From: Sarcomyxa edulis
Taxonomy: Eukaryota > Basidiomycota > Agaricomycetes > Agaricales > Mycenaceae
Direction of reading: 5' to 3'
Assembly (NCBI GenBank): GCA_009761415.1
Contig: QUOL01000003.1
Span: 1,054,001 to 1,118,000, forward strand
DNA length: 64,000 nucleotides
Every line of letters begins with the position of its first letter. Position 1 is the first letter of the stretch. The position numbers and the translations under genes were made by a program. Under the pieces are notes generated by a model. That model did not search any database. It saw nothing but the letters and a program-made list of their open reading frames with translations, and was not told the DNA's origin. Shown piece by piece: positions 1-64,000 of this stretch.

Positions 1-590
1 CGTGGCACCAGATAGAAATGTGTGCGGGGCAAAGGCAGGGGAAACATAGAGTGAACGGACAAAGTGGGAAGGGTTACGGGCGCGTGTGAGAAGGGTAAGG
101 CCAAGCCCCCGTCTTGAAGATGGGATGGAAGGGTGCGTGGATGGAGGCTTAGACAGCATCAACGATGTTTCCAGCTCATTCTGTAAGACAAGGCATTGTT
201 AGTAATAATTTGTCTAGAGTTTACTGAGAAACAGACACCTTTCCCTCGGCATTAAACACTGCGCCTTTCCCGGCATTGAACAAAGGGCAATCTGGAAAGA
301 CAACAATGTCAGACAGAAGCTTCTGATGACATACAGGCCAAGGCACCTTCAAGTACAGTCACAGCTGCAACGACCGCATCCATAGCCTCACCACCTCCAC
401 GCAGGACTTGGTACCCTGCTTGGAGAGCGTTTCGCAAGGTGACTCTATACCGAGCTTGCTGTTCAGGAGTCGAGCCTTCCTTGGACATCGTGCCAGCCCC
501 ACCGTGAATGACTAAGACATAGTCATTGCCTTTACCACTAGTTTTAGGGGCCGAACCTGAGAGAAGGGGATGCTTTTCCGATGAAGACAT
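1..590 (-). CDS. Isoaspartyl peptidase/L-asparaginase (Ntn hydrolase), 5' part only
   Basis: N-terminal part of a plant-type asparaginase, the enzyme family that cleaves isoaspartyl peptides and asparagine after autoproteolysis. Three exons fit: 590..335, 291..239 and 180 running off the left edge. Exon 1 has the family opening 'VIHGGAG' and a 'GGEAMDAVVAAVTVLE' helix, exon 2 reads 'CPLFNAGKGAVFNAEGK', and exon 3 continues with 'ELETSLMLSKPP' and 'SSRRGLGLTLLTR'. Donors and acceptors are GTATGT/CCAG and GTGTCT/ACAG. The ATG at 590..588 was chosen because MSSSEKHPLL leads directly into the conserved domain. The catalytic threonine and the autocleavage site lie outside the window, so completeness cannot be judged. 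Family assignment is firm. The exact first splice junction, which gives an unusual Tyr before CPLFN, is less so. Confidence 0.88.
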
Positions 591-670
591 AGTAAGTGAT
601 ATCAATGCTGCGAGTTGGGTTCAAGGTATTCAGACTCTACAACCAGCTTCGGTTCAATGGAAAGAACCGG

Positions 671-695
671 TCGTATGTCGTATGTCGTATGTCGT
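671..695. repeat. 7-bp tandem repeat (TCGTATG, about 3.6 copies)
   Basis: Three and a half direct copies of TCGTATG lie in the short spacer between the asparaginase start and the transposon. It is a simple-sequence tract with no visible function. Confidence 0.8.
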
Positions 696-769
696 GGAAG
701 AGATTGCGTGTGTCAGACTCGAAGCATGGCGCCAAATCCCAGGACATTCTGATAAGAAAAGATTTGTGA

Positions 770-777
770 CTTTGTGT
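770..777. repeat. Left target-site duplication CTTTGTGT
   Basis: Eight bases CTTTGTGT immediately outside the left inverted repeat, repeated exactly at 6937..6944 immediately outside the right one. An 8-bp duplication is what P-element and hAT superfamily transposases produce. Confidence 0.9.
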
Positions 778-791
778 CAAGGGGGTACCGG
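778..791 (+). repeat. Left terminal inverted repeat
   Basis: CAAGGGGGTACCGG, 14 of 14 bases identical to the reverse complement of 6923..6936. It forms the outer edge of the transposon directly inside the CTTTGTGT duplication. Confidence 0.88.
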
Positions 792-804
792 GAATCGAAC
801 CCGA
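781..804 (-). other. tRNA T-arm-like end with a pol III B-box-like motif
   Basis: On the minus strand the left end reads as a tRNA 3' half: a T-stem of five pairs (UCGGG/CCCGG, one of them a G-U wobble) around the loop UUCGAUU, then UACCCCC like an acceptor strand. GGTTCGATTCC matches the B-box consensus. No matching 5' half, D-arm, A box or sensible anticodon stem is found in the following 150 bases, so this is not a tRNA gene. It may be chance, a tRNA relic captured at the element's end, or a structure recognised by the transposase. Confidence 0.5.
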
Positions 805-1035
805 CACCAGGGCTTGGTTAGTTAGTCCGGCCGTCAAGTCTGAAAAAAAAACTTTGACCCCTCATATTTTTGTCTTGTTTTGAGCTCAGAATAGACTCTT
901 GTGACCGAAAGAAGATACATTTAGACCAAATATGTGGAATAACAACTAATAGAGCGAAGCTCGAGGGCAAACTCGAACGTCAATTTTCTTTACAGTATTA
1001 AAGAAGCCTGCCTTCTCGGAGGAGCTGTCTTCACA

Positions 1036-4000
1036 ATGGAGGTCAGTCATATGGAGACATCAAGATATATCTGAGCTATGCTAATGTCGACAAAATTCAA
1101 TCTATGATAGCCTGATCCCGAAGTCGTTCCACCGGGCTACGCAAAATGCCCGGAATGTGGTATGCATGTTAACCTGGGACCGGTAGGCATCAGTAATCTC
1201 GAGAAGCGCCACTTGGGCAGCAAAGCATGCAGGAAAGCAAAAGACAAACGAGATAACACTCCCAAGAAAAACATGTCGATCTTCAGCTTCATGAAAAAAA
1301 TTCCCCGACTTGTACCAACCACCGTCTCCGCACCCTCACTCGTCCATGCAACATCACAGTCTACTCCGGTAGCACGTCAATCTGATGAGACACGCACTGA
1401 GCCCATCACAGCTACAGTTCTCCTTGAAGTTCATGACACTGGTGCATGTCCTGTCGCGACGCGACTTCTTCAAGAGCTTCGCATGGCTATCGATCAGCTT
1501 CCTGATGGGGTACCTGAAGGACACGATGGAGACGAACTTGCCGTGTTTTCGGGTGATCCAGAGACGTACGCCAATGCAGAGGCAGGTTCCGATGAAATAT
1601 GGGAGCAGACTTTGCATCCTCTGCTGACGAACGCGCTTGGATGGAGAAAGACCACAGAAGAAGCGGAGAAGCTTATCCGTCGTGGAGAGAAGGGATTAGA
1701 GGGACTTTGGAAGTTCTTGAATTACTTTGTGGGTACACGAGGTCTGCAGGGTGGACTTCTTGAGGGAAAGCTTCGAGTGTTGATTGACGCAATCAATTCT
1801 ATGTGAGGAATCTTTCGTGAATTTCCGAGTCAAAGCATTAGAATAAGACTTACCGTGTCTCTAGAATAACAAAGACAGCGGCACATCCACCTCAACCAAT
1901 ACAGCCGGCAAGTCTGTCTCCGACCCTTCCCTCCATCACCGGGGCCGATATTCTAGAAGTAAATCAAGTTAGCCTACTCGTAGAAGACATGCCAATCGAC
2001 GTTGACGCGGTACCTGACATCGAGATTTTACTGCCGCTCCAACTGCCTGCATTAAGAACACCGTCGTGCGCAGGCTTCACAATGACATTCCCCCCTGGTA
2101 AAACTCCACACTCGTCCTACCCATTTGCGTTGCACGATGAACTAGCTTTACCCTGGGACTATACGGTCAGTAATGGGGTGCTCACTCTACGTGCTCGCAC
2201 CTGTACAGGGAAACCGACAAGCAAGTCCAGAAATTGCGGCCCATGTCTGATGCTCAACCTCAACAAATCCCTGCAGGGTATAATTCATCGGATTCACAAT
2301 GGTGTTCAAGAGAATGCGAAATTTGCTTACCAGGCCCACGGAGGAATGGTGGTGATAGCGCGGCGGAAGACACGCCAAAAAGACGTCGTGCGATTACATG
2401 ACTTGAATACTGGGAGAACACTTCTCGGAAAGGCGACTGCACTAGAGGATCACAAGAGGCTCTTGGTTGCACTTGCTAGCGGAAAATTTGCGAGTGTGCA
2501 TCGCCTTCTCCGTGCAAATTTGGCTCAACATAAGGGGATTTTGACCATCCTGGAACTCCATGATGCGGCAGTGCGAGGGTTTTACAGTCCAAAAGGATAT
2601 ACTGAAGAAGATGAACTACGGGGCATACTGCTATGGAGATTAGGAGGGAATCGACTCGCCGAGATTGGGCACCGTGCATTAGGCCTTCCTGGAATGACCA
2701 CCCTCCGAAATCGATCGAGAGTTCCTCATCTCATACCCTCGCATACTACTCCAACCTCCAGTGAAATCCAGACCAACGTCGACTCGTGTTTTGATAGTTT
2801 GAAAGAGGTTCTGAGCACCGCAAAGGTTGTTCATCAGGTTCTCATGTTTGATGAGATCGCTACAGAGAAGCGCCTCAGATGGGATGACAAGACCAATAAT
2901 TTCTTGGGTGTTTGTAGGGAGCACGGAAAGGCGACGAGTCTCGAGTTCCAGGGTGAGGACGACTTGGAAGAGGTCTTCCGTAGCTTAGAAAAGGACGAAG
3001 TCCACTACTCTAGTGAGGTAAGTCTTCTATCGTTGTTTCCCACGTGTATTATCTCAAATCCCTCTCAGGCAACGGTTGGCGCTCTCGGGCTACTTAGTCA
3101 AGACACTCGAATATACAGCGCTCGGCCTATTCTCATTTCTGGAACCTGCAAACGCGAAAATGGCAGGGAACATGCTAAGCTCATTAGAACGACCATCAGT
3201 GCTGTTGATAGCAAAAAAACCAGCACAAACCTCAGGATAATCTCTATCGCTTCAGACGGCGAATCAAAACGCGGTGCATCTTTTGTTATTCTGACGTTCA
3301 AGCATGAACTGAAGCCGGAGTCTCCCATTCATTCCCTCCTGAGTGCTCTCCGGTTCATGAATCTATGGGTCGGAGACGATGACCTGACACCCGACAAGGA
3401 TTTCAAGCACGTTATAAAGCGCCTTCGTAACCTATTGCTCCGTGTCAGTGGTATCAACATTATGGGATTCATTATCACTCCTGCAATAATCCGTTCACAC
3501 CTTCGAGATGCTGGCCATTCCGCAGAACATCTCAATGCTATTTTTAACCCCGCCGACAAACAGGACGTCAAACTAGCCTTCGATATATTGCGGGATATCT
3601 GGTCATTGCCACCTGCTGCAGCAGACGCCAAACCCGGATTTTCAGCAGCACGGAAAGCGCTTCGAGTTATGGGCAAGCTCCTCCACCATATTGTGTTTCC
3701 CTACCTGTGCATCGACCTTTCACTCTCCGAACAACTTGCTCATCTCAGCGCCGCAGCCCATCTTTCTCTCGCTCTCTATAGTGAAGGACGCAAATCATTC
3801 ATACCCACCCTTCTGTACATCGACATCATGATAATGATCAAGAATGTCTTTTTCTGTGTTGCGAAAGGGAAAATTGATGATCCAGACGGCTCATTTTGGA
3901 TTATTCTTCTTGGAACAGACCGTCTCGAAGAACTATTCGGCATTCTTCGCACTATGGTGGGAAATGACTCAAATTTAGATTCTCTTCAGCTTTCGCATCG

Positions 4001-6719
4001 TCTCACCGGAACTACAGAAGTGTCGAATATTCTTGCAAAGCACCCCGAGTGGGATCGTGGTCCTCGTCGCCTCAGACTTCCTCCCATGACACGAGACGCG
4101 TCCGAAATCTCAGCCAAATCGGATCACATTAAGCCTGCATCTTGGCGCGGGAATGTGAAACTTCGCGATGCTGTCCTTATCACGGCTTGGAAACAAGGAC
4201 GGTATCTAGTCGAAACAGACCCAGACTGCACCTTTGCATTCGACATCCTTCACCAACTCGAGGCACATCCTGGAGCGGATATCCTCTCACCCTTTGGGGT
4301 TCTTTTGGTCCACATCACGCTTGATCCTGACGACACGGAGACCGGTCCCGACAGTACCCCGATGCACGACGCGGTACCTCCATCCGACTCAAATCCATGT
4401 TCTCTAGAACTTGAAGATGCTACTGGAGGCTACACTCGGGACGATTCTGTCCATTCTTTCAGCCATCACATCGAAATCAGTGGTAAAAAAATTAACAAAA
4501 CTCGAGCTTTAGCCCTTCGATCAAAATACAAAACATCGCCCAGCTCCACGGATCGTCTCCGCCGCGTTGAACAACAACAGCGCTATACATCTTCCAGCTT
4601 TCAAGAATCAGATACAATCCTCGAGAACAGTTCAGCGTTCGGTGCGCCATGCATATTCTTATCCGAGCCAATCGCAACTCTCGTTTCTTGTAATAAACAG
4701 TTCTTTCTCGCTCTTGCTGAAGTGAACAACATCACCATCGACACAGTCCCCGTAGAGTGTATTGGGCTCGACATGCTTTGGGAAGATACCGTCAAGGTTT
4801 CATATCAAGTCTTGTGCCTTGTTCCCGCCAATACTCTGGATGACCCCAGCCTCAAACACGATTGGCGATCTCGTGGTATGCTTGATGGTATTGGCTCTAC
4901 AGTATCGGGGCGTATGGTCCAGCCCGTAAATCCAGCGATCTCTACCGCTGTACCTCACAAGCCGTTCTATCTCTTCGAGAGTAGCGTCATTATGGCTCTT
5001 GCGTCAAGTCTTGTTGACCGAATTTTCCTTCGCGACTTCAAGAACATACCAACGGTCAAACAGACGGTTTATTTTCCTTATCGTGAAGCTTCCGGTATGT
5101 ACAGTCAACAGTAACAGTTTATATTTGCTGACATACGTTCAGGGAAAGCATGCTTTGTATCCGAGACATCTGAGAATACACGCGCGCAAGACGGGGAAGG
5201 TACTCACATATGTCCAAGCTGCGGTAGGACTCTTGATAGTAATGGACAACACGCGATCTCCCATGTGGGAGGTCATACTCTCAACGATCCTAACGTGGAT
5301 CGGTCCTCCGAGCCATGCGGTCTATGTCTTAGCCCAGCTCCAATCTGCAGGATATTTCTTCGAAAAGGTAAAGGTTCTGGGTCTGGTCTTCAGGTCAACC
5401 GCGCAGCTTCATCAGGGTGTCCCAATTTAGTCAATTTCTCGTACGCTAAAGCCTCCAAATCGACACGAACGTCGCCGTGCTCCAATGTCCCACTTCCTTG
5501 CCCTCTGTGTCCGAAAGATGCTCCCGCTGTCTGGCGCTACAACCTGAAGTATCACTTCATGAAAACACATCCTCACGCACCTCTCCCAAAGTACCAACAG
5601 CTATGGACCCTATCCGAATTCGAAATCTCCGAGATGTTGAAGATCTGGAACGATCGTGGTAAGACTACAAAAAAGCGAAAACAAAAGAACCTGCCTGCCC
5701 TTCTGATTTCTGAAGCGCATAGCTCTCGGTTAGCATCCTGGTATGTCTTACTGCAGCTTGGGTTTCGTGTATTCCGACTAACCTGCCTCATGATCCCAGT
5801 CCCGGTTCTGCTAACAATGACGACGAGCTTGAGAACGACAACGACGACGGCGATGGGGACAGTGATGATGGCGATGGAGATGGCGAAGAAGGCAGTGATG
5901 AAGGCGATGGAGATGACGATGAAGGCAGTGATGAAGACGACGACGAAAACAGGAGTAAGGATGAGAGTGAAGGCATCGGATTGGGCGAGGATCATGGTCA
6001 ATCTCTTCCTCAAGTTTGCAACAACGACAAAGAGCTTGAACGAACCGACTGGCAGCTACCCACCTCTGAAGACAGTTCTAGCACGCCGCCACTCACGACT
6101 TCGCTTTTGCGCTTCGCCAGCCATACTGGTACTCTCGAACAAGTCTCGCTCGAGAACACTACACAAATCAGGACACTTTCACCTAGTGCCTCTCCCGGAC
6201 CTTCCAAGTTGGCAGCAGCCGATGCCTCACCAACGTTGAACTCTCAGGTACTTACTCGATATCTCTCGCATCTCATTTTACCGTGACTGATCAAATTGCC
6301 TCTCGAAGATTGACCCCTCGATTCATATCCCCGTGACCCCGCAGGAGACTCGCCGCGATATCGAGAGTCCGCCGCTGCTGAGCCATGCTGAACATGACCA
6401 AGAAACGCTCAGCCGTCCACGTCGCAAACGAAAGTGTATCGATATCGGTGATCTCCACCAATGCCTGTGTGGGTTGGTCATCCGAGATGAAGAATATGTC
6501 CGGTCACCAGATGATATTGTACAATGCGCTCGTGCTGGATGTGAGACGGAATTGGTATGTCATCATTCTCTCTATCGACCGATTGATGTTGACGGCGCAA
6601 TGTTCAAGTATCATCTAGCATGCCTTACGAACAGTGATGAAGTCACTGATGGTTGGATCTGCACAGCTTGCAGGTCATACTCAGAGCCTTCGCGAGGTGG
6701 AAAACGAGCCCGTCGATAG
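1036..6719 (+). CDS. P-element/THAP9-like transposase with zinc fingers and PHD finger
   Basis: Predicted 1759 aa from eight exons: 1036-1041, 1111-1802, 1865-3017, 3069-5094, 5143-5740, 5800-6247, 6309-6554 and 6609-6719. Residues 15-42 form a C-x2-C-x17-H-x5-C finger. RNase H-fold candidates are 'MFDEI' (Asp562), 'ASDGE' (Asp680) and 'DFKHVIKRLRN' (Asp728, His731), in the order and style of the P-element motifs DEM, SDG and D-x2-H-x2-K-x2-RN. A later conserved-looking block holds 'LLGTDRLEELFGILR'. After about residue 1300 come Cys/His clusters (from C1316 and around 1412-1437), an Asp/Glu-rich tract (about 1493-1545) and a PHD-like finger (about 1693-1748). Exon 1 is only six bases, so the start is the weakest point. 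No internal stop or frameshift was found. Related proteins are common in Agaricomycetes, usually as hypothetical proteins. The transposase assignment rests on motifs plus the flanking repeats. Confidence 0.78.
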
Positions 6720-6815
6720 TCTAGAAAGCTCATGTAGCATTGTCGATCAACCTACAGTACAACGACGATACTGATTCGAGAATTGGTGCACCCTCTGGTA
6801 TGATCCCGCTTCCGC

Positions 6816-6836
6816 ATATGGTAACTATTACCATAT
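6816..6836. other. Subterminal palindrome (9-bp arms, 3-base loop)
   Basis: ATATGGTAA, CTA, TTACCATAT: a perfect 9-bp inverted repeat 97 bases downstream of the transposase stop and about 90 bases inside the right terminus. P elements carry internal inverted repeats near their ends, so this may be a transposase or host-factor site. A role in transcript 3'-end formation is also possible. No clear second copy is seen near the left end. Confidence 0.55.
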
Positions 6837-6922
6837 ATGGAAGACCCTTGATTACGTCAGTCAGTCAGTTGCTCTCGCAAGGCTGCAAAAAATAAATCGA
6901 CCCCAGGTAAAATATTATGTTG

Positions 6923-6936
6923 CCGGTACCCCCTTG
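6923..6936 (-). repeat. Right terminal inverted repeat
   Basis: CCGGTACCCCCTTG, the exact reverse complement of the left terminus 778..791, directly followed by the second CTTTGTGT. Confidence 0.88.
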
Positions 6937-6944
6937 CTTTGTGT
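6937..6944. repeat. Right target-site duplication CTTTGTGT
   Basis: Identical to 770..777. Removing one copy together with 778..6936 restores a plain intergenic spacer between the asparaginase and aspartic protease genes, so the insertion did not break a coding gene. Confidence 0.9.
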
Positions 6945-7292
6945 CTAAAGATGAAATTCGTAGTGCGATTGGCGGTCACGTACGTCACATCACACGGAGG
7001 AACGCGTACTATAAGCGTGACAAACGTGCAAGCACTGCAGTCGTGCTTTCAAGTTTCAAAGAACGTTCACAAGGAATGTATGTCGAGGAAACGCAAGGAC
7101 AATTTTAGTGACAGAAGATCAAGTGAGTGGTGTAGTGCAAAATGTATATCGTGAGCTTTTCCGAGATTTTCAAGACTACTTAGTTAGTGGAAATTGTAGA
7201 TTCACGATCCTCCTACTTGATAAAATTCAACAAGCTACCAAGATGTCTCCCAGTGATCATCAGGGAGATAGCGTAATCATACTTGTGGCTAT

Positions 7293-8894
7293 TCAAGCAG
7301 GAAAAGCAAACCCTACGCGCTTATTTCCATAATCGAATAACGCATACACGTTCTGGAGGAAAACATCACCAACTATCCAGAAATCTGTACCGATGTCTTC
7401 GCCTGTGATTCCTCCTACACATTCAGAGCCTCCCACTGAGAGGGCACCGAGGTTGAAAGTTTCGAACGAAATGGGAAATGCCTTTCCGCCATAAGTGAAG
7501 CTGATGGATGGGAATGACTTGGTCGCGCATGGAACTGATGGATAGTGCATTCGGTATCCGTCACCGAGAGCAAGAACGATGATCGACTCACAGGTGTAGA
7601 AACCAGAGCCGATGGTATTGATGGCTTCTTTGGATCCAGGAATCGATTTATAGAAGGTCTTGACTTGGGCCGGAGTGCCAACAACTGTTGGTGTTATAAT
7701 GAGAAAGCGAACGATGGACACAAGGGGAAAAAAGATCCTCACTGAGAGTGGTTCCAGTGTCGATAATCGAGTCAACGTTGCTAAACAATTTCTTGCCTGC
7801 CACAGATATGGCTTCCGTGGTCACTTGCCAGTACCCTTCGGTCGTGATAGGCGTATAGGCGATTGCACCAGTGTACAAATTTTTGTTGCTTGTGCCCAGT
7901 GTCAGCTCAGAATACCCGGATGTTAGTCTGAACCCGAATACAGATTCGTCAGTTTGCCCTTCCGCGACGAAAGTCTGGAATACGGGGGGCTGGTTGAAGT
8001 TAGATATCTGTTGAAAGCCCATTCCTGATATCATTCCGTCAGATTCTGGAGAGGATCATCAATGGAATCAGCAGCCCACCCAAAAGTCCATCCGCAGGGA
8101 ACTGAGACTTTGCAAATCCGCTGGAATATTGCTTAGCAGCACCGACCGCCTGCTTAGTCGCCTGCGAACAACCAAGGCTTAGTCTCTAGGTTTCTGCGAC
8201 GGGCTGATACTTACATTGAGCCCTGCAATACGAACGGTGTCACTGAATTGTTCACCGCTCACGGTAGAGCCATCCCCATACGCGAGACTGAACGTTCTTT
8301 TGAGATCGATTGAAGTAGAGCTGGTTGACGGGTTATATATCGCGTGTCCAGAGCAACTGGACTTGCAGTTCGGACCAGGCAAGAAGAGGTCGCTGCTGCC
8401 GGTGTCAAAATCAACTAAGGATTGAAGTTAGTTGTGGAATCATTTTTTTTTCGCGAGAAAGGGCTGTCGACATGCCAGTATATTGCTTGGGAGGAGTTCC
8501 TACTGAGATGGTCCCATACCACAGATTTTCTTGGACATCCACAAGGGACAACTTGCCGTTCGCGCGCTTCGCCAAAGTCGAATTGGGATTGTATCCAGGG
8601 TGATGAGCTCCAGTGTTTCTTTCGAAAGCTTTGAATCCTTTCTGGAGTTTCCTAAAATATGAGAGGGAATATGAAGGTGGATTGGATATATGATATGTAT
8701 CCTGAACGCACTTACCCGACGGTGCGCGAGACTTGGTCGCGGAGTGATTGGACATTGACAGAACCATCAGAGTTCAGTAAAGTAGTGCGTCTTGTGAGGG
8801 GGATCACGTTCCTTCCTGCGGCAGGGATGGGGGCAGGCGATGCGCCGACTAGGAAGGGGAGAGCAGCTGCGAGTACAAAGAAAGTGGACCGCAT
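7293..8894 (-). CDS. Secreted pepsin-like aspartic protease (family A1)
   Basis: Six exons: 8894-8716, 8651-8476, 8414-8215, 8161-8080, 8024-7743 and 7684-7293. The start MRSTFFVLAAALPFLVGASPAP is a signal peptide, followed by a basic pro-region. Both catalytic motifs are present: 'DFDTGSSDLF' (exon 3) and 'IIDTGTTL' (end of exon 5, with the next residue split over the intron). The flap region contains 'YGDGS', and the end 'FLQNVYALFDYGNKRVGFA' is typical of the family. Two Cys pairs are visible ('CKSSC'; the Cys of 'FYTCES' with the Cys of 'SVPCATK'). Spliced length is close to 435 aa, normal for the family. The intron 8475..8415 must use a GC donor (GCATGT), because using the nearby GT gives a stop. 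A TATAAG lies about 42 bases before the ATG at 8941..8936. The likely role is extracellular protein degradation. Confidence 0.93.
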
Positions 8895-9598
8895 CTCGAA
8901 AGTAGGGCTACATATTTCACCTCTATCCACGACATCTTATAGATCTGATATGTAGGGGCTATAAGCAGAGGTTGACATCGACGTTTGGTGATCCACATGA
9001 CCAGATGTACAGTACGATAGGTGGCGTTGTCTAGCACGCGTGCAGGAGTCAATAAGAAATGTCTAGGGTAGCTCCCAACCGGTGAGCTCGAGGCGAGATC
9101 AAAGGATTTGGGACAGGATGGCCGTTCTATCTTGTATATATCAATGCTTCCACTAGGATATCTTTCTCGGGTCCGCGTGGCATCTTGCTCGAGTCTCTTC
9201 TTGATCTTTTCAAGATACAATGAGTCTTCGGAGCATGTGCATGGCGCCATACTAGTCAGAATTCTTGTCCAAGAGATCAGATTTAATAGCCGGTTTTTGC
9301 TCCATCACAGGAGTAGAAGACGATGGGGTGGATCCAAAAAGAAATAGACGATAGATTGAGTCATGCACACCGATAACATAGTATATCCTTTCGAGTTGCT
9401 ACTCGCATCAACCCGTCCGCTTTTGGGAGTCGGAAGGTTCAATGAATGGACGATGCCATTCCTCAGCGGTACGATACCAGGGATTCAATTCCCCCGATGG
9501 CTGAGGAGAACCAGGCGATAAGGGTAGAGTTCTAGATCATGGACCGTTTCAATTGCGGGAATGGATGTCAAGGAGCGAGAATACAAATGGAGGGAACC
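8895..9598. other. Intergenic spacer, protease promoter side
   Basis: No reading frame with codon structure or family motifs is seen on either strand. The part next to 8895 must hold the protease promoter; the rest is unannotated. Confidence 0.6.
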
Positions 9599-9944
9599 TC
9601 ACTGTGTTTGCTGTGATGCATTCCATGCGCAACTGTTACACTTCCAATAAGGGGCGGATCCTACATCGAAGAGTGGGATAGACGCTATAACAAAGGTACG
9701 CCGACCGTCTGCAGCATACACTGAAGCTATACGCCAAGATCGTTTAGAGCCACGGACTTGATCATCAGTAAGGACGCACCGTTATTGCAGTTAGGACACA
9801 CTCTTGGAGGATTATCAGGTTCTGATTTAGGCTTCAAACTGAATTCTACGCCGAGTAAGACTGATGCGCCCCAGTATGCGTTAGTCGAGTTATCGAGGAT
9901 GACAACCATCTCTGAACCACGCTGAAAAACTCACCAAATTTCAT
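9599..9944 (-). CDS. Small zinc-ribbon protein (72 aa)
   Basis: Three exons, 9944-9935, 9860-9780 and 9726-9599, join to a 72-aa protein. It begins MKF, has a short hydrophobic stretch, then 'PPRVCPNCNNASVYAADGR', an aliphatic segment 'FVIASIPLFDVG' and 'YWKCNSCAW' before the stop. The spaced CPxC and CxxC pairs form one zinc ribbon. The pattern of a CPxCxN pair, a beta-rich middle and a WxCxxCxW-like end recurs in small fungal zinc-ribbon proteins of unknown function. Splice sites are canonical (GTGAGT/CAG and GTGCGT/TAG), and only the spliced frame completes the second Cys pair, which is the main reason to believe the model. Function is unknown. It sits 264 bp upstream of, and divergent from, the Qri7 gene. 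Confidence 0.7.
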
Positions 9945-10208
9945 GTACGATTTCGAGGAGAGACTCGCAGACGACTGGGAAAAGGAAGCAAGGCAGTACT
10001 ATTAGCCTTGGCCGCTTTATATACCACGACTACAGTTCATCTGACACCCGAGTGTATCTTTGCTGCGAGACCGTTTGATGGCGAAGGGTCCCGAGTCCAT
10101 CGTGGCCGTTTTTATCAAAGTTTCTTCTGCCCGAGTCGCGTCTTCGTCGCGCCCCATTGCAGCCACTTCCATCCTTTCCACTGTTTTCCAAGATTTTGAT
10201 GACCATCG

Positions 10209-11709
10209 ATGAATCTTGGATGCGTTCGAAATAGCCTGAGGTTGATTCAGTACTGCCGTAAAGTGCAACCAACTCGTTGTTTCACTGTCTTGGCTCTCGA
10301 ATCCTCCGCGGACGACACTTGCGCTGCTGTAGTCACATCTGCTCGCGAAATTTTGGCCAATGTGGTCATAAAGCAGAACGAATTGTAAGTAGTACTCCCT
10401 TCTTCGCAGTCGAGTTATTGATATTATTTGCGTTGATCAGACACGAGCCCGATGGCGGTATAAATCCAGGAAAGGCCATTCTTGCTCATCAACGGAACAT
10501 GGTCAAATTTCCTGGTTCTATATCGTCACGTCGTCCACTGACTTCCATTCGACCAGCCATACGCAGTCCAAAGAGCCCTAGATGAAGCACGCGTAGATGT
10601 CAATGACGTTGACGGTATCGCATTCACGAGAGGTCCAGGTATGTCTTGCAGCTCTCAATGTGATCCTGAAATTAATGCGTCGTAAGGGATGCTGGGATGC
10701 CTGTCTGTTGGCATGAACGCGGCCAAAACGCTCGCTGCTGCCCTCGACAAGCCTGTAGTAGGCGTGCATCATATGGTTGGCTGCCCTCGCTATCTTCTTC
10801 CTTCCAGAGTAATGAATAAAATTTGTCTAGCAAGCCCACGCATTGATTTCCTTGCTTACGTCCCCGATATCACAACTTCCTCAGTTCCCGTTCCTCACGT
10901 TGCTTGTTTCAGGAGGCCACACACTCCTAGTACTGTCACATTCATTGACTTCATTTCGTGTCCTCGCGACGACCTCAGATGAAAGCGTCGGACAATGCAT
11001 TGACAAAATATCCAGGATGCTAGCACTGAAATGGACCCCTCTTGGACCAGGGGCTGCATTGGAGCAGTTCTGTGCTGAAAGTCCTGAGGAAGTTATTCCA
11101 GACGTCCTCGTCCATCCTTCTGTTATGCAAGGTCAACTTGCCTTTTCATATTCTGGACTCCACTCGCAAGTCGAGCGATACATTTCCTTACGAGGGGGGG
11201 TTCAGAATCTTGATACGCCTACAAGGCGATCTATAGGCAGATCTTTCCAGAAGGCCGCTTTCGTTCAACTAGAAGAAAAACTAAAGTTGGCGCTGAAATG
11301 GTGCGATCGGAAAGATATTCACATCAAACATCTAGTAATCGGGGGAGGCGTAGCGAGCAATACGTTGCTACGAACACGGTAAGTTCAAATCTCCTACCAT
11401 GAGGGGTAATACCGCACTGATTCTCTCTGAATATAGACTGGAGACGCTCTTAAGTAAAGTGGATTCTGAAGAACCGATCTCGTTAGTGACTCCACCACCA
11501 GCTCTGTGCACTGGTACGTATCCACTTTTTTGGTTTCTCTGAAGCATGAATCTACATGTTCTGGTTTGACAGATAATGCAGTCATGATTGGCTGGGCTTC
11601 CATGCATCGTTTTCTCGCGAACGACCATGATCCATACTCAGTGGAACCAATTGCAAAGTGGAGTCTCGAAGACCTGGAAACAACGACTCATCATCGGGTC
11701 GCTCCCTAG
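10209..11709 (+). CDS. QRI7: Mitochondrial tRNA t6A37 threonylcarbamoyltransferase (Qri7/OSGEPL1)
   Basis: Member of the Kae1/TsaD family, which transfers threonylcarbamoyl to A37 of ANN-decoding tRNAs. At least seven exons. The first (10209-10384) starts [18 protein letters not shown], basic and free of acidic residues like a mitochondrial presequence, then '[16 protein letters not shown]'. Later exons give 'GIAFTRGPG', '[25 protein letters not shown]' with the HxxxH metal site, 'LVSGGHTLL', 'GPGAALEQF', 'AFSYSGLHS', 'VIGGGVASN' and '[10 protein letters not shown]'. All family motifs are present and the frame is open after splicing. The presequence points to the mitochondrial Qri7 branch rather than the KEOPS subunit Kae1. 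The ATG at 10209 was chosen because an in-frame upstream extension gives no motif and the presequence begins here. Confidence 0.92.
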
Positions 11710-12088
11710 AATACCTCGGGTACGTTCACATTTCAAAGTATCGAACGAAGGATATGTTCTTGACGGAATGACTACCTCAGTTGTCGCAAGTCCTGGAGCA
11801 ACTCTGGAGCAACTCTGGAGGTACAGGCAGCGCTTGCCAATGACCTTTGAAGTAATCACTAACAAACAACCGCCCGTCAATTTCCGAGTTCTCGGGTCGG
11901 AAGCAGTATGCATAAATGCTTCCTGAATATTACACAATTTGAAGTGTAGTATTGGGATACAATAGTGATCTAGGTGATTCAGATGATGTCAAGACAATAA
12001 GCGTAATGATAAAGAAGAGACACAACACGAAACTATGAATACAAACTACGGAGATCCAAAAGAGACAAAAATGAAGCCGACCCCAAGA
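11710..12088. other. Convergent spacer between Qri7 and GEN1
   Basis: Shared 3' region of two convergent genes. It contains a short tandem repeat (11793-11820) and otherwise A/T-rich sequence towards 12000. No gene seen. Confidence 0.6.
11793..11820. repeat. 11-bp tandem repeat (CTGGAGCAACT, 2.5 copies)
   Basis: Two full copies of CTGGAGCAACT and a partial third, in the 3' spacer of the Qri7 gene. No function is apparent. Confidence 0.8.
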
Positions 12089-14988
12089 TCAAGTGAGATC
12101 GATTATATCGTCTGTGCCATCAGCGGATACGAGACCGCTTTCCTGAGAGGACGAGAAACTGTGAAGGGTCCTTTTCCTAATCGGAATAGCCTCGTTGATC
12201 TTTGCAGTAGGCGCGCGAGATAAGCTCGAAGGAGGCGGTGGAGAAAAATCGTCATCAAAGTCGCTGAGGATCTCGACAGTCCACGGCCTGACTGGTGGGA
12301 CTGCAGCGGTGGTGGAATTTGCCCTTGCAGATATGCTAGATGTCGACGATAACGATGTTGAAAACTCGCTGTGCGTCGTCTTTCGTCTTTTGATGGTAGG
12401 AGCGCGGCTAGATGTAGGTTCGTCGTCTTCCAAGCGGTCGAAGGACGCTGGAGCAGAAGGTCTGGGCCTTTTGGAACGTGCGGTTGTTTTCTTCGCGCGC
12501 GGATTCTTGGGCGCGTCTGACATGCGGCCAGAAAGGGCGTAACGGCCAGGAGGTTGCATCTCATGGTCCTCAGGAGGCGCTTCCTCTATCGTCTGGGATC
12601 CGGGCACTGGGATTCTTTGCAAACGTTTAGTCGCCGTAACCTTAACTTGGGCTTTGGGACGCGCGGTGGGGGATTTAGGAACATTCTTGTCCGATGCTTT
12701 TGGCATATAATCCAAGAACCCGGCATAAGCATTTGCATTCAGACCTGAGCCTGCGTCGTCGGCGTTACCTATGTCGTCATCAAGGGCACCAGAATTGTCA
12801 GGATCTGGGAACGAGAACAAGAATGTGACTGGACGGGAAGGGCCTGCAATGCGATCATCTTCATCTGCAAACCACGGGTCGTAACGATGACTTGGTCCTT
12901 CAGATAAGGTAGTGGTGTAGTTTGGCTGTCTCGTCTGGTTCCAGGAAGCGTCGGTATGTGTTTTCATTAGAGGACTAGAGAGAGAAATTTCGCTATCTTC
13001 ATCATCATCTAAGTCCACAGCATGCGCCTTCCTTTTGCCTTTGCTCTTAATAGCTTGCTTGACTTTCTTGGCATCATCAGCAAAAGCAAAGTGTTCCACG
13101 AGCGCCGGATGCACTTGATGAAGCATAGAAGCTGGAATCCACATACGCATGACACTGCTAGGTTCGGGAGGGGGCTTTTTGGGGTCTCGTTTAGTCTGGG
13201 ACCCATCACCGAACATGGTATCGTCGTAGGTATTCGGTGCAGCCTTGTTGGGATCATCACCTCTGGTCCCTTGAATCCCCGAATTGACAAGTGCAACGAG
13301 CTGGATAGGGGAGATTTCTACGCGATACTCGAGGAGATGGTCGGTATTGACATGTTTGCGAGTGCCCACTATCTTCAGAATGAGAGGATTGACGTCAGGA
13401 GCATTCTCGACGATGCGCTGCGGTCGTGGGCCTCGATTGACAAATGCATCTTCATATCGATTCGTAGTCGTATCAGTGCTGAGACAAGTTTTGACGAGGG
13501 AAGCAGGAGTCCCCACAGCCTCTGCACGTGACGGTTTGAGAGCACCTCGAACGACGCGGTCCATGATTCCCGAAGCGATTCTCTTCTGCTTCTCTTTCTC
13601 ATCTGCTTCCAGTGCTGCGCGTCGCAAGACACGGATCACCGAGGCCTCCCATAACAGATCTCGAAAGCGTTTGATGATAACTGATCTGTATCCCCATTCG
13701 AAATTTTCTTCGCAAAACGCGGCAATTTGGGGGAGATTTGGGTCTCCCCTATCGCGCAGGTGTCCACCACCTCGACCACCGTCTCGAGTGCTATCAACAG
13801 GATTGGCGTAGTAGCCCAGGATCTCCAAATCCGGGAAGTCCTGGGGCACTGTCAAATTTGCGAAACGCGAGGAAAGGAACCCCTGAGAGTTAATCCTCAG
13901 TTCTGTGTTGATGGACTCCCTCCAATGGACGAGAAATAGAGCCATATTCCTTTCTGCGCGCTTGGTCCATGCTTCCAACAGCTGCTCTCCAAAGCCGCAT
14001 CGGGCGAGGCCGTGCGCGACAACGGGACCAAATTTCGGGATGCCCTATACAATGCTTTCAGCAAACGTTCGGGAAACGATATATGAATAGGGAACAAACG
14101 CCGCTATAGTCACCGCCGGCCACCAAAGCAAACAGAATCAAGCCAGCCGCCGATAACCCGATTTCACGGTTACTAGAGAAACATTCTGCTTTGTATATCA
14201 TGGCATGGAATTTACTCTTCTTCCCCGCAGTATTGAGCGCTGGGTTGGATTTGTTTCCAGAAAGAGATATACTCATACTGCAAAGAAGGTGAGTCAAACG
14301 GGTCACCCAGAGTTTGAAAGGAGATCTCGTCGCTCACTTCTTCATGACAGTACATGCCCCAAAGACAAAGACGTCTACATCGTCGGTCATAATTGCATCA
14401 ATGAAGCCGGCGCGATTGAGGTAAGCGAGTTCAGCTTCGGCCTCGCCTTTGGCCTGCCAGCGAGAGAGTTACTTTCACAGATACTCGCTAGAATCTCCTA
14501 TGCTCACCATTCGCCATTCCATACCGAACATATCGATCAGCTTCTTGAAGTCCTTGGTGAGACTATGCGACCCCGCCTTTCCCATTTTGCTCCCTCTCTT
14601 GATCTTTGGCCGCTCGCGCCCATCAAACACGAAGACCGGCAAGACTGGGAACCGGGACAAAGTACAGAGCCGGAAGAAGAGACAACAAAGGGCGGGCTTG
14701 TCACCGGCTTGTGTGCTGAAAGACGCGTGGTGATACCAGATGCTGGCGTCGACGCCGATGCGATAACTGACGAGGATGTATAAGTTTCCCGCCGAAGAGC
14801 AAGACAGCAAGAAAAATCACCAGCGCTTTTCAGATTTGTTCCCCTCGAAACCTTCGACGACAGTGAGATTGGTGAACGAGCGCGACTGGCCCGCTTTGTT
14901 GAGAATCTGTCGATGCCAAAAATGTGTCAGCTGTATGATTTAGAAAAAATCAAGGATGTAATACCTTCCATAAACCTGGAACTCCCAT
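12089..14988 (-). CDS. GEN1: GEN1/Yen1 Holliday-junction resolvase (XPG family)
   Basis: Structure-specific nuclease that cuts Holliday junctions. Exon 1 begins MGVPGLWK, the invariant XPG opening, at 14988. Following exons give 'RIGVDASIW', 'VLPVFVFDGRERP', then the I-region 'GEAEAELAYLNRAGFIDAIMTDDVD', so the acidic metal ligands of the XPG fold are visible. 'LVAGGDYSGGIPKFGPVVAHGLA' is the helix-hairpin region, split by an intron. The last exon (to 12089) holds about 650 residues: first a region resembling the chromodomain-like part of fungal GEN1 ('HLLEYRVEISPIQLV'), then a long Ser/Pro/Lys-rich disordered tail with basic clusters likely to act in DNA binding and nuclear import. About 900 aa in total, within the fungal range. 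It is divergent from RAD54B over 206 bp. Confidence is high for the family and moderate for each splice site. Confidence 0.9.
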
Positions 14989-15194
14989 TGAATGATCCTT
15001 TTGTAGAAAGGCTGGCTAGATAGAACGCGATGACTCGTATGTGAGAAAGGAGATTGCTGGCAAGACTCTTAGAGACTTAGACTCAATTGCTCAAAGCTCG
15101 ACGGAGTGACCACGCAACTGTAACGTCACGCGAACGTTACTGTCGCGTAAAAGAAGCTTGATCAACGACCACGACATCGACCAGGACGACGAAT
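14989..15194. promoter_or_regulatory. Divergent promoter shared by GEN1 and RAD54B homologues
   Basis: Only 206 bp separate the two start codons. The centre carries GTAACGT (15120-15126) and its inverted copy ACGTTAC (15134-15140), with ACGCGA at 15128-15133 and its inverse TCGCGT at 15143-15148. ACGCG is the core of the MBF/MCB box that drives G1/S transcription of DNA replication and repair genes in yeasts, so coordinated cell-cycle control is plausible but inferred. Confidence 0.6.
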
Positions 15195-18100
15195 ATGCCT
15201 GCCTTTCAATCCCTCATCAGCGGAGGACAGAAACGAAAATCCGATTATAACGAAGATTCTAGCCGAAAGAGACACGCAGGCACAGGCAGCTCATCCAATG
15301 GCGGGGGTGACAAATATTGGATGGTGCAATGGTGCGTTTGTTTCTATTTCTTGTGATGTCCTCACAAAGCTACAACACAAAAAATACAATCTTTAGGAGA
15401 AACCCGCAGCAGAAGAAGCACAAGACATGGGATGGAGATGCTATTCTTGTCTTGAGCGATACCAAAGCTTCCATGCACGACATGGAAAGTAAACTCATGG
15501 GTTCTGGAAAACTACCATCCGAGGTCGTTCGTGAAGGCGCACAGTTCCAGTTTAACGGAAAAGAGCTAGAGGTGGACAGAGCTGTGTCAAGAGAGGAGTT
15601 TTTTTCGGGCTCATGTTTTGGGAGTGGCACTTTCTCTGCTCCGTCTGCGGCTTCATCCTCGAGGTACCCTGGACCGTCTAAGCAGTTTATCCCTCCGATC
15701 AGTGCAACGTCCAAAACTTTATACAAACCTCCCAACGCTGAACGAAGGGGCATTCCCCTGCAACCCGTCGATCTACTTTCTACGATTGACAATTCTCAGG
15801 TAAAAGTCGAGTTCCCGAAACTCAAAGTCGAAAACTCCCATTGGACTGCAAATTGGTGAGTTTTTCTCACACACATTTCCTTCCTAAATTGAGACCTTTC
15901 TAGGCGAAAACAGCAAAGCAAGAAGAACAAGACATGGGATGGAGACGCGTACGTGTCGCATACTGGGGATAAATTAGTGATGATATCGGAGGAAGGCAAA
16001 ATGTAAGAAAGCCGTCATGGCTAACCGCATATATGTATGCTAATAACAACACGCATATATGCATGCCAACAATCACAGCATGGGTACCACGGCCTGGAAA
16101 GGAGACCCGCTTCATTCTGGTTATAAGTGCTATATCGGGGGCAAAGAGCTGGAGCTTGATTGCGAGGTCAGCGCTTCGCAGCTTCCCGACATTATTGGCC
16201 CGAAAGGATCCGTTGTCGAAGCGGCGCCCACTCCTCCTCTGCTGTTGCCTCCAGCGGCGAGCGATGCTATCACATCGCCTGCGAAGAAATTTGTTGCTCC
16301 CATCTCATTCTATGGCGCGGCACCAAAATCCAAGCCCAAGGGTCCACTGTACGTCTACATGTCCGCTTGATCGTACCATCGTATTAATGTCTTTCCCGGC
16401 GCTTTCGAAGACACGACCCAGAAGCTGAAGATGCAGTAGTGATGAAGGCGCCCAACAAAGAACACGCCAGGAAGTACAATACTAAGTATGTTCCGCTGTA
16501 TTCTCTGTCAGCTAATACATCATATCGACCAACCACACGACAGGAATCTACCCGTAGTCCCTGTCGTACTTGACCCAATTCTGGCACGACACATGCGTCC
16601 GCATCAGAAGGAAGGTGAGATAACCATCTATCGTGGCGTGCCTCCATTGTTCGTTCAATTTGGAATGCAGGCGTCAGATTTTTATACGAATGTGTCATGG
16701 GATTGCGAAAACACGAAGGACAAGGCTGTATTCTGGCGGATGAAATGTGAGAGCAAGCGATGCTTCCCACCTTCCGCGTATTGATTTCTTGATGTACAGG
16801 GGACTTGGAAAAACGCTCCAGGTTCTTTTCCACCGTGATCATCGCTGCCCCGTGGCTGATTAATTAATATGTTTTTTTCATAGACAATCAGTCTCGTCTG
16901 GACCCTACTCAGTACGTTAATTCTGCATGTCAACTATATCGGATCTTCACGCATGATATGATCAACAGAGCAGAATCCGTATTCCGGGAACGGGCCTGTC
17001 GTTCAAAAAGTGCTCGTAGTCTGTCCAGTCTCATTGTGCAGCGTGTGTAATCGAACTACCGCTACTATTATCTATTCTTACGTCCTCGTTGATTCTAGAA
17101 TTGGAGGGCAGAGTTTCATAAATGGCTTGGACGAGATCGTGTTGGCGTGGTCGTCGCCGCTGGAGAAAAGAATACAATTCAGTTATTTACGCAGAAGTGA
17201 GCACATCGATTGTGCTGTTGCTCACGATCCCTGACATTCAACATGTATGTTCCTGCAGTAAAAACCAACAGGTTCTAGTTATTGGTTACGAGCGTCTTCG
17301 TACGGTAGTGTGAGTGAGCCTTTTCTCCGGAACCACGTCATAGAAGATCTAATTGCTTTGACGACAGTAATCAGCTGAGCAGCTGCGTGTGAGATTAATT
17401 TTTCGCAAAAGAGCGTGCCTATTACTGACCTCGAATAAACAGCCCTCCGATCGGTCTTATAATATGCGACGAAGGTTTGCTTAGGGGAAACTATACAGCC
17501 ACGATCTTTTCTCAACTTGTTTTTTCCAGGGCATAGGCTCAAGTCTGGGAACAGCAAGACAGCCGAAACTTTCAATGCATTGAGGACTCCCCGTAGAGTT
17601 ATCTTATCTGGCACCCCGATTCAGAATGACCTAGGAGAATTCCATGCGATGGTGAACATCGATCCTGATGTCAACCCGTATCATGCCACTGATAATCGTT
17701 GTATACTGTAGGCTGATTTTTGTAACCCTAACCTCCTAGGTCTGTCGCGTTACGAGAGTTGCAAGATGTATACAACACTCATTACTATCCCCAGATGATT
17801 ACAGCACTTTTCGTCGCGTTTATGAGAACCCGATCCTCAAAAGTCGAACTCCAGACTGCTCCGCCAAGGAATTAGAGATCGGTGAAGCACGATCTGCGCA
17901 GGTAACTGTCAATTTTTTTTTACTCATTCTTTGTCTTTGTCTGAAGTACGTATCTCCGCAAAGCTTCTGACAATTTCCAAAAGCTTCGTACTTCGGAGAG
18001 ACGCCACGCTCCTGAAAAATTATCTCCCTCCCAAGCGTAGGTCCTTTGCACGCGAATCATATATGCTAATTCGCATCTTGTTGACGCCACTTACAGACGA

Positions 18101-20152
18101 ATACGTAGTCTTTGTCACCCCAACGGCCTTACAACTAGCCATCTTCTCCAAAATCCTGAACCGAGATAATCTAGACCGGGTCGGCGATTCGACCGCAGAA
18201 TCACTCGCACTGATCAGCATACTTACGAAGATCAGCAACAGCCCAATTCTGTTGAAGGCGACGGTGGATAAAGCAAAAGACAAACCTCAATCTGCTGCCA
18301 ATAACATCAAACGGGCTGGTATCGACGACGCAGTAAAGCTCTTGCCCGAGAATGCGAAACTAGGAGATGTGGCACTGAGTGGTACTTCATGTATTTGTTG
18401 CTCTCGGCCATCGAGCGCTCACGACTGGTGTTTCTCTTAGGAAAGCTGACCGCGTTGTCGAAACTTCTCAAGATTATATACAAGGTCCGTGCATGTATCG
18501 ACGAATCACACTTGTGATAATGTATAGCCCATATTATTTTACAGAATACGGATGAAAAATGTGTCCTGGTCTCACATTACACGTCCACGCTCAACATTCT
18601 AGAAGCGTTTTGCAAGGAAAAGAGGTATACCTATCATCGGCTGGATGGGTGAGATAGTAATTGGCGAATTCTTCCCTCTACATGTTCTGACCACTTACCA
18701 TAGCCAAACGCCAGCGGCTAAACGACAAGAGTTGGTCAATCAGTTCAATAAGTCATCGCAGACCGACGGATGTGAGTTTTTTCCGTCGGTTCACATGGTG
18801 CCCCGTCCTCTTACCTTGAATAGTTCTCTTCCTCTTGAGCTCGAAAGCAGGTATGTCATAGTTCGACAAACACGATGGAATCGAGCTCACCCCTCTCTTC
18901 CTTAGGCGGTGTGGGGATCAATCTCATAGGTCCGCTTATAGTCCATCTCGCAGAAGTCTCTTCCCCTTTTATCATGTGTATGACAGGTGCATCTCGACTG
19001 TGTCTCATCGACTCCGACTGGAATCCCAGGTAATTTGAACCGCCAGCTTTTAGTGGCCGTCGTTGTTTATCGAGCATATAGTCATGATCTACAGTCTATG
19101 GCTCGAATCCACCGGTAAAGCATGATTCACCTTCAACCCACACCCTTTATTTTCTCAATTGCGCTGCAGAGACGGACAGAAACATCCCGTTTTCATCTAC
19201 CGATTCCTCACTGCAGGCACGATCGATGGTACGTATCTGATGTGTCTTATGGCTCTCGCTGATTCACCTCCTGGTTCTCAGAGAATATCTATCAGAGACA
19301 AGTGACGAAACTCGGTCTCAGTAATTGTGAGTGATTACCTGCTCGAACCTTTTGCGAGGAAGCTGACTCCAGTGTGATGTAGCTCTGATGGGATCTGTAT
19401 ATCATTTTTTTATATCGCACGAACGTCTTGCTCATTAATGGTCCAATAGGGAAGCGTTGGGGGATCTAAATCAGATTCATTCTCTCGGAAAGATGTGAGA
19501 GATAGCCTTTGTATATGTTCCGATGATCGACTGAAGATTTACAGCTGAGAGATATTTTCCGAATCCATTACAACACACCTTCTCACACGCATGACCTTCT
19601 CGAATGTCCTTGCAGACAACCTGATTTTGCAGCCGACAATGTTGTTTCTCGGGCGTCTAGTCCAGACAGCGGTTTGGACTCGGATAATGACATGGATTCT
19701 GGCTTTGTCGTGGCATCACAAGTGAAACCTGCACAGCTAGATAAAATGGATAAAGCCGTAAGCACTATTCTTGACTTGTGATACTATTTGGCCGACTTCA
19801 TGCCCAACAGTACTTGAAGAAGAAAAAGGCTGGGCTCGCATCTCTAGCAGAGTGGAAGCATATCGATTGTCTGAAACCTACCGCACGTGAAGATGTCGAG
19901 GACGACATTCTCCAAGCTCTGATGTATACAAAGGAACCTGAGACCGCACGGAAGCCCACGCTTCAGCAGAAGTCCCAACTCGATACTCTTTTATTTGCAA
20001 CTGATCTCGATAACGTCGCTGCCACGGAGGACGAGGCCAACAGTCTGTCAGTTCGTCATGTTCCAGGTGGAACAGTGGCGTTTCTTTTCGAGAAATGCTC
20101 TATGACTGCAGTGGACGAAGAGGTAGAATTCGAGAAATTATTACCTATGTAA
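15195..20152 (+). CDS. RDH54: RAD54B/Rdh54 (Tid1)-type SNF2 recombination translocase
   Basis: Swi2/Snf2 motor that acts with Rad51/Dmc1 during strand exchange. The gene looks shattered but joins through about 30 introns into one open frame. The N-terminus carries two copies of a module with 'W(R)xxQxKKxKTWDGDA' (near 15400 and 15905), each ending in 'GKELEx(D)', the same module as in human RAD54B. Motor motifs in order: 'RPHQKEGVRFLYECVMG', Walker A 'DEMGLGKTLQT' (split by introns near 16750-16820), 'VLVVCPVSLINNW', 'IICDEGHRLKSG', 'ILSGTPIQNDLGEF', 'SFVLRRD', 'VLVSHYTSTLN', 'SSKAGGVGINLIG' and 'ARIHRDGQ'. The C-terminal stretch 'GFVVASQVKP' and a basic/acidic tail end at 20152. No inactivating change was found. 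It is divergent from GEN1. Individual tiny exons (some about 20 nt) remain to be confirmed by transcript data. Confidence 0.9.
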
Positions 20153-20616
20153 CCTCACCGACATAGATTGAGAGTTGGACATTGTCTGGTAAATTCGATG
20201 AAAAAAAGTAAGACAAAAAGGTATAGCTGGAGGTAAGACGGGACATTCAGTAACCTACTTGTCGTGAACTGACTAACAGTGAAGTTAGAAGTATCCGGGT
20301 AAACTGCGCCCCCTCAAAACCCCAGAGTTAGAGAAAATAAATAGTAACTATAGAAAAGAGGGTATAAAGAGAGGGTTAGGCTGGAACCCGCCAGTAAGCT
20401 TTACTCGGATTCCACCGAAACCACCTCGAAGACATGAATCAACGAAGTAACATGAAGAAAAGACGAAGAGGAGAGACCACAGGAGGTTGCATGATAGATT
20501 GAAGCTCCAACGTAAGCTATACCCAATATTTACAGCTATGAAAAGGATGAGGATGCTGAAGTCTGCGGAGAGAATGCAGTATACACTTCACCGCAGGGGC
20601 TTCGATCCTCCAAGTG
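20153..20616. other. Convergent spacer
   Basis: 3' regions of RAD54B and the amidohydrolase. A/T-rich around 20330-20390. No coding structure or RNA gene recognised. Confidence 0.6.
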
Positions 20617-23347
20617 TCAGGCGTATAATTTGCCGAAAACAGTTTCCCCGTCGATCACGGTTGAAAGGACAGTGGTGCTGAGAATTCGATCCTCGGCAAT
20701 AGTCATAATGTCCTGAGACAGGACGACATAATCAGCACGTTTTCCAGGCTCCAGAGAGCCCAATTCCATTTCAGTGAAGGAGGCATAGGCCGGATCAATT
20801 GTCATTCCTAAAGAACCGAGGTTATGAACTGTCTGGAGGAAACGATATGGAATATACATACCTCTGAGAGCCTCCTGTCGAGTCAAACGTTGTTCAGGAA
20901 ACCTAGATCGCGAGACCTCTTGGTACATATTATTGTCGTGCATGAGATTGAACTCACCAGCCGCCTGGACCATGGGGTGAATCGCCGTCAGGAGATAAAC
21001 GAGTAATAGCGGCGTAGAATCCAGAGAGGGGATTCATGCTCTCGACTGGAAAGTCGGATCCAAGTGTGATTCTGGCACCACTGTCGACGACAGAGCGGAA
21101 CGCGTATAACATTTTCACTCTTTCAGGGCCCTGGTGGAAAGTTTAAATAAACCTTCGGGATGAGAGAAGATGAGTAGAAATACCAATCGGTCTTGAGCAT
21201 ACCACATGTCACTGACACTAGATTGTACACTTTATAAGAATAAAATACAGCATTCAAAAGGAACGGTACGTACGCGTGAGTGGGCTGTACGCTAGCAATA
21301 ACTACGATCGGTCATTAGCTGTCTCCGTGTTGATAGCGAACTTGGGAAGGCAGATCTTACCTCCTAATTTTCCCAAGCGTTTCATATCTCCCTTCGTCAT
21401 GATCTGGGCATGCTCGAGTCGAGGTCTCAATGCTGTTACATTGACACCATTCAGCGAAGCTTCGAATGCATCCAAAACGATGCCGTTGGCACGGTCGCCT
21501 ATAGCATGTACATTCTGGAACGACTGTTTAGTAGGTACTATAACAATCCAGAGATTTCATGTAGTTACCACTTGCCATCCATCCCGTAAGAATTTTGGGA
21601 TAACGTCGAATAGTATCTCTGGATCTAGACGCATCAAGCCATTCGTGGAAGGGTTGTCTGTATAAGGTTCGTAAAGCTAAGATAGATAAAGAATGTCAGC
21701 CCTGGGTAATCTATCAAGATGAAATGCTGTTTACCGCCGCACCACCGGTCCTCAGAGCGCCTAAGGATGTAACATGAGCATCATTGTGTCCGTAATCGAA
21801 AGTCACGTGGACTGACCGTCTGCAAAGATCTTGACGCTGCGAGCAGTGAGTCTGCCATTGCCGGCGCCGACGAGAGGTCGCGTTTCGTTGCCCCAATACG
21901 GTCCATTCTCGTCAAAGAAGGTCATACCATATATGCGAAGCTGTGGAAATAACGTCGTGAGGTTATGAGGATTGACGATGATCAATAAAGAAACATACAG
22001 GAAGATTGCCATTGTCGGCTTGTCTATATCAAACGTCGGTCTCGATCATTCCCAGGAGAACAGCGAAAACCGACCTTTTGAAAAACTTCAAAGATATAGG
22101 ATCCAAGCCCGCATCATGAATGGAAGTCAAACCTTTCGACAATGCATCTTTGACTGTCACTCCAAAACGCTTTAACAAATCTTCCTCTGTTAATTCGGGG
22201 CTTTTGACTAGTTCCTGAGCATTATCTAACAGAACACCTAAAGGGTCATGCCGCAGGTCAATACCGAAAAGATGAGAGACCCAAATTAGGAACCTGTGGG
22301 ATTGCCGAGATCATCCCGGACGATGATCCCGCCTTCGACTTCAGCAGGAAAGGGTTGGCTCAGCTTGAGTGCTGCGGAAGATAGCCAAAGTGCGTGACAG
22401 TCCTTGCTCTGCAACACCACTGGACGACCTCTGACGATGGGGTCAGCTTCAAGATCTGCCTACACAAAAAGTCAGAATAATATTGGAGCGATCAGGACGG
22501 CCTAATAACGAACTGCGCTCGGAAACTCTTCTACTGGCCAAGAGGTATGGTCCCAGCCCCCACCCAGAATGAATTTGGAAGAATTGTTGCGTACATCTGG
22601 GTCGGACAATATGTATTGTCTCACGCGAGCGACTGTATCTGGAGGGGATGGACAATATAGATATTGATATGAAATCATAAGCGTCCTTCCGAGAAGATAA
22701 GCGTACCCTCGATGCTCTTGGTTCCCTCAAGAGGAAGCTGCTGGCTCGCTCCATATTCGAGTATATGAGCATGGGAGTCTGTGCTTGGATTTCGACATCA
22801 AAACAAATCCGATAACTCAAATCCCAAAGAATGTACTAACCGCTCATTCCTGGAACTACAATGGCACCAGGATCAATGTAACGGATCGCTAGTGCAGGCC
22901 TATGTACAACTTTCAGAGGGGCGCCTAAGTAGACGCCCAACGAAGAATTATGCCAGCGCTCCTTGACGTCCTCTGTAATGAGATTGAGACCTCGGCCAAC
23001 AATAGTAAAGATCGACATAATATCTTACCCAAGCTTCCGGTATCAACGATCATAGAATTATGAACTACCAGGCACTGGGTGCGGGCATTCTTCGCGTCGA
23101 CCGTATATACGCTGTGGCCATCACGAGAGCACAATGCATACGCAGTGACCGAGACGCTTGAGGTTCCCAAATACGTATAAGTTAGCGCGGACAATGTGAC
23201 GGCGCCCAGGATTATTATGACATAAAAGTAGGCAGAGGTCGAAGTCGAGATTGCAGGTGCAGTATAATCACTGGTTTTAATCAAGCCCTCTTTGTTAATG
23301 CAGTGTTTCTTAGCAGCAGAAAGGGGACGTTGACGTAGGTCAGACAT
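20617..23347 (-). CDS. Membrane-anchored amidohydrolase (family 3, YtcJ-like)
   Basis: Metal-dependent hydrolase of the amidohydrolase superfamily. The protein begins MSDLRQRPLSAAKKH and has one hydrophobic segment at about residues 41-60 ('FYVIIILGAVTLSALTYTYL'), suggesting a type II signal anchor and a lumenal or outer catalytic domain. Metal ligands: 'DSHAHIL' (HxH) in the exon after about 22840, 'QVNVHAIGDRAN' near 21450, and 'RPRLEHAQI'. The C-terminus 'GSLEPGKRADYVVLSQDI' and 'VIDGETVF' is the usual end of this family. At least eight exons, all with short introns and open frame. The substrate cannot be told from sequence. Relatives are often annotated as N-substituted formamide deformylases or exoenzyme regulatory protein AepA. 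It is divergent from HRD1 over 718 bp. Confidence 0.88.
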
Positions 23348-24065
23348 GGCGAGTAGAACCTAGCAAGAAAAGTAAATAAAAGAGCAGGAGGGGGAGCATA
23401 GGGACCTACGAGAAGAACTGGCGAAAAGAAGGAGTGAATTGCATAGCCCTTGTCTTTTAAGCCAACCAGATTTTTTCTCAGGCTCAGTCAATGATTCAGA
23501 TTATGGGGCAATGGAATTGAGAGGCAACCGCAGACGCCCCAAAGACAAGGAAGTATCTGTATTGGATATACGCCGTTCAAAATCTGGGACCGATCTGCTG
23601 GAAAAGTTTCAAGATTCAAAAGATTCTATGCCGAGCGCGCTGGTCCTATTAGCGCCAAAGATTAAGTATATCGGGTCGGTGGGCGTCTATACCATGAAAA
23701 TGGAAGATTCGGTTGATTTTACCGCGGAGAAGGCTCGTCCCGACCTACAAAATGATTAGCGCCCAATCGAAGACTAGAATAATCATTAGTCTGGCTCCGA
23801 AGAAAGGCAGAAAACGGATGCTGTCGATAAGTACGAGCGGGAGACAACCCGGAGTCGGAGTCGGATGTATTGGCAGATTTCCCACGATATAGACGCCCAA
23901 CAAGAAACGAGCCACGTCGTTCGTCCATGACCGTGTCACTGTCACGCTACTAACACCTCCAGGCTTCAGCTCATACTATAGCCTCATACTGAGCCCCATA
24001 CATCGTCGACTGCTTGACGGGAGACTCTCGCGATCTATAGCGCTTGGCACTTAACCTGGTTCTAC
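23348..24065. other. Divergent spacer between amidohydrolase and HRD1
   Basis: Holds both promoters. Short frames exist on each strand (for example 23439-23759 on plus and 23745-23945 on minus) but none has a recognised motif or a credible splice partner, so I call no gene here. Confidence 0.5.
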
Positions 24066-26914
24066 ATGCCTGCTAACAATGTCCTGCGGCAAAGGACGCA
24101 AGCTGTCGCAGCCACTCTCAATAATCACCGAATCCTGCTCTATAGCATTCTATCTACGATTGCAGTATCAGCTGCCATCGCAAATGCCCTCAAGATGCAT
24201 AGTAACTTCTACTCTGTAGCTATATACCTATCTAAGAGCAGTCGTAGTGTTTTGGTGAGCTTACCACTCGTTACAAGCTGTTCAAAGCCTCCTAATATTC
24301 TCCTCAGGTACTTGCCAACTTCAGCGCGCTACTCGCACTTCTGTCAGGTCATGTCGTCCAATTGATGTTCTTTGGGGCTTTGCGTCCTCCAGAAATTGAG
24401 GTAAGCATGTTTCCTTGTATGACTCGGCTATATTTAATTGTTATTCATCCAGCGCCTGTACGATCGGTTATGGTTCTTCATAACTGAATCTCTGTTGGCT
24501 TTCACTATCTTTCGTGACGAATTCGACGCTCCTTTTGCCATTATGTTCGGGTTTCTGTTATTTGTCAAGTCTTTCCACTGGCTTGCTGCTGATCGTATCG
24601 AATGGGTAAGTGATCTTCCCCAAATAAGCGCTCAAGAATGCTCACGTTCTTTTCAGATGGATCAACGGCCATATCCCGGCCCTCCGCCTCTATTCCACAT
24701 CCGGATGTCCACCCTTTTCCTCATCTTGTTGTCGACCGATTTCATCATGTTCATAATTGCTGTGGAAAACACTGTGGCGCATGGTGTGGGAGGTATGGTC
24801 CTATTCGCGAGCGAGGTGAGCCCAGGATATTCTCCCAGGCTTTGAAGCATCGAGTCTTATAATTATCCATCAGTATGCCATCCTCATGGCCAGCGTCACG
24901 AACACGATGTCAAAATATTTACTCTCCGCTTACGAACTACGCAGAGCGGGCCAAAGGGGTGGCGAAAACGCGCCTCCTTGGGAGAACAAAAGCATGTGGA
25001 TTTTCTATATCGAATTAGTGACCGGTTGGTGTTATAGCTTTAGACGCCCTGCATACACTGAACATGTACTTTCTAGATTTCTTAAAATTGACAACATATC
25101 TCGTTTTCTTCACTCTCATCATCACCTTCTATGGTTTACCCCTCAACATCATCCGAGATGTCTATATCACGGCTAGGTCTTTCATCACGCGGTTACGTGC
25201 GCTACATCGATACCAGACAGCGACCCGGAATATGGACCAGCGATATCCAAATGCGACAGAAGCAGAAATGGCCGCCATGTCCGACCGGACCTGCATTATC
25301 TGCCGTGAAGAGATGCTTCTACTGTGGGGGCCAATCGCAGGACAAGCTGGGACACCTCAGCAAGCGCCTGGTCACGACGGGCCAAATACGACACCAAAGA
25401 AGCTTCCTTGCGGTCACATTTTCCACTTTCATTGTCTCAGATCTTGGCTCGAGCGTCAACAGAGCTGTCCCACATGGTCTGTCTTCGTTTTCACCTTCTC
25501 TCTCCGAATTCTGACATGCTTTCAAATATTTTCCAGCCGCCGAACTGTATTAGACGTTCCTCAGGGCCAACAACAAGCGCCTGGAGAGGCCCCACGGGAT
25601 GCAGGTGCCATCCCTCCTGCGCAAAATCCCCCCGGAGCTCCGGGTGCGCAACCAGGCCAACCCCAAGGAAACAATAATAACATTCCTCGAGGCTTGATGG
25701 ACCGTATATTCGGAAATCCCGTGCAAGCTCCACTTGTACCAGGTCAATTCGCTCAGCCTCCATTCGCTCAGCCTCAGAATCTCCCCAACCCCCCTTTGAA
25801 CGTAGGTCAAGGACCCGTTGTCATTAATTATCATATACAGTATCAGCAACAACGTCAGCCCCCACAACCTCAACAGCCACAGCAATTACAACCTCCACCA
25901 CAATTTCGTGGTTTCCAAGGGCCAGGTGGTGAATGGCACGCATGGGGGGATGTTCGGCCTCCCAATCCAGCTCAAAATTTTCCTCAACCCACGCTGCGAC
26001 AACAGGATATAGCAGTTCCTACACCTACTGTTCCTGCTCCCGCTGAGCCTCCAACGACGTCTCCACCAGAATCAGCAGCCTCTACCGAAGCGCCCGCTGT
26101 GCAAGAAGCCGATAATCCTGCAGATCCAAGAGAGGCTGCTGCTCTCGCAGCTCTGCGACGGTTCGGTGCTAGTCCCTCAAGACCCACCCCAGTCTCGCGC
26201 ACGTCTTCGTCAACAGCCTCGGGATCAAACAGAATTTCTCCACCTCCAACGGAGTCATCGTCGTCGTCGTCGTCCGTGACTTCTCATGCCCCTCAATCAG
26301 ATGTGACACCGAACGGCACCGCCTCTGGAGCTCACTCTCGTCCAGAGATACCATCATTAATCCCTCTTTACGATTATAATACCATCGGATCTCATGGGAC
26401 CATACGCCCCTCATTCCCTCGAGCGCCGAGCGCTCCGAGTTACCCGTCCCCCCACCCCCAAGTCCAATCCACCTCGGGCTCTCGGGCACCGGCGTTGCGT
26501 GCTGCTGCCGAAGCCCGAAGGACGCCAATGCCACAATTACCTCCGACAATGACAGACGAGCAATTGGCAGTCATGGATCGGCTAACGCGGGAAGCGATCG
26601 ACGAAAGACTTCGGGTGCTTGAAGGGGTTTCCGGTGCGGTTTACCGCTGCATTGACGAACTTATGCGGATGCGGAGCGCTTTACCTCCTCAGACTGCACC
26701 TGCACCCGCTGTCAATACGACGGCCGCCTCGCCAACAGCACCGACGGCGGATTCCGAGGATTTACCTGGTCTGAGCGTACAGCCTCCTACAACCCCGCAA
26801 ACATCCGTAGCTAGCGGATCGAAAAGTGAGGGTCAAGCGGACGAGCAAGACGGCGATTCGTCCAGCAGCTCAGATTGCTCATGTTCGAATGAGGAGGAGA
26901 ACGGAGCTTTGTAA
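24066..26914 (+). CDS. HRD1: HRD1/synoviolin ER ubiquitin ligase
   Basis: ER-membrane RING E3 ligase and retrotranslocation channel of ERAD. At least six exons encode a hydrophobic N-terminal domain with 'NNHRILLYSILSTIAV', 'RLYDRLWFFITESLLAFTIF' and 'FLLFVKSFHWLAADRIEWMD', the diagnostic HRD1 block, and six to eight membrane spans up to 'FFTLIITFYGLPL'. The RING-H2 domain reads 'CIICREEM', 'LPCGHIFHFHCLRSWLERQ' and 'CPTCRRTV', the last split by an intron at about 25477-25534. The loop between the first Cys pair and CGH is longer than in human SYVN1. About 380 residues of Pro/Gln/Ser-rich disordered tail follow, ending in an acidic Ser-rich stretch. All eight zinc ligands are present. Confidence 0.95.
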
Positions 26915-27063
26915 ATAATACGGGTGTAACTTTAGATATTATAAGAAAAACTTTTAGCCGTGCATGTCCCCGTTCTTTTGTACTGAGTCGGAGATCCAGT
27001 GCTTATGTCTCCTCATTTCCTCGATTTGTTTTCATTCTGACATAGAACGTATATGCATATAAA

Positions 27064-27875
27064 CTAATTGTCTGACAATAGTTCAGTCATCCTTTTCTTC
27101 AGTAAATCCTGGTCAATGACATAATCATCGACCTTGGAGAAGAACTCTTTCAAAACTAGACCCTTCTTTTGGCGAGGATTGACCTCGGACGGAATCTGTC
27201 CAATTATTGCACGCAGGATACCGTCAACCTCTTCTGCAGTGAGAAGAGGCGGAAGGAAAGAACTCAAAAGTCCTGCCTCTTGAAGTTCGACCAGTGCCAG
27301 GTCGTCACGCTTTGCCTCTTGGTACTGGGCGGCCGATCCTTGCTAGATTATGGAAAATGTATGATAAATACAAGTCAAGCTGATATAATAACATTCGCTC
27401 ACCCGACGAGAAGCAGCTTTTCTAATGATAGACAATATGCCATTATTATCGATTTTGCCACTGGGAGCTGATTTGTCTGCAGCATAAATTTCAGAAAGCA
27501 CGGACTAGGAAAGAAGCGGGTTCAATCGATAAGGACATCAGTTGACACGAGACTTGTTCTTACTGACGCGATACGTGGTCGAGGTAACAGTATCCTTTGT
27601 CTAAAGGCAGAAATATTATTGACTCGTTTGGAGGGTCTGCAACGTGACTCTTTTACCTTTATAGCTGTTTTGACTCCTGACATGAGACGTTGGCGTATAT
27701 CAACATCTAGGGTAGTCATTAGCGCCGTTATTCGTAAGTGAAAAGAGAGAGAGTACATACTTTCGGAGACCGGAACCGTATAGAAACGGCTTTGCAGTAT
27801 GAATTGCAGTCTGCCCGGATGTCGTATTACGCGCAAAGGGTTCACGAGGGGGACAAGAGCCATTTTCGCTGCCAT
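27064..27875 (-). CDS. AIM41: GatB/YqeY-domain mitochondrial protein (AIM41-like)
   Basis: Small protein with an N-terminal presequence (MAAKMALVPLVNPLRVIRHP), basic and amphipathic, then 'DVDIRQRLMSGVKTAIK', 'LSEIYAADKSA', 'GILSIIRKAASRRQGSAAQY' and 'RDDLALVELQEAGLLSSFLPP', the YqeY pattern that resembles the tail domain of the tRNA amidotransferase subunit GatB. Four or five exons, GT-AG introns. The start at 27875 is preferred. A second ATG at 27863 would give almost the same presequence. The yeast homologue AIM41 is mitochondrial, with a poorly defined role in inheritance of mitochondria. It is divergent from Qng1 over 482 bp. Confidence 0.85.
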
Positions 27876-28357
27876 GGAGGGTGATTGCAAGTATCAGGTT
27901 TTGCCTTTGTTCGGTCGCGAATGGACTCGGAGTAGCCTGAAAGACACTTGGAGGCAAATGAAAGCGTCACCGTGACCGTGCACGACTCGATCGGAGGCGG
28001 CCCAATCCCGAATTCGAAAAATTAAGCGCCTGAACTTGGCCAAGCTCGGAGTGTGACTGTCAATCCTGCCACCCGAGAGATATCCCAACCGGCGTGAAGG
28101 TCAGTAGGTGCGCATGCAGACTGATACGCCCCTCAATACCTTTGTCAATAGTCAAGCTTATAGCTAATTTTGTCCTTTAGAAGTTCTATAGCAGTATGTG
28201 ACTTTCAATACAGTTGCAGGCTTGCATTGCTTGAACTTACACACTCAAACTTGGGCATATTAAGCACCACTGTGCAGTACCAACAACCCCAGTTTCTCGA
28301 TCTCTATCTATATCAGGAGCTCCCTCGATCTCCAATCGCCCTCTACAGACGCGTGCT
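27876..28357. other. Divergent spacer AIM41/Qng1
   Basis: Promoter region for both genes. No motif I can assign with confidence and no coding structure. Confidence 0.55.
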
Positions 28358-30028
28358 ATGTCTGTATCTTCAACACCGCCTTTTCCCGCTCCTGGAACCT
28401 TTATACAATCTATCCGAGACTCGTCTAGGTCTCTCCGTCAGGCCGCTGGCATATCGGTGAGTGTGTGGTTGTTGAGCCATTCCTGTGCAGAGAAAAAAAT
28501 TCCCGGTCCTCTTGCGTCTTTAGCGCTGGACGAGTATCTGATTGGAATCCTTAGCCTCGAGGCAGCGATCCTATGCTGAGACGAAGAGTCGCGTAAGCTT
28601 TGGAATTAGAAGTCAGGCTATTTCTTTCGGATGCCTCCGAGTTTCACGCCATGAGACTGCTAAAGAATCGTATCCTGGGAGGCGAGCGTTGCTCATGGGG
28701 TGTCGGAGCTCCTTGGAGTTTCTTTCAATCTGTTGACCAGTATCTGATTTTTTCCCCTTCCAGATTCAACCAGAAGCAATCAAACGTCTTGTACTTTCGC
28801 CAGCTTTCCTCGACTCCTTTAAGCGCGTGTCTGCATCACATGGCTTAGCTCTGCCTCTTAATTTCTCATCTCCACTCGCGGAGCTGAACTTGCTTTCGAT
28901 TTTATCACTCCTCAATTTTGGCTCCGGATATCGCGTCCCTTTACATCAAGAAACTGATCGTGGAGCATGGGACTCCATACGAGCCTTCGTCTTTTCCCTT
29001 TACCTGACTTCTTCTGTCGGTGGAGAAGGAGACCTCCTCTCCGCTAAAGGAATGGAGAATATCGATAGCGGGAAAGTAGCCGAGTTGATGAGGGTTAATG
29101 TCCATGTCGAAAGGCCTCACGAGAGCATTCCAGGCCTCACCATCGGGGAACTGGGAGGGCCTCTGTATGAACTGATAACGCTCATTACCAAAACCCTGAA
29201 TGACACCGGTCATGTCCTCGTCCGTCTAGGATATCCAGATCTCGGTAGCTTCGTTGTAGAGGCGCTCAAGGCAGGGAACAAGGCCAAGTCCGATTCTAGC
29301 GTCGATTGTCAGGTCGATGTGGTTTTAGAACGTGTACGCAAGCCTATATCTTTTGCCTGGATGACGATATCAAAACCTCATAACTTGACGGTTATAGATA
29401 GTTCGCGCTATTCCGGCGTTCCAGGATATGGGTATGGTCAATGGGAAAGGTAAGTTCGATTTGCCTTTCGACCTAGTCATAGACTCTTACTTGAGTAGCG
29501 ATATATTGCTTCAAGAAAGCTCTGTTCTTGATTCACGCAGTCACCGTACGATTCGGATCTTTGACGCCCCCACCATTCCCTATACCATCCACTGCGCAGT
29601 GCCCCGTGTTCACTGATAATGTACTCCCCTCGCTCTTGATACATCTGGGGGTGATCGACCTCTCGGCGTCTCCTACCCTCTCAGCGCTCTTCCCAAACGT
29701 TACAGACAAGCTTTCGTCGCTCCTTGGCCCCTCTCCACCGAAAGCAGATGCACCACCAAAGTCTAGACTAGCCCCCAAAGACGGGCCCATTCTTACATCT
29801 GATCAAGCTTACATCTTACGTGCTGCAGCCATCGACGCCTGTGAACTGATCGTCGAGGAAACTCGCAACATCGATGTATCTTCACTATCATCCGATGGTG
29901 TTTCCTACGACTGGATCAAAGATATAACATTGCCACAACTCGACATGTGGATCTGGTCGATCGCGAAGGATAGGCCTGATTACAGAGAATTAGAGAGGTT
30001 CGTACTGAGGGATACTGTCTTTTTCTGA
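28358..30028 (+). CDS. QNG1: Queuosine salvage protein Qng1 (DUF2419)
   Basis: Queuosine 5'-phosphate N-glycosylase family, which releases queuine for re-use in tRNA. Exon 1 (28358-28456) encodes 'PGTFIQSIRDSSRSLRQAAGIS', joined over an unusually long 307-base intron to 'IQPEAIKRLVLSPAFLDSFKRV', then 'LPLNFSSPLAELNLLSILSLLNFGSGYR', all conserved in the family. Later blocks are 'IPAFQDMGMVNG', 'FKKALFLIHAV', 'FTDNVLPSLLIHLGVIDL', 'EETRNIDVSS' and the final 'LPQLDMWIWSIAKDRPDYRELERFVLRDTVFF', the hallmark C-terminus. The central introns (about 29335-29400 and 29450-29500) restore the frame. Length is about 480-500 aa. Together with the Qri7 gene this is the second tRNA-modification-related gene in the window. 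Confidence 0.93.
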
Positions 30029-30831
30029 ACATCGAGTATCGTATGTGCTCATCTATTGCAGACTCGTTCGTATGTACGTTTTTACTTTACTAATCTCTAC
30101 TTCCCTTCCCACCACTTACGCAAGTGTGTACTGGTTCGCCTGTGTACGGTGTAGACTGTAATCACACACTACCCATCACACCCAGTGCCAGTGAGATGAA
30201 GGATACATCTTCACCCGTCAGCCTATGAACCCGAACCTCTATGAATCAGCCACGTCGACGTCTTCATCAGCTCCTTGCGCCACCACGGCATGCCATTGGC
30301 CAGTCTGCTCGCCCTGACTGCAACTCGGCAACACAGCCCATCTGATGTTCACTATTGGTGGATATTTCTGCAGAATTCCCGGTCTCCTCTTCGACCTCCT
30401 GAATATTGTGCAGCGACGGTAGTTACTGGAGAGCTTGCCGAATAATCGATAGGGTTTGCTGGTTGGGCTGATAATAGTTTTGCTGCTTGTTGAACAAGAT
30501 AGCTAGGATTACAGCTATAGGATTATAGAGGATGCCCTAGTCTTCAAGGAGGTATGCCCTGAAATTGCCAAGAACGTTCGTAAGTGATGTATCATGTCGG
30601 CGCAACCTCGAGAACAGCGAATAGCGTGAAGTCTTGACAACTCTTTATGAGACTCCTGTTGCCTGGGTGATCCAAAAATTGAGATCGCGGAGACATTCAT
30701 ACACATCTATCAGGTTGTTTGTTGAACGGGTTCAAGGATGCTTCATAAGTTGAGAAATCTTTGAAAGATCATTTTCGTTCAAAACCATCACGATCGCCCA
30801 CCTCCTATATCCCTCTCTTGAGTCAAATTCC
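30029..30831. other. Intergenic spacer Qng1 to NAD kinase
   Basis: About 0.8 kb in tandem arrangement. No convincing coding frame. It should hold the 3' end of Qng1 and the promoter and leader of the NAD kinase gene. Confidence 0.55.
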
Positions 30832-33800
30832 ATGCCGGCCATGCCTGGATCTCTAATGCCTGGCTCACTTATGTCTCCAGACACAGATATGTTCTCTACT
30901 CCTCCGAGTACGCCTCTAGTCGCGAAGGACCCAACCATTCGACCATCGTTATCGAGGAAAGAGAGTAGGCCTATCATATCATCGCTTCATATCGACCAAT
31001 CTAGCAACAATTGGACTCCCGGGATCGTTCTGGAGCAGAGCTCTCCAGAGCTCCGGAAACAAAATGCCACACCAGTACTCGGGTCCAAAGCTTCGATTCC
31101 CTTGCCAATTCCAGACCCTCCGGAGGTTAATCACCATCACGAGAAGCCCATGAATTCACCCTGTTTCGTCCACTCTCATCTTGACAAGGGCGCCTCTTTG
31201 ACCGATTGGTTGCGCAAGAAACATACTCAGGTAGTCGACGGTGGTCTTGGTCTCGGTGTTGCGAAATCACTACAGAACGGAAACCATCTTCCTGAAACCA
31301 ACGGTCACGTCTTCGGAATGGTACCTTCTCCATCAGAGACGGCGTCGACGACTGACAGTAATGACGAGGATGAAGATGAATTCGGGGCTAGTTTGACGAA
31401 GCAATTGGCTGAGACAGCGGTTGGCGTCAGAGAGATGTCCAAGCAGCTCGGTCAGTGCTCGCGGCTTTTGCCAACGGCTTGGGACAAGCCTCTTATCTTC
31501 TCGTGCTCCTAGGTCGCGCTCGTGTCCGGTCAAACATCCAGAATATCTTAATCATCACGAAAGCCAGAGATAACAGATTAATCAAGCTTACTCGACAACT
31601 TGCTCTATACCTCATGCTCAAGCCCCGGGCGGGCCAAGAGCGTGGACTAGTGGTGTGAGTCTCCTTGTCTTCATAATCTTCATCCTCTACAGTGCTTCTG
31701 ATGCCAGACATAGTTACGTAGACAACCAGCTTAGACATTCTCGGCGTTTCGATGCAGACGGTATCGAGCGCGATCATCCAGAGCTATTTGTTCCCTTTCC
31801 TCGTCGCCGGACTACTAGTAGCAATTCCATCTCCTCCATGGCGTCTGCTTCGAGCAGTAGGGAAGATGTCCATAGGCGAGAGGAGGGTCAGTTGCGATAC
31901 TGGACGAGTGATATGTGCAGCCATAGTCCCCATTTATTTGATTTCGTAGTGACGGTCAGTCTTCGTCTCCCCAAAGCTTTCTTATAGTTTTTCTCACCTT
32001 CATCTTATCAGCTCGGAGGAGATGGCACTGTGCTATTCACATCGTGGCTTTTCCAGCGCATCGTTCCGCCAGTGCTCCCTTTTGCCTTGGGTTCTCTGGG
32101 CTTTCTTACTAATTTCGATTTCGCGGATCATGAGGCTGTGATGGACTCTGCAATTGATTCTGGCATCCGTGTCAACTTACGAATGCGATTCACGTGCACG
32201 GTCTACCGTGCAGTAGCCAATGTTGCTGGGAAGGGTCGAACAGCGGTCAAGAAAGGTGAAACGGGAGAGATCATGATGAAAAACGTCGAAAAGGGAGGTT
32301 GGGAAGCGCTTGAAGGGGGATGGTCCGGACAGTTCAATTCGCCAGATCACCCCGGGAAGGCCAAGGATAAGGAAATAATGTGCTTTACGACACGGCCCGT
32401 GGAGACGTTTGAAGTCTTGAATGATCTAGTGGTCGATCGTGGCCCAAGTCCATACGTCAGTCTGTTGGAATTGTTTGGTGCGTGCAGACACATATTCCTC
32501 AGTTCATAACGGCTTATTCCTCGTTCTTTCGGGCAGGGGATGAACATCATATGACGACGGTCCAGGCAGACGGGCTGACTGTTTCCACTCCAACTGGATC
32601 AACCGCTTACTCAGTAAGTACACATTGCAGCTTCGCTTTGATAATGTAGATCGGCCTAACGTTATATGATGACAGTTGTCTGCGGGTGGCTCACTAGTTC
32701 ACCCCGAGATACCAGCTCTCCTAATCACCCCCATATGCCCGCATACCCTTTCTTTCCGGCCTATGCTACTGCCTGATAGCATGGAACTACGTATTTGCGT
32801 GCCTTTCAATTCTCGGAGCACGGCATGGGCTTCTTTTGACGGCCGTGGCCGTGTAGAACTCAAACGTACGTTTTCCAGTCCCCTACAACCTACGCACCAA
32901 TAACTGATATGTGTGTCTCCATTTGTTCTCTAGAGGGCGACCACATTAGAGTTAGCGCCTCAAAATACCCCTTCCCAACTGTGTGCGCGGATAAACAGTC
33001 CACTGATTGGTTCCATGCTATCTCTCGAACTCTCAAATGGAACGAACGTGAGCGTCAGAAATCGTTCGTGGTTGTCGAGGAGGGTCCTGCCAAACCCAAG
33101 AAGCGATCAAAGCGCGGGACGGCATCTTTCGAGCAACAACAGCCCAGAGCATCTACTCCCGAGATCTTGGAGGAAATGGAAGACGAAGAAGAAGACGAAG
33201 TATCAGACGAGGACGAAGAGGACAAATTTGATATCGACGATTCGTCGCCAGAGGCAGCAGCAGCTTTGAAAGCTGCGATGGTAGGGAACATTCAGACTGC
33301 CAAGGATGAGGCTCTCGGGCGGGAAAAAGTGCTTGAAGTGGTCGAAACGGACCGGTTACACAGGATTACCGCTGAAGCCGCCGCAATCGCACTGAGAAAG
33401 AACAGGTCGAAGTCCAAATCTCGTTCCAAATCTCGTTCCAAGTCTAGGACGCGATCCGGCACACACTCTGGAGTTGATACTCCAGGTCGCTATGCAGGTC
33501 CTCAGGCTCATCCCCCTGTCATATCCCCACGGCATGTAGAATTTGCCGCACCACCTTCACCGACTGGTTCGTCGTCTTCGAATGATTCGATGGCCATGGA
33601 CTCTGCCCAGATGGGTACCCGCGATGACATTTACTCGCGAACAGCTACTACAAGTGGACGGAGCAGGATACCAAAAGATCGTGATCTTGACGTAGACAAT
33701 GCCAAGACGCCTACCGCCACAAACTTGATGTACTCGAGGAACCGGAGCCACCATAGAAGTCATTCAACTGATAGCCATGGTCATCGAGCTTTTGCTGTTT

Positions 33801-33847
33801 GGGGGCAGGACGAGAGTGACAGCAATGCGAGCGATAGCGACGCATAG
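30832..33847 (+). CDS. UTR1: NAD(+) kinase (Utr1-type)
   Basis: Makes NADP from NAD and ATP. The N-terminal about 200 residues are low-complexity, with an acidic '[10 protein letters not shown]' patch. The core starts '[25 protein letters not shown]' and carries '[18 protein letters not shown]' (GGDG motif, split by an intron near 31955), '[17 protein letters not shown]', '[17 protein letters not shown]', '[29 protein letters not shown]' and '[11 protein letters not shown]', all expected for an active enzyme. The C-terminal about 280 residues add an acidic tract, a KSRSKSR repeat (near 33410-33460) and a Ser/His-rich end, much longer than in yeast Utr1. Lack of a presequence argues for the cytosolic or nuclear enzyme rather than mitochondrial Pos5. 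Confidence 0.93.
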
Positions 33848-34110
33848 ACTGGTTTATATTATCATGGGCCATTGGCCGTTTTTTAGTCTTACATTCCCAT
33901 CTCACGAATCACGAAACAGATTATATATTGTATAGTTAGAAAAGGAATTGGAGCTTACAGGAACGTCGGCGGTTGTTTGGATATCGGGATGTTGCAAAAC
34001 ACGAACATGCGATGATTGCGATCACATGAATGATTTCAATTTGAACTTGAACTTCTCTCAAACTTCTCTTCAACTACATTTACTAAGCTTGATTTCTTTC
34101 TTTCCTGAAC

Positions 34111-36428
34111 ATGACAGACGGGAATCTAACTATCTCGCGCATCAACCGTCTCTTGAGGCCACTACGTAACACATGTGCCACCCTCGCCTCTTTCTCCCTC
34201 TCAACTGGCGCGTCGACCGCCACTTACTCTTCTCGTCCGGAACGGGTTGATATCCTCGGAAGTTCAGCCCTGCCACTCGAGATCCTCCAGTCCCCAGAGA
34301 ATGCTGTCTTGAGATTGAATCTCGACACTAAGAGCCTCGAACTTTCACGCAAAATTTACGCGGTCCGGGATTGCTTCCGCAATGTAGTGCAAGCCGTTTC
34401 CGGTCCTCAGACGCGCAAGGCTTCCAGGGGTGCTCGGATTCTTAGTCTGGCAGCGATGTGCTCAATTGTTGTAGGCCAAAACATGCAGCCAGAGTCTGAT
34501 GACGATGAAGACGACGATGATCCCGTGGAGGAGGAAGAAATGTTGGAACTCGTCAATGAACTTTATGAAGCTATACCCCCACCATATCGCAGGTACGACT
34601 TTTTAATGCCCTTTTTTTCCATATTTATGTGACTGAAATACTTATACTTTGGAATAGATGGGCACTGACTGCTCATGCCCTTGATATCGTGTTCGGAACA
34701 TGTCCTCGGCATCACACTCTCTTGAAGATCCTTTTGGACGTCTGCCTCGCTTCTAATCTTCAGTACGAGTGTCAGATCATAATCAAATATTTGTTATCCT
34801 TTGCAGTGGCTCCTTTGTTTGGCACTGGGGTTCCTCGGATGTGCCATCCTGCACATTCCACTTATCTTACGGATTTGCGGGGAGTCTGGATTGGCGCTGG
34901 ACACACAAATAGGACCTTGGTGGGCGCGTTGATCGAGTCATTGGCAAATGGAAATGGGACCGTCCCTTCTGCATGGGGGTCGAAAGCCGTGAAGAGGCTT
35001 GCGTACGAGCTACGCACTGACGATTTCCCCGCCTACATCGATCTGTTACATGGCTTGACCAAATTTATCGCCGTCGTAGAACAAGCGTCTCAACCTCTCG
35101 TGGGCCGGTGTATCAAGAGAAAACGACAGGAACGTCCACGCGAAGATATTACCCTCCGTGCGCGATTATCGAAATGGATCGACATCGCATCCGAACATAT
35201 CTTCCATATCTCGGAACAACAGTTCGACAACTCTGAGAATGAAAGCTTTTCAGCTGTGATCAAGCTCTTGGAATGTGTCCGTGCCCACAAGATGCACATG
35301 CAGGCCCCGAAGGACGGTGAATCCATGGGCGATGACAAGCTCCAGGATGCTATCATGTGCCTTGCGACCAACTGCATGTTCGCTCCTCGGACTCTTTCAG
35401 ATCCATTTCTCCCTTTCTTAGTCGGTTTCTCGGAAGAGACAAGACCTACTTCCTCTACATTCAGCTCCATGGTTGCGCAAGTCTTCGAACGCGCCATTCG
35501 GCCTATTCCCAGTATAGCTGAATTCGAAGATTGTAAACGGGCTCTGGAGACGAAAGCCGCAGCGCTCAAGTCACACGGTCTTTTGCGCCTGGAAGCCGCT
35601 GTGTGGCAATGCGCACCACGCCACATCGACGTGTTGGAGAAAGAGATGCTAGTCTCCGTCAACGTAGGCTACAAAGCAGTAGTCCGGAGATATAGACTGG
35701 AGCTCATCGACAGAGCAGACGAAGTCTCGAGAGTATGCTTTGAGTCGGTGACAGGGCCTGAGACATTGGAAAGGGAATGGGAGTGGGAAGAAATGGTGGG
35801 TTGTTGGGTTCGGAAAACTGCGCTCTCCGGACCTTCCAGAAAGAAGAAGATGAAGCTCGAACATAGCACCGATGCTCCACGCTTTTCCAAGCGTTTGTCG
35901 TCTCGTAAGGCCAATATTAGCACTGATCGTCAACGGCACCAAAGCGTCGATTCGACGGCGACTTCCTCCACAAATCCTTCCTCCGTCGTTACATCTGGTA
36001 CGTTCTCGTCTCGGGAACGTCCTTCAGAATCACCGACATATCTATCTGATATAACGGACGCAGAAGATGATGACGAGTTCACGGGAGAGACGACTTCTGA
36101 GTCAGTCGTTCCATCGACGAAACGCACTCGAATGATCTCTAATTTCGCCTCGATACTTACGGACGCGCTGTCGAACCGAACCTCTATACACCAGAAACCG
36201 AGAGTTACGGATGTTGTTCGCGGGTCCTCGAGCGCCGTCACCAAAGGGAGAACATCAACTCCTTTTCTTCGTCGAAACGTTTCTTCCTTTCCTCTATCCC
36301 CTGTTAGAAGACACGACCCGTATCGTTCGGGTCTGGGTAGACTTCCATCTCACTATTCTCCGGAACCAGAACCCGCAATCCCTTCTTCCGATCCTCTAGA
36401 CTGTCTAGGACATCCTTCTGATCTTTAG
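34111..36428 (+). CDS. Unknown protein of about 750 aa
   Basis: Two exons, 34111-34592 and 34658-36428, join at 'PPYRR|WALTAHALD' into 750 aa. I do not recognise the family. The first 590 residues look globular and helical, with a 'DDDEDDDD' acidic insert around residue 133, a helical region from 'LTAHALDIVFG' onward and a basic 'RCIKRKRQERPRED' stretch. A lysine cluster 'SRKKKMKLE' (near 35838) could be a nuclear signal. The last about 170 residues are Ser/Thr-rich and disordered. No signal peptide, membrane segment or catalytic motif is seen. Codon structure over 1.7 kb without stops and a canonical intron make it a real gene, probably conserved among Agaricomycetes. Confidence 0.8.
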
Positions 36429-37757
36429 TATTGTAGTCATCTTATATCGATTTGTTGTAATTGTATCCAGGCATTCGTCCTCATGGTGAAGACGCGAGAA
36501 GATACATGAATGTTTTTGGGCCTATTTAGACTTGTGGCACAGTCGTCAATAGTAATAATGCATTGTTATGGGACATGAATGTCAAGCATATTCTGAATCA
36601 TCCCAAGTATATTGTTAGCAATACTTACGGAAGAACCATAGCCCAATATCTCTCAGTAAAAGCGTGATTGAGTTCATCAAGAACGGCACAAAGGGATTTA
36701 TTCAAGCGTCGCACAGGAGATAAGGATGGACCCAGGTGTTGACAAGTCAAAATGTTGAGAAGATATGATTGTTCGTTATGGGTTACACGAGTTTTACAGC
36801 ACGAGGCCTACCATACTGATCCTGATTTGGTACGTTAGATGGCGAGGACATGACGCGGTAGAGGATAATAACATGACGGAAGTAGTGGCTTTCGAGTCTA
36901 TCCAAGGTTTAACGGCAAGGATTGAGAATGCGGAAGTCGTCAATTGAGTCGTTCTCAAATGACTTGGTGGCATTGCGGATGTACAACTATTAGATTCGCC
37001 TCGACAGGAAAAGAACGAGATAACAGCCGAGTAGTTTGACAGTCAAGTCTCCATGACAGATATTCGACTTCAGGGTTGCATAGGATTTCAGGAAGTTCAC
37101 GAAAGTAGCCCACAAGACAGGGCGCTGTTAGTGCGATAGTCCTGCAGCATGAGGAGCAGGTCGTCTGAGTCCGACTCTGGTTATAGATGGGAACAACCAG
37201 TCCATCTATCAAAAACGTGGTTCGAGATGCGTATCCGCCGAGGACAAAACGCTTGTGATCAAGTCCGGAGAAATTTGTAGAAGGGTCGACTGTTACGACT
37301 CTGGATTATTCCATGCTCCATACTAGAGAATTCGTCACTTTGATTTCGCATTCTGCTGTCGTGATGGACCACAAGTATGTGCTCGTCTGGTCCGAGCCTC
37401 CGGGGAACTTCTAGGACGTGGATTGGTTGACAGTAGTTAACACAACTAGTCAAACGTAGAACCACAGGTAGTTCGTAGCTTGTCCACTAGGCCGCGCATC
37501 CACTGGTTATGAAGAGATCCAGTCTGGGGCAGTTTCTCGGAGTTTGCCTAGTTTGCCTTCTGGAGTCCAACGAATCGATAGTGAATATAGCGCAAGATAT
37601 GATTGTGGATTTTCGAATGACTGCAAATTATATACCCTGGATTTGGATTGGAGGATGTCAGTAGCAAAAGCACAAGATTCGAACCGAAATTTCCTCATGA
37701 TCAGGTCTTTCATACTCACCACGTCGTAGACGCACTTCATCAACTCCCCGTATATCG
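36429..37757. other. 1.3-kb intergenic region
   Basis: Several short frames on the minus strand (36955-37212, 37259-37465 and 37507-37872), but I could not join them into one protein and they show no motif. A/T-rich near 36540-36700. No transposon ends, tRNA or repeat recognised. Confidence 0.45.
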
Positions 37758-38090
37758 ATGAGCTCGAAGCCAAAAGATTCGAAACCACTATCTCTCGGCG
37801 ATACACTACGAGATCTCGCTCTCCTTCGGGCATCAGACGTCGATCTTTCATCTGTGCTTCCAGCCTCGACATCTTCTACTAGTTCAAAGGACGAAGCAGA
37901 CGTCTCCGTACAGCGATCTTACGAGTTCGTCCGCGAAGCTAGGTCAGCTATAAAGATTCACGACCGTGCAGATGCTGCGATACAGGGCGAACGACTGGAA
38001 ACTGTTAGGAATAAGTTGGAAGACTTGTTGAAAGGACTAGACGGGAGCAAGGTAACGCCGCATATCAGTCTCTTGTACTTTCCACCGTGA
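37758..38090 (+). CDS. Small helical protein of unknown function (about 100-110 aa)
   Basis: Starts MSSKPKDSKPLSLGDTLRDL and contains 'VQRSYEFVREARSAIKIHDR' and 'LETVRNKLEDLLKGLDG', two charged amphipathic helices. No membrane segment or known domain. As a single exon it ends at 38090. Splicing a possible intron at 38052-38112 would instead end it after ...DGSKA at 38118 (99 aa). The regular heptad-like spacing and balanced charge suggest a real small protein, perhaps one acting in a complex. Function unknown. Confidence 0.6.
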   Translation: MSSKPKDSKPLSLGDTLRDLALLRASDVDLSSVLPASTSSTSSKDEADVSVQRSYEFVREARSAIKIHDRADAAIQGERLETVRNKLEDLLKGLDGSKVTPHISLLYFPP

Positions 38091-38820
38091 CAATTCTACA
38101 ATCCAGTCATAGGCGTAGCCCTCTATTCATGGGTCGTGCAGTTTCCTATTGGCTTCGAAAACGGTCGTGAGTTATTCTCTACATCGCGTGCACAAAGACT
38201 CAATATATTCCACTCTTCGTGTTTCAGAGGACTGGTGAATTTCTCCGGTCAAATTTATCCGTCTAGTCCTAGTCGCGTCCTGGTCTCCATTACCGTGTAC
38301 AGTTTCGTCGAAGTTTACTTGGTGTGAGATCCAGAGTACTTGGTGGAAAACTCCGTCAACCCACGAATGAATCCGATAGCTTGGCTAAACTCCTCCTGTA
38401 ACATATATAAGAGTGACTATCAGACCTGTAATCATCTGCTTCCTCGACGTCAACGTGTACGGCATCAACGATGGCGTGCCCGACTCCGAACCTTTCTTGA
38501 ACCTTCAAGCTCGTGCTTTGCGATGAATCATAACGGTAAGCAAATCTCTACCCCTTTCGCGTAGTTTCCCAGCAACTGAGACCCTTGATTCTGTCAATTC
38601 AAGATGCCTGGGATACTCGAGGAACAGTTTCTCCGAGACGTCTGTCTGTATAAACACCGAGCATGGCTCGAAGCATAGAAGCCCTGTACCATCTTTGTCC
38701 CGTAACGAGGAAGCCAGGACTCTATAACTTGGCCTTTTCGAAACAAGAGCTTTCGTGCGATGCTGCGGAGAGCCCTCTTCTCTTCCTCTCCCCATTCTCT
38801 TGCTACAGTCTACGTTTGAT
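38091..38820. other. Intergenic spacer
   Basis: About 0.7 kb with only short, motif-free frames. Likely 3' region of the small gene and promoter of the DUF6533-like gene. Confidence 0.45.
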
Positions 38821-40596
38821 ATGAGTGGCTTGATACCCCAGGAAGAGATACTACCACTTGTTCAAGCGATACAAGATATCCAATGGACCAGGTTCGCTCT
38901 TTGTGAGAGCATAATTTTCCATCTTCTGGAGTCTGTTTTCTTACCATATGCCTCTCGCTTCTACAGTCGCTTCTGCCACCATTATTTTCTACGATTATGG
39001 TACGACCAACTGAACCCCGTAGGGAAGTTGTAAGAATTGACCAGCGCTATCACTAGCTATTTCTGTCGGCCGAGAGGTAGGTTATCAGGTCATGAACTGT
39101 CGAGCACCTTGACCTTCTACTTTGCTAGATCGACTTAGTGTGGGCATGTATATCTCTGCATTCCCGCCAATTACTAGTCTCACGCAGTTACTGCATCAGA
39201 GAAAAGAATGGTCCATAATAAAGGCCGTCTTTATCTTCCATAGATATTTTGGTGTATCTGGTGTTTGGTGAGTCGAACATCGAGATGATCTTTTCTTGTA
39301 AATCATTACTCAGGGCAGAAAAGCCTAGAAGTCGCTGGTTCGTTTCTTAGCACGTTCTGACCAGAAGGACCTGATTTATTCTTCTTTTGCTTAGCTCTTA
39401 TGAGCAACAACTTGACCGACGCAGTAAGTCCATTCTGTCGCACCTTCATTTATGCGCCACTGACTCGAGACCTTTCATAATCAAAGTTGTAGGTGTTCGT
39501 AATTGTGACTGCAATAATCATATTGACCTTGCATCTACTTTACTGTCGCAAGTTGTACGTGCGTCCATGTCTGTCTGAACCGTGTTTGTTGACTGGAACT
39601 TCGCAGGCTCCTTTTGGTTTCACTGGGAGACATGGGGCTACTCAGTTCTGCTATTCACGACCGAAGGTACTACCTAACATCTACCGTATATCCTGCTGAC
39701 TCATGACCGCATCGTAGTGGTGTTACTTTTGTGGATCTTCGTGGTTTACCAAAAGGATTACCGAGTCCTCGCCTTTATGGGAATGCTATTGGTAGGGGAG
39801 ATGACCGCGGTCATTGTCATTCTCAGTAAATCGTTTTCGTCTCTCGATGGTGCGCGGGATTGCATTACTGTCGCTATTGGAAGAACCGTCTAATACGTCC
39901 CAATGATAACACAGCGAAAGCCGGTCTCATACCTGGAACCTCATATTGTTTGATCTCGCATGCACCAAACTTACTTCACGTATTCTGGCTTCCGATCCTG
40001 GCATACCACACCTTCGTTTTGATATTCTTTTTATTCAAAGGCTATCGTGTATACGCCGTGGAATCTAGGAGGTGGCATAGTAAAGGGCTTTTGGCGATTT
40101 TGTACAAAGATTCTCTCTTGAATTTCCTTGCGTGAGTCTATAGCTATGCCTATTCTTATTTCCTAATCCAATAGTGCTAATTCTTGATCTCGAATACCTT
40201 TCTTTTTCCCAGAATCTTTGGTTCTTATTTGTCATGCGCGGTCATATGGGTCGCAGCAGAGGTAAAGCGGGTCCGATTTCTACTCGAAGCCACTACTGAA
40301 GCTGCGCTGGACAACAGCCTGGATTGGCGCAGATACCTGTCTGCTTCGCTTTGTCCTTCTCCGTCACCAACTGCAACAGACTTCTCTTGAACATTCGTCA
40401 CGCATATTACAAGCACGCCGAATCGACGCGATATCCTGCCACCCGTCAACCTACCCTACAAAGTCCTACGACAGATAGGTTCGCTAGCGATACTACCTTG
40501 GCCGACGGTGTACCTGTGACACCAACGATATACGCACAAGAGACGCCACGAGATGTATGGGTGTTTATGTTGAGAGAGATGAAGTGGTCTGGTTGA
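38821..40596 (+). CDS. DUF6533-like multi-span membrane protein
   Basis: Matches the large Agaricomycete family of about seven-span proteins with an N-terminal DUF6533 region. Reading: 'LVQAIQDIQWTRFALF', intron, 'ASATIIFYDYALSLAISVGRE', intron, 'IDLVW', intron, 'RKEWSIIKAVFIFHRYFGVS', the typical core. Downstream pieces are 'ALMSNNLTDA', 'VFVIVTAIIILTLHLLY', 'AFMGMLLVGEMTAVIVIL', 'LLHVFWLPILAYHTFVLIFFLFKGYRVY', 'LLAILYKDSLLNFLAIFGSYLSCAVIW', 'ALSFSVTNCNRLLLNIRHAYYK' and a soluble tail ending at 40596. The intron 39144-39199 needs a GC donor. I could not fix the exons between about 39260 and 39780, so a local break cannot be excluded. Function of the family is unknown; a receptor-like role has been suggested only from topology. 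Confidence 0.68.
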
Positions 40597-41059
40597 TAGA
40601 GAATCGTGGCATGAATATTCTCCTCGACATGTATAATTCGGCTGGTCCAATCCTTTCCGTTCCGCACTTGCAGCATGTACAGCCTTTCACGCTTCACCAG
40701 ATAAGCCGCCTAGTCATTCTGCCAACGCCGAAGTTCGTCGGCTTTGCACAATAGTTGACCGAATTGCACCATTTTAGCGCTGACCGGGTCTAAAGTGGAC
40801 GCTTGCGAGTACCTTTTGGGTGTCTACACTGACTTCTGTGGCCTTTATTTTGGGTGCGAGTATAACTGCTAGTACTGCAGTGATTGAGTTTAGTTGATTT
40901 TACGTAGGTCCGACGATAAGGAAGCAGAAACATAACCAATTCCCATAAGCGCTAAGCGCAGATTCAAACGGGAAATTATAAATTCTGGATACACGCGGTG
41001 TCTGAAGTTTGTTTTCTTAGACTTGAACGACGTCGAGACCCTCTCCTCCGTTGTGTACG
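40597..41059. other. Intergenic spacer
   Basis: 3' region of the DUF6533-like gene and promoter of the ABC transporter gene. No coding structure. Confidence 0.55.
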
Positions 41060-44000
41060 ATGTTCCCGGTCTCGGTTTCTGCTGCTCTAGCAGCTATACC
41101 TCTGGCCCTCTTCGTCGTTCGCATCCTTTCTCCCGCCCTTGTATTTCTTTCAAGTTTGTCTCTGGTCGCAGCAAGACCTCCGTCTGTACCACAATCACCA
41201 TCTTCAATCACTTCCGTCGTCGTCGCTACTCGTGTACCCCGTCGCGCTCTCATTCTTGCTTTTCTTTCTTTAACGGGCTTAACTTATCTTTCTGATGGTC
41301 TCACATTTGTTGTGTATGCTGTATTGCACAAGACTTGGCCCCATCACACAGGTATCGAAATCAACGCTGTTATCGGATTGGCAGCTTTCTCCGGATTAGC
41401 CGCATTGGGGGCTTTGAAGGACGTTCAAGGAGTAGAGATTTGGTCTTTCAAGAGGGTGAAGGCCGTTATTGCTACCGCATTGGTATTTGACCTTTCCATC
41501 GTGGGCTTATTGGTGGCATCCCTTTATCTCTCCACACATTGTAAGTCTGATCTTTCGTTTCCTGATTTTGATCTTGTCTCAATCCTATCTAGCTCGCCAA
41601 CCATGGACCTGGCCAATCGAGAGTCTCCTACATATTGCTTTCCCGGCATTCCGTATTCTCCTCCTGTTGCCTTTATTGGTGGCACTCTTGTCTCCCCGCG
41701 TGGTATACACGCCTGTCCATTCAGATGATGTCATCGAGACCGCTCCCACACCATCTACTTTCCTTCTTCCTCCAGGGTCAGGTGCCCTTTCTTCTACTGG
41801 CCTCTCGCCCGTCGCAGGTCTTTCCAGCGATGCGAGCAAGTATGGCACTTTCCAATCCATCCATCGTTCAACCTTCCCCCATTCTGTTCCACCTACACGG
41901 CCTGCTTCGCCCGATGCCAAGGTATATTGTTCTTCCTTGTCATTCTGACTTCAACTTCCCTCATCTCTTATTACAGACAAAGGTCACCAAGCCAGATGTT
42001 AACCTCGATCCATCATGGTCAGAAATATGGAGGCGCATTCGTCGCATATCGCCTTATCTGTGGCCATCTGGGAGTCTTCCTTTGCAAGGGCTTGCTGTGA
42101 GTCTTGACATTTAACACAAAAATCCTTTTCTTATACCTATCTTAGGCATTGTGTGTAATCATCGTCTTGATCGGCCGTTTCGTCATGTTTGCTCTGCCTT
42201 TCACTCTCGGGAGAGTGATTCGAATCTTTGAGGAGGGATCGAAGGTTTCGCCATGGCCATATCTCTTCGGATACGTAGCGCTTCGATTCCTACAGGGTAG
42301 TGGTGGATTATCTGCCCTACGTGATACTCTCTGGGCGCCTGTCATGCAATTCTCCGATAGAGGTAATATTCCCATTTCACAAACCCGAGTCTAATGCTAA
42401 CATCTGTTCCAGAAATGTCGCAGCTTTCTTTCAATCACCTACTGAATCTCTCATTCGCCTTCCATACCCGCCGCAAAACCGGCGAAATTTTGCGTATCCT
42501 CGATCGTGGCGCTGCGATCAACCGCACTTTGGAGGTCAGTTGTCAAGTATATACTTCTCTTAGCTGCTATGCTGATGACTTCTAAAATGTTGTAGTTAAT
42601 CTTGTTCAACATTGTTCCCACATTCATCGATATCATTGTTGCTCTCGTCGTCTTTTGCTTCGCCTTTGAATGGATACTTGCCGCTGTTATTTTCGTCGTC
42701 ATGTTTCTCTACGGTGAGTAGCGTTTCCTCATGCATCATCTTTATGCGTCTGACCGATGAACATCCTTCAGTTGCTGCCAGTGTCGTTCTTACGACATGG
42801 CGCACAAAATTGAGGCGTGAGATGAATGAACGTGATTCGGTGAGCTGAAGTCTAAGCTTGTTCCCCCATACGGCGATGCTCACCTGTTTCTCAGGCTACT
42901 CGTTCCATTCATACCGACTGTCTCCTCAATTATGAGACTGTCAAGTATTTTGGTGGTGAAGAACACGAGGGCGCGCGGTATCGTGAAGCTCTCCGCGAAT
43001 ATCAAGCTCTGGAATACAAAGTCACAAGTAGGGACATTTCCCTGAGGACTCATCGTCCTTTCATCACTGACAACTATCTGACAGTTTCTCTCAATCTACT
43101 CAACTTGATTCAAAACTTTATCATCGTGAGTCTATATAACTTTAGCCTTGAATCATATTCACTGTGATTGAATCCGTAGACTCTTGGACTTCTTATTGGA
43201 TCAATGATCGTTGCCCATCGTGTAACAGTGGGAACTTCAAAGCCTAGTGACTTCGTGATCTTCATCACCTATCTTGCTCAAGTTTGTATCTACTTATTTT
43301 CTCCATTCTACTCTAGCCACTCACTTCTTTGTCACACAGCTCTACGGCCCGCTCAATGCTCTTGGTTATATCTATCGTTCTGTCAATCAAGCTCTGGTCG
43401 ACGCGGAGAAACTTCTGAAACTACTCAATGAGCCTACCGAAGTCAACGATAAGCCCGATGCTCCTGACTTGATCGTCAATGAAGGGGAAGTCGAGTTTGG
43501 TTCGTTTTCTTTGGACTATCTTACTTTGTCAACCTGTCTCTGATGTTCAGCTCGATATTACAGAGAACGTCAGCTTCTCTTACGACGATCGTACTACCGC
43601 TCTCAATGGTGTCTCTTTCAAAGTCCCTAAAGGCTCTAGCGTCGCCCTGGTCGGTGAATCCGGTGCAGGGAAATCGACAATTCTGCGTTTACTCTACAGA
43701 TTCTACGATCTTAAGGAAGGTGAAGGTAGAATCCTGATTGACGGCAAGGACATCAGGGACGTCACCCAGGCAAGTCTGAGGAGGGCCATCGGAGTGGTCC
43801 CTCAGGATTCAGTACTCTTCAATACTAGCATCGGCTACAACATTGGGTGCGTCTTGATTAATCACGATGTTCGTTACGTGGAACGTTGAGCTGACCCCCT
43901 TGATTGTTAGATATGGAAAATTCGGAGCTTCTCAGGAGGAGATAGAAGCTGCCGCTAAATCGGCGCAAATGCACGAACGGATCCTGAGTTTCCCTGATGG

Positions 44001-45292
44001 CTATAACACCAAGGTTGGCGAACGAGGTGTCAGATTGAGCGGTGGCGAGAAACAAAGGGTGGCTATCGCGAGGACACTGCTGAAAAACCCACCCATATTG
44101 CTATTGGATGAGGCGACCAGGTATGTTCACTTCACTATCTAGATTTGGAATGCCACTCTCAACTTTCTTGCTTGGCAGTGCCCTTGACACATCGACGGAA
44201 AAGGACATTCAGAAGGCGTTGCAGAACCTCGTGAAAGGTCGATCATCGTTGTCCATCGCTCATCGTCTTTCGGTAAGCATGATTGTTGTATAAATGTAGC
44301 GACAATCGTACTTATGCTTTCGACTTCTAGACCATCTCGTCTGCGGATCTGTGAGTTTTCATGTGCCTGTCTAGGCCCCTGTAGTGCCTTTACTGATATG
44401 AATTGTCTTTAGTATCTTGGTCCTCAAGGATGGCCAAATCGTTGAACAGGGCAGTCACCGCGAGCTCCTCGCTATGAACGGCGTTTTCGCCACCATGTGG
44501 GCTGACCAGATCTCGACCTCCGGTGATTCTATTGCCGATGATAACGCTAAGAACGAGGTCACTGGATACTCTATTGGAGAAGCGGATTCAGGTCTTGTCG
44601 TCGATGAAGTTGTTGCTGAGGAGGCGTCTACTCAAGCAGCGGTTCATGTCCAGGAGGAGACATCAGGGTCTGTTGCCCCCGTCACTTTGGTAGCGACTCC
44701 TGAAGCCATGACAGAACCTCTTCCACCGACTGAAGATGTTCCCATTCCCGCGGAGCCAGTGGCGGCTATCGATCTGACTTCGGACGTATCTCCTTCCGTT
44801 GATTTCCCTTCAACTCCAGAACACATACAGGTTGCTCCTCGTCCCACGGGCTCAGTCCCTATCCCTCTGGCATTCCCCACCTCTCACAACAGCTCATCCC
44901 AGAATGATCTTCCCGGAACACCGTTGTCGCTAGCTCAATCTCCTGGCGTTACGTTCGGAAACATTGATGCATCACCACGATCTGGAACTCCTGATCCAGA
45001 TTCCGAGCCAAAGCGCAAGAGGATATCTTCGCAGAACTTCCAGCGCCTGGCTAAGAGGATCTCCATTACGACTAAACGGCAGGGCTCGACATCTTCGATT
45101 ATTTCCAACATTCCTGGCCTCAAGCGAGATAATTCTCCTCGCGTATCCACTGACGAGGGCAGCGGCAGCCTTCGAGGAGAAGGCAGTAGGCTCGTCAACG
45201 ATAGTCCAGCTTCCAGCATGAAAGATGACACCGACCCGACCAAGACCAAGAAAAAGGACAAGAAAGAGAAGAAGGACAAGAAGAAGAAGTAA
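41060..45292 (+). CDS. HMT1: ABC half-transporter, HMT1/ABCB6 type
   Basis: Half-size ABC exporter of the heavy-metal-tolerance subfamily. An extra N-terminal membrane domain of about five spans ('[25 protein letters not shown]', '[19 protein letters not shown]') precedes the six-span core ('[21 protein letters not shown]', '[20 protein letters not shown]', '[14 protein letters not shown]'). The nucleotide-binding domain has Walker A '[10 protein letters not shown]', Q-loop '[11 protein letters not shown]', signature '[16 protein letters not shown]', Walker B '[14 protein letters not shown]' (split by an intron near 44120) and H-loop 'SIAHRLSTIS'. The tail of about 270 residues is disordered and ends in a Lys-rich KKKDKKEKK run. 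S. pombe Hmt1 moves phytochelatins into the vacuole; this is the likely role. The true ATG is 41060 (an upstream-extended frame begins with TTG). Confidence 0.93.
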
Positions 45293-46132
45293 ACTCTCTT
45301 CTGCTTTGCTCTCTCGCCGCATACCCACCTTTTCATCACGACATTTCACGACCAACGTTCTGACTACCTTAGTAATGATTCTTACGCATATGACCTCCAC
45401 AATTTTTCTTTTTCCCTGCATTTGTCAAGTACCTCGCACATACCTTCATCGATTCATCTCAGAACACTTTTTTTTCACTTTTCTGTGATCATAGTATTAC
45501 ATACCTGCAGGTATAGACTGTTTTTCTTCGTACTGGTGAGATCACACGAGTCACACTGACGTCCATGCCAAATTTGGTATGGATTTGTAGGACCATTTTG
45601 AGATCGGTGAGGCTGGGTAGCAGCGGACCAAGGTAATCATGATAGTGAGCGGTGAGACTCGGTCGCTCTGGAAGCTGTTGGTTACTGCACGATTATGGCG
45701 ATGCGTTGTCGAAGACGGCCAAGGAACGCAAACCTCGGTCACGCGTCTGTCTCAAGTTTTCTATTTAAAATACGAATCGGATATGTTCCTGACCAGCTGA
45801 GCAGGGAGATACCCCTATTGGTGGCTCTGTGGTGGCTGCTAGGTGGCTATATGCGCTATATGCGTGTCTACGTGGTCTCCAGAGATGAATAGGGGACCCT
45901 CAGGACGGAAGGGGTCTCGGCTAAATATGGACCGTGCATTCGCTGTCACATAGCCTTTTTTTTTTGTGGCGGAGTTTGAACTGGGGTAATAGGGTATATA
46001 AAACTTGGCCCCATCATAAACTTTCCCCCAACTTCTTCTTCCCAACCACCCCCTGCAATCCGTTCGAGTTTTCCAGTCTCGGTTTCGTTCAGGTCTCGTT
46101 TCAAGGTTCTTCTATTGTATTAAACAATCATC
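45293..46132. other. Intergenic spacer with promoter of the RRM gene
   Basis: About 0.8 kb without coding structure. It includes an 11-T run near 45957-45967, a TATA box (45995-46002) and a C/T-rich leader before the ATG at 46133. Confidence 0.6.
45995..46002 (+). promoter_or_regulatory. TATA box of the glycine-rich RRM gene
   Basis: TATATAAA 131-138 bases upstream of the start codon, followed by a pyrimidine-rich stretch with transcription probably starting near 46025-46040. A strong TATA box and C/T-rich leader are typical of highly expressed basidiomycete genes. Confidence 0.65.
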
Positions 46133-46978
46133 ATGTCTGCAAAAGTTTATGTTGGGTCAGTCTCCTGTGATATTCGCTTCGGTTTTCCTCGTAACGCATC
46201 TCCTCTTTTCTGAGGAGAGCAACTAATTTTGGCCTTTGATACCTCCCGTGTAGTAACTTGAGTTGGAACACGACCGATGACACTCTTCGTCAAGTCAGTA
46301 TTTATGCTCCGTGGTTGCAGTAGCCTGCGGTTTCGTTTTGCTCTCGCTTGATAGTGTCTTATCAAATATATTTCCAATTATAGGCTTTCGGCGATTTTGG
46401 TCAGGTTCTTGATGTGCGCTATCTTATCTCTTGCTCAATTTCCCCGCAATTTTGCACTTCTTCGTAAGATAAGATTGACTGATATTTGTACAGTCCATCG
46501 TCATGCGCGACCGCGACACTGGCCGTTCCCGTGGGTTCGGATTTGTGACCTTCAGCAGTGGTGCTGAGGCAGATGCCGCCATCAACGGCCTCAACGAGAA
46601 TGAGCTCGATGGAAGACGTATCAAAGTTAACCTCGCCAACGCCCGTGGCGGAGGTGGAGGTGGAGGTGGAGGTCCGTTACCCTCCTACCCCACATCTTCT
46701 TTCATTTAATTAATCAATTTCATAAGGTTACGGTGGAGGAGGTGGAGGATACAGCGGTGGAGGTGGAGGTGGATACCAGAGCGGAGGAGGAGGCTACGGT
46801 GGACAGGGTGGAGGTGGATACGGCGGAGGAGGACAGGGTGGATACGGTGGAGGTGGACAAGGTGGAGGTTACGGAGGTGGACAAGGTTTGTCGTTTTCCA
46901 CGCTCACAACAACATCATCTGATCCCTTTTGTTTCAATAGGAAGCTACCAGCAGGGTGGCTACGGTGGAGGCTACTAA
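46133..46978 (+). CDS. Glycine-rich RNA-binding protein (single RRM)
   Basis: Small hnRNP-like protein. The RRM is spread over at least four exons: '[51 protein letters not shown]' with RNP2 (KVYVGNL) and RNP1 (RGFGFVTF) complete, then '[26 protein letters not shown]'. From about residue 85 the tail is Gly/Tyr/Gln repeats ([11 protein letters not shown]) to the end 'GYGGGY'. Two introns interrupt the tail. The family binds single-stranded RNA and responds to cold or stress in many organisms. The start has a strong TATA box upstream. Confidence 0.93.
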
Positions 46979-47650
46979 GCCTTTCGCCCAACCTTTCGTA
47001 CGTTGTCTTCCTCCCGTCATCCGGTCCATCCTGCTCATGTGCATTGTCTCACAGTTCATTTCCATGCTTTCCCCTTCCCCTTCCACTCGTGACTGAATGT
47101 TGTTTTCGGACACGCTTTCTCTTGTCCTCGTCGTCTTTGCTTTCCTTTCTACGTACCACTCGCCTTTCCTGACCGACCCACTCATCCGCACAAGCTCCTT
47201 ACACTCGTCTCTCGTTTTCTTGAGTCCTCGTCGTTTTCGTCAACCCAAACCGGCTTGTACTAGTATCGTTACTCGAATCCGTTTCTTCCCATCGTCTATT
47301 GTACGTAGCTGGGTGTGTCATTCATACTACTTGTATTATCCACAGAGAATCCCAAAAACGTCTTGCTGCCCCTTGTTATTTCGATATGTTGGAAACGTCG
47401 GCCGCTTAAGAAATCGTAAGACTTCTCGAGATTATACGTGCGGTAATATCGCCGATCACACGGTCTCACAGTGAGGGCCATAGCTTCGTCGTCCTCAATG
47501 ATCAAACTCTTGTACTTTTACAAAGGTGTAACCATATCGTCGCCATCGAGGTACCCTAGGGCGGTCCCAATAGGGATAGATGACTCGGAATTGGATAGTC
47601 TATGATCCTTGACAGCCGTATAATATCACACCAATCCACTATCACCGACT
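46979..47650. other. Intergenic spacer
   Basis: 3' region of the RRM gene, pyrimidine-rich to about 47230, then the RCC1 promoter. Small motif-free frames only. Confidence 0.55.
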
Positions 47651-49208
47651 ATGCCCCCCGTCAGACGAAGGGTGCGTGCAGCTCTCGCGAACCTAGGTGT
47701 AGAACCTCGCCAGAAGACCAAACGCTCTACCACATCGGCAACGCACACCGGCAGCACCCCCGTAAAAAAACCAAACACCACATCCTTCAACGCTTTGCCA
47801 TCTGCTCCTGAGCCTACTCGTCCTTCTCTAAACCTATTCGTATGGGGTACAGGAGGGGCCGGTGAATTTGGCGTAGGGCGCGCTGCTGATTATGAGAGGC
47901 CACACAGAAACGAAGTGGTGAATCGGATGATACAAAAGGACCAATTCGGTATAGCTGGCGCTCAAGGTGGTTTGCAAGCCATCGCAGCTGGGGGAATGCA
48001 TTCGCTGTTTATCGACGAAAACGGAGCGGTGAGTCTGCTTTCTCGAGTGCATCATGCTGCTCGGCATTGAAGATCCGTATAGGTCTGGTCCTGTGGACAA
48101 AACGACGGCGCTGCCTTGGGCCGATCTGTGGAAGAAGTTCCCGATTCCCTCCACCCGGGACAATTCTTGGACTCGGAGGAACTGCCTTATCAGGTACAGT
48201 CTTTATTGGACGAACACTTTCGAGCCGTCCAAATCGCAGCTGGTGGCAATACATCTGCTGCTGTGAGCTCGAAAGGCGAGTTGCGAGTTTGGGGATCATT
48301 TCGGGTATGTCATTCCTTGGTCGTGGCAGTTTTCGAGACCGGGTTTGAACGCGGTTACACTGTAGGACGATGAGGGTAAAGAGCAGTTCTCCCCGACAGT
48401 GCAATATCAGAAAGTTCCTGCCTCTGTCTTTGGACCGACAGAAAAAATCGTTTCTGTCGCCGCTGGCAGCAACCACATGTTGGCTCTGACAAGCAGTGGG
48501 ATCGTATACACGTTCGGCGTAGGCGAGAAGGGACAGCTTGGCCGCAAGATAATCCACCGTCGAAGGATCCAAGCCACGCTACCGTGGCGTCTCGTTCTCG
48601 GAAAACAATCGCGGCGAGCTGTCGTTATCGCTACCGGAAGTCTCCATTCTTTCGCGGTCGACGAAGACGGAGACACCTGGGGTTGGGGGAATAATTCGAT
48701 GGGACAAACGGGCACTGGGTTGACTGATTTCAATACAGACCTGGAAGTCTACACCCCCAAAAAAGTGATCGGGCTCAGTAAATCTCGTTTGGAGGGCGCG
48801 ACGATAGTGGAAATCGCTGGCGGCGATCAGCACAGTCTGTTCCTCACCTCGACGGGGAGTGTCTATGCCTGCGGGTCTACTATATGGGGACAACTTGGAC
48901 TTGCACCAACGGACCCCGTGTACGAGGCTAGGCCTCATAAGGATTTCTTGACAGAGCCGGCTCTGGTGACGTTCCCGGATGGTTGTTCTATCGTGCACAT
49001 CGCAGCTGGAGGGACCACTAGCTTGGCCGTCACGTCGGACGGGGCTCTATACGCGTGGGGCAATGGGACTTCTGGGCAGCTCGGGACTGGGACTGATAGC
49101 GCCCCGGTTCCCACAAGAATCAGTCCGACCAAGCAGACGGACGTGCTGTGGTCCTCAGTTTCTGTAGGCGGTCAACATAGCTTGGGTCTGGCTAGTGAAA
49201 GAAATTGA
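47651..49208 (+). CDS. RCC1-type guanine nucleotide exchange factor for Ran
   Basis: Seven-bladed propeller protein that loads GTP on Ran at chromatin. A basic N-terminal tail (MPPVRRRVRAALANLG, 'KTKRSTTSATHT') is followed by RCC1 repeats: 'NLFVWGTGGAGEFGVG', 'AIAAGGMHSLFIDENGAVWSCGQNDGAALG', 'QIAAGGNTSAAVSSKGELRVWGSFR', 'SVAAGSNHMLALTSSGIVYTFGVGEKGQLG', 'VIATGSLHSFAVDEDGDTWGWGNNSMGQTG', 'EIAGGDQHSLFLTSTGSVYACGSTIWGQLG' and 'HIAAGGTTSLAVTSDGALYAWGNGTSGQLG'. Two short introns (48029-48083 and about 48305-48366) restore the frame. Length is close to 480 aa, as in yeast Prp20 and fission yeast Pim1. The basic tail fits chromatin binding. Confidence 0.94.
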
Positions 49209-50249
49209 CCTCGAGGAACATATATACCTTATATAGTTTGGGGTGATCAAAATGTGATTAGCATGCGAATATCAATCATGACTAGGAATAAAAACGAACT
49301 GCAGAATCTTGGTATCTCACTTTCAAGTCTATACTAGTTTTCACCCTCGTTTTCAGTGCCCACTGTGCGAGTTATGATTATCCGACTAATAATTTGAACA
49401 CGTATAAGCTTCGTGCGGCCTCCAACGGCCTGCGTAAGCGCCCGAGAAAAGGGGTATACTGGTCTGCATCTTTCCAAGCTGGAAGAACTTTACAAAAGGG
49501 GATGTCCGACCAAGCAAGGTCGGCGATGGGCGAAGATGATAAAAAAAGATTATTGGATTGAGACAAAGCAAGTGAGACACCTGGACAAAGTCGCGCAAAG
49601 CATTCGTTATAGAATGGTCCCATCATCCTGCCTGAAGATGCATGTAGGACACTCTCTTTAAGGTGTACTAGATGTCCAGTACTGTGAGCGGCGGAGCGGG
49701 AGCAAAAACAAGAATTTCCAATTGCGTGAAGGGCGACGCGCGCGACCAGCTGATCGGTCGAGCCTCTTCAATCCGAACATGAACAACCTGTCTGGATGCC
49801 CCCGTCCGTTTTGACTCAACACTTCGCTAGACAATCTACTGGGCAAAGCGTCGACGCTCAGCTCGGGTAAGACGTCAATATAGCAGTGCTGAACGGCGGG
49901 AAAAGGTCCCGGCAAGTCGGCAGGACGACTTTTTGTGCTGGTTGTTGTTGGGTGAGAAACAAGCGCTTGGCCATAAAACAAAGGCGAAGGCCAGCGACGG
50001 TGAGTGGCCCTTGACGTTGGATTATAAAGAGAGAAAACGAACGGAAGAGTAGAACAAATCACAACAGCAAATTTAAATTGGACCTTCGGACCCATAACAG
50101 TCCATAATCTGAGCGGAGACACCCTTGATTTTCCCTCGCTCCTCTTTACAACTTCCACCATCATCCACCTTGCGCCTCATTGCCACCATCTCTCATTGTC
50201 TCTTCTTCTACATCCATCTACTACTCAACAATAACACTACATCCCCACA
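49209..50249. other. 1-kb spacer, promoter of the HMG-box gene
   Basis: No coding structure. A TATA-like TTATAAAG near 50021 and a long C/T-rich leader (about 50115-50249) precede the HMG-box start. Small frames in 49380-49660 are motif-free. Confidence 0.55.
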
Positions 50250-51765
50250 ATGGCAGGGCCTATCCGCACAGGTGACCCCAGTCCCGACAATCGCCCCACT
50301 GTTCAACCACCAAGACCACCTAACGCCTGGATTCTTTATCGATCTGATAAACTTCGCGAGCTGCCACCTCCTGCTCCAAATCAGCCTCGTAGAGCTCAAG
50401 CTGATGTATCCAAACTCATCTCACACATGTGGAAACACGAGACAGAGTACGTTCGTGCAGAGTACGAGAGGCTCGCAGACATGAAAAAGGCTGAGCATCA
50501 GGCTTTGTATCCTGGATATCGGTTCCAGCCTATGAAAAAGGAGGAGAAGGAACGTCTGCGCGAAGAGAAACGGCTGGAGAAAGAGAAGGTACGCGCCAAC
50601 TCGAAACGTCGCCCACGACCTGCGCCGTACGCGCCACCTGCGATGTACATGCCAGCAAATATTCCCCATCCACTCGCTGCCTACTATCAAACACCTCCGG
50701 ATACTCCTTACGGTCCATTTGGGCCCTCACCTCCCGTCTCAGCTGCATCATCTCCAGAAGAACCAACAACACCAGAAGATCAACCTACCCAAATCCCAGC
50801 CTCCTCTCACGCGTCTCCTCGTCCAGATTCACGCGCTGCTATTGCCACCAAGGATAACGGTGCCTTGTTCATCTTGCCGCCGCCGCCATCGTACGTTCCA
50901 ACAGTGGCATCGACGCAGGCTGAGCCGTCCCAAGCTCAGGCGCCTAACCAGTGGGGGCAACAGCCACAACAGAGTCTCGGGGCCACGGATGGCCAGCAAT
51001 TGTCATCTCCACCGAATGCACCTCTCTGGAACAATTTCCAGAACGAGCCTACTGGACAATCCCAGGTGCGTTTTGGACTCACGTAGACTATTTTCTCTCT
51101 CTTACCTTTCAATTCAGAACGACTTGCTCTTCACCCTTCCGGACAATCCTGTGCAGCCTTGGATGACTGATGATTATTTCACTGGCGCGCTCCAAACGTT
51201 CCTCACCAAGACGGGTGATTCATCCATCTTCCAAATGTCGAACTACCCTACGGACATCGGGACCGAATTCCCTTCTGTTCCGATTGTGGTGTCTTCAGAT
51301 GATGACATCGTATCAGGTCTTAGCGGAGCAGAATTTGATTTCAGCCAGTTTGATTTCAGTTCCATCGCTGGCCCTTCATCGCAGCCCATCGACAATTTGT
51401 CTCCAACTCAACCCTCAGACTCAAACTCCATGTTCCAGTCAAACGCTCCTCAATTTGCTTCCTCGACACCGAGCAGTGACCAAAGCACCTACGAGTTCAG
51501 CTACAACATGGAAGAATTCCTGAACTTTGACGACAATCTGTCTGTGATAGACCCTGTTCTCCAGAACCCCCCAGAACAACGTGTGGTGTCCGATTCCACA
51601 AACACCACGCCTCCCCGTCCAACACGCAGCCCATACGTTCCTCCATCTGGCGCTGCCCATTCGTCAACTCGGCGTGTGGCTGCAAGCTGGAAGGCATCAT
51701 TCGCAATGGCCACAGATGATGATCATAATACAACGCCGCGGCCGTGGGTAGTCCCAGCAAGCTAA
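50250..51765 (+). CDS. HMG-box transcription factor (MATA_HMG type)
   Basis: DNA-binding protein with one sequence-specific HMG box at about residues 23-90: 'RPPNAWILYRSDK', 'ADVSKLISHMWKHETEYVRAEYERLADMKKAEHQALYPGYRFQP'. The opening RPPNAWxLYR is that of fungal mating-type and sexual-development HMG factors. A basic helix 'KKEEKERLREEKRLEKEKVRANSKRR' follows as a likely nuclear signal. The remainder is Pro/Ser/Gln-rich with acidic patches ('FSYNMEEFLNFDDNLSVIDP'), resembling an activation region. One intron (about 51066-51117) lies inside the tail. Total about 488 aa. No homeodomain genes or pheromone-receptor genes lie nearby, so this is not obviously a mating-type locus. Confidence 0.88.
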
Positions 51766-52916
51766 ATCGGGGGCGGCCCAACCTAACGAACTTTCACGTC
51801 TTTCTTTCGCTCTGTTCCTTGCAACATATCTTTTGTTATCGTGTCCTTTTTGCTTTCATCTATTGCACATAGACCTCCTCGCTCTGCTCTGTACAGCTCC
51901 CCCCATTCCCCAACCTCGCTTCGCGTTCGTCCTCGCTGTCGTCGACTGATTTATCCCTTATCTCGCTCCGCTTCGTTCATCTATTGTTTCTGGTCTCAAA
52001 AACGTTGATCGCTCTATGCAACTCTTCACGAACTCGGTATCATTTCGCTATTTATCCTCCTTCAAATGATCTCACCCGGGATTTTTTCTTGTGCATTATA
52101 TTACTTTACCCATCCAATCCATCGCATCGCTCTATCTGCTTTCTCTTCCTTCCTCCTTTTCTTTTCGTTGTACCATTTGTCCTTGCTCTGAGACGCATTT
52201 CCTCAAAAAAAAAAAGCCCCCGCACTATCTTATTATCCCCACATAACGCCTGTACTGTATCATTGCCAAAATACATGAGGTTCTGTGCATCCATCTCTGC
52301 CGCGGTATTCAACCCTGCGACTATCTGATGCACTCGTTCGTGATCATGGAAGCTGTGGCATTGGCGAATCTAACTTTCTTAGCTTCTACATTGTGAGAAG
52401 AGGGTACCTTCGGGAGAACAATGTGCTTTCCACGAGCGCTTATCTCGAGAGCATTGTGGCATGTACTTGGGGTTAGGGTTTATTTATTGAAGGTCTATAT
52501 ATGGTAAAGGCACGCTTCGAGTCTTGAGGCTGGAAGTAATCAAGGAACAATGCAAGAGGCACTGCTGATGATCAGATTGAGAGGGGTGTTTCTGGGTTTT
52601 CAACGAATGATTCGAAAGATGCAATTCTGAGGAGGATCGCGAGGCCTCGTGGAACATAGTATGTATCAGCATATGCGGGGGACCTCACATCGTGTTCAGG
52701 TACTGAGGGCACTAGATGGGCAGGTTCCGATGCTATTGATCGCTAGAGCATGAGAGCTGCGCGCGGTTCAAGGCTTGCGCAAGGCGTCGTGGTCAAGATT
52801 TCATAGTCGAGCACAGGTCGACAAGGCAATTATCCTTGCATCGAGAAAGCGAAGTTCCGAAGAAGTACACTGAGACTGGAACAGCAGATGCGAGTAGCGA
52901 AATGAGAGAGAGCCCA
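51766..52916. other. 1.15-kb convergent spacer
   Basis: 3' regions of the HMG-box and MFS genes. Pyrimidine-rich to about 52200 with an A run at 52206-52215. No gene, RNA or mobile-element signature recognised. Confidence 0.5.
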
Positions 52917-54968
52917 TTATGAAGGTTCACCTTCCGTAGACTCATTGCCTGGCACAGCAGATGATTCTTCCTCTCCACTTACGCGTACTATTTCTTGACT
53001 CAGTTTCATCGCTGCAGGTATCAAGAGGACGAACGCAGTCAGCGAGAGATCAGCCAAAATCCAGGAGACTGATTGGGGAGTACCGCCTCTCGATTTAGTG
53101 TCGAATATATACCACTGCAGTATAATAACCGTTGGATTTATGTGAAGAAACAAGAAAGTGAGGTGACAGCACTCACAGACAACGTCTTCCCTGACGTGAC
53201 CAATACAGACAATGCACCAAAGAGAGCCCCAGATTCCGAGGTGCGGCCAAAGGATTCCAGGTATAGCGCCCCAATGGAATAGAGAACGACCTGGGCAGTG
53301 TATGTCAAGACAGTGATGGAGTAGACCAGAGGGAAGAGAGTGTAAGGTCCGAGGGTCACGAAGAAGAGTCTCGTCATGGCGTGGACTAGGATTAGTCCAC
53401 AAGCAAGACGGTAGTCAAACCAGAGAGATGTTGCTAGAGATGGTAAAGGAGTGTTCGCCGAGATATTAGATCTCTTCTTGATATAGTTGACGAGCACTGT
53501 ACTCCATATACGATTAGATTTGAGATCGAAACGAGACGTAGAAACTTCGCACGCACTTGGGAAGATTAGAATTAAGGAGAATGGTTCGAGGCAGGCGTAT
53601 ATGAACGTCGTGAACCACATATACACGGCGTACCACTGAAATGATGTAATGACCGTGTCAACAAACGACTGAATGATAGGAGAAAGAGACAATTTACCGA
53701 AGACCGTATATATCTCAAGAAACCATAGTCAGCGTCATCCCTCCCCTGTGGATACTCTTGTTGAGTAAGGGTATGTATACAAGTAGATACGAGTAATAAA
53801 CAAGTGTGTAAGCACTTACATTATCGAGAGCAAAAAGGAAAATGACAATTCCCAGAATCATCATGTATGGTTCACGTCCTGATCTCTCGGGAGTAAGCAT
53901 AGTGATAGGAGACGCGACTGTCGCCGAAATAGTTTTCAGATTTGGATAGAATCGAGAGATAGACCACCGAAGAACGGGCGACTGGACCGGTGAAGCTGTC
54001 GGAAGCGATTCAGGCAGCCAGTAAGCCACATATATGATATTGACCAGAGCCAAGGCCAAACTAGTTATAGATGGGAGATATAAGTTGATTCCTGAAGGCT
54101 CTTGGGGCTCTTGGGAGCCTCCGAGATGGAACTTGAGAAGTAGTAAAATGCCAAACTAGACGCCATCGATTTGAATCCCCTTCATCATGATTGAAGAGGT
54201 GCAGCTCACGGGATTGGCAAACACATTACCAAGTATGTCAAAGCCTTTAAGGACGGAGAACACTTTGGACCTTGATGCGTGAGGAGTACAATCGAACGCG
54301 TATCTATTCAGCAGAGAGGTTATGATTGTTAGCATAGCAGACGCCACCACCACTTACGCCAACGCCATGGCATGTGAGGTCATGTACCCTCCGAGAAGGC
54401 CGTCTATCGCTGCACCCACTAGGATACAGACCAGAGCTGCATTTTTGTTTGTCTCGAAATTCATAGCAGTCGCGATGATTACCGAAACCTCGCTGATACA
54501 TAGTCAGAGACAACTTCATAGATGAACAAGAGACTCACGCGAAAACCGTCCCAATGATAGGCAACATCATCAGGAGCTTTCGTCCGCGCAAATCGCTCAA
54601 CCGACTCCACCAACCGGTGGTGAGCGCGCTGCATACGAAGGTGGTGATGACGACGGCTTCAAGATTTGTAGGTCGTTCGTTCAGAATCTTTGAGGAGTCA
54701 AAACTCACCTATTTCAACAGCATCAGGATCGGACGTGCAAGGATGATTGCCACATCCTAGTTTCCTGTACACGAGGAGAGCTCGGTAAGGAAATGATATT
54801 CTCCTCTGTGAGCGCTGTCAGACTAGTCAATAACGCGTAATTCAGCTCATCGCCTACGGATATAGATGTCAGAAAGATAACGGGTAGCAGCCATGGAATA
54901 GAGGCCGTCCGTCGGGTTCGTTGTGAATCGGAAATTTGAAGCAAGGGTGTCGTTTCCAGAGTGGCCAT
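52917..54968 (-). CDS. MFS transporter (tetracycline-resistance-like)
   Basis: Twelve-span major facilitator. It starts MATLETTPLLQISDSQRTRR, a common cytosolic N-end in this group, then 'IPWLLPVIFLTSISVGDELN'. The loop 2-3 signature is visible as 'TTGWWSRLSDLRGRKLLMMLPIIGT'. Further spans include 'AALVCILVGAAIDGLLGGY', 'ITSLALALVNIIYVAYWLPE', 'PYMMILGIVIFLFALDN', 'ACGLILVHAMTRLFFVTLG' and 'WILADLSLTAFVLLIPAAM'. The tail is acidic and ends at 52917. At least seven exons; introns are 50-70 bases. Substrate unknown. A start at 55046 is possible but adds no conserved sequence. Confidence 0.85.
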
Positions 54969-55212
54969 GGGTGCCAGTACGTGTTGGTTAGTATCTAAGA
55001 CACCCAGTACTACCTGCACGAATTGCAGTTTGATCGCAGTAACCAAGAGACTGTCCTAACAAATAGCCTGAGGCTGTAAAGATGCAATTAGTGAGACAGC
55101 CGCCAAACCTTGGGCCACGGGCTTGTCTCCTGTAGCCCAGTCACTTCATCCTCGGTCTCACTCTTTTTCTTCATTTCTTGTAATTCTTCCTCGAAAGTGA
55201 CCCTAGTACTGA

Positions 55213-58009
55213 ATGCTTAAAGTCGAGCCTACAAATTCGTCGCCAGATTCTCCATATCATACCCCAACTTTGGCAGACCTCAGCAGAAATGCATCAGTCA
55301 TTTCCACTTCAAGCTCTGATTCTGGTCCTTCACTCACGGCCTTGACACCCACCCGTCCTCGTCCTCACAGAACGTTCTCAGCCCCTCGAGCACCCAGCAG
55401 AGATGTTGACTCTCCCCGTACACGTCCCCCATCTCATCTAGCGAGAGAACTAGGTCTCAAGGAAGACACGAGTCCTTCACCCGCAGAACGGCGGAAAAGG
55501 TCCAAATCACGGAATCGTAGTGTTCAGGACTTTAAATTCGGTGCCATCCTTGGGGAAGGGTCCTATTCAACCGTCGGTCACCCTAGCCGTGTTGTATTTT
55601 GCTGCCGTTGCTGAATATGATGCAGGTGCATCTTGCAACTGATATATCTACAGGTCATCGTTACGCTATCAAAGTTCTAGATAAGGGCCACCTAGTGAAG
55701 CATGGCAAGACCCAGACAGCTATTGCGGAAAAGAATGTATTGGTCAGGCTGGGAGCAGGCCATCCTGGTATCGTCAGACTCTATTGGACATTTCACGACG
55801 ATTACAGTCTATGTCAGTTCGTCGACCCATAACCCTGATCAATGCCTCTACTTATTACGTGTGCAGACTTCGTTATTGACCTCGCAACTAATGGCGAAAT
55901 GCAGACGCGTATATCACGCATGGGTTCCTTGTCTACAGGATGTACACAATATTACGCCGCACAGATCGTAGATGCCCTCGACTACATGCATATGAAGGGT
56001 GTCATTCATCGGTTAGTCTTCTGCCACCAAATCATCTCTCCTTCGGGTGTTGACTCCTGCGTCAGCGACTTGAAACCCGAAAACCTCCTCCTGGACGCCG
56101 ATTTTCGTATCAAAATAACGGATTTCGGCACTAGTAAAATCCTAGGACCAGGAAGTACGGTGTGCTCTGTCTTTTCTACCCCCTCCTCAGTGACTAATCA
56201 ATCAGTCATCATTAGCTGAACGGGCAGAAACCTTTGTAGGGACCGCGCAATACGTATCACCCGAACTCCTTGAGAACAACGAAACAAGCAAAAGGTTCGC
56301 ATCAGAACTCTTTCCATTCTCACACAAATTCGCCAGTCCGAGGAACTCATCTCTTAAACACCAGTTCTGATTTCTGGGCACTGGGATGTATAATTTATCA
56401 GATGATAGCGGGTCGGTTCGCTTTCCAAGGTCTCTCCGAATATCTCACTTGGCAGAAGATCAAGCACTTGGAATATTCCTTTCCTGACGGGTTTGACGAA
56501 CAGGCTAAAGATTTGGTTCAGAGGTTGCTCGTACGTCCTTTGTCATTATCACGTCAAGCCTTCACTCGTGCAGTTATTAAACAATACACGGTTGCCGAAT
56601 ACGTAGATGCGTGACCCCCTCTCCCGACTAGGCGTAGGCCCCCCCGGAAGCCCCAACGACATGCAAGCTCTCCGCTCCCACCCCTTCTTTTCTTCAATCA
56701 ACTGGGAAACCCTCTGGACTTCCCCCGCACCTCCGCTCGAAACAGGCCTCGTCAAGAAAGAACACCCACTAGCTGTGGGGCACGACCAAAATTGGGAGGA
56801 TGTAGGTGCTGAATGGGATTCTCTCGTCGAGGGAGAGCAAGACTCGGATAGTTTGGAGTGGAGTCATGATGCGGAAGGACCGGAGTATCAGTTCATTAGG
56901 CAGACTGGGTATGGGCACGGGTTGCATGTGGAGGAAGTTGGGCCTATGGGGGAAGTCCCGAGGTATCCGCAACATGCGGGTGTGGGTGTTAATCTCAAGG
57001 GCAAGCGGAACGAAGATGGGGAGGAAGACGATGAACCAGCGTTGGAGGATCATGATCATGACCATGACCATGACCATGAAGACGCATCGACAATCTTAGG
57101 TCATCATGACCTTCCGCCTCCGTCTCCAGTCAAAAGGCATCCCGAGACGACGGTCCTTCAGAGTTCGACGTATACAGGATCAGCTTCTAGTTCCTCTGAG
57201 GGGAGTACGGGGGACAAGTTAGATGCTAAGATGGAATTCTTGAACCTACGGGACAAGACTTCCACTTCTGGTCCTAACAGCGCATCCGCTCAGTCTGCGG
57301 CGGCGGACGCTGAAGCTGAAGTCGAACGAGGGAGGAATCGCGCGTTGTCGCCTTTACAAGGGAACGGTCCGTCGAATAACAGCGATTGGTGAGTTTTCCA
57401 ACATCTTTTCCGTTCCCGTCCTACCGGCAGATTTTCCTTCCTGTTATCTCATTGCATACCCACCCACCAGGTCCCATCTATTACTACCCGGCGAAACCGT
57501 CATATTCAGCTCAATAGTAGAATCACGAAAACCCCGACGGCGCGCGAGCCGCTTACTCCCCATGGCGACTCCACCAAAGCCCAAGACGCGACAATTGGTG
57601 CTAACGACGAACCGTCTGATATGTCTCAAGATACGACCGAAGGGTGGGGTGTCGATCAAGTCGGAGTTGGGGCTGCGAGCAGGAGACAAAGACAAAGACA
57701 AGCCGGCAAGGGAGAGGGAGAGGGAAAAAGAGATGCGGTGTGTGTTGTCGAGTGTGGAGCCGAAGGGGGAGATGGAGTTTGTTGTGTTTACTGTGAGTCC
57801 TTTCCATTGCCATCTTGACTGTCAACCGTCATACAAAGGATGAGTCGATCTCAACATCTTTACTTTCCTTTCTTTTGACACAGTCGGCCAAGTCGCAGAA
57901 TTACGCCGCTGCGGATGCTACACTCGCGTCTACCTGGATTCAGCAGATCAACAGAGCAGTTGAAGGACATTCATCCCACTCGAACTTGAACTCGAACTCA
58001 CGGACATGA
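55213..58009 (+). CDS. PDK1-type AGC kinase with C-terminal PH domain (Pkh/Ksg1)
   Basis: Master kinase that phosphorylates the activation loop of other AGC kinases. After a Ser/Pro/Arg-rich N-terminus, the kinase starts '[16 protein letters not shown]' (Gly loop) and has 'YAIKVLDK' (catalytic Lys), 'AEKNVLVRL', '[12 protein letters not shown]' (split by an intron near 56010-56070), '[12 protein letters not shown]', '[13 protein letters not shown]', the typical PDK1 activation loop, and '[29 protein letters not shown]'. The long linker has an HD repeat and acidic stretches. The C-terminal exons ('[19 protein letters not shown]', '[15 protein letters not shown]', '[13 protein letters not shown]') form a PH-like domain as in human PDK1. 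About ten exons. All catalytic residues are present. It is divergent from the MFS gene. Confidence 0.93.
57048..57078. repeat. In-frame GACCAT microsatellite (His-Asp repeat)
   Basis: Alternating GAT/GAC and CAT codons give a (DH)n run in the linker of the PDK1-like kinase. Length polymorphism between strains is likely. A metal-binding effect is speculative. Confidence 0.8.
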
Positions 58010-58412
58010 ACCTTTCCACGGACCACATCTATTTTTTTTTGGGGGGGGGGGTACAGACAGGGCTCTGCAGTATTTCAGTATAATAATGGTAATGTGAATA
58101 GTGCCCTCTACGCTCTACGCTCTTGTTTTCTGTATTGTTTTGGGATTGATCATTGGGTACATATGCATATATACACGTGTGGTGTGGGGGAGCTTTGAAC
58201 CAATCTTTTTGTGTACTTCAGGGATTTGCGGTATTGGTCGGTCGATGATAATATTGATGATGTTTGCAGTCATGGTCTGCACTCTCAACCTTGGAAGAAC
58301 GAGAAGAACCGCAAACATGCTTTTCATGATGAATATCCAGTATAGATGTTAAGTATATAAAGTCGACCGAGACTTCGTCTTTTTAGATGTCGGAGGCCAT
58401 GCATGATGGCTC
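58010..58412. other. Convergent spacer PDK1/ILV6
   Basis: 3' regions of two convergent genes. It contains the T9G11 tract at 58032-58051 and A/T-rich sequence. No gene seen. Confidence 0.6.
58032..58051. repeat. Homopolymer junction T9G11
   Basis: Nine T followed directly by eleven G, 23 bases after the PDK1-like stop codon. Run lengths of this size are often misread by sequencers, so the exact counts are uncertain. Confidence 0.8.
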
Positions 58413-59644
58413 TTAACCAGGGGGTAGGAGACTTGCGTCGACTCCACTTCCGACTTCTGCTTCAGTATACTCTGGATCGTCGTCAGGAGATGGCGTAATG
58501 GGAGTCCTGGGCATTGCCATCAGGCCTACAAAGAAAGAACAAATGAGTCTTTACGAACAAAAACAAGCTGTTCAATCGAACTCACCGGTACGAGCAGCTT
58601 CAAGCACACCAAACGGTTTAACCAAACTCAAAAAAGCCTCCACCCTCGCCGTCTTCGCCGTCAACTCCACAATCACACTATGCTCGCTCACATCGACGAT
58701 CTTCGCACCAAACTGGGACGCCAGAACAGATATGGAGTGGAGGTATTGGTGTTTATGGCGGAGGGCCTGGGATGGTGTCAACGCGACGCCGTGCGGTGGT
58801 TCGTCGATGTCCCTTTCCCCGCCCTGAGCACTGCGTTGGAAGTTGTGCGCTAGAGCTGCCTCGCGTTCGAGTTTCGCGATGTCCCCGTCTTGTTGTTCTT
58901 CGGCGTGGGCGGGTCCTCGGCGTGGTTGGTGGGATGGTCCGCCTTCGAGCTGTTCTTCGAGGTATTCAGGCCCTAAGATGGAGACTTTGACGAGGAGGAG
59001 CTCGCGCATGATCGTACGCGTATTCGTGTAATCCAGGACTGCCCATACAGGGACCTATGTGGTGGAAGACATTTTTTTTGTGAGTTGTGAATCTCGGAGG
59101 TTGAGAGACGTGACGTTGAGGACAACGTACGAGATCTTCCAGTTGTCTCCGAGCTTGTTCGATGACACCGTCTTGACCGTTGAGAACGATACACATACGA
59201 CTCAGGTCACGGATTTCTGTTCTGCACACGACCAAGGAATCGATGTTGAAGCCTCTTCCTGCTAGGATACCTGAGACGCGAGATAGTACTCCTGGCTCAT
59301 TCTGTACTAGACAGTTGAGGACGTGTCTAGAACATATAATAATCAGAATAAGCCCAGAGTAGATATGATTTCACTCACTTTTTGAAAGGCTGGAGACTAG
59401 GAGGTGGTGTATTATATAGAATATTTGTTACAGCCTCCTCTGCAGTCCTTGACCTTGGTAGATCCATCTGGGGTAGAGGGGGTGGACGTGATCTCTGGGA
59501 CCTCTTGTAGTCGAGAGCTGAAGTAGAATCATCTATAGGTTTAGGTGGTTGAGGGGGTCTTTCTGGAGCTCGAGAACGGGGAGACGAGGAGATGAGACGA
59601 GCTGGGATGTTCCTGACGACTGCTCGCGTTCTTAGAGACAACAT
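58413..59644 (-). CDS. ILV6: Acetolactate synthase regulatory (small) subunit, mitochondrial
   Basis: Regulatory subunit of acetohydroxyacid synthase in Val/Leu/Ile synthesis, conferring feedback control. The presequence MLSLRTRAVVRNIPARLISSSPRSR is basic and Ser-rich, fitting mitochondrial import. After 'PSLQPFKK' come the ACT domain 'HVLNCLVQNEPGVLSRVSGILAGRGFNIDSLVV', 'LSRMCIVLNGQDGVIEQARRQLEDLV', 'PVWAVLDYT', 'RELLLVKVSILG' and the second ACT-like part 'FGAKIVDVSEHSVIVELTAKTARVEAFLSLVKPFGVLEAARTG'. At least four exons (introns near 59325-59375, 59050-59130 and 58525-58587). An acidic insert (58830-58960) between the two ACT-like halves is usual in fungi. Confidence 0.94.
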
Positions 59645-59826
59645 CCTGGTGAGAGCAGCTGGTGGTAGTACTGGTCAAAGTTGGCACTTCGAGTCAGAAT
59701 TTGCTACGGGGAATGTTCGGCCGATATGTCCGATCCAGCCAACGATCTCTTTCCAATTTACAGTCATATGATCATTACCCGACTACCAATATCATATACT
59801 CCCTTCCTCCTCCTCCTCATCGTCCC

Positions 59827-62800
59827 TCATCGTGTGGCTCCTCCTGCAGCTCGCTCAGCATTACCTAATACAGTCCGCGCTAACCGTACATATTCCATTC
59901 CATCCTCCTCCTCTTTCCCCTCGCTCTCATTGATCTTCTCCCAATGAGATAACCCGCCCTCGATCAACGTCCATGCTTCCTCTTCCGAATGTTCATCCAC
60001 CCACCGGACATACTCAGCTTCTTGCCAGCCGTGCAAACTATGAGGTAATGGCATGGGTGACCGAACTAGAATGTGGTGGAGTACAATCAACGGAGGTAAC
60101 CCAGCTGTATACTTGGGCAAGGCCAACTGGGCGTTATCCAAGAACAATAATGGACTATACAAGAGTATTAGATCTAGACTTTCACATACAGATAATAAAA
60201 CTTACCGCATGGCCCTCAAAGCTCTGTACTCATCGCCTACGCTTTCTAGATTGCCTCCCCGTTTACTCTGAGCGTTTTCAACCATAAACGCACTAAGAGC
60301 AAACTCGAGCTCCGTCATATCGCTCGTCAGCTGCAGTTTACCACTCTCGCCCAGCGGCTTGGCAATCGAGACATGCAAAACAAACGTCCTCATCACATAT
60401 TTGACGATTGAGATGATCCTAAGAACCAACCCATAGAGTCAGTGTCAGACTCGGCATGAGCTTTCATCTCAGAGAGATTGTCTCACCATTCACGTCCTGC
60501 CTCCGCCACACTGAACTTGCTCAGGATCTCCGTCTTGATGAACCCCAGCTTTTCCGCCAGGTCTTTAATGTAGAAACTAGCGCCTCCCATGCCAGACATG
60601 GGATCAACAGTTTGATTGAAATCGATCCTATGCAGCTTGGCTATGATCGCACCGAGTTCACGCCGGATGGCAGTCAAGAGTGGGTCGACGAGACGCTTAT
60701 ACGCGCGGTCGAGGTTCTAAGCAGGTATAGTCGGGTGGGCGGCATAAGTGGTTAGCCTGGGAACGGAAACAGGATACGTGAACGGCTGAGCTTACTTGGA
60801 CGCTAGGTTTCAAGATTGCAAAAACACTATCTGGGTATTCTTGGTCAAGTTTTTCCAACCGGGACCATGCATGATATAAACAAGAAGCGATCGATCCATT
60901 GGTAGTCTGCTGGGGCGTGGCCGACGGGCCCATCAACGTTACAGCAGATCGATCCCTAGTAATCTTGAGAAAAAAACGATGTCGAAGGTAAGTGTCAGCA
61001 GATGTTTTCCAATCTTCCAATCGAGAAAACCAAAATCAAAACACACCATCGAATCAACGCGCGACAACATCATATCAAGAGGCGCCACCGCATTCGTAGC
61101 CACAGACCTCACCAACAACGGATCAAACCTCGCAGAATCCAACTCATTCACAATCGCACGAGCGATATTCGTACCCTCGTTCATACCCGGTGGAGAACGC
61201 ACCCCACCGGAGAATGCCTGTCCTACGGATTCGTTCAATTTGTTGGTCGAACGCGAGAGGTAGAGGGATTCGAAGTGGGATAATGCGTGGAGGATTAGTA
61301 CGGTTTCGGGGCTGGGTGGGGTGGATTTTGTATCTGTATCAGTCGAGAAGAAATGGTGAGGCGTGTTTGGGATGTACCTCTGATATGACTGGGTATAAAC
61401 TGTGTCCGTTTGCACAGCGATTTTAGCAAAAAAATCGTGGAATAGTCGGAGTAATCTGGGATATCCTGTGCTTAGTGCTTGTTGCAGAAAGGTAGAACCT
61501 GCGGGGTTTTTTGTCTTGAATTGGCACTCTGAGCAGAATAACTCGATGGCTGTGAGATGTTCTCACTTTTGGCAGAGTCACGCGAGTATTTCTCCAGGGA
61601 CTTTGATAGAGATGTCCAGAACGTGGTGCTGGGTTTGCTTTCGAGGAGCTAGCACAGCACCGTCAGTGACCTTGAACTCGAAGGAATGCAAGTACACTTT
61701 GGGATATATACCTTCATGGCTTCGTCAAGAAAGACGACCTGAGAAACCGTGTCCTTCTTCACCTTTAACACCTTCTCTAGAGTGTATACCTGATGATCAT
61801 CCGTTCGTTAGCTATACACACAAATAGCTGATACAAAAACCAAAGTTCAGAGATGGCTGACTTTTATGCAACATCCAGCCATTTCTTCAATCAGATTCTC
61901 AAGACGAGCCCACAGCGCTGCTGTCCACTGCGGCGCTGTAAGGTTCGTAGGCTCGGTCCTAACGCGGGATTTGTAATACATGGTGGGGGATTGTGGGGAT
62001 GTAGCCGAAGATGCTGTATCTGTAGAGCAGAGTACGTCAGATCAGACGGGTACACATATATGAGAGAGACTGGAAGATGGAGCGAACCTCGCATCAAAGC
62101 ATCCTTGGAAATCTTCGAAAGGTCAAACGCGCTTCGTATGCGTTCTTCGACGGCTTGTGAGAGATCTGACACGAGGCTTTGGACGAGCTCGGGGAGAACA
62201 CGGAGGTTGTAGGCCGTTTGGAGAGATGATGCGAGTAGGGACTGGTTCTATACACATACAAAGGATCAGATTGAGCGTAAATTCGGACATACGTGGAAGA
62301 AGAAACAAACCAATGTCGTCAGGCCAGTAAGCACCATGTTTTCCATTTCGCTCGTCACCTTCGCGCGTGCGTCTTCGATGAATTCGATATGACCAGCTAC
62401 AGCATTGATACTACGTAGTGGGATCGTGCGCAGGTCTCCGTTTGCATTTGAGGCAATCGAGTCTAGGGATGTATTCGATTCCGAGTTCGAATTTGAGTCA
62501 AACATCTGATTGTCTGGTCTCCGTGTGGAATGTCCATTGGCATTGGCATCGATGCCGTTTGTTTTAGTAGGGGAGGTGGATCCATTAGAGCTTTGACCAT
62601 CGAGAAGTGCCACTGAAATTGAAAAAGAGATGTTATAGCAGAGAAGTGGTATAGCTGAGTTGGGCACGAACCTAATTCAGCAATGCTCAACGCAGCTTTC
62701 GCAATAGTTCTCTCCTTCTCGTCCTCCGTTTCCGCGCCAAAGATCACAGAAGCCTTGTCGCTAACAGAATTGGAACTATCTCCAACATCACCGCCTGCTT

Positions 62801-63554
62801 CCATCTCAGCCATCTGCACCTCCAACCTCCTAGCAAGCACGACGAAACGTGAAGTCCGACGAAGGACGTCAGAGACTTGTTGGAGCTTTTGGAGGCGTGA
62901 AACATTAGCTTGGAGGGATTCGTAAGGGGCGTGGATCTTGAGGCGAAGTCTATGGCCTACAGTATCAGTCCAACAAACGACGCGACGTTTTGAAGTGGAA
63001 ACACGTACTTATCTAATATCTGGTCAAGATCTGTCAGACCCGAACGAACAGACGTGAGGGATCCAGAGAGTTCGTGAGCACTGGCCGCTTGCGAGAGAAG
63101 CTCTTCATGATGGGTTGTGACCTTACAAACGCAATAATCTCGTTAGAATCAAATGAAAAGGACACAGAACTTGATGCTACGGTCTACATCATTGCAGAGC
63201 AAACTCCCGAACACGAAGCCTCGATACAGAAAATGAGCAGAAAGGAATGAGAGACTCACCACATTCTTGATCTGCTTGGACACATCGTCTATCCCGAAAT
63301 TGAGCTTCGATATTGCGACCGAAACATCCTCCTTTGCGGGAATCTCAGCACTAGCAGAGTTTCCACCCACTTTGATTCCTGTCGTCGTAATAGTGGTCGC
63401 TGCTCGACTGTGTGTCGTAGGATATGGCTCGCCGGCTAAGATGGCATTGGCGTATTCGTTCGGATCGAAATCTGGGTTGGCAAAGACGGCATATTCTGAA
63501 AGGAAAGGATCAGCAAGTTCTCAGACAGAGTACAAGGGAAAGCCAACCAGCCAT
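59827..63554 (-). CDS. COG5: Conserved oligomeric Golgi complex subunit 5
   Basis: Tether subunit for retrograde vesicle traffic in the Golgi. Exon 1 is very short: ATGGCTG at 63554, spliced to 'EYAVFANPDFDPNEYANAILAGEPYP', the conserved COG5 opening. Next come 'DVSVAISKLNFGIDDVSKQIKNV', 'HHEELLSQAASAHELSGSLTSVRSGLTDLDQILDKLRLKI', 'PYESLQANVSRLQKLQQVSDVLRRTSRFVVLARRLEVQM' (coiled coil), 'DLRTIPLRSINAVAGHIEFIEDAR' and C-terminal helical blocks 'FVLHVSIAKPLGESGKLQLTSDMTELEFALSAFM' and 'PKYTAGLPPLIVLHHILVRSP'. At least ten exons, about 900 aa. An Asn/Ser-rich insert (62440-62600) is a low-complexity loop. Frame is open after splicing. It is in tandem with ILV6, 182 bp apart. Confidence 0.9.
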
Positions 63555-64000
63555 TGTAGTTGCATTGATCGTGCGCGTGGATCGTCACGGTGAGTCCTTC
63601 GCGTTCGAGGCTATCTCGGTCATCTCGGCCAAATCTCAAGAACTCCCAGAAACTTTTAATTGAGTGACGAATCGACGACTGGATGGACGACTGCAAAACA
63701 CATCGAGTGAACGGTGATATAGGTACACACTATATACTGGGTACAATGGCTCCATAGCTAGTCCGATACCTAGCTTGGGCCCTCTGACCAAGCTAAGATG
63801 ATTTCCAGGTCTAAGCCTATCAATCTCCTACCTCATCAACGTCAACTCTACTTGCTCCGGTAGATTTGAATAGTGAGCCATCAGTTCATCACACAAAGCT
63901 CCTCTCGTTGATAACAGACGGTGCACTTCCCAACTCGTCCTCCATCTCGGCCGGTTGACGCTTCCTCCGAATATCTATCCGAATATCTATCTGTTCGTTC
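63555..64000. other. COG5 upstream region to window end
   Basis: Promoter side of COG5. No gene recognised before the edge. A 12-bp direct duplication (CCGAATATCTAT twice) lies at 63967-63990. Confidence 0.5.

Follow-up and report, generated by a model that had tools for sequence, protein, structure and literature searches.

The 64,000-nt stretch analysed here (the window), from the genome of the mushroom-type fungus Sarcomyxa edulis, very probably carries a complete P-superfamily transposon of the cut-and-paste kind that was mobile recently. Both ends, both target duplications and a reading frame without internal stop are present, in agreement with the original prediction of a complete, apparently intact element.

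Ends, copies and relatives of the element

The sequence CAAGGGGGTACCGG at 778-791 is the exact reverse complement of 6923-6936, and CTTTGTGT lies on both flanks (770-777 and 6937-6944), so that the predicted 14-bp inverted repeats and 8-bp target duplication, a combination expected of the P superfamily, are both in place. When up to two mismatches were allowed, CAAGGGGGTACCGG matched in the 64-kb window at just the two ends (0.21 matches expected), and one of 100 shuffles gave at least two sites. The ends and their surroundings are as follows.

1-620, minus strand: Asparaginase_2 gene, left neighbour, 5′ end toward the element
770-777, no strand: left 8-bp target site duplication CTTTGTGT, read directly; the second copy carries GTTTGAGG
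778-791, plus strand: left terminal inverted repeat CAAGGGGGTACCGG, by exact match and genome search
816-828, plus strand: left subterminal block GGTTAGTTAGTCC (offset 39-51), candidate transposase-binding site; one end of the 511-bp relatives has its counterpart GGTAGGTAGGTCC at this offset
6855-6870, plus strand: right subterminal four-base-periodic stretch CGTCAGTCAGTCAGTT (offset 67-82), found by eye, with a putative role
6898-6908, minus strand: right subterminal block ACCTGGGGTCG, offset 29-39 counted from the right end; the 511-bp relatives have it at this offset in their other end
6923-6936, minus strand: right terminal inverted repeat, by exact match and genome search
6937-6944, no strand: right 8-bp target site duplication CTTTGTGT, read directly
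7296-7820, minus strand: aspartyl protease gene, right neighbour

The original prediction depended on other copies sharing these termini next to a different 8-bp duplication. In the host assembly (35.6 Mb, 40 contigs), the 14-mer CAAGGGGGTACCGG occurs exactly at seven places: both ends here, both ends of a copy on C2, and three single places. The C2 copy has the same termini and the same length (6,159 bp), differs from the window element at 10 positions (0.16%), and is flanked on both sides by GTTTGAGG, unlike the CTTTGTGT of the window element; its reading frame is open and three residues differ from the window protein. This second copy, with identical length and termini and another duplication, puts the observation beyond chance. 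Since two near-identical copies carry different 8-bp duplications, the ends at 778 and 6936 are real and recent movement is the simplest reading of the two sequences; since the full copies are only two and near-identical, they represent one origin of these exact ends. A genome search with the joined flanks found no empty site, matching at this locus alone, in two halves. The element is inserted ∼180 bp upstream of the Asparaginase_2 start codon, a single site being too few for any claim of promoter preference.

Shorter relatives were also found in the same genome. Two 511-bp elements (C1:161415-161925 and C36:1295471-1295981), 91% identical to each other, have CAAGGGGGTACCGG at one end and a 13-of-14 version of it at the other, and their target duplications are CCCTACAC and ACTGACAG. 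Beyond the repeat, their right ends agree with the left end of the window element at 30 and 31 of 51 columns, and their left ends with its right end at 27 and 26 of 51, values reached by none of 10,000 shuffles; same-side comparisons for the C1 relative gave 17 of 51 each, reached by 976 and 698 of 10,000 shuffles. The conserved blocks lie at equal offsets, 39-51 from one end and 29-39 from the other, so the ends are asymmetric, and binding of the transposase at these subterminal blocks may be proposed by analogy with P elements, whose transposase-binding sites are spaced differently at the two ends (PMC7776569).

On the minus strand, 780-803 of the window resembles a tRNA T-arm with a Pol III B-box (GGTTCGATTCC). 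A tRNA origin of the left end (TCGGGTTCGATTCCCGG) was considered and rejected: ARAGORN found no tRNA in the window or in seven loci, and Rfam matches amounted to sub-threshold noise. The 21-base left-end string occurs in the genome, with up to two mismatches, only in the two full copies, and as the homologous end of the 511-bp relatives has no TTCGA, the T-arm likeness is read as a feature of the element end.

Other relatives are more distant or decayed. A single-copy, P-type paralog of 5,949 bp on C25 (L022:2431-8379) encodes a protein 33% identical to the window protein where matched; it has the duplication CGGAGGAC and an inverted repeat identical over 42 bases, and its 20-base end occurs exactly in the genome only at its own two ends. 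The internal repeat CGGGGTCCCG(G/A)TGCCAA was seen by eye near both ends of this paralog. A short element on C34 is flanked on both sides by TCCGAGAA (by eye), C2 holds a remnant with a C-terminal transposase fragment (L017), and a C3 remnant of ∼3.9 kb (L053:1992-5860) retains a decayed N-terminal transposase region with a stop. At six places (L039, L040, L041, L042, L046 and L050) CTTAAAGC stands beside a CAAGGGGGTGCCGG end, and on C3 the CTTAAAGC/CAAGGGGGTGCCGG junction forms one end of the ∼3.9-kb stretch with the decayed region, which may be an old derivative with an internal deletion, copied as part of a larger repeat. At L016:9365-9532, ∼8 kb from the C36 511-bp relative, the C-terminal finger region had a weak match (E 0.001) that contains a stop.

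The transposase gene and its predicted catalytic core

Splice sites were placed by eye from consensus signals and comparison with homologs, giving a predicted gene model. The initial model encoded 1,777 aa; homolog comparison revealed an additional in-frame intron of 54 bases (6555-6608), and the corrected model has eight exons and encodes 1,759 aa without internal stop, the codon count of the original prediction.

1036-1041, plus strand: exon 1 of the transposase gene (gene model, as for the exons below)
1111-1802, plus strand: exon 2
1147-1230, plus strand: N-terminal C2HC zinc finger (C-x2-C-x17-H-x5-C), residues 15-42, by domain and pattern search
1865-3017, plus strand: exon 3
2850-2852, plus strand: codon of D562 (MFDEI), predicted first catalytic Asp, RNase H strand 1; D in 27 of 28 rows and predicted model
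3069-5094, plus strand: exon 4
3255-3257, plus strand: codon of D680 (ASDGE), predicted second catalytic Asp, directly past strand 4; 28 of 28 rows and predicted model
3399-3401, plus strand: codon of D728, the D of D-x2-H right after strand 5, where the helical insertion domain starts; both D and H unchanged across the 28 rows, predicted model
3918-3929, plus strand: codons of D901-E904 (DRLE), E904 being the predicted catalytic Glu; E in 28 of 28 rows and predicted model
4647-4979, plus strand: predicted beta-barrel in the C-terminal extension, weakly Tudor/chromo-barrel-like
5143-5740, plus strand: exon 5, with Cys/His-rich stretches (CPSCG...H, CGLCL, CPLCP)
5800-6247, plus strand: exon 6, with an Asp/Glu-rich run at its start in the sequence
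6309-6554, plus strand: exon 7, first part of the PHD finger
6609-6719, plus strand: exon 8, end of the ING-like PHD finger (domain searches) and stop codon

Homologs were sought with residues 390-1110 as query, 7,994 proteins being scored. Of the 244 matches at E ≤ 0.001, 120 were listed, and the best of those listed was 60% identical (Lyophyllum atratum). The listed homologs are annotated as hypothetical, uncharacterized or PHD-type, and the species named for them and for the matches of the C25 protein are presumably all Agaricomycetes. Alignment A1 combined the window protein with 27 of the 120, picked by eye for spread (28 rows). The search with the C25 protein gave 80 proteins at E ≤ 0.01 out of 2,133 scored; the 80 include many fragments and partial gene models, and the strict D-x2-E pattern was present in 38. 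One of the 80, P0121, shares 98% identity with the part of the C25 paralog used as query and is encoded on nine contigs of another public dataset, which therefore holds a very similar element.

The predicted order of motifs, MFDEI (560), ASDGE (678) and DFKHVIKRLRN (728), was recovered in the corrected model. An RNase H core was likewise returned by structure prediction, as anticipated, and the best solved-structure match of the predicted fold was the P element transposase; the structural alignment with 6P5A covered 380 residues at 17% identity. In the predicted model the first D lies on strand 1, the second D follows strand 4 and the E sits in helix 4, and the D-x2-H ([C/D]-x2-H in the general motif) follows strand 5 with an insertion domain before helix 4, as the motif definitions for the P superfamily have it (PMC8230255). 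The same model shows a strand at 330-333 followed mostly by helices until a helix at 507. In A1 the first D is conserved in 27 of 28 rows (N in P0005), the second D and the E in all 28, and the D and H of D-x2-H are invariant. D562, D680 and E904 are thus predicted by the model to form the active site. The D901-E904 spacing equals that in Drosophila, where D528 lies three residues before the catalytic E531 (PMC7776569). From the GTP-contacting set in the insertion domain of the Drosophila enzyme (D528, K385, K400, V401, S409, F443, D444 and N447), D528 alone was placed, at D901, by the D-x2-E spacing; the window transposase may use GTP.

In the proposed mechanism, the single gene would yield a 1,759-aa transposase of RNase H fold that binds the asymmetric subterminal blocks and the 14-bp ends. 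The D562/D680/E904 site would excise the element while the helical insertion domain holds a nucleotide, as in Drosophila, and reinsertion would occur with an 8-bp stagger.

Placement in the P superfamily

The P-transposase Pfam model PF21787 scored 19.8 bits against the whole 1,777-aa model and 22.7 bits against a 683-aa piece, and 20.3 and 20.1 bits in the genome search, all under the curated cut-off of 24.6, which is a detection threshold and not a biological feature. It matched 23 of the 28 family members at E ≤ 1; the next most frequent model matched two. A P transposase was not found in the PDB by sequence with the profile of A1. No THAP domain was listed at E ≤ 10 in the window protein or in a further domain search (HMMER filters drop most weak hits), and a C2HC finger occupies the N-terminus instead, its pattern recurring within the N-terminal 150 aa in 31 of 38 listed homologs that are at least 1,600 aa long. 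The profile check suggested for the Tnp_P_element/THAP9 identity was therefore answered in part, PF21787 matching below its cut-off and THAP giving no hit; fold, motif order and 8-bp duplications argue for the P-type half of that identity, but the THAP9-type half did not hold. At E ≤ 10, the domain matches listed for this protein include no KDZ (Kyakuja-Dileera-Zisupton) transposase domain.

The 8-bp duplications are made by hAT transposons as well, and the terminus CAAGG fits the hAT end pattern; membership of that superfamily is very unlikely. No hAT C-terminal dimerisation domain appeared among the matches of the window protein at E ≤ 10. Just as improbable is a RAG1/Transib-like or new superfamily that has only the general architecture of RNase H core and insertion in common with P: the gap of nearly 9 Z units, the P-type model in 23 of 28 members against two for the next, and the D-x2-E spacing shared with D528/E531 all speak against it. 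Transib target duplications are 5 bp and those here 8 bp. A large multi-domain protein with a PHD-like finger would suit a domesticated host gene that is no transposon, like human THAP9, but this reading is hardly credible given the exact ends, the different target duplications flanking two near-identical copies and the short relatives with matching ends. The P-superfamily transposon remains the preferred reading.

The element resembles the Drosophila P element (6P5A, 6PE2) in its RNase H core, interrupted between strand 5 and helix 4 by a helical insertion (predicted for the window protein), in the D/D/D-x2-H/E order with a D three residues ahead of the catalytic E, and in its 8-bp duplications, asymmetric ends and shorter relatives with matching ends (PMC7776569 and PMC8230255). 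It differs in having inverted repeats of 14 bp rather than 31 bp, a C2HC finger and no THAP found, and ∼800 aa past the aligned core that include Cys/His-rich stretches and a PHD finger. The zebrafish THAP9 element Pdre is similar in its short inverted repeats (13 bp), its 8-bp duplications and its relatives with internal deletions (PMC7776569), but is of THAP9 type, whereas no THAP was found in the window protein.

The C-terminal PHD finger and the fungal P group

The protein ends in a C4HC3 zinc pattern (PHD finger, ING type). PF00628 matched a 71-aa piece with E 0.0015 and 19.0 bits, under its 24-bit cut-off, and the best PDB match of the finger was an ING-family PHD (E 0.0027). PHD-class fingers often read histones, and that of RAG2 steers RAG1 insertion in trans via histone marks; the window finger, unlike it, sits in the transposase itself. 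The window copy lacks a complete aromatic cage for H3K4me3: the position before F-H, W in the ING sequences compared and presumably a cage residue, is L, while all 16 listed homologs with a C-terminal W-x-C-x2-C have W there. A chromatin-reading P transposase, with an ING-like PHD finger (possibly also a Tudor-like barrel) fused in one fungal clade and histone marks steering insertion, is a tentative and rather doubtful reading, under which the C-terminal finger would have a targeting role. The PHD extension is the part that could make the window element a distinct variant, and a second clade in the same genome seems to be without the finger.

A P-type DNA transposon class named for fungi, 'P-Fungi', already appears in repeat-library tables, with 10 copies totalling 46,557 bp in Pleurotus ostreatus PC80 (PMC12387193), and also for Daphnia magna (PMC8594854) and Phakopsora pachyrhizi (PMC6136362). 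Two other Pleurotus species are among the sources of the window-protein homologs. The group of the window element is likely the 'P-Fungi' group. Tnp_P_element sequences are reported from insects, and more distantly related ones from Amoebozoa and chromalveolates (PMC3985635), and the available main text of a 2025 survey of fungal TET-bearing transposons contains neither 'P element' nor 'P superfamily' (PMC12730594). The family is thus poorly described, as had been proposed, in the portions of the literature searched, but it was probably already named in annotation tables: in those sources the P-type group in fungi is known as a label, of which the window element is a new, well-delimited member.

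Taken together, these data provide exact boundaries, target duplications, an open coding sequence in both copies and short relatives for the fungal P branch, and they help to separate what P elements have in general (an RNase H core that contains an insertion domain, an 8-bp stagger and asymmetric ends) from the animal-specific THAP. Many mushroom proteins annotated as hypothetical or PHD-type, the 244 matches among them, can be re-read as transposases or their remnants, and the clades with and apparently without a PHD finger offer a natural comparison for possible chromatin-steered insertion.
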